A stretch of 64,000 nt of DNA from Mycobacterium sp. 050128. GTDB taxonomy: Bacteria; Actinomycetota; Actinomycetes; Mycobacteriales; Mycobacteriaceae. Below, piece by piece: positions 1 through 64,000 of this stretch (positions are counted from its first letter, which is position 1; each line of letters starts with the position of its first letter). The stretch covers positions 1,984,001-2,048,000 of the forward strand of contig NZ_JAZGLW010000001.1 of assembly GCF_036409155.1 (NCBI RefSeq). The letters run 5' to 3'. Under the pieces are notes generated by a model that made no database searches, had not been told where the DNA came from, and saw only the letters and a list, made by a program, of their open reading frames with translations. A program made the translations under genes and the position numbers.

Positions 1-117
1 GGCGAAGCGACCGCCCGCGAGATCGTCGAACACGTCTATGTCGACGTCGACGAGAAGCTGTGGGACGCCGCCGAATGGTCCGTGCAGGCGCAATTGGACT
101 ATCTGCAGCGAGAGTAA
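1..117 (+). CDS. MBL-fold metallo-hydrolase, C-terminal end only
   Basis: This is the last 38 codons of a gene entering from the left edge, read in frame from base 1 to the TAA at 115-117. The visible peptide is a small acidic helical tail (EIVEHVYVDVDEKLW, then a short amphipathic end). That matches the C-terminal winged-helix region of LACTB2-like metallo-beta-lactamase-fold hydrolases. In M. tuberculosis an MBL-fold gene (Rv3677c) sits tail-to-tail with crp, which is exactly the arrangement here. The metal-binding HxHxDH core lies outside the window, so the assignment rests on tail similarity and synteny. Confidence 0.65.
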   Translation, partial: GEATAREIVEHVYVDVDEKLWDAAEWSVQAQLDYLQRE

Positions 118-176
118 AGGGCTTATCTCGCTCGGGGTGGGATGCTCGCTCGGTGGCGCCCGGGCTACGCCCGCGC

Positions 177-851
177 TTACCTCGCTCGGCGGGCCAGTCT
201 CTCGGAGTCCGAGATCAGCACACTCTTACCCTCCAGTCGGATCCACCCACGGTGGGCGAAATCGGCGAGGGCCTTGTTGACCGTCTCCCGGGACGCGCCC
301 ACCAGCTGGGCGATCTCCTCTTGGGTCAGGTCGTGGGTGACCCGCATCGCGCCACCCTCCTGGGTGCCGAAACGCTGGGCGAGCTGCAGCAGCTGCTTGG
401 CCACCCGGCCGGGCACGTCGGTGAAGATGAGGTCGGCCAGGTTGTTGTTGGTGCGACGCAGCCGTCGGGCGAGAACACGTAGCAATTGCTCGGCGATTTC
501 GGGCCGATCGGCAATCCATGCGCGCAGCGCATCGCGGTCCATGGAAACCGCGCGCACCTCGGTGATCGTCGTCGCGCTCGACGTCCGGGGGCCCGGGTCG
601 AAGATCGACAGTTCGCCGAACATGTCCGACGGGCCCATGATCGTCAGCAGATTCTCCCGGCCATCGGGTGATCGGCGACCGATCTTGACCTTCCCCGAGA
701 CGATGATGTACAGCCGATCGCCTGGTTCCCCTTCCGCGAAAACGGTGTGTCCGCGCGGGAAGTCGACGGGTTGTAATTGCTTGGTCAGTGCGGTGACTGC
801 GCCGGGTTCAACCCCTTGGAAGATTCCTGCCCTTGCCAGGATCTCGTCCAC
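177..851 (-). CDS. crp: cAMP receptor protein Crp (Rv3676 type)
   Basis: A 224-residue Crp/Fnr-family transcription regulator of normal length. The N-terminal cyclic-nucleotide domain spans about residues 10-120 and keeps the phosphate-binding cassette (G79, E80, R89, T90). A long dimerisation helix follows (about 115-140), then a winged helix-turn-helix (about 170-210) with recognition helix around SRETVNKAL. In mycobacteria this protein binds DNA even with little cAMP and controls respiration, carbon metabolism and resuscitation genes. It stands alone and converges with the MBL gene. A class III adenylyl cyclase at 32.5-34.1 kb in this window is one plausible source of its ligand. The ATG at 851 is the only reasonable start. 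Confidence 0.97.
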
Positions 852-936
852 GTTGCCTCTTCAGCTTTCCAACGAAGTGATATGGATACCTACCTAGCCC
901 GGGTTACGAGTCTAGAGGTAGGCCAACGTGCCAACG

Positions 937-1323
937 CTACACACGATTGACGTGTCTAGTCGCCTCATATTGCGGATTTCCGCCTGAATGCGCGTGGATT
1001 CGCACCGGTAAAGCGCGTGCGGGGGGATCGGTGAATGCGGTTGCGAGCAGTGATTCGGCACGATGGCGACCGCTGGGCGGCGCGGACAGCGCAAGTTGCT
1101 GGGCCTGACGCCGATGCAGGTATTCCAGCGCTTCGGGCATCCCTTCCCGGGCCAGTGTGTGCATATCCATAGCCCGCGCCTGTTCGAGAAACTGCTCGAC
1201 GTCGGTCGACGTAATCGACTCCCGGCCGAGCTCCCGTTCGAGCCGCCCCAGGCCGAGCGCCGCGAGCATCAGCAGCCCCGGTACGCACGCGACCAGCAAC
1301 CATGACACAAGGAGAGTAAACAT
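937..1323 (-). CDS. Small membrane protein (Rv3675 family)
   Basis: A protein of 128 residues with one N-terminal transmembrane segment (about residues 2-22, MFTLLVSWLLVACVPGLLML). A charged, probably cytoplasmic region follows, containing helices rich in Glu and Arg and a REGMPEALEYLHRRQAQ stretch. The ATG at 1323 is preferred over the in-frame TTG two codons upstream because it begins directly at the hydrophobic segment. The tail beyond about residue 90 is low in recognisable features. The family is conserved next to crp and nth in mycobacteria and has no known function. It is divergent from nth. Confidence 0.75.
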   Translation of the reverse strand: MFTLLVSWLLVACVPGLLMLAALGLGRLERELGRESITSTDVEQFLEQARAMDMHTLAREGMPEALEYLHRRQAQQLALSAPPSGRHRAESLLATAFTDPPARALPVRIHAHSGGNPQYEATRHVNRV

Positions 1324-1367
1324 GGCCAAGGTCTCAGCGAGATTACGAAATCAGTACTCTGTCGTAG

Positions 1368-2177
1368 GTGACAGAGGCAAGGCCGTCCGGGCGTTCGAAA
1401 ACCACCGCGGCTGCACCTGATTCCAAGCCTGATTCCGCACTTGCCCGGCGCTGGGCTTCGGAAACTCGAGCCGGTTTGGTGCGTCGCGCGCGCAGGATGA
1501 ATCGCACACTGGCACAAGCATTTCCGGACGCGCATTGCGAGCTGGATTTCAGATCGCCGCTGGAACTGGTGGTGGCAACCATTCTTTCGGCGCAGAGCAC
1601 CGACAAACGAGTGAACCTGACGACTCCGGCATTGTTCACCCGATATAAGTCGGCACTGGATTATGCGAAAGCCGATCGCGACGAGCTGGAAAACCTCATC
1701 CGCCCCACTGGCTTCTTCCGCAACAAGGCGAGCTCGCTGATCGGGCTGGGGCAGGCCCTGGTCGAGAAGTTCGACGGTGAGGTGCCGTCGACGATGGAAG
1801 AGTTGGTGACACTGCCCGGGGTCGGGCGCAAAACCGCCAATGTCGTCTTGGGGAACGCCTTCGACATCCCCGGGATCACCGTCGACACCCACTTTCAGCG
1901 GCTGGTGGCCCGATGGCGCTGGACCGAGGAAAAGGACCCGGTCAAGATCGAGCATGCCGTCGGCGAACTGGTCGAACGCAAGGAATGGACCCTGCTCAGC
2001 CACCGCGTGATCTTCCACGGCCGCCGGGTGTGCCACGCGCGCAAGCCGGCTTGCGGGGTCTGCGTACTCGCCAAAGACTGCCCGTCGTTCGGGCTTGGTC
2101 CCACCGAGCCGGCGCTGGCCGCACCCCTGGTGCAGGGCCCCGAAGCCGAACACCTGCTCTCGCTGGTCGGGCTGTGA
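1368..2177 (+). CDS. nth: Endonuclease III (DNA glycosylase/AP lyase)
   Basis: Base-excision repair enzyme that removes oxidised pyrimidines and cleaves abasic sites. The helix-hairpin-helix LPGVGRKTA carries the catalytic lysine (K155 in this numbering), followed by the catalytic aspartate in TVDTH (D173). The C-terminal iron-sulfur cluster loop is intact, with cysteines at 222, 229, 232 and 238 in the classical C-x6-C-x2-C-x5-C spacing. At 269 residues from the GTG at 1368 it is about 24 residues longer than the usual enzyme. The extra N-terminal residues are Ala/Ser/Arg-rich and may not be real, but no better start was found. The downstream thioredoxin-like gene begins 13 bases after the stop. 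Confidence 0.95.
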
Positions 2178-2190
2178 CACGGCCGGGACA

Positions 2191-2826
2191 TTGACCCCGA
2201 GAACTCGATGGACCACCGCGATCTTGGCCGTGGTGGTGGCGCTGGTGGCGGCGTTTGTCGTGCAACTGCGCGACGACTCCGCGCCCGGCGCGACCAACGC
2301 GCCGTCGTCGAATCGAGAGCACCGCGACGCCGATACACCGGCCGCGCTGGCCGGCCCCCGGGCGCGAGCAAACCTGCCGCCCTGCCCCGCGCCGGGCACC
2401 GGCGCCGGCCCCGCCGTCCTGCACGGCGTGGTGGTCGAATGCGCGGCCGACGGGTCCACCGTCGATGTCGCCCGTGCGCTGGCCGGCCGCCGGGTGGTCA
2501 TCAACTTATGGGCGTACTGGTGCGCGCCGTGCGCGGCCGAACTGCCCGCGATGGCCGAATATCAGCGCCGGGTCGCCTCCGACGTCATCGTGGTGACCGT
2601 GCATCAGGACGAGAACGAGACTGCCGCATTGTTGCGGCTGGCCGAGCTGGGCGTTCGGCTCCCGACCTTGCAGGATGGGCGGCGGCTGATTGCCGCAGCA
2701 CTCAAGGTCGCAAATGTGGTGCCCGCGACCGTGGTGCTAAGACCGGACGGTAGCGTTGCGCAGACGCTGCTGCGCGATTTCGCGAGTGCCGACGAGATCG
2801 AGGCCGCGGTCGCACACGACGGATGA
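2191..2826 (+). CDS. Membrane-anchored thioredoxin-like protein (Rv3673c family)
   Basis: A protein of about 211 residues with an uncleaved N-terminal transmembrane segment (around TAILAVVVALVAAFVVQL), a Pro/Ala-rich linker and an extracytoplasmic thioredoxin fold. The active site is WAYWCAPC (a CxxC redox motif), and a cis-proline follows in VVPATVVL. It resembles TlpA/ResA-type thiol oxidoreductases that reduce or isomerise exported proteins. The TTG at 2191 is the best start because it leaves a short basic stretch before the membrane anchor. It sits between nth and the Nudix gene, and its neighbour MarP carries an extracytoplasmic disulfide that could be a substrate (inference). Confidence 0.85.
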   Translation: MTPRTRWTTAILAVVVALVAAFVVQLRDDSAPGATNAPSSNREHRDADTPAALAGPRARANLPPCPAPGTGAGPAVLHGVVVECAADGSTVDVARALAGRRVVINLWAYWCAPCAAELPAMAEYQRRVASDVIVVTVHQDENETAALLRLAELGVRLPTLQDGRRLIAAALKVANVVPATVVLRPDGSVAQTLLRDFASADEIEAAVAHDG

Positions 2827-2881
2827 CCGAGTTCGGCGGTCCGAAAATGGCTGGGCACGTGGACCCGACAAGGAGGCGCCG

Positions 2882-3661
2882 GTGAGTGGTGGGGGTGCCG
2901 CCCGCGCGCAGGGGACGGTTCCCCTCACGCCCGACGTCTGCCCGCCCTGGTTGCGGCCGCTGGTCGACAACGTGGGCCAGATCCCGGAGGCCTACCGGCG
3001 CCGGTTGCCACCCGATGTGCTCGCGATGGTGACCGCGGCCCGAGCGGCATCCGCGAACGACGACCGCGAGGCCGCTGTGCTGGTTCTGTTTTCGGGTCCC
3101 GAGTCCGGGCCGGGCAACGGCGTGCCCGACGACGCCGACCTGTTGCTCACGGTGCGGGCGTCGTCGCTGCGACACCATGCGGGCCAGGCGGCGTTTCCCG
3201 GCGGCGCGGCCGACCCCGGCGATCGCGGGCCGGTTGCCACCGCTCTGCGAGAAGCTCACGAGGAGACCGGGATCGACGTCACCCGGCTGCACCCCCTCAT
3301 CACGATGGAGAAGACGTTCATCGCGCCGTCGCAGTTCCACGTCGTCCCGGTGCTGGCCTACTCGCCGGACCCCGGACCGGTCGCGGTGATCAACGAGGGC
3401 GAGACGGCGATCGTGTCGCGGGTTCCGGTGCGCGCGTTCATCAATCCGGACAACCGGCTGATGGTCTACCGCGGTGACCTCGGCAATCGTTGGGCCGGTC
3501 CGGCGTTTCTGCTGAACCAAATGCTGGTTTGGGGATTCACTGGCCAGGTGATCTCTGCCGTTCTCGACGTCGCCGGCTGGGCAAAGCCGTGGGACACCAA
3601 CGACGTCCGTGAACTCGACGACGCGATGGTGCTGGTCGGCCAGCAGGGCGGCGCACGATGA
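2882..3661 (+). CDS. Nudix hydrolase (CoA pyrophosphatase-like, Rv3672c family)
   Basis: A 259-residue Nudix protein. The Nudix box is visible as a G-x5-E-x7-REAHEETGI pattern, preceded by RHHAGQAAFPGG, which resembles the NuCoA/NudL subfamily that hydrolyses CoA and its derivatives. The GTG at 2882 is chosen because a strong AAGGAGG ribosome site lies a few bases upstream. The stop overlaps the next ATG as ATGA, so translation is coupled to MarP. The partner specificity is inferred from the motif only. Confidence 0.87.
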   Translation: MSGGGAARAQGTVPLTPDVCPPWLRPLVDNVGQIPEAYRRRLPPDVLAMVTAARAASANDDREAAVLVLFSGPESGPGNGVPDDADLLLTVRASSLRHHAGQAAFPGGAADPGDRGPVATALREAHEETGIDVTRLHPLITMEKTFIAPSQFHVVPVLAYSPDPGPVAVINEGETAIVSRVPVRAFINPDNRLMVYRGDLGNRWAGPAFLLNQMLVWGFTGQVISAVLDVAGWAKPWDTNDVRELDDAMVLVGQQGGAR

Positions 3662-4860
3662 ATTCGATGACCCCGTCCCAGTGGCTGGATATCGCCGTGC
3701 TCGCCGTCGCTTTCATCGCGGCCATCTCGGGCTGGCGTTCGGGCGCGGTGGGTTCGCTCTTCTCGTTTATCGGTGTGCTGCTGGGTGCGATCGCCGGAGT
3801 GCTGCTGGCGCCCCACATCGTCAGCCACATCGCCGCACCGCGCGCCAAGCTGTTCGGCGCGCTGTTTCTGATTCTCGCGCTGGTCGTCGTCGGTGAGGTC
3901 GCCGGCGTGGTGCTGGGACGGGCGGTGCGCGGCGCAATCCGCAGCCGCACAATCAGAACCGTCGACTCGGTCATCGGGGTTGGCGTGCAGCTCGTCGTCG
4001 TGCTCACCGCCGCCTGGCTGCTGGCGACGCCGCTGACCCAGTCGAAAGACCAGCCCGAGCTGGCGGCCGCGGTCCGCGGTTCGCGGGTGCTCGCCGAGGT
4101 CAACAACATCGCACCCCCGTGGTTGAAGACTGTGCCCAAACGCCTTTCGGCGCTGTTGAACACCTCGGGGCTGCCTGCGGTGCTCGAGCCGTTCAGCCGC
4201 ACGCCGGTGATCCCGGTCGAATCACCGGACCCGGCGCTGGCCACCAATCCGGTGGTCACGGCCGCCGCGCCCAGCGTGGTGAAGGTACGCAGCCTGGCGC
4301 CCAGCTGCCAGAAAGTGTTGGAGGGCACGGGATTCGTCATCGCTCCCGATCGGGTGATGACCAATGCGCACGTGGTGGCCGGGTCCAGCAGTGTCCAGAT
4401 CTACGCCAGCGGTAATCCGTTGGACGCCACCGTCGTTTCCTACGACCCTTCGGTCGACATTGCCATTCTTGCCATTCCGAACCTGCCGCCACCGCCACTG
4501 GCTTTCAGTGACACCGAGGCGAAGACCGGCACCAACGTGGTGGTGCTGGGCTACCCGGGCGGCGGCAACTTCACCGCGACCCCGGCCAGGATCCGCGAGG
4601 CCATCAAACTCAGCGGCCCCGACATCTACCGCGACCCGCAGCCGGTCACGCGCGACGTCTACACCATCAGAGCCAATGTGGAGCAAGGCAATTCGGGTGG
4701 GCCGCTGATCGACCTCAGCGGTCACGTGCTGGGCGTGGTGTTCGGCGCGGCCGTCGACGATCCCGAAACCGGTTTGGTGTTGACCGCCGGTGAGGTGGCC
4801 GGCCAGATGGCCAAGATCGGTGACACCCAACAGGTGGGCACCGGGACCTGCGTCAGCTGA
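3658..4860 (+). CDS. marP: Periplasmic acid-resistance serine protease MarP
   Basis: A membrane serine protease of 400 residues. The first 130 residues form four hydrophobic segments resembling CvpA-type membrane domains. The extracytoplasmic chymotrypsin-like domain follows. The triad is H238 (TNAHVVAG), D267 (SVDIAI) and S346 (EQGNSGGPL). C217 and C398 correspond to the disulfide known in the M. tuberculosis enzyme (Rv3671c), which is needed for survival at acid pH and activates the peptidoglycan hydrolase RipA. All key residues are present. It is translationally coupled to the Nudix gene and converges with ephE after an 8-base gap. Confidence 0.95.
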   Translation: MNSMTPSQWLDIAVLAVAFIAAISGWRSGAVGSLFSFIGVLLGAIAGVLLAPHIVSHIAAPRAKLFGALFLILALVVVGEVAGVVLGRAVRGAIRSRTIRTVDSVIGVGVQLVVVLTAAWLLATPLTQSKDQPELAAAVRGSRVLAEVNNIAPPWLKTVPKRLSALLNTSGLPAVLEPFSRTPVIPVESPDPALATNPVVTAAAPSVVKVRSLAPSCQKVLEGTGFVIAPDRVMTNAHVVAGSSSVQIYASGNPLDATVVSYDPSVDIAILAIPNLPPPPLAFSDTEAKTGTNVVVLGYPGGGNFTATPARIREAIKLSGPDIYRDPQPVTRDVYTIRANVEQGNSGGPLIDLSGHVLGVVFGAAVDDPETGLVLTAGEVAGQMAKIGDTQQVGTGTCVS

Positions 4861-4868
4861 TACGGCCT

Positions 4869-5819
4869 TTAGTGCACTTGCTCGAAAAACCTCATCAGGT
4901 GTCTGTTGATTTCCTCGGGCATCTCTTCATGGCTGTAATGCCCTGCGCCGGTGACGGATACGTAGCGGCCCTGCGTCGCATAGCGCTGACTGTGGTCGAC
5001 CGGATCGGCCAGCACGTAGGGGTCGGCGTCGCCGCGCAGGTGTAGCAGCGGCACCCCGAGTTGGCGCGACATCGACTTCATGAATCGCCGGCCTTCACCG
5101 CGCAGCTGGCTGCGCACCGCCCAGCGCTGGTATTCCAGGGCGCAGTGCGCCGCTCCGGGAATCTGGATCGCCGTGCGCAGATAACCGATCGTCTGCGAGA
5201 AGTCTTCGGAGGCAACCCATTTGGCGGAGCTACGGTGTTTGACCAAACGTTCTATCTCGGCGCCGTTGTCGCGGGTCAGCAGCCGCTCGGGCCACAGCGG
5301 CAGCTGATAGCGCAGCAGGGTCGGCAGCAGCGCGGAACTCTGGTCGCGGCGCGTCAACGCCGATCGACGCAGCGCGGCCGGGTGTGGCGAGCTGACCAGC
5401 GCGATGGCGCGCACCAGCCGCGAGTGCAGCAGCGCGGTGGTCCAGCAGCACAGCCCGCCGTCGGCGTGGCCGACGAGCGTCGCCGACGAATGCCCAAGCG
5501 CGCGAATAAGTCCGGCCGTATCGCCGGCGAGCGTCCAGCCGTCGTAACCGCGCGGCGGCTTGTCACTGCCGCCGTAGCCACGCAGGTCGACCGCGACCAC
5601 ACGGGCATCGGTCAGCCCCCGCAACTGGTGACGCCAGGACCACCAGAACGAACCGAAGCCATGCAGCAGCATCACCAGCGGTCGTGCGGCCGCCGCCTTC
5701 GGTGCGCCCGGACCGGTCGGTAGCGCCTCGACGACGTGGAATCGAATGCCGTTGGCGTGCACGTCCAAATGGCGCCACGGCCCGTCGATACGGACCATCG
5801 ACGGATCAGGTGCTGCCAT
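4869..5819 (-). CDS. ephE: Epoxide hydrolase-type alpha/beta hydrolase EphE
   Basis: A 316-residue alpha/beta hydrolase. The oxyanion motif HGFGSFWW (around residue 53), the nucleophile elbow VGHADGG with Asp as nucleophile, and the C-terminal catalytic His in GAGHYSHEE are all visible. Asp as nucleophile fits epoxide hydrolases or dehalogenases rather than esterases. Its ATG follows directly on the TAA of the upstream membrane protein gene, with no gap, so the two are co-transcribed. The natural substrate is unknown; detoxification of lipid epoxides is the usual suggestion for the Eph family in mycobacteria. Confidence 0.9.
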   Translation of the reverse strand: MAAPDPSMVRIDGPWRHLDVHANGIRFHVVEALPTGPGAPKAAAARPLVMLLHGFGSFWWSWRHQLRGLTDARVVAVDLRGYGGSDKPPRGYDGWTLAGDTAGLIRALGHSSATLVGHADGGLCCWTTALLHSRLVRAIALVSSPHPAALRRSALTRRDQSSALLPTLLRYQLPLWPERLLTRDNGAEIERLVKHRSSAKWVASEDFSQTIGYLRTAIQIPGAAHCALEYQRWAVRSQLRGEGRRFMKSMSRQLGVPLLHLRGDADPYVLADPVDHSQRYATQGRYVSVTGAGHYSHEEMPEEINRHLMRFFEQVH

Positions 5820-6362
5820 TTACCAACCTGAGGGGTCGCTGGGGTTGCCGTTCTCGGGCTTGGCGTGCTTGCCGGGTACGTCGGTGAGCTGCTTGGTCGC
5901 GGCGGCGGACTTGTCGTGGCCGGGGGTGAGTGCGGTGCGCGCCTCCTTGACCGATTCGATGGTCTCCTGCGGTCCGCGGATCCGGCGCACCTTCAAATAG
6001 CCCAGCAGCGCCAGCACGGCTCCGACCACGACCATGAGCGCGAACACGATCAGGAAGGCCACCCAGCGCCACAACCAGTTGTCGAGCAGCTCGGCGAGGA
6101 AGAAGAAGAAAAAGAAGGTGCTGTAGAACAGCACCACCAGCGCGGCGATGAAGAACACGCTGCCGGTAAGGCCCTTCTTGATATCGCGGACGATCTCGGC
6201 GCGGGCCAGCTCGACCTCGGCCCGCACCAGCGTGGACGCCTGAGTCGTCGCGTCTTTGATCAGGTCACCGATCGACGGGTCGCCGTGGCCGGCATGCGGG
6301 TCGGCCAACGGAATCGTGGTCAGCGTGCTCGGCACGCCATTTTTGCGATCGACCTTGCTCAC
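5820..6362 (-). CDS. Phage holin-like (DUF1469-type) membrane protein
   Basis: A protein of about 180 residues with a cytoplasmic N-terminus, an amphipathic helix (LVRAEVELARAEIVRD) and two long transmembrane helices. The first helix ends in an unusual run of seven phenylalanines (around STFFFFFFFL). A charged tail follows. The layout matches the Actinobacteria-typical phage holin superfamily/DUF1469 proteins. The GTG at 6362 is chosen because GGAGAGG lies just upstream and the earlier start would add a basic stretch unlike the family. No lysis role should be assumed. It is the first gene of a two-gene unit with ephE. Confidence 0.8.
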   Translation of the reverse strand: MSKVDRKNGVPSTLTTIPLADPHAGHGDPSIGDLIKDATTQASTLVRAEVELARAEIVRDIKKGLTGSVFFIAALVVLFYSTFFFFFFLAELLDNWLWRWVAFLIVFALMVVVGAVLALLGYLKVRRIRGPQETIESVKEARTALTPGHDKSAAATKQLTDVPGKHAKPENGNPSDPSGW

Positions 6363-6619
6363 AAACGGTCCTCTCCGTTGAACTGCCCGGTTCCTGATCA
6401 AGCCGCTGCTTGGCTCGCATCGTCACCGAGCCCGTTCGCTGTCGTCGCGGTTTATGTTGCCATGTGCCGCGATGCCAGACGAGGCCAGCCGAAGTCCACG
6501 GGACTTCGCAACCGACGGGCCGGGCCGCCGCTATTCGCACAGCAAGAGGGGCGCGGGGGTGATCAACTAGACTGGCGCAGCTGTTCTCCGACATCCGGCC
6601 CGCTGATGGGAGTCACGCA

Positions 6620-7318
6620 GTGCAGACGGCACATCGGTGCTTTGTGGCGGTACTGGTGGCCGTGCTCCTCGTCCAGCCCGCTTTGCCGGCAAACGTCGCG
6701 GCAGCCGACGACCGGGTCCCGATGGGCGGTGGTGCGGGCATCGTCATCAACGGAGACACCATGTGCACCCTGACCACGATCGGCGGCGATGCCGCCGGTG
6801 AGCTGATCGGTTTCACCTCCGCGCACTGCGGTGGCCCGGGCGCGCAGGTCGCCGCCGAGGCCGCCGAAGGCAGAGGCATCCTGGGAGTCATGGTTGCGGG
6901 CAATGACGCCCTGGACTACGCGGTGATCAAGTTCGATCAGGCCAAGGTGGCGCCGGTGGCCAACTACGGCGGCTTCATCATCAACGGAATCGGGCCGGAA
7001 CCGGTGTTCGGGCAGATCGCCTGCAAGCAGGGCCGGACGACGGGCAATTCGTGCGGTGTCACCTGGGGGCCGGGCCAGGATCCCGGGACCATCGTCATGC
7101 AGGTGTGTGGCCGGCCGGGCGACTCCGGTGGGCCGGTGACCGTCGACAACCTGTTGGTCGGGATGATCCACGGCGCGTTCAGCGACAACCTGCCGACCTG
7201 CATCATCAAGTACATCCCGCTGCACACTCCGGCGGTGGTGATGTCGTTCAACGCGATCCTGGCCGACATCAACGCCAAACACCGGCCCGGCGCGGGCTTC
7301 GTCCCCATACCGGTCTGA
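6620..7318 (+). CDS. Secreted chymotrypsin-like serine protease (Rv3668c family)
   Basis: A 232-residue exported protease with a clear signal peptide (hydrophobic residues 8-23, cleavage probable after NVAAA). The mature domain has the complete S1 triad: H69 in TSAHC, D99 in LDYAVIKFD and S169 in GRPGDSGGP. Paired cysteines fit disulfides in an exported enzyme. GTG at 6620 is used; the nearby ATG at 6606 is out of frame. The gene is divergent from the ephE unit across about 250 bases and converges with acs with almost no gap. Substrates are unknown. Confidence 0.88.
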   Translation: MQTAHRCFVAVLVAVLLVQPALPANVAAADDRVPMGGGAGIVINGDTMCTLTTIGGDAAGELIGFTSAHCGGPGAQVAAEAAEGRGILGVMVAGNDALDYAVIKFDQAKVAPVANYGGFIINGIGPEPVFGQIACKQGRTTGNSCGVTWGPGQDPGTIVMQVCGRPGDSGGPVTVDNLLVGMIHGAFSDNLPTCIIKYIPLHTPAVVMSFNAILADINAKHRPGAGFVPIPV

Positions 7319-7319
7319 G

Positions 7320-9293
7320 CTACTTGGCCTCTCTGATCGCGTCGAAGACGCCCGGGTCGAGCAGTGTCGACGTGTCCCCGAGGTCGCGATTTTCGGCGAT
7401 GTCGCGCAACAGCCGGCGCATGATCTTGCCGCTGCGGGTCTTGGGCAGTTCGGGCACCACGTGGATCTCGCGTGGCTTGGCGATCGGTGAGATCTCACGG
7501 GCCACCTCGTCGCGCAATTCGTCGACGATGCCCTCGTGCACGTCGTAATCGGCGCACATGACCACGAACGCGCAGATGGCTTGGCCGGTGGTCTCGTCTT
7601 TCTTTGCGACCACCGCGGCCTCGGCCACTCCGGAGTGGCCGACGAGCGCCGACTCCAGCTCGGCGCTCGAAAGCCGATGCCCCGACACGTTCATCACGTC
7701 GTCGATGCGGCCGACCACCCAGATGGCGCCGTCTCGGTCGTAATAGGCGCTGTCGCCGGCGAAATACCAGCCCTGGTCGGCGAACCTCGACCAATAGGTC
7801 TCGACGTATCTCTCCGGGTCGCCCCAGATGCCGCGCAGCATGGACGGCCACGGCTGGTCCAGGACCAGGTAGCCGGTGACGTGCTCGCCATGGTGGACGG
7901 TCGGCGTCAGTCGATCGCCGTGGTCGTCGACGATGCTGGCCGAGATCCCCGGCAACGCTCTCATCGCCGAACCAGGTTTGGCCGCAGCGACTCCGGGCAG
8001 CGGGGCGATCATCGCCGCACCCGTTTCGGTCTGCCACCAGGTGTCCACGATCGGCAGGCGGTCCGCGCCGATCACCTTGCGGTACCAGCGCCAGGCCTCG
8101 GGGTTGATCGGCTCGCCCACCGTGCCCAGCAGTCGAAGGCTGGACAGGTCGTGTGCATCGGGGATCTCGCGACCCCACTTCATGAAAGTCCGGATCAGCG
8201 TCGGCGCCGTGTAATAGATTGTGACGCCGTACTTTTCGATGATTTCGAAATGCCGATGCTGGCTGGGCGAATCGGGAGTGCCCTCGTAGAGCACTTCGGT
8301 GCCGCCGTTGGACAGTGGACCGTAGACGCCGTAGGTGTGCCCGGTGACCCAGCCGATGTCGGCGGTGCACCAAAACACGTCGCGGTCGGGCTTGATGTCG
8401 AAGATGTTGTAGTGCGTGTACGACGACTGCGTTAAGTAGCCGCCGCTGGTGTGCACGATGCCCTTGGGCTTTCCGGTGGTTCCCGAGGTGTACAGCAGGA
8501 ACAACGGGTGCTCGGCGTCGAAGGGCGCCGCTGTGTGTTGGGCCGACGCGCCATCCACAACGTCGTGCCACCACACGTCGCGGTCGTCGTTCCAGGACAC
8601 GTCAATTCCGGTGCGCCGCACCACCAGAACCCTCTCGACGGGGCTCTCGCCGTCCGGTCCGGGCGCCACTGCCTCGTCGGCCGCATCCTTGAGCGGCGCG
8701 GGCTTGCCGCGCCGGAATTGCCCGTCGGCGGTGATCAGCACCTTGGCCTGGGCGTCGGCGATGCGGGCGCGCAACGCCTTGGCGGTGAAACCGGCGAACA
8801 CGACGCTGTGCATGACGCCCAGTCGCGCGCAAGCCAGCATCGCGATCACGGCTTCCGGGATCAACGGCAGGTAGATTGCGGCGCGGTCGCCGGCGACCAG
8901 ACCGAGATCGGTCAGCGCGTTGGCCGCTTTGCACACCTCGTCCTGCAGGTCGGAGTAGGTCAGGCTGCGGCTCTCGCCGACCGGCTCGCCCTCCCAGTGA
9001 ATCGCCACCCGGTCGCCGAGGCCGGCCTCGACGTGGCGGTCCACGCAGTTGTAGGCGACGTTGAGTTTGCCGTCGGAAAACCATTTGGCGAATGGCGCCT
9101 GCGACCAGTCCAGCACCTCGGTGAACGGCTCGGCCCACGTTAGCCGGTTAGCCTGCTTGGCCCAGAACGCCAACCGGTCGGCTTCGGCCTCGCGGTACAG
9201 ATCTTCGCGGGCGTTGGCCTGCTCGGCGAATTGCGCCGGCGGCGGGTACGAGGCCGGATGCGAGGACGGGCCTTCGGTGTCGGTCACGGTCAC
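7320..9293 (-). CDS. acs: Acetyl-coenzyme A synthetase
   Basis: AMP-forming acetate-CoA ligase of about 657 residues that activates acetate for central metabolism. The adenylation motif YTSGTTGKPKG, the WWQTETG motif and the hinge/A8 region GRIDDVMNVSGHRLS are intact. The C-terminal RSGKIMRR motif contains the lysine that protein acetyltransferases modify in mycobacteria; that acetyltransferase is itself cAMP-responsive. The GTG at 9293 is chosen over the GTG at 9302 because an AGGAG ribosome site lies 8 bases before it but overlaps the earlier codon. The gene stands alone on its strand. Confidence 0.95.
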   Translation of the reverse strand: MTVTDTEGPSSHPASYPPPAQFAEQANAREDLYREAEADRLAFWAKQANRLTWAEPFTEVLDWSQAPFAKWFSDGKLNVAYNCVDRHVEAGLGDRVAIHWEGEPVGESRSLTYSDLQDEVCKAANALTDLGLVAGDRAAIYLPLIPEAVIAMLACARLGVMHSVVFAGFTAKALRARIADAQAKVLITADGQFRRGKPAPLKDAADEAVAPGPDGESPVERVLVVRRTGIDVSWNDDRDVWWHDVVDGASAQHTAAPFDAEHPLFLLYTSGTTGKPKGIVHTSGGYLTQSSYTHYNIFDIKPDRDVFWCTADIGWVTGHTYGVYGPLSNGGTEVLYEGTPDSPSQHRHFEIIEKYGVTIYYTAPTLIRTFMKWGREIPDAHDLSSLRLLGTVGEPINPEAWRWYRKVIGADRLPIVDTWWQTETGAAMIAPLPGVAAAKPGSAMRALPGISASIVDDHGDRLTPTVHHGEHVTGYLVLDQPWPSMLRGIWGDPERYVETYWSRFADQGWYFAGDSAYYDRDGAIWVVGRIDDVMNVSGHRLSSAELESALVGHSGVAEAAVVAKKDETTGQAICAFVVMCADYDVHEGIVDELRDEVAREISPIAKPREIHVVPELPKTRSGKIMRRLLRDIAENRDLGDTSTLLDPGVFDAIREAK

Positions 9294-9430
9294 TGGCTTC
9301 ACTCCTATGTCGAGTATGTCGAGGGCCGGGTCTCGAGCTGGTCAACCGTCTGTGAGCCTAGACCCGCCCGCCGAACCTGTGGACTCCAATCCGGGGGTAA
9401 ACCCCGTTGTCATACCGCATAATCACGGTT

Positions 9431-9976
9431 ATGCGGGAATCTCGCGGGCAGCGTGCCCGTTGTCTACTCCTCGGCATTGCTGCGGCCGCAACGAGTTACG
9501 CGGTGGCCGGCGTGCTGGGCCCGCACGCGTCGGCGCTGCCGGTAGGCGACGAGGCGGTGCCGTGTCGCTCGGACCAGGTCGACGTGGCCGCTTCCCCGAC
9601 GCAGGCCGCCGTGGGCCACCGCTCGGTAACCCTGACGTTCAGCCTCGCCGGTGGTGCGCAAGCGTGCACGCTGACCGGCTATCCCGCGGTCGAGACGGGC
9701 GACGACGGGCCGGACATTCACGCCACGCCCACGCTGCGCGGCTACATGGGCGGCTTGCCGAGCGATGTCGATGTGCCGCCCACCGTCACCCTGTCGCTGG
9801 CTGCACAGGGCCAGGCCATCGTGGAGGGCGTGGCCATCGACGGCTTCGGCAACCCGTGCCCCAATCGCACCGCGCTGCGGGTCAACCCGCCCAACACGAT
9901 TGGCGTGGTCACGGTGCCGGCCACCATCGATGCCTGCGAATTGCAGGTGCATCCCGTGACCGCCTTGCAGCAGTAG
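9431..9976 (+). CDS. Exported DUF4232-type protein
   Basis: A 181-residue protein starting at the ATG at 9431. It has a basic N-terminus, a hydrophobic signal segment (LLLGIAAAATSYAVAGVL) and a mature part beginning near HASALPVGDE. The mature region has four cysteines and a beta-rich layout (VPCRSDQVDVAASPTQ, then QACTLTGYPAVE) typical of DUF4232 domains of secreted actinobacterial proteins. Function is unknown. It is nearly tail-to-tail with the next gene, 3 bases apart. It has no counterpart that I recall between acs and dppA in M. tuberculosis. Confidence 0.72.
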   Translation: MRESRGQRARCLLLGIAAAATSYAVAGVLGPHASALPVGDEAVPCRSDQVDVAASPTQAAVGHRSVTLTFSLAGGAQACTLTGYPAVETGDDGPDIHATPTLRGYMGGLPSDVDVPPTVTLSLAAQGQAIVEGVAIDGFGNPCPNRTALRVNPPNTIGVVTVPATIDACELQVHPVTALQQ

Positions 9977-9979
9977 GGC

Positions 9980-10783
9980 TTAGTAGGGGCTCGCCCGCTC
10001 CAGGCAATAGACAACCGGGGGAGTGGGATAGCTGATCCCGTTGAGGCCCGACGGGCAGTCCGAACTGTTCGTGGTGCCGTCGATGCGTTGGATGACTCGC
10101 ATCACGCCCGACTCATGGTCATTGCAGTCACCCAAGGTCAGTTTGGGACTGTCACGCTCGCCGGATACCAGATAACACTGGCCCTGTTTGAGGTTCAGGG
10201 CGAAACACAGGATGGTCGAGCTGTCCGTGTAGCGGTCATAAATGGAGCCCTCGCGCTTTCCGTCGGGGCACTGCGCCGACGGTCCGCCTTTGGCGGCAAG
10301 CAAGTAGGTATTCACCGGATTGGCGCAGTCGTTGCCCGGATTCGAATTGAATGCCTCTGCGCGGTAAGACTTTTGAGTAATGCACTCGCCCACCTGCATC
10401 GACGTGTGTTCTTGGCGCTTGGCTAGCCGCGATGCCGCGCTGGCAAAGTCTCCGACGATTCCGAGCACCAGCACCACCGCGCCGATCGTGATCAGCGCGG
10501 TGGATGCCCCGCTCGCGCGACGCGGCGGCGCGCCATAGGGCGGGTAGCCGGCAGGGGGCGGTCCCGGATACGGCTGGCCCGGATATGCCGTAGCTGGCGC
10601 GCCCGGATATCCCGTCGGCGGCGGGTAGGGGTACGCGGGACGCTGTCGCCGACGACTGCGCGAGCGCTCCCATAGGCCGATGATCAGACAGATCAATCCG
10701 ATCAGGGGAACGCCCAACGCGAACGCCGCCTCGCCCAGCGCCACCCCTACGTCGTGGTCCGAGGCGAGAAGCGTGACCCCCAT
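9980..10783 (-). CDS. Membrane protein with proline-rich linker and LppU-like extracytoplasmic domain
   Basis: A 267-residue protein. An N-terminal hydrophobic segment (FALGVPLIGLICLIIGLW) is followed by an RSRSRRRQ basic patch and a Tyr/Pro/Gly-rich linker (about residues 48-88). A second membrane helix (ALITIGAVVLVLGIVGDF) follows, then a cysteine-containing outer domain of about 150 residues. That domain has the spacing VGECI...DC..P...C...FCFAL...CYLV...DC seen in LppU/SCO3897-type proteins. The six or more cysteines suggest disulfides outside the membrane. Function is unknown; it diverges from dppA, so their promoters share about 90 bases. Confidence 0.7.
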   Translation of the reverse strand: MGVTLLASDHDVGVALGEAAFALGVPLIGLICLIIGLWERSRSRRRQRPAYPYPPPTGYPGAPATAYPGQPYPGPPPAGYPPYGAPPRRASGASTALITIGAVVLVLGIVGDFASAASRLAKRQEHTSMQVGECITQKSYRAEAFNSNPGNDCANPVNTYLLAAKGGPSAQCPDGKREGSIYDRYTDSSTILCFALNLKQGQCYLVSGERDSPKLTLGDCNDHESGVMRVIQRIDGTTNSSDCPSGLNGISYPTPPVVYCLERASPY

Positions 10784-10873
10784 GTCGAAATCCTAGGTTG
10801 TCGACGCCGGCCGGTGCACTTCACCGGCGGTCCTTGCGTGGCCGACGTGCTCGCAGGCCCTAGGGTCGCTGTC

Positions 10874-12493
10874 ATGCGGTGGATGCGGGCCAGGGCCGGC
10901 GCTGCCGTCCTCATGCTGACGGCAGCGTCGCTGGCCGGCTGCGGGGGCGGCGTGCTGAGCCCTGAACTGGTGGTGGTGAACGGCGGTGAACCGCCGAACC
11001 CGCTGGTTCCGACCGGCACCAACGACAGCCTCGGCGGGCGGATCCTGGATCGGCTGTTCGCCGGCTTGGTCTCCTATGACGCCAACGGAAAGCCGTCCCC
11101 GGAAGTGGCGCAGTCCATCGAGACCACCGACAACGTCAACTACCGGATTATTCTCAAACCGGGCTGGAAGTTCACCGACGGCTCTGCGGTGACGGCACAT
11201 TCGTTCGTCGACGCGTGGAATTACGGGGCTCTGAGCGCCAATGCCCAACTGCAGCAGGACTTTTTCAGTCCGATCGCCGGATTCGACGACGTCGCCGGCC
11301 CGTCGGGCGACGGCAAGCCGACCACGATGTCCGGGCTTGAGGTGGTCAACGATCTCGAGTTCACGGTGCGGCTCAAGGCACCGACCGTCGACTTTAAGTT
11401 GCGCCTGGGCCATACTGCATTCTATCCGTTGCCGGACAGGGCATTTCGCGACATGGCAGCGTTCGGGCGCAACCCGGTGGGCGACGGGCCGTATCGGCTG
11501 GCCGACAGTCCCGACGGACCTGCCTGGGAGCACAACGTGAAGATCGACTTGAAGCCCAACCCCGATTACCACGGCAACCGCCAACCCCATAACAAGGGCC
11601 TGAGGTTCGAGTTCTACGGCAACCTGGATACCGCCTATGCCGACCTGCTGTCCGGCAATCTCGATGTCCTGGACACGATTCCGTCCAGCGCGCTGACGAT
11701 CTACCAGCGCGACCTGGGCGGCAACGCCGCCAGCGGGCCCGTCGCGGTCAGCCAATCACTCGACACACCATTGCGGCTGCCGCATTTCGGCGGTGAGGAG
11801 GGCCGGCTGCGGCGGTTGGCCTTGTCCGCTGCGGTTAACCGCCCGCAGATCTGCCAGCAGATCTTCAACGGCACCCGCAGCCCGGCCCGCGAATTCACCG
11901 CCCGCTCCCTGCCGGGGTTCGACCCGAACATCCCGGGCAACGATGCACTGGACTTCAATCCCGAACGGGCACGGCAACTCTGGGCGCAGGCCAACGCGAT
12001 CTCGCCGTGGAGCGGGCGGTACGCCATCGCCTACAACGCCGACAGCGGCCATCAGGAGTGGGTGGACGCGGTGGCCAACAGCATCAAGAACGTGCTGGGC
12101 ATCGACGCCGTCGGCGCGCCACACCCGACCTTTGCGGGGTTCCGTACCCAGATCACCAACCGCACCATCGACACCGCCTTCCGAGCCGGATGGATCGGCG
12201 ATTATCCGTCGATGATCGAATTCCTCGCCCCGTTGTACGCCACCGGTGCGGGATCCAACGATGTCGGATATTCCAGCCGGGAGTTCGACGCCGGGCTGGC
12301 GGCCGCCGAGGCCGCCCCCAGCCTGCAGCAGGCCGATGTTGTGGTCAATGTGGCGCAACGAATTCTGTTGCACGACATGCCCGCTGTACCGCTGTGGTAC
12401 TACATCGCCGTGGTCGGGTGGTCGCCGGAGGTCAGCAACGTCAAGGTCACGTGGAACGGGCTGCCCGACTACGAGAACATCCTCAAGGCCTAA
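10874..12493 (+). CDS. dppA: Peptide/haem ABC transporter substrate-binding lipoprotein DppA
   Basis: A 539-residue extracytoplasmic solute-binding protein of the SBP_bac_5 family. The ATG at 10874 gives a lipoprotein signal with lipobox LAGC (modified Cys near residue 23). The body has the family pattern LFAGLVSYDANGKPSPEVAQS and later FGRNPVGDGPYRL. In M. tuberculosis the equivalent (Rv3666c) binds peptides and also feeds haem uptake. It leads the dppABCD operon, with dppB starting 3 bases after its stop. The longer in-frame GTG start at 10754 is rejected because it would bury the signal peptide. Confidence 0.94.
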   Translation: MRWMRARAGAAVLMLTAASLAGCGGGVLSPELVVVNGGEPPNPLVPTGTNDSLGGRILDRLFAGLVSYDANGKPSPEVAQSIETTDNVNYRIILKPGWKFTDGSAVTAHSFVDAWNYGALSANAQLQQDFFSPIAGFDDVAGPSGDGKPTTMSGLEVVNDLEFTVRLKAPTVDFKLRLGHTAFYPLPDRAFRDMAAFGRNPVGDGPYRLADSPDGPAWEHNVKIDLKPNPDYHGNRQPHNKGLRFEFYGNLDTAYADLLSGNLDVLDTIPSSALTIYQRDLGGNAASGPVAVSQSLDTPLRLPHFGGEEGRLRRLALSAAVNRPQICQQIFNGTRSPAREFTARSLPGFDPNIPGNDALDFNPERARQLWAQANAISPWSGRYAIAYNADSGHQEWVDAVANSIKNVLGIDAVGAPHPTFAGFRTQITNRTIDTAFRAGWIGDYPSMIEFLAPLYATGAGSNDVGYSSREFDAGLAAAEAAPSLQQADVVVNVAQRILLHDMPAVPLWYYIAVVGWSPEVSNVKVTWNGLPDYENILKA

Positions 12494-12496
12494 GAC

Positions 12497-13423
12497 ATGG
12501 GTTGGTATATCGCACGAAGGCTCGCGGTGATGGTGCCCGTCTTCCTGGGCGCCACCTTGCTGATCTACGGCATGGTCTTCCTGTTGCCCGGTGACCCCCT
12601 GGCCGCGATCGCCGGGGACCGGCCGCTGACGCCCGCGGTCGCCGCGGCGCTGCGGGCGCGCTACCACCTCGACGATCCGTTCCTGCTGCAGTACCTGCGT
12701 TACCTCGGCGGCGTGCTGCACGGCGACTTGGGCCGCGCCTATTCCGGCTTGCCGGTCAGTGCTGTTCTGGCACATGCCTTTCCGGTCACCATCCGGCTGG
12801 CGCTGATCGCGCTCGTCGTGGAGGGGGTGCTGGGCATCGGATTTGGCGTGCTATCGGGCCTGCGGCAGGGCGGGCTTTTCGATTCGACCGTGCTGATCAC
12901 CGGACTGATCATCATCGCGATCCCGATCTTCGTGCTGGGCTTTCTGGCGCAGTTCGTGTTCGGGGTCCGGCTGGGCATCGCGCCGGTCACCGTCGGCGAA
13001 CGGGCGAGCTTCGCGCGCCTGCTGCTACCCGGAATCGTGCTGGGCTCGGTCTCATTCGCGTATATCGTGCGGTTGACCCGCTCGGCGGTGGCCGCCAATG
13101 CGCATGCCGACTATGTCCGCACCGCCACCGCCAAAGGGTTGTCGCGACCGCGGGTCGTGACCGTGCACATTCTGCGTAACTCGCTGATCCCGGTGGTGAC
13201 GTTCCTCGGCGCCGATGTGGGTGCGCTGATGGGCGGTGCCATCGTCACCGAGGGCATCTTCAACATTCACGGCGTCGGCGGTGTGCTGTATCAGGCCGTC
13301 ACCCGGCAGGAGGCGCCGACGGTGGTGTCGATCGTGACGGTGCTGGTGCTGATCTATCTGATCACCAACCTGCTGGTCGATCTGCTCTATGCGGCGCTGG
13401 ACCCGAGGATCCGCTATGGCTGA
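12497..13423 (+). CDS. dppB: Dipeptide ABC transporter permease DppB
   Basis: A 308-residue inner-membrane permease with six hydrophobic segments. It carries the binding-protein-dependent transport signature around residues 200-225 (ANAHADYVRTATAKGLSRPR), the EAA loop that contacts the ATPase. The N-terminal MGWYIARRLAVMVPVFLGATLLIY region is typical of OppB/DppB. Its last codons overlap the ATG of dppC, giving strict co-translation. It forms the translocation pore with DppC and is powered by the fused ATPase DppD. Confidence 0.95.
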   Translation: MGWYIARRLAVMVPVFLGATLLIYGMVFLLPGDPLAAIAGDRPLTPAVAAALRARYHLDDPFLLQYLRYLGGVLHGDLGRAYSGLPVSAVLAHAFPVTIRLALIALVVEGVLGIGFGVLSGLRQGGLFDSTVLITGLIIIAIPIFVLGFLAQFVFGVRLGIAPVTVGERASFARLLLPGIVLGSVSFAYIVRLTRSAVAANAHADYVRTATAKGLSRPRVVTVHILRNSLIPVVTFLGADVGALMGGAIVTEGIFNIHGVGGVLYQAVTRQEAPTVVSIVTVLVLIYLITNLLVDLLYAALDPRIRYG

Positions 13424-14279
13424 GCATTCCGGCTTTTGGGGCGAAACCTGGCGCAAACTGCACCGGCGCCCGAAGTTCATCGTCGCGGGTCTGATGATCC
13501 TGCTCATCCTGCTGGTCGCGCTGTTTCCGGCCTTGTTCACCGACGCCGACCCCGCCTACGCCGATCCCAGCCAGAGCCTGCTCGGCCCGTCGGCGACGCA
13601 CTGGTTCGGCACCGATCTGCAGGGCCACGACATCTATGCGCGCACGGTCTATGGGGCGCGGGCCTCGGTGACGGTCGGGTTGGGTGCCACGCTGCTGGTG
13701 TTCGTGGCCGGCGGGGCGCTCGGCGCGCTGGCCGGCTTCTACGGCGGCTGGATCGACGCGCTGGTCTCGCGCGTCACCGACGTGTTCTTCGGGCTGCCGC
13801 TGCTGCTGGCCGCGATCGTGCTGATGCAGGTCCTGCATCACCGCACGGTGTGGACGGTGGTCGCCATCCTGGCCTTATTCGGCTGGCCGCAGGTGGCCAG
13901 GATCGCTCGCGGTGCGGTGCTGGAGGTACGGGCCAGCGACTATGTGCTGGCGGCGAAAGCGTTGGGCTTGAGCAGGTTTCAAACCCTGGTGCGGCATGCG
14001 TTGCCGAACGCGGCGGGCCCGGTGATCGCGATGTCCACGATTGCGCTGGGCGCCTTCATCGTCACCGAGGCCACCTTGTCCTATCTCGGCGTCGGACTGC
14101 CGACCTCGGTGGTGTCGTGGGGTGGCGACATCAACCTGGCGCAGACGCGGTTGCGGGCCGGCTCGCCGATCTTGTTCTATCCGGCCGGCGCACTGGCATT
14201 CACGGTGCTGGCATTCATGATGATGGGCGACGCGTTGCGTGACGCCCTGGATCCGGCCTCGCGAGCGGAGCGGGCATGA
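13416..14279 (+). CDS. dppC: Dipeptide ABC transporter permease DppC
   Basis: An inner-membrane permease of 287 residues with an N-terminal OppC-type cap (RRPKFIVAGLMILLILLVALFP), an extracytoplasmic loop with HWFGTDLQGHDIYART and five further hydrophobic segments. The EAA loop reads around VRASDYVLAAKALGLSRFQ. The start is the ATG at 13416, which overlaps the dppB stop. The end overlaps dppD as ATGA. Second pore subunit of the Dpp importer. Confidence 0.95.
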   Translation: MAEHSGFWGETWRKLHRRPKFIVAGLMILLILLVALFPALFTDADPAYADPSQSLLGPSATHWFGTDLQGHDIYARTVYGARASVTVGLGATLLVFVAGGALGALAGFYGGWIDALVSRVTDVFFGLPLLLAAIVLMQVLHHRTVWTVVAILALFGWPQVARIARGAVLEVRASDYVLAAKALGLSRFQTLVRHALPNAAGPVIAMSTIALGAFIVTEATLSYLGVGLPTSVVSWGGDINLAQTRLRAGSPILFYPAGALAFTVLAFMMMGDALRDALDPASRAERA

Positions 14280-15901
14280 CCGGCCCGGAATCGCCGCTGT
14301 TGAAAGTCGAGGGCCTGGAAGTCAGGTTCGGCGATGACGACCCCGCGGTCAGCGGAGTCGACCTGAGCGTGATGCGCGGGCAGACCGTCGCCGTGGTCGG
14401 CGAATCAGGATCGGGCAAATCGACCACGGCCGCCGCGGTTCTGGGCCTGCTGCCGCCGGGCGGGCGAATCACGGCCGGCCGCATCACTTTTGACGGACAG
14501 GACATCACCGCGGCTGACCGCAAGGTGCTCCGTTCGATCAGGGGTCGACGCATCGGCTACGTACCCCAAGACCCGATGACCAACCTCAACCCCGTCTGGA
14601 AGGTCGGCTTCCAGATTCGGGAAGCGTTGCGGGCCAACACCGATGGCCGCCAGGCGCGCCGACGGGCGGTCGAGCTGCTTACCCAGGCCGGCATGCCGGA
14701 TCCGGAGAAGCAGGCGGGCATGTACCCGCACCAGTTGTCGGGTGGCATGTGTCAGCGCGCGCTGATCGCCATCGGGCTGGCGGGCCACCCGCAGTTGCTG
14801 ATCGCCGACGAACCGACGTCCGCGCTCGACGTCACGGTGCAACGGCAGGTGCTCGACCATTTGCAGCGTCTCACCGACGAACTCGACACCGCGCTGTTGC
14901 TAATCACGCACGATCTGGCGCTGGCCGCCGAACGGGCCGAGCAAGTCGTCGTTGTCCGCCGCGGTCTGGTGGTGGAATCCGGTGCCGCGCAGTCGATCCT
15001 GCGGGACCCGCAGCACGAGTACACGCGCCGGCTGGTGGCCGCGGCTCCGTCGCTGACGGTGCGGAGTTCGGCGCCGGCACGCCCGGGCGCCGACACCGGG
15101 GCGCGCGACATCCTCGTCGCCTCGGAGCTGACCAAGGTCTACCGGGAGTCGCACGGCGTACCGTGGCGCCGGACTGGGTTCTGTGCGGTCGACGCGGTGT
15201 CCTTCGGGTTGAAGCGGGCCAGCACCCTGGCCATCGTCGGCGAATCGGGCTCGGGCAAATCGACGGTGGCCCGGATGGCGCTGGGATTGCTCCAACCGAC
15301 CTCGGGCGCAGTCGTTTTCGACGGTACCGAAATTTCTGATGCGCTGAACCGCGACGCGATGATGGCCTTTCGCCGGCGCGTGCAGCCGGTGTTCCAGAAC
15401 CCCTACAGCAGCCTGGACCCGATGTACTCGGTGTTCCGCACGATCGAGGAGCCGTTGCGGATCCACCATGTCGGCGACCGCAGGCAGCGCGAGAAAGCGG
15501 TGCGCGACCTCGTCGACCAGGTGGCGTTGCCGTCGTCGGTGCTCGGCAGGTTGCCGCGCGAGCTCTCCGGCGGCCAACGCCAGCGGGTGGCGATCGCGCG
15601 TGCATTGGCGCTGCGGCCCGAGGTGCTGGTCTGCGACGAGGCCGTCTCGGCGCTCGATGTGCTGGTGCAGGCGCAGATATTGGACCTGCTGGCTTCGTTG
15701 CAGGCCGAACTGGGCCTGGCCTACCTGTTCATCAGCCACGACCTGGCCGTGATCCGGCAGATCGCCGACGATGTTCTGGTGATGCGCGCCGGGCGGATCG
15801 TCGAACGCGCGGCGACCGAAGAGCTGTTCACCAGGCCCGGCCACGAATACACCCGCCAATTGCTGGAGGCCATTCCCGGGGCGTCCATGCCGCCCCGCTA
15901 G
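14276..15901 (+). CDS. dppD: Fused double ATPase of the Dpp importer, DppD
   Basis: A 541-residue protein made of two complete ABC ATPase domains, equivalent to DppD plus DppF of enterics. Domain 1 has Walker A GESGSGKST (42-50), signature LSGGM and Walker B LLIADEPTSALD. Domain 2 has a second GESGSGKST (about 322-330), LSGGQRQR and Walker B VLVCDEAVSALD. The first domain's signature is LSGGM-C rather than LSGGQ, a conservative deviation. Translation is coupled to dppC, and this is the last transporter gene before the Fic-like relic. Confidence 0.95.
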   Translation: MTGPESPLLKVEGLEVRFGDDDPAVSGVDLSVMRGQTVAVVGESGSGKSTTAAAVLGLLPPGGRITAGRITFDGQDITAADRKVLRSIRGRRIGYVPQDPMTNLNPVWKVGFQIREALRANTDGRQARRRAVELLTQAGMPDPEKQAGMYPHQLSGGMCQRALIAIGLAGHPQLLIADEPTSALDVTVQRQVLDHLQRLTDELDTALLLITHDLALAAERAEQVVVVRRGLVVESGAAQSILRDPQHEYTRRLVAAAPSLTVRSSAPARPGADTGARDILVASELTKVYRESHGVPWRRTGFCAVDAVSFGLKRASTLAIVGESGSGKSTVARMALGLLQPTSGAVVFDGTEISDALNRDAMMAFRRRVQPVFQNPYSSLDPMYSVFRTIEEPLRIHHVGDRRQREKAVRDLVDQVALPSSVLGRLPRELSGGQRQRVAIARALALRPEVLVCDEAVSALDVLVQAQILDLLASLQAELGLAYLFISHDLAVIRQIADDVLVMRAGRIVERAATEELFTRPGHEYTRQLLEAIPGASMPPR

Positions 15902-15912
15902 GTTGGCAACCT

Positions 15913-16674
15913 GTGACGGCAGACCCGCTGGCTCCGCTGATGGAGTTCCCCGGCGTCGCCGAGGCCAGTGACCGGGCCCGCGACGCGTTGGGCCGCGCGC
16001 ACCGCCATCGAGCAAATCTGCGCGGTTGGCCGGTCACCGCGGCCGAGGCCGCGCTGCGGGCGGCCCGCGCTTCCTCGGTGCTCGATGGCGGGCCGGTGCG
16101 GTTCGAGGACTTAGCGGACAGCTCAGGGGTGAGCGATCCGGTGTTCGGCGGAGCGCTGCGGGTGGCTCAGGCGCTGGAGGGCGGTGGGGGTGCATTGATC
16201 GGCGTGTGGCAGCGATCGCCGTTGCAGGCGCTGGCCCGGCTGCACATGCTGGCGGCGGCCGACCAGGTCGATGACGAACAATTGGGCCGCCCGCGGGCCG
16301 ACCCCGAGATCGGGCCTCGCCTGGAGCTGCTCGGCGAATTGGTGACCGGTCGCACGCAGGTGCCGGCGCCGGTGTTAGCCGCGGTCGCGCACGGAGAACT
16401 GCTGACGCTCAAGCCCTTTGGCAGCGCGGACGGAGTGGTCGCGCGGGCGGTGTCTCGGCTGGTAACGATCGCCAGCGGGCTGGATCCGCACGGGCTGGGT
16501 GTGCCGGAGGTGAGCTGGATGCGCAAACCCGGTGACTATCGCAGCGCCGCAAGCGGATTCGCCGAAGGCACACCGGCCGGCGTCGGAGCATGGTTGGTGC
16601 TGTGTTGCCGGGCGATGCAGGCCGGCGCGCAGGAGGCGTTGTCGATCGCCGAGTCGTTGCCGGGCAAGAGTTGA
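15913..16674 (+). CDS. Fic-fold-like protein lacking the catalytic motif (Rv3662c family)
   Basis: A 253-residue, helix-rich, Ala-rich protein. Residues about 150-175 read VAHGELLTLKPF then SADGVVARAVSRL. This lines up with the Fic pattern HAxxxxIHPFxDGNGRxxR but has lost the catalytic His (Lys in its place) and the GNGR anion cradle. An adenylyltransferase role is therefore unlikely; it may be a scaffold or binding relic. The Fic resemblance is my reading and not an established annotation; the M. tuberculosis ortholog is a conserved hypothetical. It starts 11 bases after dppD and probably shares its transcript. Confidence 0.62.
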   Translation: MTADPLAPLMEFPGVAEASDRARDALGRAHRHRANLRGWPVTAAEAALRAARASSVLDGGPVRFEDLADSSGVSDPVFGGALRVAQALEGGGGALIGVWQRSPLQALARLHMLAAADQVDDEQLGRPRADPEIGPRLELLGELVTGRTQVPAPVLAAVAHGELLTLKPFGSADGVVARAVSRLVTIASGLDPHGLGVPEVSWMRKPGDYRSAASGFAEGTPAGVGAWLVLCCRAMQAGAQEALSIAESLPGKS

Positions 16675-16704
16675 GCCACGCCGCGCGAAAGGGTCCAGAC
16701 ATGT

Positions 16705-17001
16705 AGAGCGGGCGGCGTTCCGAAATATTCGGTCCGCCGCCCGCTAGCACGGAACTCGGTTACCAAGCGTGCATGTATGGGGCTGCGTGGGTGGCCTCGG
16801 CGATCTTGCGACGCTTCGAGCTACGACCCCACCCAAAGGGCCGTTCATGCTCTCTGCATTTTCGCAATTACGCAGGCCCGCAACACTTCTGCCATTTTCG
16901 CGGCTATGACTCCGCGTGGGTGCCGAGAACCGTGCTGGGCGCCCGGTTCGGGAGAACGAACCTTCTCTTCCGGATCGACCTAGGCCTTACCGGGCTTCCG
17001 T
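16705..17001 (-). ncRNA. Ms1/MTS2823-type small RNA (6S-like, RNA polymerase core binder)
   Basis: In mycobacteria the abundant stationary-phase RNA Ms1 (MTS2823 in M. tuberculosis) lies between the Rv3661 and Rv3662c orthologs, the same gap as here, and is about 300 nt long. On the minus strand I see a -35 TTGCTG, a 17-bp spacer, -10 TACAAA and a start near 17001. The transcript ends in a strong two-part hairpin at 16707-16745, giving about 297 nt. The interval holds no convincing protein gene. Ms1 binds core RNA polymerase lacking sigma. Exact ends are inferred; the identity rests on position, length and signals. Confidence 0.75.
16707..16745 (-). terminator. GC-rich hairpin ending the Ms1-type RNA, possibly bidirectional
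   Basis: A perfect 10-bp stem AGCGGGCGGC / GCCGCCCGCT encloses a second stem CCGAA-ATA-TTCGG. There is no long T-run on either side, which is common for mycobacterial terminators. It could stop both the minus-strand small RNA and plus-strand read-through from the dpp operon, whose last gene ends 32 bases away. Confidence 0.65.
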
Positions 17002-17007
17002 GGTTCC

Positions 17008-17036
17008 TTTGTACTACTGGAGCCTTAGCACAGCAA
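17008..17036 (-). promoter_or_regulatory. Predicted housekeeping promoter of the Ms1-type RNA
   Basis: On the minus strand TTGCTG (17036-17031) and TACAAA (17013-17008) are separated by exactly 17 bases. They lie downstream of the SerB-like gene's stop and about 300 bases before the terminator hairpin. This fits a SigA-type promoter for a highly expressed RNA. Confidence 0.55.
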
Positions 17037-17099
17037 GGCCCAATTCTGCGAACGTTGCCAATCCGCAACTCGGCGAGGGCTCGGCAGGTTTGCTGGCGG

Positions 17100-17957
17100 C
17101 TAGAACGCGAAGCGCCGCAGCAGCGTGTAGGTGACCGCGCCGGCGGCCAGCGCGGTGACACTCACCGCGGCCGTGGTGGCGATCGCGGCACCCGAGGGCG
17201 CCGGAATCCGGTCTCGCAACGAGACCGGTCGCGAGAAACTCAATACGGGCCAACCACGTTCGGTCGCTTCCTTGCGCAAACCGCGGTCGGGGTTGACCAC
17301 GCTGGGATGCCCGACCGACTCGAGCATCGGCAGGTCGGTGATCGAGTCCGAGTAGGCGTAGCAGTGCTCCAGCGGGTAGCCCTCGCGGGCCGCCAGCTCG
17401 CGGATCGCTTGGACCTTGCCCTCGCCGTAGCAGTAGAACGCGACGTCGCCGGTGTACTTGCCGTCCTCGACGACCATCCGGGTCGCCATCGCGTGCGTGG
17501 CACCCAGTGCGCGGGCGATCGGTGCGACGATTTCCTCGCCCGACGCGGACACCACGACGACGTCGCGGCCGCACAATTTGTGCGCGGCGATCAGGTCCGC
17601 GGCCTCGGCGAACACCAGTGGAGTCACGATGTCGTGCAGCGTTTCGTTGACGATCGACTTGACCTGGGCGACGTCCCAGCCGGTACACATGTTGGTCATG
17701 TGAGTGCGCATTCGGTCCATCTGGTCATGATCAGCACCAGAGAGCAGGAAGATGAATTGGGCGTAGCTGGACTTCAGCACGGCGCGCCGATTGAGCAGTC
17801 CCTGATTGAAGAACGGTTTGCTGAACGCCAGGGTGCTGGACTTGGCGATGATGGTCTTATCCAGGTCGAAAAAGGCCGCGGTACGGGCGCGTGCAGTACC
17901 GGTTGCGGCTGTCTGCGCAGAGGTTTGCTGATACGCGTCTGGGTCGGAGACAGTCAC
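17100..17957 (-). CDS. HAD-IB family SerB-like phosphatase with C-terminal membrane anchor (Rv3661 family)
   Basis: A protein of about 285 residues. The HAD nucleophile motif AAFFDLDKTII places the two catalytic aspartates at about 31 and 33. Motif II lies around VVVVSASGEE, and motif III/IV around CYAYSDSITDLPMLE. This subclass (TIGR01490/SerB-like) includes phosphoserine phosphatase relatives. The last 35 residues form a hydrophobic segment ending in LLRRFAF, suggesting membrane anchoring. The GTG at 17957 (or 17963) is chosen because upstream sequence is low-complexity and lies in the promoter region. In M. tuberculosis it is simply a conserved protein; the substrate is not known. Confidence 0.85.
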   Translation of the reverse strand: MTVSDPDAYQQTSAQTAATGTARARTAAFFDLDKTIIAKSSTLAFSKPFFNQGLLNRRAVLKSSYAQFIFLLSGADHDQMDRMRTHMTNMCTGWDVAQVKSIVNETLHDIVTPLVFAEAADLIAAHKLCGRDVVVVSASGEEIVAPIARALGATHAMATRMVVEDGKYTGDVAFYCYGEGKVQAIRELAAREGYPLEHCYAYSDSITDLPMLESVGHPSVVNPDRGLRKEATERGWPVLSFSRPVSLRDRIPAPSGAAIATTAAVSVTALAAGAVTYTLLRRFAF

Positions 17958-18085
17958 CGACACAGCATAGGTCGGTGAGTCGGCGCGTCCGGGGTCGCCG
18001 GCGAAATCGGGGCTGAACTGGGGGTAACACACGAGGCCAACGGTGTTTTTACGGCTCAAATAGTAGCTATGAAAAAAAGATCTAC

Positions 18086-18116
18086 TTGCGGCACCGCCCA
18101 CTGTCGTGTGTATAGT
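18086..18116 (+). promoter_or_regulatory. Predicted promoter of the 6C/B11-type RNA
   Basis: A near-consensus -10 TATAGT at 18111-18116 is preceded by TTGCGG at 18086-18091 with a 19-bp spacer. Transcription would start at about 18123, immediately before the first stem-loop of the small RNA. Confidence 0.6.
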
Positions 18117-18122
18117 AAGCAT

Positions 18123-18219
18123 TACTCGGCCTGAGCCGAGGGTGTATCAGCCCGACCCCCCGGGGCTGATGCACGACGACCTCCGCCTCCTCCCCCCCTG
18201 GCGGGGGTCGTCCCTTTTC
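18123..18219 (+). ncRNA. 6C RNA (B11 / ncRv13660c type)
   Basis: Three consecutive hairpins are visible. The first is CTCGGC-CTGA-GCCGAG (18125-18140). The second has stem ATCAGCCC/GGGCTGAT (18146-18153 with 18163-18170) whose loop holds exactly six Cs (18156-18161). The third has stem GACGACC/GGTCGTC (18175-18181 with 18206-18212) whose loop holds seven Cs (18192-18198), followed by CCCTTTT. Two C-rich loops define the actinobacterial 6C family. In M. tuberculosis B11 sits in this same gap between Rv3660c and Rv3661. The C-rich loops pair with G-rich ribosome sites of target mRNAs such as panD and dnaB. Length (about 97 nt) matches the family. Confidence 0.92.
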
Positions 18220-18397
18220 TGGGGTAATTTTCCCCAAAAACAAGCCTTCCGACTCCGCCTTGGGTGCGTTGCGGGCACAGTGTTATCCCTCGGGCGGGCA
18301 AGCGCCGAACCCCGAACTTTGTGCACACCCTCGTATCTCTCCACAAATCCAGATCTGGCACTGGTGTGCCATCCCGAGCTGCCCGCACGGTGGTGGG

Positions 18398-19498
18398 GTG
18401 ACAATCGCGACCAGTGCCGAGCCGAGGGGTTCCGCGGGTGTACTCGCGGTGCTGACCGACCCGATATTGCGCGACGAGCTGGACCGGGTGGCCGCCGCGG
18501 TCGGCGTTCGAGTGGTGCACGCCGGCGGTGCGGCGGTGGGACGGAAAACGTGGTCGGCGGCCGCGGCGGTGGTGCTCGATGCGGCGGGCGCGGACCGTTG
18601 TCGGTGCGCTGGTCTACCGCGTCGCACGCACGTCAGCGTGTTGTGCGCCGCCGAACCCGCGACCGCCACCTGGTCGGCCGCGATCGCGGTCGGCGCGCAG
18701 CACGTGCTGAGCATGCCGGCGCAGGAGCACGAATTGATCCGCGAGCTCGCGGAGTCCGCTGAATCCGTCCGGGACGACGAGTTGCGCGGCCACGTCGTCG
18801 CGGTGGTCGGTGGCCGCGGCGGGGGCGGCGCGTCGTTGTTCGCGGCCGCACTGGCGCGGGCCGCCAATGATGCACTGCTAGTTGATCTTGATCCCTGGGG
18901 CGGCGGCCTCGATTTGTTGCTGGGCGGTGAGAGCACACCCGGCCTGCGGTGGCCCGACTTGGCATTGCAGGGCGGGCGGCTCAGCTGGCCGGCCGTGCGC
19001 GACGCCCTGCCGCGCCCGCACGGCATCAGCTTGCTGTCCGGCACGCGGCGTGGCTACGAACTGGACGCCGGGCCGGTGGACGCGGTCATCGATGCGGGCC
19101 GCCGCGGAGGCGTCACGGTGGTGTGCGATCTGCCCCGTCGTGTGACCGACGCCACCCGGGCCGCGCTCGACGCCGCCGACCTTGTCGTCGTCGTCAGCCC
19201 GTGCGACGTGCGGTCCTGCGCGGCGACGGCAGCGATGACGCCGGTGCTGGCCGCGATCAATCCCAATCTCGGGTTGGTGGTCCGTGGCCCGTCGCCGGGT
19301 GGACTGCGTGCGGCCGAAGTCGCCGACATCTGCGGCCTGCCGCTGCTCGCGACGATGAAAGCTCAGCCGCAACTGGCCGACCAACTCGAACACGGCGGTC
19401 TGCGTTTGGGGCGGCGATCGGCCCTGACGGCGGCAGCTCGCCGGGTGCTCGCGGTACTGCCGCGCGCGGGATCCCGACCGAAAGCCGGTGCGGCGTGA
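18398..19498 (+). CDS. ssd: Septum-site-determining/CpaE-TadZ-like protein Ssd
   Basis: A protein of about 366 residues of the ParA/MinD superfamily in the TadZ/CpaE branch (helicase/secretion neighbourhood CpaE-like). An N-terminal receiver-like segment (GVLAVLTDPILRDELDRVAAAVG) is followed by a deviant Walker A region GGRGGGGASLFAAALA and a DLDPWGGGLDLLLGG motif. The Walker A lacks the usual GKT, so ATP use may be impaired. In M. tuberculosis Ssd (Rv3660c) affects septum formation and dormancy programmes. The GTG at 18398 is chosen since the ORF upstream of it overlaps the intergenic region. It is coupled by GTGA to the secretion ATPase. Confidence 0.87.
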   Translation: MTIATSAEPRGSAGVLAVLTDPILRDELDRVAAAVGVRVVHAGGAAVGRKTWSAAAAVVLDAAGADRCRCAGLPRRTHVSVLCAAEPATATWSAAIAVGAQHVLSMPAQEHELIRELAESAESVRDDELRGHVVAVVGGRGGGGASLFAAALARAANDALLVDLDPWGGGLDLLLGGESTPGLRWPDLALQGGRLSWPAVRDALPRPHGISLLSGTRRGYELDAGPVDAVIDAGRRGGVTVVCDLPRRVTDATRAALDAADLVVVVSPCDVRSCAATAAMTPVLAAINPNLGLVVRGPSPGGLRAAEVADICGLPLLATMKAQPQLADQLEHGGLRLGRRSALTAAARRVLAVLPRAGSRPKAGAA

Positions 19499-20658
19499 GC
19501 GAATCGCTTATCGAGCGGGTGCGCGAGCGTTTGGCGACCGAAGCGGCGCCATTGCGGCCCAACGTGGTGGCCGCCGCGATCCGGGCCGAATCCGGCGGGA
19601 TGCTCGGTGATACCGAGGTCCTGGCCAACCTCCGGTTGCTGCAGACCGAACTGACCGGCGCCGGGATTCTCGACGCATTGCTGTGTGCGGACGGCACCAC
19701 CGACGTCCTGGTCACCGCGCCGGACGCGGTGTGGGTCGACGATGGAAACGGTTTGCGTCGCAGCCAAATCCGGTTTGCCGACGAGGCGGCGGTGCGGCGG
19801 CTGGCGCAGCGGCTGGCGTTGGCCGCCGGGCGCCGTCTCGACGACGCACAGCCGTGGGTCGACGGTCAACTGAGCGGTATCGGCGCCGGCGGATTTGCGG
19901 TCCGGTTGCACGCGGTGTTGCCACCGGTGGCTGCCGGTGGCACGTGCTTGTCGCTGCGGGTGTTGCGGCCGGCTACCCAGGATCTGGCGGCGCTGACCGC
20001 GTCGGGCGCGATCGAGCCGGCGGCTGCGGAGTTGGTGGCCGACATCATCGCGGCCCGGTTGGCATTCCTGGTGTGTGGCGGCACCGGCGCCGGCAAGACG
20101 ACTTTGCTGGCGGCCATGCTGGGTGCGGTGTCGCCGGCCGAGCGGATCGTGTGCGTCGAGGACGCGGCCGAATTGGCGCCCCGGCATCCGCATCTGGTCA
20201 AGCTGGTCGCGCGGTGCGCCAATGTCGAAGGCGTAGGCGAGGTTCCGCTGCGCCAACTCGTGCGGCAGGCGCTGCGGATGCGGCCCGACCGCATAGTGGT
20301 CGGAGAGGTCAGGGGCGCCGAAGTGGTCGACCTGCTCGCGGCGCTGAACACCGGCCACGATGGCGGGGCCGGCACGGTGCATGCCAACAATCCGGGCGAG
20401 GTCCCGGCCCGGCTGGAGGCGCTGGGCGCGCTCGGCGGTTTGGACCGGGTCGCGTTGCACAGTCAGCTCGCGGCGGCGGTCCAGGTACTGCTGCACGTCG
20501 CCCGGGATCGCAGCGGCCGGCGTCGGCTCGCTGAGATCGCGGTGCTGCGCCACGTCGAGGGACGGGTTCGGGTGGTCACGGCGTGGCATGCGGAGCGAGG
20601 GATGACCGATCATGCCGACGAACTGCATTTCTTGCTGCGAAGCCGGTTGCCGGCATGA
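19495..20658 (+). CDS. tadA: Secretion ATPase of the Tad/CpaF family
   Basis: A 387-residue VirB11/CpaF-type traffic ATPase. An N-terminal domain with ELTGAGILDALLCADGTTDVLV precedes the ATPase core: Walker A GGTGAGKTT (about 196-204), the Asp box CVEDAAEL, Walker B MRPDRIVVGEVRG and the His box NTGHDGGAGTVHAN. All motor motifs are present. It should power assembly of the Flp-type pilus with the two downstream TadB/TadC-like membrane proteins. The start is the GTG overlapping the ssd stop; its own stop overlaps tadB as ATGA. Confidence 0.92.
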   Translation: MSESLIERVRERLATEAAPLRPNVVAAAIRAESGGMLGDTEVLANLRLLQTELTGAGILDALLCADGTTDVLVTAPDAVWVDDGNGLRRSQIRFADEAAVRRLAQRLALAAGRRLDDAQPWVDGQLSGIGAGGFAVRLHAVLPPVAAGGTCLSLRVLRPATQDLAALTASGAIEPAAAELVADIIAARLAFLVCGGTGAGKTTLLAAMLGAVSPAERIVCVEDAAELAPRHPHLVKLVARCANVEGVGEVPLRQLVRQALRMRPDRIVVGEVRGAEVVDLLAALNTGHDGGAGTVHANNPGEVPARLEALGALGGLDRVALHSQLAAAVQVLLHVARDRSGRRRLAEIAVLRHVEGRVRVVTAWHAERGMTDHADELHFLLRSRLPA

Positions 20659-21455
20659 ACAGTGTCCCGGCCGGTGCATTGCTGGTGGCGTTGGCACTCT
20701 TGGCCCTTCCACCGTCACCGCGACGGCGGCTGCGGCCGACGCCGGCGCGCCGCCGGGCCGTCGGCGGGCGCGGGGCGGGCTGTCTGGCGGTGTGCGCCGC
20801 CGTTGCGGGTGCGGTGGTGCTGCCGCTGACGACCGTCCTGGCCGGCGCGGTGGTGGTCGTCACGGTGAGCCTGCGTTACCGCCGGCGTCGTCATCGCCTG
20901 CGCGCCACCGACGAGGGCCGGACATTGGAAGCCGCGCTGGATGTGTTGGTCGGAGAGCTGCGAGTGGGCGTGCATCCGGTGCGGGCGTTTGGTGTTGCTG
21001 CCGAGGAAACCGTTGGCGCGGTGTCGAACTCGCTACGGGGTGTCGCGGCGCGAGCGCGGTTGGGCGCCGACGTCGTGGCCGGCTTGCGCGCCGCGGCATG
21101 CGTGTCGGCTCAGCCTACGCAGTGGCATCGACTGGCCGCGTGCTGGCAGCTGGCCAGCGATCACGGTCTGGCGATCGCCACCCTGATGCGCACCGCCCAA
21201 CGCGATATCGTTGAGCGGCAGCGGTTCTCGTCGCGTGTTGACTCCGGCATGGCCGGTGCGCGCGCCACCGCGGCGATACTGGCGGGACTGCCGGTGCTGG
21301 GAGTATTGCTGGGCCAACTGATCGGGGCGCGCCCGCTGCGCTTCCTGCTGAGTGGGCACGCGGGTGGGTGGTTACTGGTTGTCGGGTCCGTGCTGACGTG
21401 CGCCGGGCTGCTGTGGTCGGACCGAATCATCGCGCGAGCGGGAGCCGGGGCGTGA
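20655..21455 (+). CDS. tadB: TadB-like pilus assembly membrane protein
   Basis: A protein of 266 residues with two N-terminal hydrophobic segments, a cytoplasmic loop and two C-terminal transmembrane helices (LAGLPVLGVLLGQLIGA and AGGWLLVVGSVLTCAGLLWS). This is the GspF/TadB platform layout, slightly short. The central part ERQRFSSRVDSGMAGARATAAIL resembles the T2SSF domain. It is coupled to the ATPase upstream and to the TadC-like gene downstream. Confidence 0.87.
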   Translation: MNSVPAGALLVALALLALPPSPRRRLRPTPARRRAVGGRGAGCLAVCAAVAGAVVLPLTTVLAGAVVVVTVSLRYRRRRHRLRATDEGRTLEAALDVLVGELRVGVHPVRAFGVAAEETVGAVSNSLRGVAARARLGADVVAGLRAAACVSAQPTQWHRLAACWQLASDHGLAIATLMRTAQRDIVERQRFSSRVDSGMAGARATAAILAGLPVLGVLLGQLIGARPLRFLLSGHAGGWLLVVGSVLTCAGLLWSDRIIARAGAGA

Positions 21456-22045
21456 GCATTGCGGCGGTATTGCTCGCCGTGGCGCTGTTGATCGGGCCTG
21501 GCCCGTCGGTGGTGCGGGCGCGTGCCGGCACAACGCCCCGCGCGCAACGGTTTCGGATCGGGCGGACCGACGAGACAGCTCGCGGGGCGGACCCGCTGGC
21601 AGTCGCATCCAGCTTCGACGTGCTGGCCGTGTGTCTGGAGGCCGGGATGGCCGTGTCGACCGCCGCCGCTGCGACCGCGGCGTCCGCGCCGCCGAGGCTG
21701 GCCCGCGTACTGCGGCGGGCCGCCGATCTGCTGGCGCTGGGATCCGATCCCGCTGTCGCATGGTCGATCTCGCCCGAGAAGAAGGTCGACGCGCAGACCG
21801 ATGCGCTGCTGCGACTGGCCCGGCGTTCGGCGTCATCGGGTGCGGCGCTGGCCAGCGGCGTCGCCGAGCTGGCCGACCAGTCTCGACACGACGCCGCGCA
21901 TACCGCCGCTGCGGCCGCCGAGCGCGCGGGCGTGCTGATCGCGGGCCCGCTCGGGTTGTGCTTCCTGCCGGCGTTTGTCTGCCTGGGCATTGTCCCCGTG
22001 GTCGCGGGGCTGGCCGGAGACGTCCTGCAGTCGGGCTTGCTGTGA
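21452..22045 (+). CDS. tadC: TadC-like pilus assembly membrane protein
   Basis: A protein of 197 residues starting at the GTG that overlaps the TadB-like stop. It begins with one hydrophobic segment and ends in a transmembrane helix (FLPAFVCLGIVPVVAGLAGDVLQS). The middle resembles a short T2SSF domain (LARRSASSGAALASGVAELADQSRHDAAHTAAAAAERAG, seen in two parts). It is probably the second platform subunit. The gap to the pilin gene is only 27 bases. Confidence 0.85.
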   Translation: MSIAAVLLAVALLIGPGPSVVRARAGTTPRAQRFRIGRTDETARGADPLAVASSFDVLAVCLEAGMAVSTAAAATAASAPPRLARVLRRAADLLALGSDPAVAWSISPEKKVDAQTDALLRLARRSASSGAALASGVAELADQSRHDAAHTAAAAAERAGVLIAGPLGLCFLPAFVCLGIVPVVAGLAGDVLQSGLL

Positions 22046-22072
22046 AGAGACTACAACAGAGGGGATACATTG

Positions 22073-22273
22073 GTGATCAACATGTTTCGTGTAACGATGG
22101 CGCGGATGGCGGTCCTTGCCGCCGACGAGTCGGGGATGTCCACGGTGGAATACGCGATCGGCACCATCGCGGCGGCCGCGTTCGGCGCGATTCTCTACAC
22201 CGTCGTCACCGGCGATTCGATCGTGTCGGCGTTGACCAACATCATCGGTCGCGCGCTCAACACCAAGGTCTGA
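22073..22273 (+). CDS. flp: Flp-type prepilin
   Basis: A 66-residue major pilin. A basic leader ends in ESG, cleaved before MSTVEYAIG; Glu at +5 and Tyr at +6 of the mature part are the Flp hallmarks. One hydrophobic helix follows (TIAAAAFGAILYTVVTG). AGAGGGG-like Shine-Dalgarno bases at 22058-22064 sit 8 bases before the GTG at 22073, supporting this start over the upstream TTG. No prepilin peptidase gene is present nearby, so processing must rely on one elsewhere. Confidence 0.9.
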   Translation: MINMFRVTMARMAVLAADESGMSTVEYAIGTIAAAAFGAILYTVVTGDSIVSALTNIIGRALNTKV

Positions 22274-22599
22274 TCGGCTGCGCCGGTGCGAGCACCGTGG
22301 AAGCGGCTTTGGCGATCGCCGCACTGGTGGTGGTGCTGGCGCTTTGCCTGGCCGGTATCTCGGCCGTGTCGATGCAGGTTCGCTGTGTCGATGCCGCCCG
22401 CGAGGCGGCCCGCCTGGCCGCGCGCGGTGACGAACGTTCGGCCGTCGACGCCGCGCGCAGCATCGCGCCGGACGGATCCCGGATCCAGGTGCGCCGCGAC
22501 GGCGATTTCGTGCTGGCCACGGTCGTCGTGCACTCAAAGTTATTGCCCGCGTTGGATATTAGCGCTAGCGCAGTCTCCGCCGCGGAGCCGTCGCGATGA
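22273..22599 (+). CDS. TadE-like minor pilin, start uncertain
   Basis: A reading frame of about 100-108 residues with a prepilin-like N-terminus: G then ASTVEAALAIAALVVVLALC, that is, a Gly, a Glu at +5 and a hydrophobic helix. A globular part starts RCVDAAREAARLAARGD, which is typical of TadE. No ATG/GTG/TTG precedes the motif. The nearest candidate is ATC at 22273, overlapping the pilin stop as TGATC; a GTG at 22297 would cut into the motif. I extend to 22273 to keep the prepilin signature. The stop at 22597-22599 is secure. Confidence 0.72.
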   Translation: MGCAGASTVEAALAIAALVVVLALCLAGISAVSMQVRCVDAAREAARLAARGDERSAVDAARSIAPDGSRIQVRRDGDFVLATVVVHSKLLPALDISASAVSAAEPSR

Positions 22600-22630
22600 G
22601 CGCGGCTCGGCAACCGTCCTTGCTGCGGCA

Positions 22631-22927
22631 ATGGTCGCGGTGCTGCTGTGCATCACGGGCGCGGGCGCATACATCGGCTCGGTGGTGGTGGCACGCCATC
22701 GTGCGCAGGCGGCTGCCGATCTGGCCGCGCTGGCCGCCGCGGCGCGGCTTCCTTCTGGAGCCGAGGCGGCCTGTGCCCGGGCGAGTGCGATAGCCCGCAC
22801 GATGCGAGTCGACGACGTCGGCTGCCGGGTGGACGATCTCGACGTCGTCGTCACCGTGCGCGTGGCGGTTCTCTTCGGCGGCGTGGCTCAGGCCGCCGCT
22901 CGGGCGGGTCCGGTCGACGCGGCGTAG
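22631..22927 (+). CDS. TadE-like helicase/secretion-neighbourhood protein, possibly frame-disrupted at its start
   Basis: This frame encodes RDERGSATVLAAAMVAVLL, a charged leader and hydrophobic helix. RHRAQAAADLAALAAAARL follows, the signature of the small TadE-like protein of this neighbourhood (Rv3654c type). From the first in-frame ATG at 22631 it is 98 residues, but that codon lies inside the hydrophobic helix. An ATG at 22596 that overlaps the previous stop as ATGA is in the wrong frame by one base. Either initiation is unconventional or a one-base deletion disrupts the start. In M. tuberculosis Rv3654c has been reported as secreted into host cells. Confidence 0.65.
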   Translation: MVAVLLCITGAGAYIGSVVVARHRAQAAADLAALAAAARLPSGAEAACARASAIARTMRVDDVGCRVDDLDVVVTVRVAVLFGGVAQAAARAGPVDAA

Positions 22928-22928
22928 C

Positions 22929-23966
22929 TCACTTGTTGTCGTCCGGGGTTTTTGGTAGCCCGGCGTTGGCGAGCTCTTCGTCGCTGGGCAAGCGCAGCGA
23001 GACCAGCCCGACGAAGGTCTCCGGTTCGAGTTCCACTCGGTTGGCCGTCACGTGCACGGGCACCCAGTCGCCGTCGAAGCCGCGCATCCGCAGCACCCGG
23101 TTGGTCGATCCCTTGCCGAATTCCTTGGTCATGGCTGACATTTGGGGGACGTCGTCGGGATGGACCTTCGGCCTGTCCTTATCGGATCCGCGCCAATCGT
23201 AGAACGTGCACGGTTCGTCGAGCCATTTCAGCAGGGTCCAGTTGTTGAGGTCGACGAGTGCCCGGTGGACGCCGGCCTGCCGCAGCCCGTTGAGGATCCG
23301 CAACGCCAGATCGTCGGTGGAAACGATCGGGCCCTTGAGCTCGGCGCGCCAGTTCATCGCGCGTGCGACGAGGTGGTCCTTGCCGTTGGGGCCGGGCTCG
23401 AGCGCGCTGCGCCCGATGAAGCCTATCCGGATGGGGTTTCCCTCCCAGTCGGTGAGATCCCATGTGCTGCAGATGGTTTGGCCAGGCTCGGCCTTGACCG
23501 CCATGGCAAGCACTTTGGTTTCGTTCGGGTTGAGCTCGCGTGAAGGAAGATCTTCGGCAAAGGCCCTGCCGAAGGTGACTTCGACTTCGGGGTTTTTGCC
23601 GCTGATGGCCAGCGATTCGCGGGTGTCCGTGGCCACCCCGAGGGTCAGGTCCCACTTCAGCGGGCCCGCGGTGGGCCGCTCGGGCGGGTCGATGTCGGCG
23701 GGACCGGTCCACACATGCACGCCGTGGATGCAGCCGTCGGACATCACCACCGGTTCGGTGCGGATCACGCGGTCGTGCTTGGGAGTGATGCTGGTCAGGC
23801 TCTGGCCGGTGCGAATCGACTCAGCGATCGCGGTCCGGACGGCGGCGAGATGGGGACTGCGGCGGAGGAAGGTACTGATAGGGACAAGGTTCTTGAGCTG
23901 CCGCCCCTGTGCAACCACGGCAGGCTCTTCCCCCAGTGTCTCCACGAGCAACCAGTCGTGGGCCAT
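22929..23966 (-). CDS. PAS-GAF-PAS sensor-like protein (Rv3651 family)
   Basis: A protein of 345 residues, the same length as Rv3651. It begins MAHDWLLVETLGEEPAVVAQG and is soluble throughout, with no signal peptide or membrane helix. The crystal structure of the M. tuberculosis ortholog, as I recall it, shows two PAS domains flanking a GAF-like domain. Here the final third (CTFYDWRGSDKDRPKVHPDDV, then RVLRMRGFDGDWVPVHV) reads as a PAS/PAC-type domain. There is no fused kinase or cyclase output. It is convergent with the TadE-like gene, one base apart. Confidence 0.85.
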   Translation of the reverse strand: MAHDWLLVETLGEEPAVVAQGRQLKNLVPISTFLRRSPHLAAVRTAIAESIRTGQSLTSITPKHDRVIRTEPVVMSDGCIHGVHVWTGPADIDPPERPTAGPLKWDLTLGVATDTRESLAISGKNPEVEVTFGRAFAEDLPSRELNPNETKVLAMAVKAEPGQTICSTWDLTDWEGNPIRIGFIGRSALEPGPNGKDHLVARAMNWRAELKGPIVSTDDLALRILNGLRQAGVHRALVDLNNWTLLKWLDEPCTFYDWRGSDKDRPKVHPDDVPQMSAMTKEFGKGSTNRVLRMRGFDGDWVPVHVTANRVELEPETFVGLVSLRLPSDEELANAGLPKTPDDNK

Positions 23967-24558
23967 GTGCTCGATTTTAGGGCGCGTGGGCGCATCTGAG
24001 GATCCCCGGTCGCGCCGTCATCGCCTCAGCAAAGCCGTCGCGACACCAGTTCAGCGATGCTTCGAATCGACTTCGGCAGCGCTAAGTTACTGGTAAGTTT
24101 GCAAACGCCATCACGGCCTTGGTAGGTTTTCTGCTCCGGCCGTTGGTCGCGCTTTGAGACAGCACGTCGGCGTTTCTTTAGCAAACAGGAAACGCATTCG
24201 GCGGTTGTTGTGTGCAGTTCCGTGGAGGTCGACCGTCGAGGGGTCGGTCGCCGTCCGTGGATTGATCAGCGCGATCTCTACGGCAATTCCGAGAAGCACC
24301 AGTCTGAGCACTTGCACAGCTCCCGCGTTATCCAGCGGGTCATTCCCATTGCCGCACTTCGGGGACTGGACGCACGACGGACACCCCACCCATGGCCGGC
24401 ATCACCGCAGCCATTGTTGTTAGTCCCATTCGTGGTCATTGCGTCTCGGGGGAGATGTGTCGCCGTTAGCGGGTTCCCCATGCCTGCCGGCGATATGGTG
24501 GTCGCGCTATTTGCATTCCGTGGTCGTGGTAACGCCGGTCGGGCGCTAGTTTTCTGGT
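23967..24558. other. Intergenic stretch with relic sequence
   Basis: About 590 bases upstream of the Rv3651-type gene contain no intact gene. The only recognisable content is the duplicated helicase tail at 24282-24394. The sequence is noticeably less GC-rich in places (for example TTCTTTAGCAAACAGGAAAC around 24173) than its neighbours. In M. tuberculosis a PE gene (Rv3650) occupies this position; I see no PE domain here. Confidence 0.6.
24282..24394 (-). pseudogene. Duplicated fragment of the helicase C-terminus
   Basis: About 113 bases match, with scattered differences, the last 37 codons of the helicase gene at 25862-25973. In the minus frame they encode [20 protein letters not shown] and then [11 protein letters not shown], including part of the terminal cysteine cluster. 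After that the frame runs into unrelated sequence. It is in the same orientation as the intact copy and 1.58 kb from it, so the pair forms a direct repeat bracketing the accessory segment. Confidence 0.85.
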
Positions 24559-24708
24559 ATGCCGAGCTGGGACCCCTTCGCCCACACCTCCCGCGAACCG
24601 GCGACCGTTAAGGCCCTGCGCGCCAAAGCCACCGACATCGACGTCACCATCCGGCCGCGTAAGGAATGGGCGCGCCGCTACGCCGAAAGACAGCTCGCCA
24701 AGGCATGA
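24559..24708 (+). CDS. Small basic hypothetical protein (49 residues)
   Basis: An open frame from ATG at 24559 to TGA at 24706-24708 encodes a 49-residue hydrophilic peptide starting MPSWDPFAHTSREPATV and ending RRYAERQLAKA. It contains no membrane helix and no motif I recognise. Its high third-position GC and clean ATG suggest it is a real gene, ending 50 bases before the TetR gene on the same strand. A pair with the regulator is plausible. Confidence 0.5.
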   Translation: MPSWDPFAHTSREPATVKALRAKATDIDVTIRPRKEWARRYAERQLAKA

Positions 24709-24758
24709 TCCGGCGGCGGCGCGGGAGATCCCGCCGCCGGCACGGCAGTGGATAAGCT

Positions 24759-25433
24759 GTGGGCATCCAAAAGAGACGTAGCCCCAACCCCGAAGAGCGA
24801 CGCCGCATCCTGTGCGATGCGGCGATCCAGTTGCTGGCCGACGAAGGCGCCAAGGGCTTGAGTCACCCGAAAGTCGACAAACTCGCCGAAGTCCCCAACG
24901 GCACCACGTCGTTCTATTTCCGGACCCGCTCGGCGCTGCTGATGGCGACCGCCCAACGGCTGGCGGAACTGGATCTGGTCGACCTCATGTCGGTGGCCGA
25001 GCCCACCGGCTCGGAGGACGCCGTCGTCTCGGCCCACGCGCCCCGGCTCGCGACCATGGTCATGCTTTCGGGTGCCGAGCCGCGCCTGAGCCGCACCAAG
25101 GCACGCTTCGAACTCATGCTGCAGGCCAACCGTGATCGAGAACTTGCCGAAGTGTTCCGGCACAACAACGAAGTGTTCGCCGACCTGCACCGCCGTGAGA
25201 TCCTCGCGCGCTCGAAACCTGGCTTCGAGCCCGAGCCGGACGTGCTCGAGGAGCAGACGGCGGCCACGATGTGCTTCCTTGGCGGTGTGCATATCGCTCT
25301 GATCGGCGGCGACCGTTTCATACGTGACGCCGAACAACTCGATCGGCTGTTGCGGGCCGTCGCCGATGGCGTCGCGGCCGAATACCGAGAAGAACCCAAA
25401 CCGCGTCGTCGCCGAGCCGGCAAAGCCGGCTAG
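24759..25433 (+). CDS. TetR-family transcriptional regulator
   Basis: A 224-residue repressor-type protein. The N-terminal helix-turn-helix region (about residues 12-60) reads EERRRILCDAAIQLLADEG, then GTTSFYFRTRSALLMA, with the TetR hallmark YF(R/H) before the fourth helix. The ligand-binding part is all-helical, and the tail ends in a basic PKPRRRRAGKAG. The start is the GTG at 24759. The gene lies inside the accessory segment next to remnants of a dehydrogenase locus that it may once have controlled. Its operator and ligand are unknown. Confidence 0.85.
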   Translation: MGIQKRRSPNPEERRRILCDAAIQLLADEGAKGLSHPKVDKLAEVPNGTTSFYFRTRSALLMATAQRLAELDLVDLMSVAEPTGSEDAVVSAHAPRLATMVMLSGAEPRLSRTKARFELMLQANRDRELAEVFRHNNEVFADLHRREILARSKPGFEPEPDVLEEQTAATMCFLGGVHIALIGGDRFIRDAEQLDRLLRAVADGVAAEYREEPKPRRRRAGKAG

Positions 25434-25498
25434 GGGTTCCCCGACATCGCCTGCGCGACTCCCGTCGAGGCGGGACCGCAGACCTCTGAGTGTCGTTG

Positions 25499-25552
25499 TC
25501 AGACAGGTAGTCCCATGGTCTTGATCTCCAGGTATGCACGGAATCCGGCCGC
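25499..25552 (-). pseudogene. 3' remnant of an aldehyde dehydrogenase gene
   Basis: The last 17 codons read AAGFRAYLEIKTMGLPV then stop (TGA at 25501-25499). That matches the conserved C-terminal end of aldehyde dehydrogenases (G-x-x-x-YLEIKT-like). Nothing of the catalytic Cys/Glu region remains. The frame loses similarity at about 25552, where sequence of the opposite-strand SDR remnant begins. Short length keeps this moderate. Confidence 0.5.
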
Positions 25553-25557
25553 GCCGT

Positions 25558-25824
25558 TTCTGCGCCCGAGCCAACTGCGACACCGCCTTGATCCACAACG
25601 ACCCCTGCTACCGGTTGTTCCGGCCTGATCTAGAGAATCCCACCCGAGCCGATGCTGAGCTCGCATTCCCGGTCCAGCAGGCAATGCCGATTCCCTATAT
25701 CGAACCGGCCGACATCGGTCGCGCGGTGCTGTTCCTGGCCTCCGACGAGGCCAGCTACATCACGGGTACGCAATTGCGTGTTGATGCGGGGGGCTACCTC
25801 AAGTGGTACGACTACCACGTCTGA
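25558..25824 (+). pseudogene. 3' remnant of a mycofactocin-type short-chain dehydrogenase
   Basis: About 85 codons encode ANCDTALIHNDPCYRLFRPD, then LENPTRADAE, PIPYIEPADIGRAVLFLASD and YITGTQLRVDAGG, ending at the TGA at 25822-25824. These are the distinctive C-terminal motifs of the mycofactocin-coupled SDR (carveol dehydrogenase-like) group. The Rossmann GxxxGxG, the Ser-Tyr-Lys catalytic residues and the whole N-terminal two thirds are missing. An ATG at 25534 opens the frame but belongs to foreign upstream sequence, so no functional enzyme is expected. Confidence 0.82.
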
Positions 25825-25857
25825 CGCGTCGGGTGCGTAGGCCCGGGTAGCCGGCAG

Positions 25858-28173
25858 CTAGGGCAACTCCGCAAGCACCAGTCGCAGCACTTGTACGGCT
25901 CCCGCCTTATCCAGCGGGTCATTCCCGTTGCCGCACTTGGGGGACTGGACGCACGACGGACAGCCCATCGGGCATTCACACGCCTCGACGGCCGCGGCAG
26001 TGGCACTCAACCAGGTTCGCGCCTGCCGAAAACCGCGTTCGGCGAAGCCCGCCCCGCCCGGATACCCGTCATAGACGAATACGCTGGGCTCGCCCAGCGG
26101 ACCGAGGGCGGTGGACATTCCGCCGATATCCCCGCGATCGCAGCTGGCCACCAACGGCAGCAACCCAATCGCGGCGTGTTCGGCGGCGTGCAACGAGCCG
26201 GGAATCCGCGTTGCGTCAATTCCCTTGCTTGCCAATGCTTCCGGCGTGATGGTGTACATGACCGCAGTGGTGTCCAGGACGTGCTCGGGCATGTCCAGCT
26301 CGATGAAATCGATGACCTCCCCGGACAGACGCCGACGTAGGTACCCCACGACCTGGTGGGTGACCCGGACCGGCACCACGCCCAGGGTCACCGGGCCGAA
26401 CGTCGACTGCTCGCCGCTGCCGGTGACCTTGATGTCGGTGATTTCGCGGGCGAACGTCGCATAACCGGGATCCTCGGCGTGCACGAACGCGATTGCCTCC
26501 TCGAGATCCAGCGAATCGACGACGTACGTGTCGCCCTGGTGCAGATACACCGCGCCGGGGTGCACCGAGGCGGGAGCCTGACCGAGGCCGGTGCTGCCCA
26601 GCAGTCGCCCGGTGTCGGCCTCCACGATGACGATCTGGCCGCCTGCCGAGCCCCGGATGTCCACCGCCCCATGCGGTTCTAGCCCGGGCACGGGGAAGTA
26701 CTTGCCGGCGCGCCGGCGCAACAACCCGTCGTCGACCAACCCCTCGGCCACCTGCACGGCACCGAATTCTCGAACCTCCACCTCTTCAAGCGGCAATTCT
26801 GTTGCAGCACAAAGCAATTGCGGCCCGAGGAGATAGGGGTTGGCCGGGTCGATCACCACACGCTCGACCGGTTTGTCCAGCAGCGCTGCGGGATTGTGCA
26901 CCAGATACGTGTCCAGCGGATCGTCGCGGGCGATCAACACCACCAGTGCACCCTGCCCACGGCGCCCCGACCGGCCGGCCTGCTGCCAGAACGAGGCAAC
27001 CGTCCCGGGAAAACCGGCCAGCACCACCGCATCCAGCCCGGCGATGTCTACGCCCAATTCCAGCGCGTTGGTGGTGGCCAATCCCCGCAATCGGCCCTCT
27101 GCCAGCGCGCGCTCCAGTGCGTTGCGGTCCTCGGCGAGATAACCGGCCCGATATGACGCCACCTTCTGCGACAGGTCCGCGGCGATGTCGGCCAGCCGCG
27201 CACGGGCGCCCAGCGCGGTCAGCTCGGCAGCCCGCCGGGAACGCACGAACGTCAGGGTCTGGGCGCCCTCGGCGATCAGGTCGGCCATCACCCGCGCCGC
27301 CTCGACGCCAGCCGACCGTCGCACCGGGGCGCCGTGTTCGCCGGTGACGTCGGTGCGCAGCGCCGGTTCCCACAACGCGACGGTGCGCTCGCCCTGCGGT
27401 GAGCCGTCTTCGGTGACCTCCTCGACCGGCAGACCGATGAGTTCGGCCGCCGTCTCGCCGGGCGAATCCGTCGTCGCGCTGGCGAAAATGAAGGTCGGCT
27501 GGAATCCTGGTCGAGCCGAGTAACGCGCGCACAGCCGCAGCAGGCGGCGCAACACCATTGCCACGTTCGAGCCGAAAACACCGCGGTAGTAATGACATTC
27601 GTCGACGACTACGAAGCGCAGCCCGCGCAGCAGGACGGCCCAGCGCGGATGATTTCGCAAGATCGACAGATGGATCATGTCCGGGTTGGAGAACAGCCAG
27701 CGGGAACGCTCGCGCGCGAACCGGCGAACTTCGGCGGGGCTGTCGCCGTCGTACGCGGTGGGTGCGACATCCGCTAATCGCGGCACCGCGGTGGTCAGAG
27801 CGTGCGCAGCGCGCAACTGGTCGTGACCAAGGGCCTTCGTCGGAGACAGGTACAGCACCCGGGCCAACGGATCCGTCGCCAGCACGTTGAGTACCGGCAG
27901 TTGATAGGCCAGCGACTTGCCCGATGCGGTACCCGTGCTGACCACGACATGACGACCGGCGTGGGCCAATTCGGCGGCCTGCGCCTGGTGTGACCACGGT
28001 GTGGTGATGCCGCGGTCGGTAAAGGCCGCAATGACGTCGGATTCGGCCCATTGGGGCCAACTGTGCGGCCGGCCACTGCGCGCGGGCAGCTCCGCGACGT
28101 GGCGCAGCGGATGCTCGTCCGGGGCAGTTCCCGCGAGCGCGACCGCGAGCAGGTCGCTGCCGAAACTCGCCAC
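25858..28173 (-). CDS. DEAD/DEAH-box helicase of the helicase/secretion neighbourhood (Rv3649 family)
   Basis: A superfamily 2 helicase of 771 residues, exactly the length of Rv3649. Walker A is VSTGTASGKSLAY (about 78-90), the Walker B motif is VVDECHYYRG (DECH), and SAT (FASATTDS) and motif VI (QQAGRSGRRGQ) follow. The C-terminus carries four closely spaced cysteines (C-x-CPMGCPSC, then VQSPKC) that may bind metal. The GTG at 28173 is chosen because GGAGGG sits 7-8 bases upstream, and it gives the family length. The role is unproven; family members are linked to DNA repair (MrfA-like) and to the Tad neighbourhood. Confidence 0.92.
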   Translation of the reverse strand: MASFGSDLLAVALAGTAPDEHPLRHVAELPARSGRPHSWPQWAESDVIAAFTDRGITTPWSHQAQAAELAHAGRHVVVSTGTASGKSLAYQLPVLNVLATDPLARVLYLSPTKALGHDQLRAAHALTTAVPRLADVAPTAYDGDSPAEVRRFARERSRWLFSNPDMIHLSILRNHPRWAVLLRGLRFVVVDECHYYRGVFGSNVAMVLRRLLRLCARYSARPGFQPTFIFASATTDSPGETAAELIGLPVEEVTEDGSPQGERTVALWEPALRTDVTGEHGAPVRRSAGVEAARVMADLIAEGAQTLTFVRSRRAAELTALGARARLADIAADLSQKVASYRAGYLAEDRNALERALAEGRLRGLATTNALELGVDIAGLDAVVLAGFPGTVASFWQQAGRSGRRGQGALVVLIARDDPLDTYLVHNPAALLDKPVERVVIDPANPYLLGPQLLCAATELPLEEVEVREFGAVQVAEGLVDDGLLRRRAGKYFPVPGLEPHGAVDIRGSAGGQIVIVEADTGRLLGSTGLGQAPASVHPGAVYLHQGDTYVVDSLDLEEAIAFVHAEDPGYATFAREITDIKVTGSGEQSTFGPVTLGVVPVRVTHQVVGYLRRRLSGEVIDFIELDMPEHVLDTTAVMYTITPEALASKGIDATRIPGSLHAAEHAAIGLLPLVASCDRGDIGGMSTALGPLGEPSVFVYDGYPGGAGFAERGFRQARTWLSATAAAVEACECPMGCPSCVQSPKCGNGNDPLDKAGAVQVLRLVLAELP

Positions 28174-28421
28174 GTCACACCCTCCAAGGATCAGTCGGGG
28201 ACACAAGTCTGTCGCCGACGCGACGAACATGATTGACTGTTTGCGGTCGTAGCTTCTGTGTTCGTGTCAAAACTTCGCAGGATCGACGTTGCGACCCGCG
28301 GTTCCTGCGAGGTTAACGGTCGGGTGAAGTTCCGACGACTCCGCGAGGTATGGCGGTGACAACGGGCCCGGAGCACCGAAAAGCGGTGCTCCGAACCTTG
28401 AAGAAAAGGAAAGATCGAGAA

Positions 28422-28625
28422 ATGCCGAAGGGAACTGTGAAGTGGTTCAACGCGGAGAAGGGGTTCGGCTTCATCGCCCCTGAAGATGGTTCCGCGGACG
28501 TTTTTGTCCACTACACGGAGATCCAGGGTTCGGGATTCCGCACCCTCGAAGAAAATCAGCAGGTCGAGTTCGAGATCGGCCACAGCCCTAAGGGCCCCCA
28601 GGCCACCGGAGTCCGCTCCGCTTAA
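28422..28625 (+). CDS. cspA: Cold-shock protein CspA
   Basis: A 67-residue OB-fold RNA chaperone. RNP1-like KGFGFI and RNP2-like VFVHY motifs are both present, after the start [15 protein letters not shown] purine-rich AAGAAAAGGAAAGA sequence precedes the ATG. About 250 bases separate it from the divergent helicase gene, leaving room for a leader. It is a single-gene unit closed by a strong terminator. Confidence 0.96.
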
Positions 28626-28643
28626 ATCGAGCAGATTCGGACG

Positions 28644-28689
28644 AAAACCCCCCGTGCAACCCGCCCTGCGGGTGTCGCCGGGGGGTTTT
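28644..28689 (+). terminator. Intrinsic terminator after cspA
   Basis: The arms AAAACCCCCCG and CGGGGGGTTTT are perfectly complementary across a 24-base GC-rich loop and end in a T-run, 19 bases after the cspA stop. Confidence 0.85.
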
Positions 28690-28803
28690 CACTATCTATT
28701 CATTCCTGCGCAACCTTTGGCTGGAAGCGGGCGACACGCCACCTGTCTCGCCGCGCCGGATGCCTGAAAGCGGGGACGGCCGGCCTGGCTTACTGTCGGT
28801 GTG

Positions 28804-29403
28804 GTGAGCCAGCTTTCCTTCTTCACAGCGGAGGCGGTACCGCCCGCCGTCGCCGATCTGTGCGGGGTGCTGGCGGCCTCTGGCCAAATCGTGACCGTGG
28901 GCGCCCCAGATGTCTCCGAGGGCCGTGGCGCCCGGCTATCGGTCGTCGTGGATCAGCTCTGGCGCGCCACGGCGCTGGCCGAGATGATCTCCGAGGCCGG
29001 CTTGGTCCCCGAGATCGGCCGCACGGACGAAGACACACCTTTGGTGCGGACGGCGATCGACCCGTCGCTGAGCGCGATCGCGGCCGAATGGACCCGCGGC
29101 GCGGTCAAGACGGTGCCGCCGCGGTGGCTGCCCGGTCCGCGCGAATTGCGGGCGTGGACCATCGCCGCGGGCACGCCCGAGGGCGAGCACTACCAGCTCG
29201 GTCTGGATCCCCATGCCCCCGACACCCATTCGCCGCTGGCGTCGGCGCTGATGCGGGTCGGGATCGCGCCCACCCTGATCGGCACCCGCGGGGGGCGCCC
29301 GGCGCTGCGGATCAGCGGCCGCCGCAGGCTGTCGCGGCTGGTAGAGAACGTGGGGGAACATCCTGACGGTGCCGAGGCGTTGGCGCTGTGGCCGCGGGTT
29401 TAA
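28804..29403 (+). CDS. Conserved hypothetical protein (Rv3647c family)
   Basis: A soluble protein of about 199 residues beginning VSQLSFFTAEAVPPAVADL. It has no signal peptide or membrane helix. Two Arg-rich patches lie near the end (GGRPALRISGRRRLSRLVE). It is conserved immediately upstream of topA in mycobacteria; no catalytic motif is evident. Two adjacent GTG codons (28801, 28804) could start it. The basic C-terminal part would suit nucleic-acid contact, but that is a guess. Confidence 0.75.
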   Translation: MSQLSFFTAEAVPPAVADLCGVLAASGQIVTVGAPDVSEGRGARLSVVVDQLWRATALAEMISEAGLVPEIGRTDEDTPLVRTAIDPSLSAIAAEWTRGAVKTVPPRWLPGPRELRAWTIAAGTPEGEHYQLGLDPHAPDTHSPLASALMRVGIAPTLIGTRGGRPALRISGRRRLSRLVENVGEHPDGAEALALWPRV

Positions 29404-29581
29404 CCGCGCAGCCCCGGATCGCGAAACCGTGCAAAGCGACGATTTGCAGGCGCCCGGGACGGCACCCGACACACCGGTTTGGCCGTCGCTAAGACCTGCG
29501 TCTTCGGGGAGTCGGTTTGCGTCTGCCCGCCTCAGGGTGCGAAATTGTCAGGTGCCCGAAGGGAAGGAACGCCGGCGTATC

Positions 29582-29602
29582 TGAATTTCAGCGGAATTTC
29601 AG
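29582..29602 (+). promoter_or_regulatory. Two direct repeats in the topA leader
   Basis: GAATTTCAG occurs twice, at 29583-29591 and 29594-29602, spaced by 11 bases (one helical turn). It is about 75 bases before the topA start, in the only AT-rich patch of the 270-base gap. It may be a regulator site or a chance repeat. Confidence 0.3.
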
Positions 29603-29675
29603 ACGTCTGCCGGTCATTCTTCCTGCAGGGCGGCCTCGAACGGAGGCCGAGAGAAGAGATGGAGCGTAAGCGCAG

Positions 29676-32489
29676 GTGGCTGATCCAACAAAAGGCCGCG
29701 ACAGCAGCGGCAATGGCAGCCTGAGGCGACTTGTGATCGTCGAGTCGCCGACTAAAGCGCGCAAACTCGCGGGCTACCTGGGCTCCGCCTACATCGTCGA
29801 GTCGTCGCGTGGGCACATCCGCGACCTGCCGCGCGCCGCCGCCGACGTGCCCGCCAAATTCAAGTCCGAGCCGTGGGCGCGGCTGGGCGTCAACGTCGAC
29901 CACGACTTCGAGCCGCTCTACATCATCAGCCCGGAAAAGAAGAGCACGGTCACCGAGCTCAAGGGCCTTTTGAAAGACGTCGACGAGCTCTACCTGGCTA
30001 CGGATGGTGACCGCGAGGGTGAGGCCATCGCCTGGCACCTGATGGAAACGCTGAAGCCGCGCATTCCGGTCAAGCGGATGGTGTTCCACGAGATCACCGA
30101 GCCGGCCATCCTCGAGGCCGCGCAAAACCCCCGCGACCTCGACATCGACCTGGTCGACGCGCAGGAAACCCGCCGCATCCTGGACCGGTTATACGGCTAC
30201 GAAGTCAGTCCGGTGCTGTGGAAGAAGGTCGCGCCCAGGCTGTCGGCCGGCCGGGTGCAGTCGGTGGCCACCCGCATCATCGTGCAGCGCGAACGCGACC
30301 GCATGGCGTTTCGCAGCGCGGCGTACTGGGACATCGTTGCCCAGCTGGACGCCAGCGTGTCCGACGCCAACGCGCAGCCGCCCACCTTCACCGCCCGGCT
30401 GACCTCTGTCGACGGATTGCGGGTCGCGACCGGACGTGACTTCGACTCGCTGGGCACGCTGCGTAAGGCCGACGAGGTCGTGGTGCTCAACGAGGCGCGG
30501 GCCACGGAGCTGGCCACCGGTTTGCGGGGAGCTCAGCTGTCGGTGGCCTCGGTCGAGGAGAAGCCCTACACCCGACGGCCGTACGCGCCGTTCATGACGT
30601 CGACGTTGCAGCAGGAGGCCGGCCGCAAGCTGCGGTTCTCGTCGGAGCGGACGATGAGCATCGCGCAGCGGCTCTACGAAAACGGCTACATCACCTATAT
30701 GCGTACCGACTCGACGACGCTGTCGCAGTCGGCGATCAACGCGGCGCGCACCCAGGCCAGTCAGCTCTACGGCGACGAGTACGTGTCCCCGTCGCCGCGG
30801 CAGTACACCCGCAAGGTCAAGAACGCCCAGGAAGCCCACGAGGCGATTCGCCCGGCGGGCGAGACGTTCGCCACCCCGGATGCGGTGCGCCGTGAACTCG
30901 ACGGCGACGAGTTCCGACTCTACGAGCTGATCTGGCAGCGCACGGTGGCCTCGCAGATGGCCGACGCACGCGGGACCACGCTGAGTCTGCGGATCGCCGG
31001 CACCTCGCGAAACCAGGGGGCCGGCCCGGAAGGCGACCAGCCGGTCGTCTTCTCGGCCAGCGGTCGAACAATCACCTTCGCCGGCTTCCTGAAGGCCTAC
31101 GTGGAAACCGTGGACGAATTGGCCGGCGGCGAGGCCGACGACGCCGAGCGCCGGCTGCCCCAGCTCACCGAGGGGCAACGGCTGGCGGCCCTCGAGCTCA
31201 CCCCCGACGGCCACGCCACCAGCCCGCCGGCCCGCTACACCGAGGCCTCGCTGGTCAAGGCGCTCGAGGAGCTGGGTATCGGCCGTCCGTCGACGTATTC
31301 GTCGATCATCAAGACCATCCAAGACCGCGGCTACGTGCACAAGAAGGGCAGCGCGCTGGTGCCCTCGTGGGTCGCGTTCGCCGTCACCGGCCTGCTGGAA
31401 CAGCATTTCGGCCGTCTCGTCGACTACGACTTCACCGCGGCGATGGAAGACGAGCTCGACGCGATCGCGTCGGGCAGCGAGCAACGCACCAACTGGCTCA
31501 ACAACTTCTACTTCGGCGGCGACCACGGCGTGCAGGATTCGGTGGCGCGCGCCGGAGGGCTCAAGAAGCTCGTCGGTGTCAACCTCGAGGGAATCGACGC
31601 TCGAGAAGTCAACTCCATCAAGCTGTTTGATGATTCGGAAGGCCGCCCGGTCTACGTCCGGGTCGGCAAGAACGGGCCGTACCTGGAGCGCACGGTCGTC
31701 GGCGAGGACGGCGAGACGAAGCCGCAGCGTGCCAACCTCAACGACTCGCTGACTCCCGACGAGCTGACGCTGGAGGTGGCCGAAGAGCTTTTCGCCACCC
31801 CGCAAGAGGGTCGCTCGCTGGGCGTGGACCCGCAGACCGGACACGAAATCCTGGCCAGGGACGGCCGTTACGGGCCGTACGTCACCGAGGTCCTGCCCGA
31901 GCCGCCGCCGGACGACGGTGACGCGGCCCCGGCGAAGAAGGGCAAGAAGCCCACCGGCCCCAAGCCACGCACCGGCTCACTGCTGCGCACCATGGATCTG
32001 CAGACCGTCACGCTCGAGGACGCGCTGAAACTGCTGTCGTTGCCCCGGGTGGTCGGTGTCGACCCTGCGTCGGGCGAGGAGATCACCGCGCAGAACGGGC
32101 GCTATGGCCCGTACCTGAAGCGCGGCACGGATTCTCGTTCGCTGGCGACCGAAGAGCAGATGTTCACGATCACCCTGGACGAGGCGCTCAAAATCTACGC
32201 TGAGCCGAAACGCCGTGGCCGGCAAGCTGCTTCGGCTCCGCCGTTGCGCGAGCTGGGCAACGACCCGGCGTCGGGCAACCCAATGGTGGTGAAGGACGGC
32301 CGATTTGGGCCGTATGTCACCGACGGCGAGACCAACGCCAGCCTGCGCAAGGGCGACGACGTGCTGTCGATCACTGACCAGCGCGCCGCCGAGTTGCTGG
32401 CCGACCGGCGGGCCCGGGGTCCGGCGAAACGGCCCGCGAAGAAGACCACGCGCAAGGCGCCGGCGAAAAAGGCCGCCAAGCGCAGTTAG
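29676..32489 (+). CDS. topA: DNA topoisomerase I
   Basis: A type IA topoisomerase of 937 residues that relaxes negative supercoils. The TOPRIM domain starts at LVIVESPTKA, with DxD in the LATDGDREGEA motif. The active-site tyrosine lies in YMRTDSTTLS. As in other mycobacteria there are no zinc fingers; the C-terminus instead has repeated G-RYGPY/NGPYL domains and a Lys/Ala-rich tail (KRPAKKTTRKAPAKKAAKRS) that speeds strand passage. GTG at 29676 is the start. It is essential in mycobacteria. Confidence 0.97.
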   Translation: MADPTKGRDSSGNGSLRRLVIVESPTKARKLAGYLGSAYIVESSRGHIRDLPRAAADVPAKFKSEPWARLGVNVDHDFEPLYIISPEKKSTVTELKGLLKDVDELYLATDGDREGEAIAWHLMETLKPRIPVKRMVFHEITEPAILEAAQNPRDLDIDLVDAQETRRILDRLYGYEVSPVLWKKVAPRLSAGRVQSVATRIIVQRERDRMAFRSAAYWDIVAQLDASVSDANAQPPTFTARLTSVDGLRVATGRDFDSLGTLRKADEVVVLNEARATELATGLRGAQLSVASVEEKPYTRRPYAPFMTSTLQQEAGRKLRFSSERTMSIAQRLYENGYITYMRTDSTTLSQSAINAARTQASQLYGDEYVSPSPRQYTRKVKNAQEAHEAIRPAGETFATPDAVRRELDGDEFRLYELIWQRTVASQMADARGTTLSLRIAGTSRNQGAGPEGDQPVVFSASGRTITFAGFLKAYVETVDELAGGEADDAERRLPQLTEGQRLAALELTPDGHATSPPARYTEASLVKALEELGIGRPSTYSSIIKTIQDRGYVHKKGSALVPSWVAFAVTGLLEQHFGRLVDYDFTAAMEDELDAIASGSEQRTNWLNNFYFGGDHGVQDSVARAGGLKKLVGVNLEGIDAREVNSIKLFDDSEGRPVYVRVGKNGPYLERTVVGEDGETKPQRANLNDSLTPDELTLEVAEELFATPQEGRSLGVDPQTGHEILARDGRYGPYVTEVLPEPPPDDGDAAPAKKGKKPTGPKPRTGSLLRTMDLQTVTLEDALKLLSLPRVVGVDPASGEEITAQNGRYGPYLKRGTDSRSLATEEQMFTITLDEALKIYAEPKRRGRQAASAPPLRELGNDPASGNPMVVKDGRFGPYVTDGETNASLRKGDDVLSITDQRAAELLADRRARGPAKRPAKKTTRKAPAKKAAKRS

Positions 32490-32501
32490 CGCCCGAGGCA
32501 A

Positions 32502-34118
32502 TCACATAATTTCGCTGGCTACGTCTTGATTGACGGCGCGCGGGGAAGAAACCGACTGCGGCACAGCCAGATTCAACGGCCGGGCCAGCTGAGTAGGCGC
32601 GGCGCGCCCGCGTAGCTCGACCACCTCGCCGACATCCCAGCACAGCGCTTCGGCGTCCAGCGCGCCGCTGACCGCGATCGCCGACGCCAGCACATGCCCG
32701 GGCTCGAGCTTGGCCAGCTCGGTCAGCCGTGCCGCCTCGTTGACCGGGTCGCCGATCACGGTGTACTCGAAGCGGGCCTGCGCGCCGATATGGCCGGCGA
32801 TGGCCCGCCCGGAGGACACCCCGACGCCGAACTCGGCCGCGCCGATCACCGGCAGGAGTTCGTCGTGCAGCTCCCGGGCGGCCGCCAGCGCGCCACCGGA
32901 GGCGTCCGGGTGTTCGATCGGCGCGCCGAAGATGGCCAGCGCGGCGTCGCCCTGGAACTTGTTGACGAAGCCGCCGTGGCGCCCGACGGTGTCGACCACC
33001 ACCCGGAAAAATTCGTTGAGCAGGTGGACCACCTCGGCGGGCGGACGCGTCGCGGCGAGCTGGGTTGAGCCGACCAGGTCGACGAACAGCACCGCGACGT
33101 CGCGTTCCTGGCCACCCAATTCGGTGCCGCGTTCCAGCGCCCGGCGGGCCACGTCCTCGCCGACGTAGCGGCCGAACAGGTCGCGCAGCCGCTGCCGCTC
33201 GGACAGGTCGCGGACCATGTCGTTGAAGCCGGCCTGCAGCAGGCCGAGCTCACTGGCGTCATAGATCTGCATGTGCGCGTTGTAGTTTCCGCGCTGCACC
33301 TCCGAGAGCGCCCAGCGCAGCTGGCGCAGCGGGTCGGCGATCGACATGGCCACCAGCAGGGTGCTGATCAGCCCGACGCCCAGCGCGGTCAGGGCCAGCA
33401 AGAGGATGGGATTGAACAGGCTCTCGGGTGCGGCACGGAGCAGCGACACCTTGTCGGCCACGACGGCCAGCACGATCGCCAGCAGCGGCACCGCGGTGGA
33501 CAGCATCCAGGTCAGGATCTGGCGCAGGATGACGCCGGGCGCCTTGACGTTCTCCGGTACGCCGCTGCGCAGGGCGGCCACGGCCACCGGCCGCAGTACT
33601 CGTTCGGATTGCAGGTAGCCGATGATCGCGGTTGCAGCGGCCCCCAATGCGGTCGCGACGGTGACGACGGGCGCGGCGAACCGGGCCACCGACCAGCTGG
33701 CGACGACGAAAACCACGCCGCCGATGCACCAGTACACGACCGTGCTCACGGTGCGGTAGTACGGCATCCGCAGGGCACGGCTGCGGGCCAGTTCGGTGGC
33801 AGCGGGATCAGTCTCGGCGAGCATGTTGTCGCGGCGTTGCCAGCGGAACACCGGCAGCAGCAGTCTGAGGTTGACCACCACACCAACGAGAAACAGGATG
33901 ACCAGCGTGCTGGCGAAGATCGCCAGGTTGAGCGTGGGCAGATCCTGCAGTTGAATACGGTCCTGGGGCGGGAGGCCGTAGCGCAGGAAGCCGAGCACGA
34001 ACAGGGCGCCGATGATGTCGGCCTGCAGCATGCTCAGCGAGAACAGTGGCCATGGAGTGCGCACTACCCACCGGACGAACGCGCTGATTCGCCCGGGCAG
34101 AGCACCCGGTGTTGCCAC
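32502..34118 (-). CDS. Membrane adenylyl cyclase with HAMP domain (Rv3645 type)
   Basis: A class III nucleotide cyclase of about 538 residues. Six transmembrane helices fill residues 15-330. A HAMP linker follows (SIADPLRQLRWALSEVQRGNY) and then the catalytic domain. Metal and substrate residues are visible in VLFVDLVGST, KFQGDAALAIFGAP and FEYTVIGDPVNEAARL. In M. tuberculosis Rv3645 is a major cAMP source, linked to fatty-acid tolerance and intrinsic drug resistance. A GTG at 34118 is preferred to the TTG just before it. It converges with topA and is divergent from holB. Confidence 0.93.
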   Translation of the reverse strand: MATPGALPGRISAFVRWVVRTPWPLFSLSMLQADIIGALFVLGFLRYGLPPQDRIQLQDLPTLNLAIFASTLVILFLVGVVVNLRLLLPVFRWQRRDNMLAETDPAATELARSRALRMPYYRTVSTVVYWCIGGVVFVVASWSVARFAAPVVTVATALGAAATAIIGYLQSERVLRPVAVAALRSGVPENVKAPGVILRQILTWMLSTAVPLLAIVLAVVADKVSLLRAAPESLFNPILLLALTALGVGLISTLLVAMSIADPLRQLRWALSEVQRGNYNAHMQIYDASELGLLQAGFNDMVRDLSERQRLRDLFGRYVGEDVARRALERGTELGGQERDVAVLFVDLVGSTQLAATRPPAEVVHLLNEFFRVVVDTVGRHGGFVNKFQGDAALAIFGAPIEHPDASGGALAAARELHDELLPVIGAAEFGVGVSSGRAIAGHIGAQARFEYTVIGDPVNEAARLTELAKLEPGHVLASAIAVSGALDAEALCWDVGEVVELRGRAAPTQLARPLNLAVPQSVSSPRAVNQDVASEIM

Positions 34119-34273
34119 CAACCCACCGTATCGGTCAGCAGGGACTACCCGGTAACCCTTAATCGCTTCGGCAAGTCGCCGGGTCCTGGCGAAATGCCGG
34201 AAAAGATCACGGAACTATCGCGATACGGTAGCCGGGGGGTGGACGTCGTTCTATCTCACTAATGTTGCCGGTG

Positions 34274-35482
34274 ATGTCCGGAGTGTTTACGCGGCTGGTA
34301 GGCCAAGACGCGGTTGAGGCCGCGCTGCTCGGCGCTGCGAGGGCCGCCCGAAGTGATCCCGATCACAGCGATGGGGACCACGGGACTATGACACATGCGT
34401 GGCTGATCACCGGCCCGCCGGGGTCGGGGCGTTCGGTTGCCGCGTTGTGCTTCGCGGCCGCGCTGCAATGCACGTCCGACGGCGAGCCCGGCTGCGGGCA
34501 GTGCCGGGCCTGCACGACGACGATGGCCGGCACCCACGCCGACGTTCGCCGGGTGATCCCCGAAGGCCTCTCCATCGGCGTCGACGAGATGCGTGCGATC
34601 GTGCAGACCGCGTCGCGGCGCCCGACGACCGGGCACTGGCAGATCGTGGTGGTCGAGGACGCCGATCGGCTGACCGAGGGTGCCGGCAACGCGCTGTTGA
34701 AGGTGGTCGAGGAACCGCCGCCGTCGACGGTGTTCCTGTTGTGCGCGCCGTCGGTCGATCCCGAAGACATCGCGGTCACGCTGCGGTCGAGATGCCGGCA
34801 CGTCGCTCTGGTGACGCCCTCGACCGAGTCGATCGCGCAGGTGCTGATCGACAGCGACGGCCTGAGCGCCGACACGGCGAACTGGGCGGCGTCAGTCAGC
34901 GGCGGCCACGTGGGGCGGGCGCGCCGGTTGGCGACCGACTCGGAGGCACGGGAGCGGAGGGAGCGGGCGTTGGCATTGGTGCGCGATGCGGCGACCCCGG
35001 CGCGCGCCTACGCCGCCGCCGAAGAGTTGGTGGCCGCGGCCGAAACCGAGGCCGTCGTATTGACCGCTGACCGCGCCGAGGCCGAGACCGAGGAGCTGCG
35101 GACGGCGCTGGGGGCCGGGGGCACCGGTAAAGGCACCGCCGGGGCCATGCGCGGCGCCGCGGGCGCGATCAAGGATCTCGAGCGTCGGCAGAAGTCCCGC
35201 CAGACCAGGGCCTCGCGCGATGCGCTGGACCGAGCGCTGATCGACCTGGCCACCTACTTCCGTGACGCGCTGGTGGTCTCGGCCCGCGCGGGTGGGGTGC
35301 GGGCCAACCATCCCGACATGGCCGAGCGGGTGGCGGCGCTGGCCGCGCATGCCGCACCCGATCGGCTGTTGCGCTGCATCGAGGCGGTGCTTGCGTGCCG
35401 CGAAGCGCTGGCGGTCAACGTCAAACCCAAGTTCGCCGTCGACGCGATGGTGGCCACCATCGGTCAGGAACTGCGGGACTGA
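34274..35482 (+). CDS. holB: DNA polymerase III delta' subunit
   Basis: A clamp-loader AAA+ subunit of about 402 residues. It starts at MSGVFTRLVGQD and has a P-loop variant GPPGSGRS, a four-cysteine zinc module (GCGQCRACTTT with an upstream Cys), the VVVEDADRLTEGAGNALLK region and the SRC arginine motif (RSRC). A long alpha-helical tail follows. Upstream in-frame starts at 34262 and 34271 exist; 34274 gives the family length. The P-loop Arg in place of Lys agrees with delta' being a poor ATPase. The tRNA-Thr gene follows. Confidence 0.94.
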   Translation: MSGVFTRLVGQDAVEAALLGAARAARSDPDHSDGDHGTMTHAWLITGPPGSGRSVAALCFAAALQCTSDGEPGCGQCRACTTTMAGTHADVRRVIPEGLSIGVDEMRAIVQTASRRPTTGHWQIVVVEDADRLTEGAGNALLKVVEEPPPSTVFLLCAPSVDPEDIAVTLRSRCRHVALVTPSTESIAQVLIDSDGLSADTANWAASVSGGHVGRARRLATDSEARERRERALALVRDAATPARAYAAAEELVAAAETEAVVLTADRAEAETEELRTALGAGGTGKGTAGAMRGAAGAIKDLERRQKSRQTRASRDALDRALIDLATYFRDALVVSARAGGVRANHPDMAERVAALAAHAAPDRLLRCIEAVLACREALAVNVKPKFAVDAMVATIGQELRD

Positions 35483-35547
35483 GCGGGCCGGTTTTTGGGC
35501 GTGCGCGCCCGGCTGCCGTAGACTCGTGCCGCCCAGCTTGAGGGTGC

Positions 35548-35623
35548 GCCGCCTTAGCTCAGTCGGTAGAGCGATTCACTCGTAATGAATAGGTCGGGGG
35601 TTCGATTCCCCCAGGCGGCTCCA
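35548..35623 (+). tRNA. tRNA-Thr (anticodon CGT)
   Basis: A full cloverleaf: acceptor GCCGCCT/AGGCGGC, D-arm with TAGCTCAGTCGGTAGAGC, anticodon stem ATTCA/TGAAT around loop CTCGTAA (anticodon CGT, reading ACG), and T-arm GGGGGTTCGATTCCCCC. CCA is encoded at 35621-35623. Confidence 0.97.
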
Positions 35624-35741
35624 TCAGCCCACCGTGAGTTGGGTCACCTTCAGCCCTCATTGGGGCAGCCTCCGGGTCGCTGCGGCGTTGCGTAATGCAG
35701 TCGCTCGATCAAAGGGCGGCACTATTTCGAGCGAGGCCGTG

Positions 35742-36005
35742 ATGCACAACGAATTCCATTACTCCTTCGGCGAGGCGGTATGGGGCGTGGCGGGAATCAT
35801 CCTGCTACTGGCCTTCGGCGATGTTCTGGTCGTACTCGCTCTCGCCTTGGTGATCGCGGGCGTGATTGCCGCGGTCTGGAGCTATCGCCAAGTGCATCGC
35901 GAGCAGCACGACGGGGACTTGGCTCCGGTGACTCAGCTGCGCCCGGCGCCGGCGGTTCACCGGCACCCGGTAGCGACGCCGATCCAGGGGCCCAGCGCCG
36001 CGTAG
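35742..36005 (+). CDS. Small single-span membrane protein
   Basis: An 87-residue protein with a central hydrophobic region (VAGIILLLAFGDVLVVLALALVIAG, given here in part) that could be one or two helices. It then has a hydrophilic tail rich in His, Gln and Pro. The ATG at 35742 follows a GTG by one codon. It lies downstream of the tRNA in the slot of the small unknown genes Rv3643/Rv3642c. Function is unknown. Confidence 0.6.
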   Translation: MHNEFHYSFGEAVWGVAGIILLLAFGDVLVVLALALVIAGVIAAVWSYRQVHREQHDGDLAPVTQLRPAPAVHRHPVATPIQGPSAA

Positions 36006-36073
36006 CCGCAGCGCATTAAAACTCCGGCGTTTTAAATCCTCGTCTGTGCCGGCGGCCGGTGACAGGGTTGCCC

Positions 36074-36445
36074 ATGCTTCGAGTGCTGATCGTGGGTATG
36101 GTTTTTTCTGGAATTGCTTCTGCGCCAAGTGATATCGCCTTGACGAGCGGGTCGCCGGCCACGATCGACATCAGCTTCTCCGACGCGACCTATGACTGCG
36201 GAAACCAATCGCCGATCAGGATCGTGGGCGAGGACTCGACGATCACCTTGACCGGGTCGTGCGGCGAGGTCGACGTCAGCGGCGTTGCCAACACCGTGAA
36301 CCTGCAAACCGTGGCCGCCATCTTGGCCATCGGCACCGGAAATCACATCACCTGGGAGAAGGGGCCAGGAGGTGGCGTCCCGCAAGTCAGGAACCCGGGC
36401 CGCAGCAACGACATCCGGGGACCAGGCGGCCTTCAGATCGGCTAG
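36074..36445 (+). CDS. Exported DUF3060-type protein
   Basis: A protein of 123 residues with a short signal peptide (MLRVLIVGMVFSGIASA, cleaved after ASA). The mature part has two cysteines and beta-strand repeats such as ITLTGSCGEVDVSGVANTVN and AILAIGTGNHITWEKG. These are typical of DUF3060 proteins found in mycobacterial envelopes. Function is unknown. It converges with the next gene 10 bases away. Confidence 0.72.
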   Translation: MLRVLIVGMVFSGIASAPSDIALTSGSPATIDISFSDATYDCGNQSPIRIVGEDSTITLTGSCGEVDVSGVANTVNLQTVAAILAIGTGNHITWEKGPGGGVPQVRNPGRSNDIRGPGGLQIG

Positions 36446-36455
36446 TTCAGCGCTG

Positions 36456-39508
<3,053 letters not shown>

Positions 39509-39512
<4 letters not shown>

Positions 39513-40210
39513 CTCGGAATCCTTCCTCGCGGGAACCCGTCGAAAATGATGTTGACGCCGTTGAGCAGCGGCTGGCCCTTCGACTTCGAGTAGTCGGTGT
39601 AGAGCACCTCGACCGGCTGTTCGACTACGCGCCAATGGTTTTCGGCGATTAGCATGATGAATTCGTTGGCGTGGCTCATCCCGTTCATCGTGATGTCCAG
39701 CCCGTCGGCCACCGTCTTGTTGAACACCCGCAGCCCGTTGTTGGTGTCGGTCAGGCCGAGCTGGCGACCGCGCGGGCTCAACCGCGCCGCCGTCTGCAGC
39801 ACGATCCGTTTCAGTAACGGCGGCCGGCTGCTCTCCAGCCCGCCGAAGCGCGTCCCGATGACGATGTCGACGTCTTCGGCGACGAGCCGGTCGACCATCG
39901 CGCACACGTCTTTGACGCGATGCTGCCCGTCGGCGTCGAACGTCGCGAAGATCCGCGCACCGGGCTGGCGGCGGGCGTACTCGACGCCGGTTTGGATGGC
40001 CGCGCCCTGTCCGAGGTTGACCGGATGGCGCACCAGATGAGCCCCGGCCTTCCGGGCGATCTCGCCGGTGCCGTCGGTACTGCCGTCGTCGACGCAGACG
40101 ACGTGGTCGAAAACGGAGCGGACATCGGCGACCACCTCGCCGATGACCGTGGCTTCGTTGAAGGCGGGAATCACGATCCAGACGCCCTGGTAATCCGTTT
40201 CGATGTTCAC
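39509..40210 (-). CDS. ppgS: Polyprenyl-phospho-N-acetylgalactosaminyl synthase
   Basis: A 233-residue family-2 glycosyltransferase. N-terminal VIPAFNEATVIG, the VDDGSTDGT motif and FDADGQH (DxD) are all visible. It has no membrane helix of its own. In M. tuberculosis Rv3631 moves GalNAc to polyprenyl phosphate, the donor for galactosamine on arabinogalactan, a feature of slow-growing species. It is translationally coupled to the DUF2304 partner. Confidence 0.88.
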
Positions 40211-40223
40211 AGGGTAGCCAGGA

Positions 40224-41519
40224 TCAGCCGGTTAGGCGCCCGGCGCGCGCCAGGCCCGCCAGGTGTACGCCGATTCCCACCAGCGGACCGCACAGCAGCG
40301 CGACCACGGTCCGGGTCTCCAGCGGCAGCGGCAGCAGCAACAAGAGCCCCGAGGCCGCGGTGGCCCCGACCCACCCCAGCGCGTAGGCCCGATGCAGCGC
40401 GGCGGCCACGGTCGCGGCGCCGGTCAGCGTCAGCATCGCGATCGACAACGCCGCACCGGTCAGCCACGCCAACAGCGCGCCGCCGGCGTCGTAGGACGCA
40501 CCGAAGGCGCCGCGCAGCAGCCATGGCCCCACCAGGCCGGCCGCGAGCACCCCAACGGCGCCGATGCCGGCGATGATCGCCGCCGGTGCGAGCAGCGCCC
40601 GCAGCCGATCGCTGCGCGCGTCCACGAAATGCGCGATCAGGTTGCCCTGCATGGCCGTCAACGGCACCAGCAGCGGCGCGCGGGTCAACGTGACCGCCAG
40701 GATGATCACACCGCCTTGTGCCCCAAGGTGATTCGATGTCAGCTTGAGCAGCACCGGGAATCCCATCACCAGGATCGCGCTGGCGCCGGCGGCGGTGATC
40801 GAGTGCGCGGTGCCTCGCAGGAACGTCGCGGTGTTGCCGGGTGTCAGGAGCCGGGCCGCCGCGCGGGCCGTGGGTGAGGTCACCAGGACGACCAGCCAGG
40901 CCACCGCGCCGGCCACCGTCGCCCACAGAAAGCCCGTCAGACCCCAGCCGAGCGCCACCGTGGCCACCGCGATCGCCACCCGCATGACCGCGTCGGTCAC
41001 CATCAGTGCCCCGTACTGGGTCCATTGATCGGTGCCGGCCAGCATGCCGAGCAGGGTGGCGTGCAGGCAGAACCCGGCCAGGCCGACGGACAACAGCGCC
41101 ACCGACAACCAGCGCTCCTCGGCGAACACCCGCCCACCCCACAGCGGCGAGCTGCCCGCGATCAGGACGGCCGCGGCGACGCCGATCATCGCGGCGACGC
41201 GCAGCGGGTGGTTGCGGAAGTCGGGCCCCGGCAACGCGTCGACGTAGCGGGTGGCGCGGACCTCGCGGGTGGTTTCTTGCAGCAGGCCGAAGGCGGCGCC
41301 GGTGACCAGGCCGAACGCCCCCCAGAACACCCCGAACACCGAGAAGCCGCTCGGCGCCAGGTCACGGGCCGCCAGATAGATCACCGCGTAACCGCACACC
41401 GCGGTCAATGCTGTCGCGGCACCGACCCGGGCCATGCTGCTACGTGCCACCGGTCCCTGGGATGCTCCCGCGGACCCGGCAGCGCCCAGTGGGGACGCCG
41501 CACCGCCGACTTCGGTCAT
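40224..41519 (-). CDS. MOP-type polysaccharide exporter-like membrane protein (Rv3630)
   Basis: A 431-residue protein with about twelve transmembrane helices and short loops, no signal peptide and no ATPase motif. It resembles Wzx/MATE-type flippases in layout. It heads the cluster with ppgS and its partner (13-base gap), so flipping of a polyprenyl-linked sugar is a reasonable inference. No substrate is proven. Confidence 0.78.
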   Translation of the reverse strand: MTEVGGAASPLGAAGSAGASQGPVARSSMARVGAATALTAVCGYAVIYLAARDLAPSGFSVFGVFWGAFGLVTGAAFGLLQETTREVRATRYVDALPGPDFRNHPLRVAAMIGVAAAVLIAGSSPLWGGRVFAEERWLSVALLSVGLAGFCLHATLLGMLAGTDQWTQYGALMVTDAVMRVAIAVATVALGWGLTGFLWATVAGAVAWLVVLVTSPTARAAARLLTPGNTATFLRGTAHSITAAGASAILVMGFPVLLKLTSNHLGAQGGVIILAVTLTRAPLLVPLTAMQGNLIAHFVDARSDRLRALLAPAAIIAGIGAVGVLAAGLVGPWLLRGAFGASYDAGGALLAWLTGAALSIAMLTLTGAATVAAALHRAYALGWVGATAASGLLLLLPLPLETRTVVALLCGPLVGIGVHLAGLARAGRLTG

Positions 41520-41656
41520 CGGCGCGGCGCTTTCGGCCGGCTGCCCCTAGCTACCGCCAGTTTCGCCACAATTTGAAAATAGTAAGTGCGCCGTCGCCAT
41601 GGCTGGCGGTGGCGACCACCTTCGCCTTAATGTGAGCGGCTGTCTAGGAAGGACCC

Positions 41657-42736
41657 ATGGCCGCCGCTCGCATCTTCGGGATTTCGCTGTTGGTCACGTT
41701 GGCGGCCCTTGCGCTCGGCTATGCCCACGGCGGGCTCAATGCCCTGTTTCTTCTGGTAGCCCTGGGCGTCCTCGAGGTGTCGCTGTCCTTCGACAACGCG
41801 ATCATCAACGCCACGGTGCTGAAGCGGATGACCACGTTCTGGCGGCAGATGTTCCTGACGATCGGGATTCTGGTCGCCGTGTTCGGTATGCGGCTGGTGT
41901 TCCCGCTGCTCATCGTGTGGGCGACCGCAGGCCTCGACCCGGTTCGCGCGCTGCACCTGGCGCTCAATCCGCCGCCGCACGGCGCACCGGAATTCCCGGA
42001 CGGCTCGCCCGGCTACGCGAAGCTGGTGCTGTCGGCCCACCCGCAGATCGCGGCTTTCGGCGGGATATTTCTGCTGATGCTGTTCCTGGATTTCGTCGTT
42101 TACGACCGAGACATCAAGTGGCTCAAGTGGATTGAAGTCCCCTTCGCCCGGATCGGCCGTCTCGCCGAGGTTTCGGTGGTCGCCACCGTCATCGTGTTGG
42201 TGCTGGTCGGCACGCAGTTGACCCACTCCCGTGACGAGTGCGCGACGGTGCTGACGGCCGGGCTGCTCGGCCTGGTGACGTATCTGATCGTCAACGGGTT
42301 GAGTACGGCGTTCCGGCCGCCCGACGTCGACAGCGCCGAGCCGTCGGCGGCGGCCGTGGCAGTGGGCAAGGCCGGCCTGATGCTGTTCGTGTACCTCGAG
42401 GTGCTCGACGCGGCCTTCTCGTTCGACGGCGTCACCGGCGCCTTTGCCATCACCTCGGACCCCATCGTCATCGCCCTGGGCCTGGGGTTGATCGGCTCGA
42501 TGTTCGTCCGGTCGATCACGGTCTACCTGGTCCAGCAGCAGACGCTGGACCGCTACGTGTACCTGGAACACGGCGCGCACTGGGCGATCGGCGCGCTGTC
42601 GGTGATCATGCTGCTGTCGATCGAGCCGCGCTATGAGATCCCCGAGGTCGCCACCGCCTCCGTCGGCGTGGTCTTCATCGGGGCGGCGTTCGGATGGAGT
42701 GTGCTGCGCAACAGGCGCGACGCCGCGACCGCCTGA
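41657..42736 (+). CDS. DUF475/TerC-superfamily membrane protein
   Basis: A protein of 359 residues with about nine transmembrane helices. The two TerC-like acidic motifs are clear: EVSLSFDNAIINA near residue 36 and its repeat VLDAAFSFDGVTGAFAI near residue 255. The repeated SFDxxI/V acidic pair suggests a metal-ion transporter; TerC relatives move Mn(II) in connection with exported metalloenzymes. The start is the ATG at 41657, after GGAAGGACCC. It stands alone and converges with the next gene 1 base away. Confidence 0.82.
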   Translation: MAAARIFGISLLVTLAALALGYAHGGLNALFLLVALGVLEVSLSFDNAIINATVLKRMTTFWRQMFLTIGILVAVFGMRLVFPLLIVWATAGLDPVRALHLALNPPPHGAPEFPDGSPGYAKLVLSAHPQIAAFGGIFLLMLFLDFVVYDRDIKWLKWIEVPFARIGRLAEVSVVATVIVLVLVGTQLTHSRDECATVLTAGLLGLVTYLIVNGLSTAFRPPDVDSAEPSAAAVAVGKAGLMLFVYLEVLDAAFSFDGVTGAFAITSDPIVIALGLGLIGSMFVRSITVYLVQQQTLDRYVYLEHGAHWAIGALSVIMLLSIEPRYEIPEVATASVGVVFIGAAFGWSVLRNRRDAATA

Positions 42737-42737
42737 G

Positions 42738-43430
42738 TCACGCCTCGATCTGTCCGGCGATGCGGCGTTCGATGCTGGCCCGCGCGGGCGCCGGCAGCGC
42801 GATGAGCCCCTCGAGTTCCTTGCCGGCTCGCGCGTAGGCAATCTGGCGCTCCTCGCGCGTGGCCCCCTCGTCCTGCGCCAGGTGCAGCAGGTTCTGGGCA
42901 CGGGCCAGCCGCTGTTGTTCGTCTTCGGCGAAATCGCTGCGGCGGCGGCGAATTGCCTCGGCCTCGGCGATCTCGAATGCGCTGATGTACTCGTGGACCG
43001 CGTCGCGGTAGTCCAGGTACGCCGACCGATCGCCGGCGAAGTCCTCGGGCCGCTCCGGCCGCAGCAGGTCCGCATGCCGCCTGGCCTTGTGGAACGCGAT
43101 GGTCAGCGGATCGCGCATGTTCGTCATCAGCGGGAAATCCAGCAGCTTGGCGACGTCGACCTCGTACTCCAGCCACCGTGCATCCGTACGGTCATGTGCG
43201 GCAAGCAGTTTCGTGAGATCCCGGCGGGCGTTTTCCTCGTCGCCGCGGACCCGACCGGACGCCTGGGCGACGGCGATCTTGGCCTGCTGTTTGAGCCGGT
43301 ACCGTTCCTGCCGTCGCTGCGCCCGGCGCTCGTTGGCGGCGGCCACCGCCCGCACGCCGGTTCCGATCGCACCCGCGAACGGGAAGATCAGCCACCAGAA
43401 GTTCGCGGCGAAATGCAGCACCGGGGTCAC
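42738..43430 (-). CDS. Charged helical membrane-anchored protein of unknown function
   Basis: A protein of about 230 residues with one N-terminal hydrophobic segment (LHFAANFWWLIFPFAGAIGT) and a long charged helical body (RRQERYRLKQQAKIAVAQAS, later HKARRHADLLRPERPEDFAG). The high Arg/Glu/Ala content suggests coiled coil. I do not recognise it; no counterpart at this position in M. tuberculosis comes to mind. The GTG at 43430 is used, with no strong ribosome site. It lies 58 bases after ppa, on the same strand. Confidence 0.65.
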   Translation of the reverse strand: MTPVLHFAANFWWLIFPFAGAIGTGVRAVAAANERRAQRRQERYRLKQQAKIAVAQASGRVRGDEENARRDLTKLLAAHDRTDARWLEYEVDVAKLLDFPLMTNMRDPLTIAFHKARRHADLLRPERPEDFAGDRSAYLDYRDAVHEYISAFEIAEAEAIRRRRSDFAEDEQQRLARAQNLLHLAQDEGATREERQIAYARAGKELEGLIALPAPARASIERRIAGQIEA

Positions 43431-43488
43431 ATCGCCAGGATGCCACCGAGAATCGGTGCGCGGGGCGGGCGCAATTACGCCGGCAGCG

Positions 43489-43977
43489 TTAGTGGCCGCC
43501 TTCTTTGAACCGGGCGATGGAGCGCTCGACCTCCGCCTCGGCTTCGGCGCGACCGACCCAGTCCGCCGCCTTGACGTACTTGCCCGGCTCCAAAGCCTTG
43601 TATTGCGAGAAGAAGTGTTTGATGACGTCCAGCTGGTAGGACGCAACGTCGCCGATGTCCTGGATGTGATCCCAGCGGTGGTCGCCGGCCGGAACACACA
43701 GCACCTTGTCGTCACCGCCGGCCTCGTCGACCATCTTGAACATCCCCACCGGCCGCGCCTCGACCAGCACGCCGGGGAACACCGACTCGGGAAGCAACAG
43801 CAGCACGTCCAGCGGGTCGCCGTCCTCGCCGAGGGTGTTCTCGATGAAGCCGTAGTCGGTCGGGTAGACCATCGACGTGTACAGGTAGCGGTCCAGCTTC
43901 ACCCGCCCCGTCTCGTGATCGACCTCGTACTTGTTCCGCTGGCCCTTCGGGATCTCGATGACCACGTCGAATTGCAC
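43489..43977 (-). CDS. ppa: Inorganic pyrophosphatase
   Basis: A 162-residue family I soluble pyrophosphatase. The signature [12 protein letters not shown] is present, with [11 protein letters not shown] before it and [12 protein letters not shown] after it. The mycobacterial family keeps two histidines near the active site (HRWDHIQD). It pulls biosynthetic reactions that release pyrophosphate. It diverges from dacB with about 125 bases between. Confidence 0.96.
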
Positions 43978-44102
43978 TGTCTGACGCTCCTTTGAAGAAA
44001 GTAAGTCTGGGTGGACCCGGGTAGATCGGTTCGTCGCGGATCACCCTAGTCGAGCGAGTCGCGGCAGATTCGGCAGAATAGGACCAAACAGTCAGGAGAG
44101 TG

Positions 44103-45488
44103 ATGGGTCGTACTCGCTGGCGGAAATCCACCCAGGTGTTCATCGGATTGGCCGTGCTGGCGTTCGTCGCCGCCGTGGTGGCCGCGGCAACCTTCTTCAC
44201 CTCGGGTGGGCACGGCAGCAGCGGCGCACACGTTGCGGTACCGCCGCCGCGGGCACCGGTCGTGAAGCCGGGAATGGTGCCCGTCGCCGACACCGCCGAG
44301 ACGCCCTCGGCCGGTGCGCTGGCGGCCGTGCTGGCCCCGGTGGCCGCCGACCTCAACCTCGGCAGGCTTGGGGGTCGGATCACCGATGCCCTCACCGGCA
44401 AAGAGCTTTGGCAGGTCGCCGACGACGTGCCCCTGGTGCCGGCGTCGACCAACAAGGTCCTGTCGGCGGCCGCGGCGTTGCTGACGCTGGATCGTCAGGC
44501 CCGCATCAGCACTCGCGTGGTGGCCGGCAGCCAGAACGCCCAGGGGCCGATCGTGCTGGTGGGTGCCGGTGATCCGACGCTGTCGGCGGCACCGCCCGAC
44601 GTGCCGACCTGGTACCGCGGCGCGCCACGCATCAGCGACCTGGTGGAGCAGATTCACCGCAGCGGCATGACGCCGACAACCGTGCAGGTGGATACCTCGG
44701 CGTTCACCGGCCCGACGATGGCGCAGGGCTGGGATCCCGCCGATATCGACAACGGCGACATCGCGCCGATCGAGTCGGTGATGATCGACGCCGGCCGCAT
44801 TCAGCCCAGCACCGTCAACTCCCGGCGGTCCAAAACCCCGGCGCTGGACGCCGGGCGCGAGCTGGCCAAGGCCCTGGGCCTGGATCCCGCCGCGGTGACG
44901 ATCGCGTCTGCCCCGTCCGGGGCGCGGCAGCTGGCGGTCGTGCAATCGGCGCCGCTGGTCCAGCGGCTCGGCGAGATGATGGATCACTCCGACAACGTGC
45001 TGGCCGAATGCATCGCCCGCGAGGTGGCCGCGGCGATCAACCGGCCGCGCAGCTTCGCCGGCGCGGTAGACGCGGTGACGAACCGATTGAGCACCGCGCA
45101 TGTCGACACCAGCGGCGCCATGCTGGTGGACTCCAGCGGGCTGTCGGTCGACGACCGGCTGACCGCCAAGACCCTCGACGGAACCGTGCAGGCCGCGGCG
45201 GGGCCGGACCAGCCGTCGCTGCGGGCGCTGCTGGATCTGCTGCCGATCGCCGGCGGCAGCGGGACACTGGCCGACCGCTTTCTCGACCCGGCCACGAATC
45301 TCGGACCGGCCGGCTGGTTGCGTGCCAAGACCGGCTCGTTGACCGCGATCAACTCGCTGGTCGGAGTCGTCACCGACCGCACCGGGCGCGTGCTGACATT
45401 CGCGTTCATCTCCAACGCCGCCGGCCCCAACGGGCGCAACGCAATGGACGCCCTGGCGACGCGCCTGTGGACCTGCGGGTGCACATGA
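44103..45488 (+). CDS. dacB: D-alanyl-D-alanine carboxypeptidase/endopeptidase (PBP4, S13 family)
   Basis: A 461-residue exported peptidoglycan hydrolase. One N-terminal transmembrane/signal segment (VFIGLAVLAFVAAVVAAATFF) is followed by the class C PBP core. The catalytic motifs are STNK (Ser about 116), SDN (about 296) and KTG (about 409). It trims or cleaves peptide stems in the wall. The ATG at 44103 follows AGGAG. The stop overlaps the next start as ATGA. Confidence 0.93.
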   Translation: MGRTRWRKSTQVFIGLAVLAFVAAVVAAATFFTSGGHGSSGAHVAVPPPRAPVVKPGMVPVADTAETPSAGALAAVLAPVAADLNLGRLGGRITDALTGKELWQVADDVPLVPASTNKVLSAAAALLTLDRQARISTRVVAGSQNAQGPIVLVGAGDPTLSAAPPDVPTWYRGAPRISDLVEQIHRSGMTPTTVQVDTSAFTGPTMAQGWDPADIDNGDIAPIESVMIDAGRIQPSTVNSRRSKTPALDAGRELAKALGLDPAAVTIASAPSGARQLAVVQSAPLVQRLGEMMDHSDNVLAECIAREVAAAINRPRSFAGAVDAVTNRLSTAHVDTSGAMLVDSSGLSVDDRLTAKTLDGTVQAAAGPDQPSLRALLDLLPIAGGSGTLADRFLDPATNLGPAGWLRAKTGSLTAINSLVGVVTDRTGRVLTFAFISNAAGPNGRNAMDALATRLWTCGCT

Positions 45489-46531
45489 CCGCCCAACCCG
45501 ACCTGACTCTCGGCACCGCCGTCGACTGGCGGTTCGCTGCGACGGTCGGCGCCCGGCTGGCCCGGCCCGGTCCGCCCGCCAGCGAATACACCCGCCGTCA
45601 GGCGATCGACGAGCTGGCGAGTTCGGCGACGAAAGCCGAACCACTCGTGCGCGACGTGACGGACCTGGCCACTGACGGCGAGGTGCCCGCGGCCCGCATC
45701 GTCGACCGCGGCGAGTGGGTCCGCGCCGCGGCGGACTCGATGCGGGTGATGACCAACGGGGCCGACCAGCCGCGTGGGTTTATCACCGGACGGCTCACCG
45801 GTGCACAGACCGGTGCCGTGCTGGCGTTCGTGGCGTCCGGGATTCTCGGCCAGTACGACCCGTTCTTTGCCGACAAAGAGGGCTGCCTGCTGCTGGTGTA
45901 TCCCAACGTGATCGCCGTGGAGCGCCAGCTGCGGGTCGATCCGGCCGATTTCCGGCTGTGGGTGTGCCTGCACGAAGTGACGCACCGGGTGCAGTTCACC
46001 GCCAACCGCTGGCTGCCGCACTACATGTCGGACGCGCTGGCGTTGTTGACCCGCGACGCGGGTGACGATTTCGGCCAGGTGGCGGGCCGGCTGGCCGAGT
46101 ACGTGCGCAACCGCGGTCTCGGCGTGCCCGACGCGTCCGCGTCGGGGATCGTCGGCCTGGTGCGCGCCGTTCAGTCCGAGCCCCAGCGCCAGGCGCTGGA
46201 TCAGCTGCTGGTGCTGGGCACCTTGCTGGAGGGCCACGCCGACCACGTGATGGATGCGGTCGGCCCCAAGGCGGTGCCGTCGGTGGCGACCATCCGCGGC
46301 CGATTCGACGATCGCCGTCACCGCAAGCCGCCGCCGCTGCAGCGCCTGATGCGCGCCCTGCTGGGCCTGGACGCCAAGCTCAACCAGTACACCCGCGGCA
46401 AGGCGTTCGTCGACCACGTGGTGGGCCGGGTCGGGATGGAGCGGTTCAACACCGTGTGGTCCGGCCCCGAGACGCTGCCGCTGCCCGCCGAGATCGAAGA
46501 CCCCCAGCGATGGATCGACAGGGTCCTGTAG
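45485..46531 (+). CDS. Zincin-like metallopeptidase (DUF2342, Rv3626c family)
   Basis: A 348-residue soluble protein with a zincin motif HEVTHRVQF (HExxH near residue 165) and a likely third ligand in the later LEGHADHVMDAVG segment. It has no signal peptide. The family lies between dacB and tilS across mycobacteria and is of unknown substrate. It overlaps dacB by 4 bases and tilS by 22 bases, so it is tightly coupled. Confidence 0.82.
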   Translation: MTAQPDLTLGTAVDWRFAATVGARLARPGPPASEYTRRQAIDELASSATKAEPLVRDVTDLATDGEVPAARIVDRGEWVRAAADSMRVMTNGADQPRGFITGRLTGAQTGAVLAFVASGILGQYDPFFADKEGCLLLVYPNVIAVERQLRVDPADFRLWVCLHEVTHRVQFTANRWLPHYMSDALALLTRDAGDDFGQVAGRLAEYVRNRGLGVPDASASGIVGLVRAVQSEPQRQALDQLLVLGTLLEGHADHVMDAVGPKAVPSVATIRGRFDDRRHRKPPPLQRLMRALLGLDAKLNQYTRGKAFVDHVVGRVGMERFNTVWSGPETLPLPAEIEDPQRWIDRVL

Positions 46532-47469
46532 GGCAGCTGCTGGCGGCTGTCGAGGCGTTCGCGAAGGCCTATCTGGCCACCGCGGACCAATGGGGTGTGG
46601 CGTTATCGGGCGGGCCGGATTCGCTGGCGCTCACCGCGGTCGCGGCCCGGCTGCGGCCCACCACGGCGCTGATCGTCGACCACGGTCTGCAGCCCGAGTC
46701 GGCCGCCGTCGCCGAAACCGCGCGCAACCAGGCCATCGCGTTGGGGTGTGCTGACGCAGAAGTCATTCGCGTCCAGGTGGGCAATGACGGGGGGCCCGAG
46801 GCCGCGGCCCGCGCGGCGCGCTACGCCGCGTTGAGCGCCTACCAGCTGGGGCCGGTGCTGCTGGCGCATACCCTCGACGATCAGGCCGAGACGGTGTTGC
46901 TCGGGCTGGGCCGCGGCTCCGGAGCGCGCTCGATCGCCGGGATGCGACCGCACGATCCGCCCTGGTGCCGGCCGCTGCTGGGGGTCCGGCGTGCCACCAC
47001 GCATGCCGCATGCCTCGAGCTGGGACTGACCGCGTGGCACGACCCGCACAACAGCGACCGCCGCTTCACCCGGTCCCGGCTGCGGCACGAGGTGATGCCG
47101 CTGCTCGAGGACGTGCTGGGCGGCGGGGTGGCTGAGGCGCTGGCCCGCACCGCGACGGCGCTGCGGGAGGACACCGAGTTCATCGACACGCTGGCGGCCC
47201 AGGCGCTGCCCGGCGTGCAGGCTGAGCCGGGCCTGCGGGCCGAGGCGCTGGCCGCGTTGGCCGACCCGGTGCGGCGCCGGGTGATCCGGGGCTGGCTGCT
47301 GACCGGCGGGGCTACCGGGCTGACCGACAAGCAGATCCGCGGGGTGGACGCACTGGTTACCGCGTGGCGCGGGCAGGGCGGGGTGGCGGTCGGTTCGGAT
47401 TTGCGCGGCGAGCGGTTGGTCGCGGGACGTCGCAACGGCGTGCTGACGTTGCGGCGTGAGCCTGTGTAA
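46510..47469 (+). CDS. tilS: tRNA(Ile)-lysidine synthase
   Basis: A 319-residue PP-loop ATPase that modifies C34 of the tRNA-Ile CAU anticodon to lysidine. The PP-loop SGGPDSLAL is near residue 33. [14 protein letters not shown] follows near residue 120, and the C-terminal part is a short TilS domain. The start is the ATG at 46510, inside the preceding gene. It is essential in most bacteria. Confidence 0.93.
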
Positions 47470-47528
47470 ATGGCCGCAAATTGTCGTCGCCGTTGGTTGT
47501 TCGGCCGCCGGCATGGCACGCTGTGGGC

Positions 47529-48134
47529 GTGGCCCAGACCTCCTCGGCGATAACCCCCGAGCAGCCCGCGGACCTGTACCCGGGGGATATCAAATCCGTG
47601 CTGCTCACGACCGAGCAGATCCAGGCCCGCATCGGCGAGCTCGGCGAGCAGATCGGCAACGACTACCGGGAGTCGATCGCCGAGACCAGCCAGGACTTGC
47701 TGCTGATCACCGTGCTCAAGGGCGCCGTGATCTTTGTCACCGACCTGGCGCGCACGATTCCGGTGCCGACGCAGTTCGAATTCATGGCCGTCAGCTCTTA
47801 CGGAACCTCGACGTCGTCGTCGGGCGTGGTGCGCATCCTCAAGGACCTGGACCGCGATATCAACGGTCGCGACGTGCTGATCGTCGAGGACGTCGTCGAC
47901 TCCGGGCTGACCCTGTCCTGGTTGCTGCGCAACCTCAAGACCCGCCACCCCCGCTCGCTGCGGGTGTGCACGCTGCTGCGCAAGCCCGACGCGGTCCGGG
48001 CCAACGCCGAGATCGCGTACGTGGGCTTCGACATTCCCAACGATTTCGTGGTCGGCTACGGCCTGGACTACGACGAGCGCTACCGCGACCTGTCGTACAT
48101 CGGAACCCTGGACCCCAGGGTCTACGAGCAGTAG
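47529..48134 (+). CDS. hpt: Hypoxanthine-guanine phosphoribosyltransferase
   Basis: A purine salvage enzyme of about 201 residues. The PRPP-binding motif [14 protein letters not shown] is intact; the N-terminal [18 protein letters not shown] loop and the flexible SSYGTSTSS loop fit HGPRT. GTG at 47529 is preferred; an upstream GTG at 47523 or ATG-like extension at 47481 would add a basic leader. It lies about 60 bases after tilS. Confidence 0.94.
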
Positions 48135-48163
48135 CTAGCTGGGTCGCCGCCATCGGCCGAGAG

Positions 48164-48904
48164 CTAATCCAGCTCCCACGCCGCGGTCACCGAGAAGCTC
48201 ACCGTCTGCTGGCCCGGCTCCAGCGGTACCGCGGTGGCCATGGCTTTGGGCGGCGCCGGGGGCGCCCCGGCCACCGGTGAACCCCCGGTCGACTCCGAGA
48301 TGGACAGCACCTTGCCCAGCCGCAGCCCGGACAGCTGGGCGTACTGGTCGGCACGGCTCTTGGCGTCGTTGAAGGCTCGCGCCCGGGCATCCTTGACCAG
48401 CTGAGAGTCGTCGGCGATCGAGTAGCTGACCGAACTGATCCGGGTGGCGTCGCCGCCGGTGCTGACGATCAGCGCGAGCATTCGCGACGCGGCATCGGTC
48501 GGGTGGATCTTGACCTGGATGGCGTTGGTGGCGCGGTACCCGGTGATCGTGGACTCGGGACCGCCGTATTGCGCCTGCAGCGTCACCTGGGTGGTGCTGA
48601 TGTCCTTGCGGTCGATACCGGCACCCACCAGCGCGTTGATGACGGCTTGCTGGCGATCGTTGGTCTGGTTCATCGCCGAGGTGACGTCGGGCGCGCTGAA
48701 TTCGATGCCGGCGTCGGCGGTCAACGTGTCCGGTACGCCTTGCACTTGCCCCGATCCCACCACGGTGACCTGACGAGGATTCGCTCCCGGTGCGGGTGTC
48801 GCATCATGGGAATCACATGCCGACACCGTGGCAATGGCCAAGGCGGCCGTGGCCACGACGATCGACCAGCGGACGAAACTTCTAGCGCGGTGTTCGATCG
48901 CCAT
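48164..48904 (-). CDS. lpqG: Lipoprotein LpqG, SIMPL-domain protein
   Basis: A protein of 246 residues. Its signal peptide ends in the lipobox TVSAC (Cys about 29). The mature body is a SIMPL (DUF541) domain with GSGQVQGVPDTLTADAGIEF and the IADDSQLVKDARARAFNDAK helix. SIMPL proteins form oligomers in the cell envelope; no enzyme activity is known. The ATG at 48904 is chosen over longer options because it begins the signal peptide. Confidence 0.87.
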   Translation of the reverse strand: MAIEHRARSFVRWSIVVATAALAIATVSACDSHDATPAPGANPRQVTVVGSGQVQGVPDTLTADAGIEFSAPDVTSAMNQTNDRQQAVINALVGAGIDRKDISTTQVTLQAQYGGPESTITGYRATNAIQVKIHPTDAASRMLALIVSTGGDATRISSVSYSIADDSQLVKDARARAFNDAKSRADQYAQLSGLRLGKVLSISESTGGSPVAGAPPAPPKAMATAVPLEPGQQTVSFSVTAAWELD

Positions 48905-48975
48905 GCATGGCACCCTAGCTGTTTTGAGATGACTGCCATGACGAGCAGGTGATGCGACGACCTGCACCCAAGCTT

Positions 48976-50565
48976 CTAGAAGGGTGGGTCGTCGGGCAGG
49001 GGCGGGAAGGCCGGAATGTCAGGAGTCCAGTCCGCGGGCAGGACTTCTGGCTCTCGGGGATCATTGATCCAGGTGCAGAAGGGGCTGGTACTCGGCGAGC
49101 CCTTGAAGGCGAACAGCATATCGCGCGCGTGATTTCGGAACTGTCGAGCCGCGATCTCTTGCTTTCTGGCCTGCGCGAGTTCTCGTCCAGCGTCGTTGAT
49201 GACGCGCTGTTCTCGATTGTGGCTGCGTGCCTGCGTGATTCGTAGACTTCGTCGCTTGAACGTGTTCAGTCCGCGGGGCACGGGTGCGACACACGCGGGC
49301 CCGCGTGGCTGTGGAAAAAGGTCACCGCCGGCCGGGCTGGTTTTGTAAATGCGCCCGGTGGGTGACGTCCAGATGACGGTCCCGTCGGTCAGTTGAGCAT
49401 CGCGCCATGCACCGAAAGTCTTGAGTCGATGATGTTGGCGGCAAAGGCATTTGAGATTTTGCGCCGTAGTCGGTCCACCGGCGGCCGGGTTCTCGTGATT
49501 GAACGGGACGGTATGGTCGATGTCGCAAACAGAGGCGGGCCGACTACATCCGGGAAAGCGGCAGGTGAGATCCCGGCTGCGGATCGCCCGCTCGAGCGCT
49601 GCCGATGGTTGATAACGCAGCGCCTCCAGTGGGCTAATGGTCGGATCGGCGACCAGTTGTGTTGCAGAGTGCGCCAATTCACGAACCTGCTCGGCGTCGA
49701 TGATGCCGTAACCTTCGAGGTAACCGGGCTGCGTGCCATTGGCCAGGACGGTTTGATCGCTGGCGACGACGTTGATCACCACCCGTGCGCTGCCTCGATC
49801 GCATTCGGAGGCTTCGACGGGTGGTCCGGCGGCGCAACCCGATTGCCCGCAAGCGCACCGGAGGCGGTGGCCCTGCGTCAGCGCGGCGAGCGCATCGGCG
49901 CGGCGTTGATCGAATGTCCGAGGGTCCGCCGGACACACCTGCTTGGCAAGTTCGGAGAGTCGGCGATCAAAGGCCGTCGCGGCCGCCGCACCCACGGTGC
50001 CGTAGATGTCGGCCATCCCGTTGGCCAGCGGCGCGATCGCGATGTGGCGATCTTTCTCGGCGCCGGCGCGGCGCTCACGGGCGGCATCGGGGTCCACGGC
50101 GCGCACCGTGGCATCGACGGCGTTGACGATGCGCTGCCTCGACCAGCTGTGCCAGTTGCCGATACGGGTAGCCAGCGACTGGTCAAGCCGGGCGACCAGC
50201 TCAGCGTCGGTGACCAGATCTGTGCGTCTGATGATCAATTGCACAGTGCGCCAATCGGTTTGCCCTTCTGCCAGCAGGGCCGCGATCTGGGGCAGTCTGG
50301 TGTGCAGGGCATCGGCATCCGATACCAGGTAACTGGCCGCTATGGGAGACAGGTTCATAGCGGCGGCCACCTCGGCCGAGGTCTGCTCGAACCCGTCGAT
50401 CACCGCGTACCGGTGTTGAGCCTCGGTCCGCTCGGTCGCGGCGAGTCGGTGCCGCAGCAAGGCCGCGACGGCTGCCAGCCGACGCGCAACCAACGTCGAC
50501 TCCTGCCGATGTGTCGATTCGACGACCTCGATCAATGCGGCCGGATCGGTCATGCAATCGAACAT
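48976..50565 (-). CDS. 13E12-type DUF222/HNH endonuclease-domain protein
   Basis: A protein of about 529 residues of the REP13E12 family. The N-terminal DUF222 region (about 1-310) begins MFDCMTDPAALIEVVE. It is followed by an HNH domain with CRFPGCSRPASVCDIDHTVP, then NLKCLCRQHHRLKT, keeping the paired cysteines and HNH residues. A Pro-rich tail follows. These repeated genes are often at variable sites in mycobacterial genomes and have served as phage attachment sites. Here it takes the place of the PE/PPE/Esx block found in M. tuberculosis. The frame is intact. Confidence 0.87.
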   Translation of the reverse strand: MFDCMTDPAALIEVVESTHRQESTLVARRLAAVAALLRHRLAATERTEAQHRYAVIDGFEQTSAEVAAAMNLSPIAASYLVSDADALHTRLPQIAALLAEGQTDWRTVQLIIRRTDLVTDAELVARLDQSLATRIGNWHSWSRQRIVNAVDATVRAVDPDAARERRAGAEKDRHIAIAPLANGMADIYGTVGAAAATAFDRRLSELAKQVCPADPRTFDQRRADALAALTQGHRLRCACGQSGCAAGPPVEASECDRGSARVVINVVASDQTVLANGTQPGYLEGYGIIDAEQVRELAHSATQLVADPTISPLEALRYQPSAALERAIRSRDLTCRFPGCSRPASVCDIDHTVPFNHENPAAGGPTTAQNLKCLCRQHHRLKTFGAWRDAQLTDGTVIWTSPTGRIYKTSPAGGDLFPQPRGPACVAPVPRGLNTFKRRSLRITQARSHNREQRVINDAGRELAQARKQEIAARQFRNHARDMLFAFKGSPSTSPFCTWINDPREPEVLPADWTPDIPAFPPLPDDPPF

Positions 50566-50621
50566 ACATTCGATAATAGCCCCGACGTCCGACAAGTTTG
50601 CGGAGCGCGAAACCCGTGGGC

Positions 50622-51635
50622 CTAAGGCGTAACGAGGATCTTGCAGTGCCGCTCGGGGTCGGCGAGGTCGTCGAAGGCCGCGCCGACCTCGTCCAGGCCC
50701 ACCTCGCCGGTGATCAACGGGCTGACATCGATTTCACCCTCGGCCAGCGAGCGCAGCGACTCGGCGAATTCCTCGGGGCCATAGGCCAAACAGAATTGGA
50801 CGTTGATCTCTTTGGCAATCGCGAAGAAAGGATGGAAGGTGTCGGCCTCCATGCACACTCCGGCGACGACCAGCCGGGTGCCCGCCCGCGCCCGCAAGAG
50901 CACATCGTCGATGATTCCCGGTACGCCAATCGCCTCGAACACTACCGCGGGCTTGACCGTGTCGAATGGCGAACCCTGCGCGGCATCCAGTGTCTGATGC
51001 GCGCCCATCGTGGCGGCAAGCTCTCTGCGTTTTGGCGAAAAGTCGGATGCCACAATATTTTCCACGCCGCGCGCCCGCAGGGATGCGATGATCGCGATGC
51101 CGATCGGGCCGCAGCCCAGCACCAGAGCGGTCTCGCCCGGCTCGATGTTCGATTTGTTGACGGCGTGTAGCCCGACCGCCATCGGTTCGGTCAGGGCGGC
51201 GTGTTTGAGGTCCAGGCCATTGGGGATCGGCAGCAGCAGCGCAGCAGAGAGCAGCATCCGTTCGGCATAGCCGCCGATGGTGTGGTTGCTGTAGACGATG
51301 GGTTCTACGCCCTTGGCGGACAACAAAACCGGGATCGACGTGACGAGGGAACCGGGCGGATGGGTGTCGGTGTCGGGTCCGGCTTCGAGCACCTCGGCGC
51401 TGAATTCGTGGCCCATGAAGATGTCGCGCTTCAGGTCGACGTTCAGGCCGCCCGCACCACGTGCGACCCGTTCGGTCATCTCCATCACCCGTTCGCCGTG
51501 CTTGGCGAAATGCAGGTCGGAGCCGCAGATTCCGCAGGCCTTGATGGCCACCAGCACCTGGCCGGATTCGGGTACCGGATCCGCAACGTCGTCTCGATAG
51601 ACCATCCGGCCGTCGCGCAGCACCGAGGCGCGCAT
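50622..51635 (-). CDS. Zinc-dependent medium-chain alcohol dehydrogenase
   Basis: A 337-residue MDR-family dehydrogenase. The catalytic zinc site is CGICGSDLH followed by GHEFSAEV. The coenzyme motif ALVLGCGPIGIAIIA is a Rossmann GxGPxG. The four-cysteine structural zinc loop is missing: that region reads GSLVTSIPVLLSAKGVEP. Substrate is not known. Its ATG shares one base with the stop of the LLM gene (TGATG), so it is the last gene of a three-gene operon. Confidence 0.87.
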   Translation of the reverse strand: MRASVLRDGRMVYRDDVADPVPESGQVLVAIKACGICGSDLHFAKHGERVMEMTERVARGAGGLNVDLKRDIFMGHEFSAEVLEAGPDTDTHPPGSLVTSIPVLLSAKGVEPIVYSNHTIGGYAERMLLSAALLLPIPNGLDLKHAALTEPMAVGLHAVNKSNIEPGETALVLGCGPIGIAIIASLRARGVENIVASDFSPKRRELAATMGAHQTLDAAQGSPFDTVKPAVVFEAIGVPGIIDDVLLRARAGTRLVVAGVCMEADTFHPFFAIAKEINVQFCLAYGPEEFAESLRSLAEGEIDVSPLITGEVGLDEVGAAFDDLADPERHCKILVTP

Positions 51636-52822
51636 CAGGTCGCCGCCCCTTCGTGCTCGCCGACGTGCTCGGTGATGGCTTTCACGACGGCCTCGCCGGC
51701 GCGGCCGATCAATTGGTCGCGATGATCTTTGGCCCAGTCGTGCGAGGCCCGCGATGCCGCCAGCTGTCCCTTGAAGTGAGGAATCACCTTGCGGGCCATC
51801 AGATCATAGGAGTGGTAGGTCGCTTCGGGCGAGGCCCAGTCATGACCGAGCATCAGCAGCGTCCCGAAGCCGCCCGACCGATCCAGCAGGTCCTCGATGT
51901 GTGCGATCGCCTCGTCGGGTGTGCCGATACAGCAATTCCCTTTGGCCGCATAGTCTTCGACGAACTCGTAAGGGGTCTGCGTACCCTCCACAGTGTTGGC
52001 GAGCGGGACGAATCCCGCGGCGCCGAAGTAGTTCGCGAAATCTTGCAGCCCATAAGTGCAGTCGGTGATCGCCTGTTCGCGGGTGTCGGCAATGTGCATG
52101 ATGGACAGCACCCGCCAGTCGGCCCGATTCGGTTCGTCCCGCCCGACTTTGGCGGCCTGCTCGCGCACCACGTCCCAGGTGGTCTCCAGCGCGGCGAAAC
52201 CGCCGGGCACCGACATCGACAGCGACAACAGCGATGTGCCCAGCGCGCCGGCCAGGCGCGGACCGGACGGTGAAATCATTGCCGCCGTGGATATTTCGGG
52301 ATAGGGCCAGGTGTACGGGCGGATGTGCAGCTGTGCGTCGCGCAACGTGAACCAGTCGGTCTGACGGTCGATGCGCTCAGTGGGTCCGGCGCGGAACAAT
52401 GCCAGGATCGCCTCGAGCGACTCCTGCATCATGTGCCGCTGATCGACCGGATCGATGCCCATCATGTACGCATCCGAGGGCAGCGCGCCGGGGCCGGTGC
52501 CGAACATCACCCGGCCGCGGGTCAAGTGATCCAGCAGCACCCAGCGGTCGGCCACCATCAGCGGATGGTGGTAGGGCAGCGAGACCACACCGGTGCCCAG
52601 CCGGATGTGCTTGGTCCGCTCCGCGGCGGCCGCGATGAACACCTCTGGGCAGGCGATCAACTCGTAGCCACCCGAGTGGTGTTCGCCGAACCAGGCCTCG
52701 TCGAATCCCAGGCGGTCCAGCGCAACGACACGGTCCATGTCGTATTCCAGTGCGACCGTGGGTGATTGGCCAATCGGGTGAAACGGCGTGATGAACACGC
52801 CGAAACGAAGCGGTGCGTTCAC
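51635..52822 (-). CDS. LLM-class flavin-dependent oxidoreductase (Rv3618 family)
   Basis: A luciferase-like monooxygenase of 395 residues, the same length as Rv3618. It begins with LRFGVFITPFHPIGQ and holds FDEAWFGEHHSGGYE, RLGTGVVSLPYHHP and a C-terminal half with FGTLLMLGHDWASP. It probably uses FMNH2 or F420. The GTG at 52822 overlaps the ephA stop as GTGA, so the middle gene of the operon is coupled on both sides. Substrate is unknown; a role with the flanking epoxide hydrolase and dehydrogenase in lipid degradation is inferred. Confidence 0.9.
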   Translation of the reverse strand: MNAPLRFGVFITPFHPIGQSPTVALEYDMDRVVALDRLGFDEAWFGEHHSGGYELIACPEVFIAAAAERTKHIRLGTGVVSLPYHHPLMVADRWVLLDHLTRGRVMFGTGPGALPSDAYMMGIDPVDQRHMMQESLEAILALFRAGPTERIDRQTDWFTLRDAQLHIRPYTWPYPEISTAAMISPSGPRLAGALGTSLLSLSMSVPGGFAALETTWDVVREQAAKVGRDEPNRADWRVLSIMHIADTREQAITDCTYGLQDFANYFGAAGFVPLANTVEGTQTPYEFVEDYAAKGNCCIGTPDEAIAHIEDLLDRSGGFGTLLMLGHDWASPEATYHSYDLMARKVIPHFKGQLAASRASHDWAKDHRDQLIGRAGEAVVKAITEHVGEHEGAAT

Positions 52823-53793
52823 CGCAGCTCCAATCCGTTGAGAAATTCCAGCAATGCGGTGTTGACCTCGTCGGGCCGCTCTTGTTGCAGCCAGTGGCCG
52901 GCGCCCTCGATCATCAGCTGTTGGTAGGGCCCGGAGACGATCTCGGTGGCGCGGTCGGCGCGGGTGAAGGCGAGCACGGGATCGGCTGTGCCGCCGATGA
53001 ACAAGCACGGCACCGAGATCTTCGTGTCGGCGAGGTCGGCGGTCAGCTCCCAGTTGCGGTCGAAATTGCGATACCAGTTCAGGCCGCCGGTGAAGCCGGT
53101 GCGGGAAAACTCGCTGATGTAGTGGTCGAGTTCGTCCTGGCTGATCCAGTCCGGCAGCGCATCGGGCTCGGGAAGGCGATCGATGAAACCCTCCGGGCCC
53201 GGTGCCACCATCCGCATCCCCGCGGCCCTGTCACCGTCTGTGCGCAGGCCGCCCATCAACCGGCGAATCGCGCGGGCAGGATCGCTGTTGAGTTCGGCGT
53301 CGGCGACGCCTGGCTCCTGGAAATACAGGATGTAGAAGAAGTTCTCGCCGAATGTCTTGCGCCAGGCCTGCGTCGGCGCCACGTGCGAGCGCGGCGTGGC
53401 CGGCACGCTCAGCGCGGCGACGGCGGCGACCCGGTCGGGATGCAGCAGCGGCGCATGCCACACCACGGGGGCGCCCCAGTCGTGGCCGACCCAGACGGCG
53501 CGCTCGGCACCGACGTCGTCGAGCAGGCCGACGATGTCGGTCGTCAGCTCGCGGATGTTGTAGGCCTCGATCGCGTCGGGGCGAGAAGAGCCGCCATACC
53601 CGCGCTGGTCGGGTGCCAGCACGTGATAGCCGGCCTCGGCGAGCACCGGAATCTGGTGTCGCCAGGAGTAGGCCAATTCAGGGAAGCCGTGAGCCAAGAC
53701 AACCACCGGCGCACCGCGCTCGCCGGCTTCGACGACTCGCAGCCGCACCCCGTTGGTCTCTACTAACCGTTCGGTTGATGTGGGCACCAACAC
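52819..53793 (-). CDS. ephA: Epoxide hydrolase EphA
   Basis: A 324-residue alpha/beta hydrolase. HGFPELAYSWRHQ forms the oxyanion region. The nucleophile Asp is in VGHDWGAPV, and the catalytic His is in EGAGHWLQQERP. The two lid tyrosines expected of epoxide hydrolases fit the YFQEPG and NWYRNF segments. The start is GTG at 53793, preceded by GAGGGG. It is the first gene of the three-gene operon and diverges from the VOC gene. Confidence 0.92.
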   Translation of the reverse strand: MLVPTSTERLVETNGVRLRVVEAGERGAPVVVLAHGFPELAYSWRHQIPVLAEAGYHVLAPDQRGYGGSSRPDAIEAYNIRELTTDIVGLLDDVGAERAVWVGHDWGAPVVWHAPLLHPDRVAAVAALSVPATPRSHVAPTQAWRKTFGENFFYILYFQEPGVADAELNSDPARAIRRLMGGLRTDGDRAAGMRMVAPGPEGFIDRLPEPDALPDWISQDELDHYISEFSRTGFTGGLNWYRNFDRNWELTADLADTKISVPCLFIGGTADPVLAFTRADRATEIVSGPYQQLMIEGAGHWLQQERPDEVNTALLEFLNGLELR

Positions 53794-53882
53794 ACCAAAT
53801 CACAACCCCTCTGGCCTGAGAAGTAGTGAGCGGGGTTGAAAATGGCCGTTCATTTCGCGGCGGGTTCTGGTTGCCTGTAGGC

Positions 53883-54299
53883 GTGAGGCGGCTGGACCAC
53901 ATCGTGTTGTGGACGAAGAATGTTCGGGCAGCGATGGACTTCTATACGAACGTGGTCGGGCTGGCGCCGGTGCGGTTCGACGAGTTCGCGGCCGGGGAAG
54001 CGCCGTTTCCGAGCGTGCGGGTGTGCGAGGACTCGATCATCGACCTGATGCCGGCGACCGGCATCGACGCCACCGACGTGCTGACCAAGGTCGCGGGCAG
54101 CGCCGGACACCCGGTCAACCACGTCTGCCTGGCGATGTCGCGGCCGGAATACGAGGCCCTGGATCGGCGGCTGCAGGCCGCCGGTGTGGACACCAGCGCC
54201 CGCCTCGACCGCAGCTACGGAGCCCGGGGATGGGCGCCGCACATTTACTACTTCTGCGATCCGGACGGCAACGTGATCGAAGCCCGCTATTACGACTAG
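53883..54299 (+). CDS. VOC (glyoxalase/dioxygenase-fold) family protein
   Basis: A protein of about 138 residues with two beta-alpha-beta-beta-beta units. It begins RRLDHIVLWTKNVRAAMDFY and ends FCDPDGNVIEARYYD. Metal ligands are probably His in the first motif (LDHIV), His in VNHVCLAM and Glu in IEARYYD. It could be a lyase, hydrolase or dioxygenase; sequence does not decide. GTG at 53883 is the likely start; a GTG at 53826 is possible. Confidence 0.78.
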   Translation: MRRLDHIVLWTKNVRAAMDFYTNVVGLAPVRFDEFAAGEAPFPSVRVCEDSIIDLMPATGIDATDVLTKVAGSAGHPVNHVCLAMSRPEYEALDRRLQAAGVDTSARLDRSYGARGWAPHIYYFCDPDGNVIEARYYD

Positions 54300-54652
54300 T
54301 CGCTCAACCGAGCGCACGAGCGGTGTCGTGCCAGTGTGGCTTCTGCCAATGCGAGGCGTCCGCGAACTCAATTTGCGGTGCTCTCGTTCCTAACGGGAAC
54401 CGTCGCTCGTTGAATGGACTGGGTGGCGCCTATCCGCTGCACTCCGGTTAACCGGAGCTGGCAATCGCCACTACAGACGACGGTGGCGATCCGCTGCACT
54501 CCGGTTAACCGGAGCTGGCAATCGCCACTACAGACGACGGTGGCGATCTGCTGCACTCCGGTTAACCGGAGCTGGCAATCGCCACAGAGGTAACCTGAAC
54601 TTTTCCAGCTGCGTGTATCGGGGAAGGACCTGGCCGAAACGGCCGATGATTG
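54300..54652. other. ftsH upstream region
   Basis: About 350 bases between the VOC gene and ftsH. The central half is the palindromic tandem repeat (54422-54586). The remainder has a GGGGAAGGACC purine box around 54619-54629 before the ftsH start. I see no protein gene here. Confidence 0.7.
54422..54586 (+). repeat. 57-bp tandem repeat carrying a perfect 16-bp palindrome
   Basis: Three copies start at 54434, 54491 and 54548 when aligned on CCGCTGCACTCC, a period of exactly 57. Each holds the perfect palindrome CTCCGGTTAACCGGAG (54442-54457, 54499-54514, 54556-54571). In copies 2 and 3 it is enclosed by GTGGCGAT and ATCGCCAC inverted arms. The first copy's left arm and the last copy's right flank are diverged, and copy 3 has CTG for CCG. 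Copies 2 and 1 are otherwise nearly identical, so this is a recent VNTR-like array directly before ftsH. Confidence 0.93.
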
Positions 54653-57034
54653 ATGAACCGGAAAAACGTGATTCGCATAGTCACGGCAATCGCTGTGGTA
54701 GTGCTGCTCGGCTGGTCGTTCTTTTATTTCAGCGATGACACCCGCGGATACAAGCCCGTCGACACGTCGGTGGCGATGTCGCAGATCAGTGGCGACAACG
54801 TCAAGAGCGCGCAGATCGACGACCGTGAGCAGCAAGTGCGGTTGACCCTGAAGAAGGGCAACAACGACACCGACAACTCCGACAAGGTCATCACCAAGTA
54901 CCCCAACGGCTACGCCGTCGACTTGTTCAACGCGCTGAATGCGAAGAACGCCAAGGTCAGTACCGTCGTCAACGAAGGCAGCATCCTGGGCGAGCTGCTG
55001 GTTTACCTGCTGCCGCTGTTGTTGCTGGTCGGGCTGTTCGTGATGTTCTCGCGCATGCAGGGCGGCGCCCGGATGGGCTTCGGCTTCGGCAAGTCGCGCG
55101 CCAAGCAGCTCTCCAAGGACATGCCCAAGACGACGTTCGCCGACGTAGCCGGTGTCGACGAGGCGGTCGAGGAGCTCTACGAGATCAAGGACTTCCTGCA
55201 AAATCCGTCGCGGTATCAGGCGCTGGGCGCCAAGATCCCCAAGGGCGTGCTGCTCTACGGGCCGCCGGGAACCGGTAAGACGTTGCTGGCCCGCGCCGTG
55301 GCCGGTGAGGCCGGGGTGCCGTTCTTCACCATCTCGGGTTCCGATTTCGTCGAGATGTTCGTCGGCGTCGGTGCCTCCCGGGTGCGCGACCTGTTCGAAC
55401 AGGCCAAGCAGAACAGTCCGTGCATCATCTTCGTCGATGAGATCGACGCGGTGGGCCGCCAGCGCGGCGCCGGGCTCGGCGGTGGCCACGACGAGCGTGA
55501 GCAGACGCTGAACCAGTTGCTGGTCGAGATGGACGGCTTCGGCGATCGCGCCGGGGTCATCCTGATCGCGGCGACCAACCGGCCCGACATCCTCGACCCG
55601 GCGCTGTTGCGCCCGGGCCGCTTCGACCGGCAGATCCCGGTGTCCAACCCCGACCTGGCGGGCCGGCGTGCGGTGCTGGCCGTGCACTCGAAGGGCAAGC
55701 CGATCGCCCCGGACGCCGACCTCGAGGGGCTGGCCAAGCGGACCGTCGGCATGACCGGCGCCGACCTGGCCAACGTGATCAACGAGGCCGCGCTGCTGAC
55801 CGCGCGTGAAAACGGCACCGTCATCACCGGGGCCGCCCTCGAGGAGGCCGTGGACCGCGTGATCGGCGGACCGCGCCGCAAGGGCCGGATCATCAGCGAG
55901 CACGAGAAGAAGATCACCGCCTACCACGAAGGTGGGCACACCCTGGCCGCGTGGGCGATGCCCGACATCGACCCCGTCTACAAGGTGACGATTCTGGCGC
56001 GCGGGCGCACCGGCGGACACGCCGTCGCGGTGCCCGAAGAGGACAAGGGCCTGCGCACCCGCTCGGAGATGATCGCGCAGTTGGTGTTCGCGATGGGTGG
56101 GCGCGCTGCCGAGGAATTGGTCTTCCGCGAGCCGACCACGGGCGCGGTGTCCGACATCGAGCAGGCCACCAAAACCGCGCGCGCGATGGTCACCGAATTC
56201 GGCATGAGCTCCAAACTCGGTGCCGTCAAATACGGTTCCGAGCACGGCGACCCGTTCCTGGGCCGGACTATGGGCAACCAGGCGGATTATTCGCACGAGG
56301 TCGCCCGCGACATCGACGACGAGATTCGCAAGCTCATCGAGGCCGCGCACACCGAGGCCTGGGAAATCCTCACCGAATATCGTGATGTCCTCGACACGCT
56401 GGCGGGCGAGCTGCTGGAGAAGGAAACCCTGCACCGGCCCGAGCTGGAACAGATCTTCTCCGGCGTCGAAAAGCGGCCCCGGCTCACAGTGTTCGACGAT
56501 TTCGGCGGCCGCATCCCGTCGGACAAGCCGCCCATCAAGACGCCCGGCGAGTTGGCGATCGAGCGCGGGGAGCCGTGGCCGCCGCCGGTTCCCGAACCGG
56601 CTTTCAAAGCCGCCATCGCCGCGGCCAGCCAGGCTGCCGAGGCCGCGCGCGCCGAGGCCGACAGAAAAGCACACGGCCCCAACGGTTCTCAGGGCGGTCT
56701 GGGCGCCGGCGACCGCGAGGGCGCAGCGCGCCGTCCCACCCAGCCGGACTATGGCGCCCCGGCCGGCTGGTACGCGCCCGGATGGCCACCGCCACCACAG
56801 CAGCAACAACCCCAAGGCCACTGGTATCCGCCTCCGCCGCAGCCGTATTGGCCCCAGCCGGCCCCGAGTTATCCGGGCCAGCCGCGTCGTGGCCAGGGCC
56901 AGAGCCCGGGTCAGCCGTCCTACCCGCCCTATCCCCCTTACCCCCCGCCGGCGCAGCCCAGCCCGGATCCGGCAAAATCTCCTGACCAACCGGATGAGGA
57001 CGTGAGCCGGCCCAATCCGCCGGCCCGAGGCTGA
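54653..57034 (+). CDS. ftsH: ATP-dependent membrane zinc metalloprotease FtsH
   Basis: A 793-residue AAA+ protease. Two transmembrane helices flank a short extracytoplasmic domain (residues 1-130). Walker A is GPPGTGKT (about 202-209), Walker B is [11 protein letters not shown], and the SRH is [19 protein letters not shown]. The zinc site is HEGGH (about 425-429). The C-terminal 130 residues are a Pro/Gln/Tyr/Gly-rich tail, longer than the tail of the M. tuberculosis enzyme as I recall it. It degrades misfolded membrane proteins and is essential. The start is the ATG at 54653 after an AAGGACC box. Confidence 0.97.
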
Positions 57035-57049
57035 CGAACGGAGAATTCA

Positions 57050-57658
57050 ATGGTGCTGCCGGATACCCGGGCCGCGCTGGATCGCGTACGGGCGTTCGAC
57101 CAGGCACGTGCGGAGGCGGCAGTCCGCGAGCTGTTGTACGCGATCGGCGAAGACCCCGATCGAGATGGGTTGCGGGACACTCCGGCCCGCGTGGCTCGCG
57201 CATACCGGGAGATCTTCTCCGGGCTCTACACCGACCCCTCCGATGTGCTCAACACCATGTTCGACGAACAGCACGACGAGCTGGTGATCGTCAAGGAAAT
57301 CCCGCTGTACTCCACGTGCGAGCATCACCTGGTGTCGTTTCACGGGGTGGCTCACGTCGGCTACATCCCCGGCCAGGACGGCAGGGTGACCGGGTTGTCG
57401 AAAATCGCGCGGCTGGTTGACCTTTACGCCAAGCGGCCGCAGGTCCAAGAGCGGCTCACCAGCCAGATCGCCGACGCCCTGGTGAACCGGCTCGACCCAC
57501 GCGGGGTGATCGTCGTGGTGGAGGCCGAGCATCTGTGCATGGCGATGCGAGGCGTGCGCAAGCCCGGCGCCACCACCACCACTTCGGCGGTCCGCGGACA
57601 ATTCAAGACCGATGCCGCCTCACGAGCCGAAGCGCTCGACCTCATCCTGCGTAAGTGA
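57050..57658 (+). CDS. folE: GTP cyclohydrolase I
   Basis: A 202-residue enzyme that opens GTP to dihydroneopterin triphosphate, the first step of folate synthesis. Motifs: [14 protein letters not shown] (zinc Cys and His), [20 protein letters not shown] and [16 protein letters not shown] (second zinc Cys). It starts 15 bases after ftsH and leads the folate block; its stop overlaps folP as GTGA. Confidence 0.97.
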
Positions 57659-58497
57659 ATTCGCTGCCTGTGCAGGTAGTCGGGGTGGTGAACGTCACTG
57701 ACGACTCCTTCTCCGACGGCGGGCGCTACCTCTGTGTTGACAACGCCGTCGCCCACGGCCTGACATTGGCGGCCGAAGGCGCGGGCATCGTCGACGTCGG
57801 CGGGGAGTCGACCCGGCCCGGTGCCACCCGGATCGATCCCCGCATCGAGAGTTCCCGCGTGGTTCCGGTTGTTAAAGAGCTTGCCGCGCAAGGCATTACC
57901 GTCAGTATCGACACCATGCACGCGGAGGTCGCGCGTGCGGCCCTGCAGAACGGCGCGCGGATCGTCAACGACGTCTCCGGTGGACGCGCCGATCCCGCGA
58001 TGGCGCCGCTGGTGGCCGAAGCCGGAGTGCGGTGGGTATTGATGCACTGGCGATCGGTCTCATCCGACCGTCCGCACCAGGCCCCGCACTATCGCGACGT
58101 GGTGGCCGAGGTGCGTTCGGAATTGCTGGCCAGCGTCGAGGACGCGGTGGCCGCCGGCGTCGATCCGGCGAAGCTGGTCATCGACCCGGGGCTCGGATTC
58201 GCCAAGACGGGACAACACAATTGGGCCCTGCTGCATGCCTTGCCCGAGTTCGTGGCCACCGGGGTGCCGGTACTCCTGGGTGCCTCGCGGAAACGGTTCC
58301 TCGGTACGCTGTTGGCCGGATCGGATGGGTCGCCGCGACCGCCCGACGGGCGCGAAACGGCGACCGCGGTGATTTCCGCGCTGGCCGCCCTCCACGGGGC
58401 CTGGGGTGTGCGAGTGCACGACGTACGGGCCTCGGTCGACGCCCTCAAGGTCGTGGGTGCGTGGACCCAGACGGAGCGGACTGAGAACGATGGCTGA
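57655..58497 (+). CDS. folP: Dihydropteroate synthase
   Basis: A 280-residue TIM-barrel enzyme joining pABA to the pterin; the target of sulfonamides. [16 protein letters not shown] (loop 1), [16 protein letters not shown] (loop 2) and [11 protein letters not shown] are intact. This is the folP1 type. The GTG at 57655 overlaps the folE stop; the stop overlaps the folB start by 8 bases. Confidence 0.97.
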
Positions 58498-58888
58498 CCG
58501 AATCGAGTTGCGCGGCTTGACAGTTCATGGCCGGCACGGAGTCTACGAATTCGAACGGGTAAGTGGGCAGGAGTTCGTCGTCGACATCGTCGCGTGGATC
58601 GACCTGGTCGACGCCGCCGCCAGCGACGACTTGGCCGACACCTACGACTACGCGACCCTGGCCGCCCGGGCCGCCGCGATCGTCGGGGGCCCCGCGCACA
58701 ACCTGATCGAAACGGTGGGCGCCGAGATCGCCGACTTCGTGATGGATGACGAACGCGTGCACGCCGTCGAGGTCACGGTGCACAAGCCACATGCCCCGCT
58801 CGAGCAGCAGTTCGCCGACCTGGCGGTGGTGATCCGGCGGTCGCGCCGCGGCGGGCGCGGTTCGGTGATTCCCGTGGGCGGCGTGTGA
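58490..58888 (+). CDS. folB: Dihydroneopterin aldolase
   Basis: A 132-residue enzyme making 6-hydroxymethyl-dihydropterin. It begins [20 protein letters not shown] and has the catalytic Lys near [12 protein letters not shown]. The start is the ATG at 58490, within the end of folP. It overlaps folK by one base (TGATG). Confidence 0.95.
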
Positions 58889-59433
58889 TGACGCGCGTCG
58901 TACTGTCCATCGGCTCCAACCTCGGCGATCGGCTGGCGCGGCTGCAATCGGTTGTCGACGGCCTCGGCGAAGCGCTGCTGGCTGTCTCTCCGGTGTACGA
59001 GACCGCCCCGTGGGGGCGGGTGGAGCAGGGGCCGTTCCTCAACGCGGTGCTCATCGCCGACGACCCGGGCCTCGACGGGCAGGGCTGGCTGCGCCGGGCG
59101 CAGGAGTTCGAACAGGCCGCGGGCCGCATTCGCGGCGAGCGCTGGGGCCCGCGCACCCTGGACGTGGACCTGATCGCCTGCTACTCGGCCGACGGTGAAG
59201 TGCTCAGTCGCGAAAACAACCTGACGCTGCCGCACCCGCTGGCCCATCTGCGGGCCTTCGTGCTGGTGCCCTGGCTGGCGGTCGACCCGAATGCCGTGCT
59301 CACCGTCGCCGGCGGGCCGCGTCCCGTCGCCGAACTGCTGGCCGAGCTCGACCCCGCCGATCGACAGGCCGTCCAGCCGTCGAGGAGCACCCTCGAGCAC
59401 TCGTGCCCGGACGATCGAGAATCGCAGAGCTGA
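58888..59433 (+). CDS. folK: 6-hydroxymethyl-7,8-dihydropterin pyrophosphokinase
   Basis: A 181-residue kinase. VLSIGSNLGDRL, the RWGPRTLDVDLI signature and LPHPLAHLRAFVLVPW are clear. It provides the activated pterin for FolP. The start is the ATG at 58888; a GTG one codon before is possible. Its stop overlaps the DUF3180 start. Confidence 0.95.
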   Translation: MTRVVLSIGSNLGDRLARLQSVVDGLGEALLAVSPVYETAPWGRVEQGPFLNAVLIADDPGLDGQGWLRRAQEFEQAAGRIRGERWGPRTLDVDLIACYSADGEVLSRENNLTLPHPLAHLRAFVLVPWLAVDPNAVLTVAGGPRPVAELLAELDPADRQAVQPSRSTLEHSCPDDRESQS

Positions 59434-59909
59434 TGGGGCCGACCAGAAAACGTGACCTGACGGCCGCTGTGGTCGGGGCTGCTTTTCTAGGGTATCTGCT
59501 GGTCAAGGTGCTGTTTCGGTGGTTTCCGCAGATCACCGTGTGGACCGGTCTGTCGCTGCTCGTCGTCGCCATCGCCGAGGCGCTGTGGGGGCGCTACGTG
59601 CGGGCCAAGGTCAACGACGGGGAAATCGGTGACGGACCCGGCTGGTTGCACCCGCTTTCGGTGGCCCGCAGCGTGATGGTCGCCAAGGCGTCGGCCTGGG
59701 TGGGGGCACTGGTGCTGGGTTGGTGGATCGGGATCCTGGTGTTTTTCTTGCCGCGCCGATCGTGGCTGCGGGTCGCCGCGGAGGACACCACCGGAACGGT
59801 GGTGGCGGCCGTCAGCGCGCTGGCGCTGTTGGTAGCCGCGCTGTGGTTGCAGCACTGCTGCAAGTCCCCACCCGATCCGACCGACCACGCCGAGGGGGCG
59901 GAAAGCTAG
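59433..59909 (+). CDS. DUF3180 membrane protein (Rv3605c family)
   Basis: A protein of 158 residues, the same length as Rv3605c, with four transmembrane helices in two pairs. A short charged loop lies between (EALWGRYVRAKVNDGEIG). DUF3180 proteins follow folK in most actinobacteria, but their role is unknown. It starts at the ATG overlapping the folK stop (TGATG). Confidence 0.88.
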   Translation: MGPTRKRDLTAAVVGAAFLGYLLVKVLFRWFPQITVWTGLSLLVVAIAEALWGRYVRAKVNDGEIGDGPGWLHPLSVARSVMVAKASAWVGALVLGWWIGILVFFLPRRSWLRVAAEDTTGTVVAAVSALALLVAALWLQHCCKSPPDPTDHAEGAES

Positions 59910-59911
59910 GA

Positions 59912-59932
59912 CGCCCGCCGAGGTTGCGGGCG
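59912..59932 (+). terminator. Hairpin between DUF3180 gene and the next gene
   Basis: CGCCCGC and GCGGGCG pair across a 7-base loop just after the stop. There is no T-run, so this could be an attenuator or partial terminator within the operon. Confidence 0.35.
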
Positions 59933-60053
59933 GCGACCGGGGCAGGCCAGAACTACGGGCCGATTAACAGCGATGAATCAACGAATTAACCCAGGTGAGA
60001 ATCGCCGGAGTAGCGCGACACGCTCAATGACGTCGCACAGGTACAGTCAGGCC

Positions 60054-61454
60054 ATGACCGTTCTGTCCCGCGGCGCCCGCGTACGGCGCGGCGGCCGCAG
60101 GCCGGGGTGGGTGCTCTTGACGACGTTGCTGGTCCTCGCAATAGGGGCCAGTTCCGCACTGGTTTTCACCAATCGCGTGGAACTGCTCAAGCTCGCTGTG
60201 ATCCTGGCGCTGTGGGCCGCAGTCGCCGGTGCCTTCGTGTCGGTGCTGTACCGCCGGCAAAGCGACGCCGATCAATCGCGGGTGCGTGACTTGAAGCTGG
60301 TCTACGACCTGCAACTGGATCGGGAGATCTCGGCCCGCCGGGAGTACGAGTTGACCGTCGAGTCCCAGCTGCGTCGCGAGCTGGCCTCCGAGATACGCGC
60401 CCAAGCCGCCGACGATCTGGCCGCGCTGCGGGCGGAAGTCTCCGCGCTGCGGACCAGCCTGGAAATCCTGTTCGACACCGATCTCGAGCAGCGACCCGCG
60501 CTGGAGACCCTGGAGACCGATACGCCTCCCGCGCGCGCCTACAGCGACTGGGACCGCAATGGCGAAGGCGCGGGCGTCGATTGGGTGACCAGCGATCGCG
60601 TCACCTCGGTCCGTGAGGGAGCCTCGGTCAGCTCGGACGAACCCCGCACCGACGAATCCGCGATCATCGACGTGCCCGAAGAACCGCTGCTCCCGCCCCG
60701 CTCGCGGGAGCGCGCCCGGTTCCGATACGAGGGCCAGCAAGAGACGTACTACCCGCCCCCGCAGCAGGTCCAATATCCCGAGGCGCCGCCGTATGTGCCG
60801 CCGCAGGAGGTCTCGTTTGCGCCTCCGCCGATGCCCGCCGCAGCGGAGCCCGAGCAGCAGCGATACGAGTCCCAGCATTGGCAGCCGGTACCGCCCCCGG
60901 AGCCGCCGCCCGGGTTGGTGCCGGACTGGCAACCGGTCAACGCCGACGGGCTCTGGCTGCCCCCGGGCGCTCCGGGCAGAAACTGGGCCGATGTGCCCGA
61001 CGCACCCGCTGCCGCGTCGTCGGGCCGCCGCCGGCGCCGGCACGCCGACTCCGGGGGGCAGGTCGACGGCCCGCCGTCATCGAACGAACCGCCGCCGCCG
61101 GCGGGCGAATCCGGTCGTAGGGCGCGCTCGCGCCACTCCGCGGAGTACCGCGACTACAGCGTCCGGAACTTCATCCCGACAAACGAGCCCGCCGCGCCGC
61201 CGCCCCCTGCCGCCGCGACCGCACCGCCCCCGCCGCCGCACACCGGCCACGTCCCGGACGACGGGGCGCCACCACCGCCGCGACTGGCTCCCCCGCCACA
61301 CCTGGAGCCGGCCCCCCGCCACCTGGGCGCGGACGAGGCGTCGGACAGCGGCGGCGACGGCTCGCAATCCGGCGGTCAGTCGGTTGCCGACCTGCTGGCG
61401 CGGCTGCAGGTGCAGCCATCCGGCGGTGGCCGGCGTCGCCGCCGGGAAGGCTGA
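60054..61454 (+). CDS. Membrane protein with long proline-rich tail (DUF6779-like, Rv3604c family)
   Basis: A protein of about 466 residues. Two adjacent transmembrane helices lie near the N-terminus, followed by a coiled coil of about 80 residues (LKLVYDLQLDREISARREYE and RAQAADDLAALRAEVSALRT). A disordered Pro/Arg-rich region then runs to the end. The ATG at 60054 matches the family start; upstream ATGs at 60027 and 59973 would add an unlikely Ser/Arg leader. The disordered half varies between species. Function is unknown; the layout resembles envelope scaffold proteins. Confidence 0.8.
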   Translation: MTVLSRGARVRRGGRRPGWVLLTTLLVLAIGASSALVFTNRVELLKLAVILALWAAVAGAFVSVLYRRQSDADQSRVRDLKLVYDLQLDREISARREYELTVESQLRRELASEIRAQAADDLAALRAEVSALRTSLEILFDTDLEQRPALETLETDTPPARAYSDWDRNGEGAGVDWVTSDRVTSVREGASVSSDEPRTDESAIIDVPEEPLLPPRSRERARFRYEGQQETYYPPPQQVQYPEAPPYVPPQEVSFAPPPMPAAAEPEQQRYESQHWQPVPPPEPPPGLVPDWQPVNADGLWLPPGAPGRNWADVPDAPAAASSGRRRRRHADSGGQVDGPPSSNEPPPPAGESGRRARSRHSAEYRDYSVRNFIPTNEPAAPPPPAAATAPPPPPHTGHVPDDGAPPPPRLAPPPHLEPAPRHLGADEASDSGGDGSQSGGQSVADLLARLQVQPSGGGRRRRREG

Positions 61455-61570
61455 GCTGGGACATTCCTCACATTGGGGCAGCGTCGCGAATCGACTAGAG
61501 TCTTGGTGACCGTCCGGTACCCAGTAGCTGGGACTGGAACGAACGAATCAACACTGTGAGGTCGTCTGCG

Positions 61571-62482
61571 ATGGAGCAGTTCGACGGGTTGCGCCCCGCC
61601 AGGCTCAAGGTAGGGATCATTTCGGCCGGCCGGGTGGGTACCGCCTTGGGTGTCGCGCTGGAGCGTGCTGAGCACGTCGTGGTGGCGTGCAGTGCGATCT
61701 CCCACGCGTCGCGCCGGCGGGCGGCCCACCGACTGCCCGACACGACGGTGGCCGCACCGCCCGACGTGGCCGCGGCGGCCGAACTGCTGCTGCTGGCCGT
61801 TCCCGACAGCGAACTCGCCGGCCTGGTGTCCGGGCTGGCCGCCACCTCCGCGGTGCGGGCCGGAACGATCGTGGTGCACACATCGGGAGCCAACGGGGTC
61901 GGCATCCTGGCGCCGCTGACGCGGCACGGCTGCATACCCCTGGCGATTCACCCGGCGATGACGTTCACCGGCTCCGACGAGGACATCAGCCGGCTGCCCG
62001 ACACCTGCTTCGGCATCACCGCGGCCGACGCGGTCGGCCAGGCGATCGGGCAGTCGCTGGTGCTGGAGATGGGCGGCGAGCCGTTCTGCGTCCCCGAGGA
62101 GGCGCGCGTCCTCTACCACGCCGCCCTGGCCCACGCGGGCAATCACATCGTCGCGGTGCTGGCCGATGCGCTCGACGCGTTGCGGGCCGCGCTGCGGGGC
62201 AGCGAGGTACTCGGGCAACAGACCGTCGACGACCAGCCCGGGGGACTCGCCGAACGCATCGTCGGCCCCCTGGCCCGGGCGGCGCTGGAGAACACGCTGC
62301 AGCGCGGGCAGGCCGCACTCACCGGTCCGGTCGCCCGCGGTGACGCCGCCGCGGTTGCCGACCATCTGCGCGCGCTCACGCAGGTCGACCCGGAACTGGC
62401 CCAGGCCTACCGGGTGAACGCCCTGCGCACCGCGCAGCGCGCCCACGCTCCCGAGGCCGTTGTCGAGGTACTGGTTCGATGA
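61571..62482 (+). CDS. DUF2520 Rossmann-like oxidoreductase (Rv3603c family)
   Basis: A 303-residue protein, the length of Rv3603c. It has an N-terminal NAD(P)-type fold ([20 protein letters not shown]) and a C-terminal DUF2520 helical domain. The domain pair resembles ketopantoate reductase/ProC-like dehydrogenases. It lies directly before panC (ATGA overlap) and may supply or process a pantothenate precursor; ketopantoate reduction is a plausible inference, not proven. An in-frame GTG lies 15 bases upstream. Confidence 0.88.
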
Positions 62483-63417
62483 ACGCGATGACGGTCCGGC
62501 CACCGGCTTTCAAACCGGGCGAACTCAACGTCTACTCGTCGCCGCGCGAGGTGTCGGACGTCAGCCGCGCGCTGCGCCACACCGGCCGCCGGGTGATGCT
62601 GGTGCCGACGATGGGCGCACTGCACGACGGGCATCTTGCCCTGGTGCGCGCCGCCAAACGCGTGCCCGGTTCGGTGGTGGTGGTTTCGATCTTCGTGAAT
62701 CCGTTGCAGTTTGGTGCCGGGGAAGACCTCGACGCCTACCCGCGCACGCTCGACGCCGACCTGGCGCTGCTGCGCGGCCAAGGTGTCGAGATCGTGTTCG
62801 CCCCGACCGCCGCGGCGATGTATCCCGACGGCATGCGCACCACCGTGGCGCCCGGGCCGTTGGCCGGTGAACTCGAAGGTGCTTCGCGGCCAACGCATTT
62901 CGCGGGGATGCTGACAGTGGTGTGCAAGCTGCTTCAGATCGTGCACCCGGACCGTGCGTTCTTCGGCGAGAAGGATTACCAGCAATTGGTGCTGATCCGA
63001 CAGATGGTTGCCGACTTGAACGTCGACGTGCAGATCGTCGGTGTGCCGATCGTCCGGGAATCCGACGGGCTGGCGATGTCGTCGCGCAATCGCTACCTCG
63101 ATACCGAGCAGCGCGAACTGGCCGTGGCGCTTTCGGCGGCGCTGACGGCCGGGGCGCACGCGGCGATACATGGTGTCCAGGCTGCGCTGGACGCGGCCCG
63201 CGCGGTGCTCGACGCCACACCCGGCGTCGTGCTCGACTACCTGGTTTTGCGCAGCACCGAGCTGGGGCCGGATCCCGTCGATGGAGCCGGCCGGCTGCTG
63301 GTCGCCGCCCGGCTCGGCACCACGAGACTGCTGGACAATGTCGCAATCCAAATCGGTAATCTCGCCGGCACCTCTGGGGGGCCGGACGGGCATGTTGAAT
63401 CACCTTGGAGGAACTGA
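62479..63417 (+). CDS. panC: Pantothenate synthetase
   Basis: A 312-residue enzyme that joins pantoate and beta-alanine. The HIGH-like site is [10 protein letters not shown] (H49, H52), and the KMSKS-like loop is [17 protein letters not shown] and the GMLTVVCKL segment are conserved. Its stop overlaps the panD start as TGATG. It is an established drug target. Confidence 0.96.
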
Positions 63418-63872
63418 TGTTTCGCACGATGCTGAAATCGAAGATCCACCGTGCCACCGTCACGCAGGCTGATCTGCACTACGTCGGCTCGGTGACGATC
63501 GACGCCGACCTGATGGACGCGGCCGACCTGCTCGAGGGAGAGCAGGTGACCATCGTCGACATCGACAACGGCGCCCGCCTCGTCACCTACGCGATCACCG
63601 GCGAGCGTGGCACCGGCGTCATCGGAATCAATGGTGCAGCAGCACATCTCGTGCACCCCGGCGACCTGGTGATCCTTATCGCCTACGGCACGATGGAAGA
63701 CGCCGAGGCACGCGCCTACCAGCCGCGCATCGTCTTCGTCGACGCCGACAACAAGCAGATCGACCTGGGTAGCGATCCGGCATTCGTGCCCGACTTCGAA
63801 ATACTCGGAGCGGCCGAATTGCTCCCCGCCCGCGGGCGGTACCCCCACAATCCCCGGATCGGCGCGCGATAG
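63417..63872 (+). CDS. panD: Aspartate 1-decarboxylase precursor
   Basis: A pyruvoyl enzyme making beta-alanine. The proenzyme is 151 residues; self-cleavage occurs at G24-S25 in YVGSVTID. The C-terminal tail is about 12 residues longer than the M. tuberculosis protein as I recall it, and it lies in the region where pyrazinamide-resistance changes map. A strong GGAGGA ribosome site before the ATG is a good match for the C-rich loops of the 6C RNA at 18.1 kb. Confidence 0.96.
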
Positions 63873-63874
63873 CC

Positions 63875-64000
63875 GTGCTGCTGGCGATCGACGTCCGCAA
63901 CACGCACACCGTCGTCGGGCTGCTATCCGGCGCCAAGGAGCACGCAAAAGTCGTGCAGCAGTGGCGGATCCGCACCGAATCCGAGGTCACCGCGGACGAA
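63875..64000 (+). CDS. coaX: Type III pantothenate kinase, N-terminal part
   Basis: The first 42 codons of an acetate-kinase-fold pantothenate kinase, cut by the window edge. The N-terminal ATP-phosphate motif [16 protein letters not shown] is intact, with Asp near residue 6. The start is the GTG 2 bases after panD. It catalyses the first step from pantothenate to CoA, continuing the panC-panD series. Confidence 0.93.

Follow-up and report, generated by a model that had tools for sequence, protein, structure and literature searches.

Results

A 6C/B11 small RNA lies between an HAD-IB hydrolase gene and ssd

We analyzed a 64,000-nt window (the whole stretch of DNA under study) from Mycobacterium sp. 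050128, whose assembly comprises 6.73 Mb in 52 contigs. Between a minus-strand HAD-IB hydrolase gene and ssd, the first gene of a Tad block on the plus strand, the window carries a small structured RNA. The features of this locus are as follows.

17100–17990 (−): HAD-IB hydrolase gene, divergent neighbor (PF12710, TIGR01490)
18086–18091 (+): −35-like TTGCGG, 19 nt 5′ of the −10 box, read from the sequence; three of six bases as in TTGACA
18111–18116 (+): −10 box TATAGT within TGTGTATAGT, read from the sequence; conserved in genus copies
18122–18214 (+): 6C/B11 RNA, probable 93-nt transcript, ends to within a few nt; the U-tail may partly belong to it
18125–18140 (+): hairpin 1, six pairs, 5′ of the Rfam core (fold; both-side changes in five of six pairs)
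18141–18216 (+): Rfam 6C core (RF01066 match)
18142–18174 (+): second hairpin, loop GACCCCCCG (fold)
18154–18162 (+): C-rich loop 1, GACCCCCCG (fold; GACCCCCCGG in 39/39 genus copies read)
18175–18212 (+): third hairpin, loop UCCUCCCCCCCU (fold)
18188–18199 (+): C-rich loop 2, UCCUCCCCCCCU, with UCCUCC at 18188–18193 complementary to GGAGGA (fold)
18175–18219 (+): intrinsic terminator, hairpin 3 plus U-tail; a 13-bp stem, then CCUUUUC
18220–18236 (+): small second hairpin UGGGGUAAUUUUCCCCA 3′ of the terminator (fold; alike in some relatives only)
18398–19498 (+): ssd, septum site-determining protein Ssd, start codon uncertain; first Tad-block gene (TIGR03815, 375 bits)
19495–20658 (+): tadA-family ATPase gene (TIGR03819, 513 bits)

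The Rfam 6C model (RF01066) matches 18141–18216 on the plus strand with 90.7 bits (E = 8e-11), against a gathering score of 47. The alignment spans model positions 1–75 of 75 and marks no non-standard pairs, and loop 2 has one inserted base relative to the model. When folded, 18122–18217 (+) forms three hairpins at −61.1 kcal/mol (z = −7.68), and none of 200 shuffles was equally stable. This copy matches RF01066 over the full length of the model, with both C-loops in the same order and at the same spacing, but carries an extra 5′ hairpin outside the Rfam match. The C runs of the two loops are a C6 at 18156–18161 and a C7 at 18192–18198. A first-pass annotation of this DNA, made from the sequence letters, had assigned the region to the 6C/B11 family by strand, length and position, had described loops of six and seven cytosines preceded by an additional hairpin, and had named the Rfam 6C model as a check. 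The model score, the three-hairpin fold with hairpin 1 at 18125–18140, and the conserved neighbors described below bear it out on each of these points.

We aligned 49 genus and family copies, picked among 66 candidates, and found that 13 of the 31 stem pairs are altered on both sides, a number equaled by none of 500 shuffles. Pairing is kept in 96.1% of the cells of this alignment, and slid controls gave one to five both-side-changed pairs, a comparison in which the tested structure is favored, as it derives from the window's own fold. Stems that change while their loops are kept make the pattern expected of an RNA that acts through its loops. With a model score above 47 bits, two adjacent C6-type hairpins, and compensatory stems with conserved loops, the region at 18141–18216 is the chromosomal 6C/B11 small RNA, a known RNA in a known place and nothing novel in kind.

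The RNA keeps its genomic neighbors across the family

We found 6C in 57 of 60 genomes sampled from the genus. The three Mycobacterium genomes without it also have no close HAD orthologue (best matches, 34–36% identity), and the misses may therefore reflect assembly gaps. At the level of the family, 83 of 101 genomes have 6C, and with strict filters 129 of 246 genomes of the class do, 99 of them over the cut-off. Among 39 genus loci, the HAD gene is upstream and divergent of 6C in 38 and ssd is downstream in 37; the two loci missing ssd (L008 and L021) are at contig ends, L021 keeping ~840 nt 3′ of 6C. Both genes accompany 6C in all 27 loci from other genera of the family, with ssd ~1.2 kb off in L123 and L126. 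Ten loci were read outside the family, where HAD is present in six, ssd in eight, and at least one of the two in all ten. In a distant locus, L128 (f14 genome), the orientation of 6C to HAD and ssd is reversed, which is not so in the other loci that have at least one of these neighbors.

We take the HAD-IB and ssd genes to be the orthologues of Rv3661 and Rv3660c, respectively, and the RNA here sits between them. B11 of M. tuberculosis, M. marinum and M. abscessus occupies the same place, and the neighborhood is common to the 6C copies of the other actinobacteria sampled.

Second, weaker 6C matches occur in four genomes (G056, G025, G162 and G316), each with HAD and ssd absent within 5–6 kb, and only the G056 copy passes the Rfam cut-off. 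This copy (L337, 2928–3004, on a 191-kb contig) scores 49.3 bits and has loop-2 surroundings UCCUCCCACCUUU, with no long C-run. Extra 6C copies have already been described (PMC9569102). We considered using genomes without a 6C match as natural knock-outs and set the idea aside, as a laxer search of 21 of them gave matches in 10 at E ≤ 1, none over the cut-off. Two of the five best weak matches adjoin HAD and ssd, and a short match next to HAD was seen in another genome. In G327 (genus g106), a pair of C-loop hairpins separates HAD from ssd (L318, ~1501) at a score below the cut-off; this element is probably a 6C so diverged that the Rfam model underrates it. Carriage of this 6C by a phage or plasmid was also rejected: there was no phage match, and the sole plasmid match was a Nocardia record of 2.66 Mb.

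A second conserved small RNA, Ms1 (RF02566, 242.5 bits), is found one gene from 6C at 16700–17001 (−), such that Ms1 and 6C bracket the HAD-IB gene. Their linkage is already in print (PMC9569102). Ms1, which is unrelated to 6C, is described in the literature as resembling 6S RNA and binding core RNA polymerase.

A −10 box and terminator belonging to the RNA are conserved

All 39 Mycobacterium 6C copies read have TATAGT, preceded by TTGC at a distance of ~25 nt, and TATAGT equals the published −10 box of B11 (PMC12395582). The promoter, which had been called good in the first-pass annotation, stands as this conserved −10 box; it is weaker than that by generic consensus, and a generic promoter scan found no sigma-70-like site at 6C. 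From the −10 box, the published length of 93 nt and the published C71–C77 numbering, we infer that the RNA runs from ~18122 to ~18214. The terminator stem is paired in 100% of cells across the 49 sequences. The three hairpins (two of them C-rich), the TATAGT −10 box and a fitting 93-nt length are shared with B11 of M. tuberculosis, M. marinum and M. abscessus. The small hairpin 3′ of the terminator (18220–18236) is a G4/C4 hairpin with T and A runs on its flanks; similar ones are seen in L010 and L014, and it is not general.

Given its position, 6C might instead work in cis, through read-through or attenuation, by serving an ssd-tad transcript as leader or terminator. Cis-reg is the type that Rfam gives to 6C. 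As given above, 6C and ssd lie side by side on the same strand in the genus (37 of 39 loci) and in the other genera of the family (27 of 27), and ssd is near 6C in eight of ten loci outside the family. However, the RNA has a −10 box and terminator of its own, both conserved, and its orientation to HAD and ssd is reversed in L128. Moreover, the published action is on unlinked genes (PMC10470900 and PMC12395582), and the weak or extra copies without HAD or ssd within 5–6 kb in four genomes, like the extra copies in print, speak against a role tied to ssd. The ssd leader, whose start is uncertain, has a pairing energy of −13.0 (rank 23), and 22 of 321 sampled starts pair better with the loops. 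These starts come from the window plus 19 sampled 20-kb stretches, with a crude caller that takes the 5′-most ATG or GTG, and some frames are not genes, so ranks among them, here and below, are approximate. The first-pass annotation had the RNA transcribed into the ssd-tad leader, acting on the Tad block in cis or by read-through. As 6C ends in its own terminator, such transcription is supposition and is not seen in the sequence. Cis action on Tad is an argument from position that we find unsupported, and we regard it as very improbable.

The C-loops are conserved and very probably act in trans

Among the copies read, UCCUCC and the C-run of loop 2 are present in 39 of 39 from the genus (C7 in 38, C8 in one), a selection that favors high scorers. 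UCCUCC is also found in 30 of 47 copies from other genera of the family (47 read of 77), and in none of 10 from outside the family (the best-scoring of 109), which differ in this from loop 2 here. The two C-loop hairpins are common to the copy here, Corynebacterium 6C (cgb_03605) and other actinobacteria, whereas C. glutamicum 6C has eight-C stretches, unlike the C6 and C7 here.

Among mycobacterial small RNAs, 6C (B11) has been described as the most widely studied (PMC12395582), and the published work describes how it acts in relatives. In M. abscessus, either loop represses the eccB4 leader by direct pairing, compensatory changes restore the effect, and complements of at least 6 nt are enriched before the starts of up-regulated genes (PMC10470900). 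In M. marinum, the terminator loop of B11 (loop 3) pairs with pks5 at G-41G-40, as backed by compensatory changes, and altering the other C-loop was without effect on the targets tested (PMC12395582). In this respect M. marinum is unlike M. abscessus, in which either loop was sufficient. In M. smegmatis, 6C interacts with panD and dnaB according to a review, whose figure legend gives the effect on both as positive, not repressive; the same review reports a chaperone screen that found none and leaves the question open (PMC8628891). Direct targets differ between species in published screens, and why the loops are kept while known targets differ is an open question in print (PMC12395582).

By analogy with these relatives, 6C in this species would be transcribed from its own TATAGT promoter as an RNA of ~93 nt that ends at its own terminator, and would act in trans. 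Its two unpaired C-loops would pair, apparently without a chaperone, with G-rich stretches at or just before ribosome sites; the paired targets would be scattered mRNAs, whose translation would mostly be blocked. We hold it very probable that the chromosomal 6C/B11 described here, with its own promoter and terminator, is such a trans-acting C-loop repressor of scattered mRNAs, with panD as a plausible target. Expression, action in trans and repression in this species are carried over in this model from the work on relatives.

The M. marinum authors have proposed another reason for the conservation of the loops (PMC12395582), namely that they are kept for a protein partner or some other core role, with mRNA pairing being lineage-specific. 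In keeping with this proposal, all 39 genus copies read have the loops while published direct targets vary by species, and no strong target site recurred in 21 genomes. Specifically, a pattern search for a near-full loop-2 complement next to a start, GGGGGGAGGA-N3-9-RTG, had no match in this genome. Over 21 genomes of the genus it gave 15 rows, or 13 sites, which fell in 10 of them; the reversed control gave three matches, and none of the sites recurred between the 21 genomes among frames of at least 40 aa. Yet this pattern detects only long complements adjoining start codons, two pairings are backed by compensatory changes (PMC10470900, PMC12395582), and the M. smegmatis screen found no chaperone (PMC8628891). 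We consider a protein partner or core role of this kind unlikely. Somewhat less likely still is that UCCUCC, a near-copy of the anti-Shine-Dalgarno core, lets 6C compete weakly at many ribosome sites in a global role of low specificity. If so, the loops would be kept for no fixed target, and panD in Mycobacterium would be among the strongest such sites.

A 6-nt complement to the loops lies in the 25 nt before 14 of the 321 sampled starts. Two control windows gave 7 and 8, and mononucleotide shuffles averaged 21.7 (sd 4.3), a mixed picture as to whether such complements are avoided before starts. Pairing energies with 6C and with the anti-Shine-Dalgarno correlate across starts (r = 0.71), so a 6C target and a strong ribosome site cannot be told apart by sequence alone.

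panD carries two candidate sites for loop 2

The features at panD that bear on pairing by 6C are as follows.

63376–63381 (+): G6 run, −41 to −36 relative to the panD start, within the end of panC (duplex with loop 2, −18.1 kcal/mol)
63407–63412 (+): panD ribosome site GGAGGA, ATG at 63417, read from the sequence
63417–63872 (+): panD, aspartate 1-decarboxylase, overlapping the panC stop as TGATG (TIGR00223, PF02261)

The perfect GGAGGA ribosome site noted for panD in the first-pass annotation is there, and this loop-complementary site is conserved among close relatives, being kept in 78 of 81 panD leaders (the window plus 80 others). The 80 are the best of 535 panD loci by similarity and include Mycolicibacterium, Mycolicibacter, Mycolicibacillus and other Mycobacteriaceae records; by PanD protein, the nearest named records among the matches listed are Mycobacterium montefiorense (94%) and M. 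triplex (93%), from which we take the source to be a non-tuberculous Mycobacterium. In 14 other genes around panD, GGAGGA is found in at most 13 of 32 leaders (folE). For this control, one of 16 frames (orf72061) was dropped for want of a conserved start, and orthologues with unmappable starts were left out. Of 50 crudely predicted starts within the window, only that of panD has a loop complement of 6 nt among the 25 nt before it.

GGAGGA doubles as a simple Shine-Dalgarno site at the panC stop, and its conservation therefore cannot separate 6C from the ribosome. Indeed, the site may be kept only as a strong Shine-Dalgarno sequence for panC–panD coupling, with no regulation by 6C here, a substantial possibility that we nonetheless lean away from. 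The TGATG overlap of panC and panD is present in 77 of 80 relatives, other family genera have GGAGGA at panD only where the sampled loops are without UCCUCC or no 6C was found, and the correlation of 6C and anti-Shine-Dalgarno energies (r = 0.71) is likewise consistent with a site made for the ribosome. Against this, the base that follows GGAGG is A in 78 of 78 panD leaders having GGAGG, which fits the 6C loop; the 16S tail is not known to match this A. That 6C binds panD is also stated in a review (PMC8628891).

GGAGGA has a pairing energy of −12.0, which ranks it 32–33 of 321 sampled starts, whereas the G6, overlooked in the first-pass annotation, raises panD to rank 3 of 321 by duplex energy over −60 to +6. 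This G6 is common to one of 80 relatives (M. ahvazicum, L037), with a G5 in one more (M. montefiorense, L033). In this genome it would be the panD site that pairs most strongly with loop 2, a feature at the level of the species. GGAGGA would pair through UCCUCC, and by our inferred mapping of positions this overlaps only C71–C72 of the C71–C77 stretch tested in M. marinum. At both sites, most bases are predicted to be paired in the mRNA. The G6, at −41 to −36, is at the same distance as the published pks5 site.

The proposal of panD as a target thus stands in part: its GGAGGA is widely kept and is the sole 6-nt complement before a window start, but it is also an ordinary Shine-Dalgarno site of unremarkable pairing energy that does not co-occur with the matching loop across genera (below). 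Taken together, GGAGGA and the species-level G6 make panD a plausible 6C target in this genome.

The panD site and the matching loop do not co-occur in other genera

Outside Mycobacterium, the other family genera have GGAGGA in 9 of 70 panD leaders, and 11 of the 70 hold some 6-nt complement to the window's loops; outside the family, GGAGGA is present in 1 of 20. The leaders read were 70 of 89 for other family genera (one per genome) and 20 of 139 outside the family. Among 17 other family genera with a UCCUCC loop, none (0/17) has GGAGGA in the panD leaders read, nor any other 6-nt loop complement there, whereas among eight without UCCUCC, four have GGAGGA. This table leaves out g106, g107, g109, g128 and g129, which do not have both a loop and a panD leader. 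In g129, in which no 6C was found, panD GGAGGA is present in three of five leaders. G043, a Mycobacterium genome with no 6C found, has GGAGAA at panD, as do 3 of 80 other relatives.

As the genera are non-independent and contribute one to five leaders each, we read these counts only as no sign of co-evolution between loop and site outside Mycobacterium. That the UCCUCC loop and the panD GGAGGA were never seen in the same other family genus argues against panD being the ancestral job of 6C, and neither panD site explains why 6C is conserved. The panD pattern and the lack of a recurring long complement (one search in 21 genomes) argue against a single conserved strong target at a start codon, and the comparison points to many weak targets or to a role other than pairing. 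Among the matches listed in a search of open-licence literature (titles and starts of abstracts), no paper dealt with the co-occurrence of the panD site and the 6C loop. This comparative result is a modest addition, mainly negative; a site kept in Mycobacterium and missing in most other family genera sampled narrows the open question about the 6C loops.

Other predicted sites

Of the remaining starts, rank 1 for −60 to +6 went to a ‘start’ of the HAD frame at 18122, which we discarded because this ORF-caller start overlaps 6C itself on the opposite strand. At dnaB, GGGAGG is found 10–15 nt before a GTG that is one of two candidate starts. The leader of holB (34262–35482; DNA polymerase III delta′) has a G6 and the best duplex of the 321 starts for −30 to +6 (−19.3); it was rejected as a better target, as none of 20 relatives keeps the G6 and one of the 20 has a G5. 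Downstream of holB is a tRNA-Thr (CGT) gene at 35548–35623 (+).
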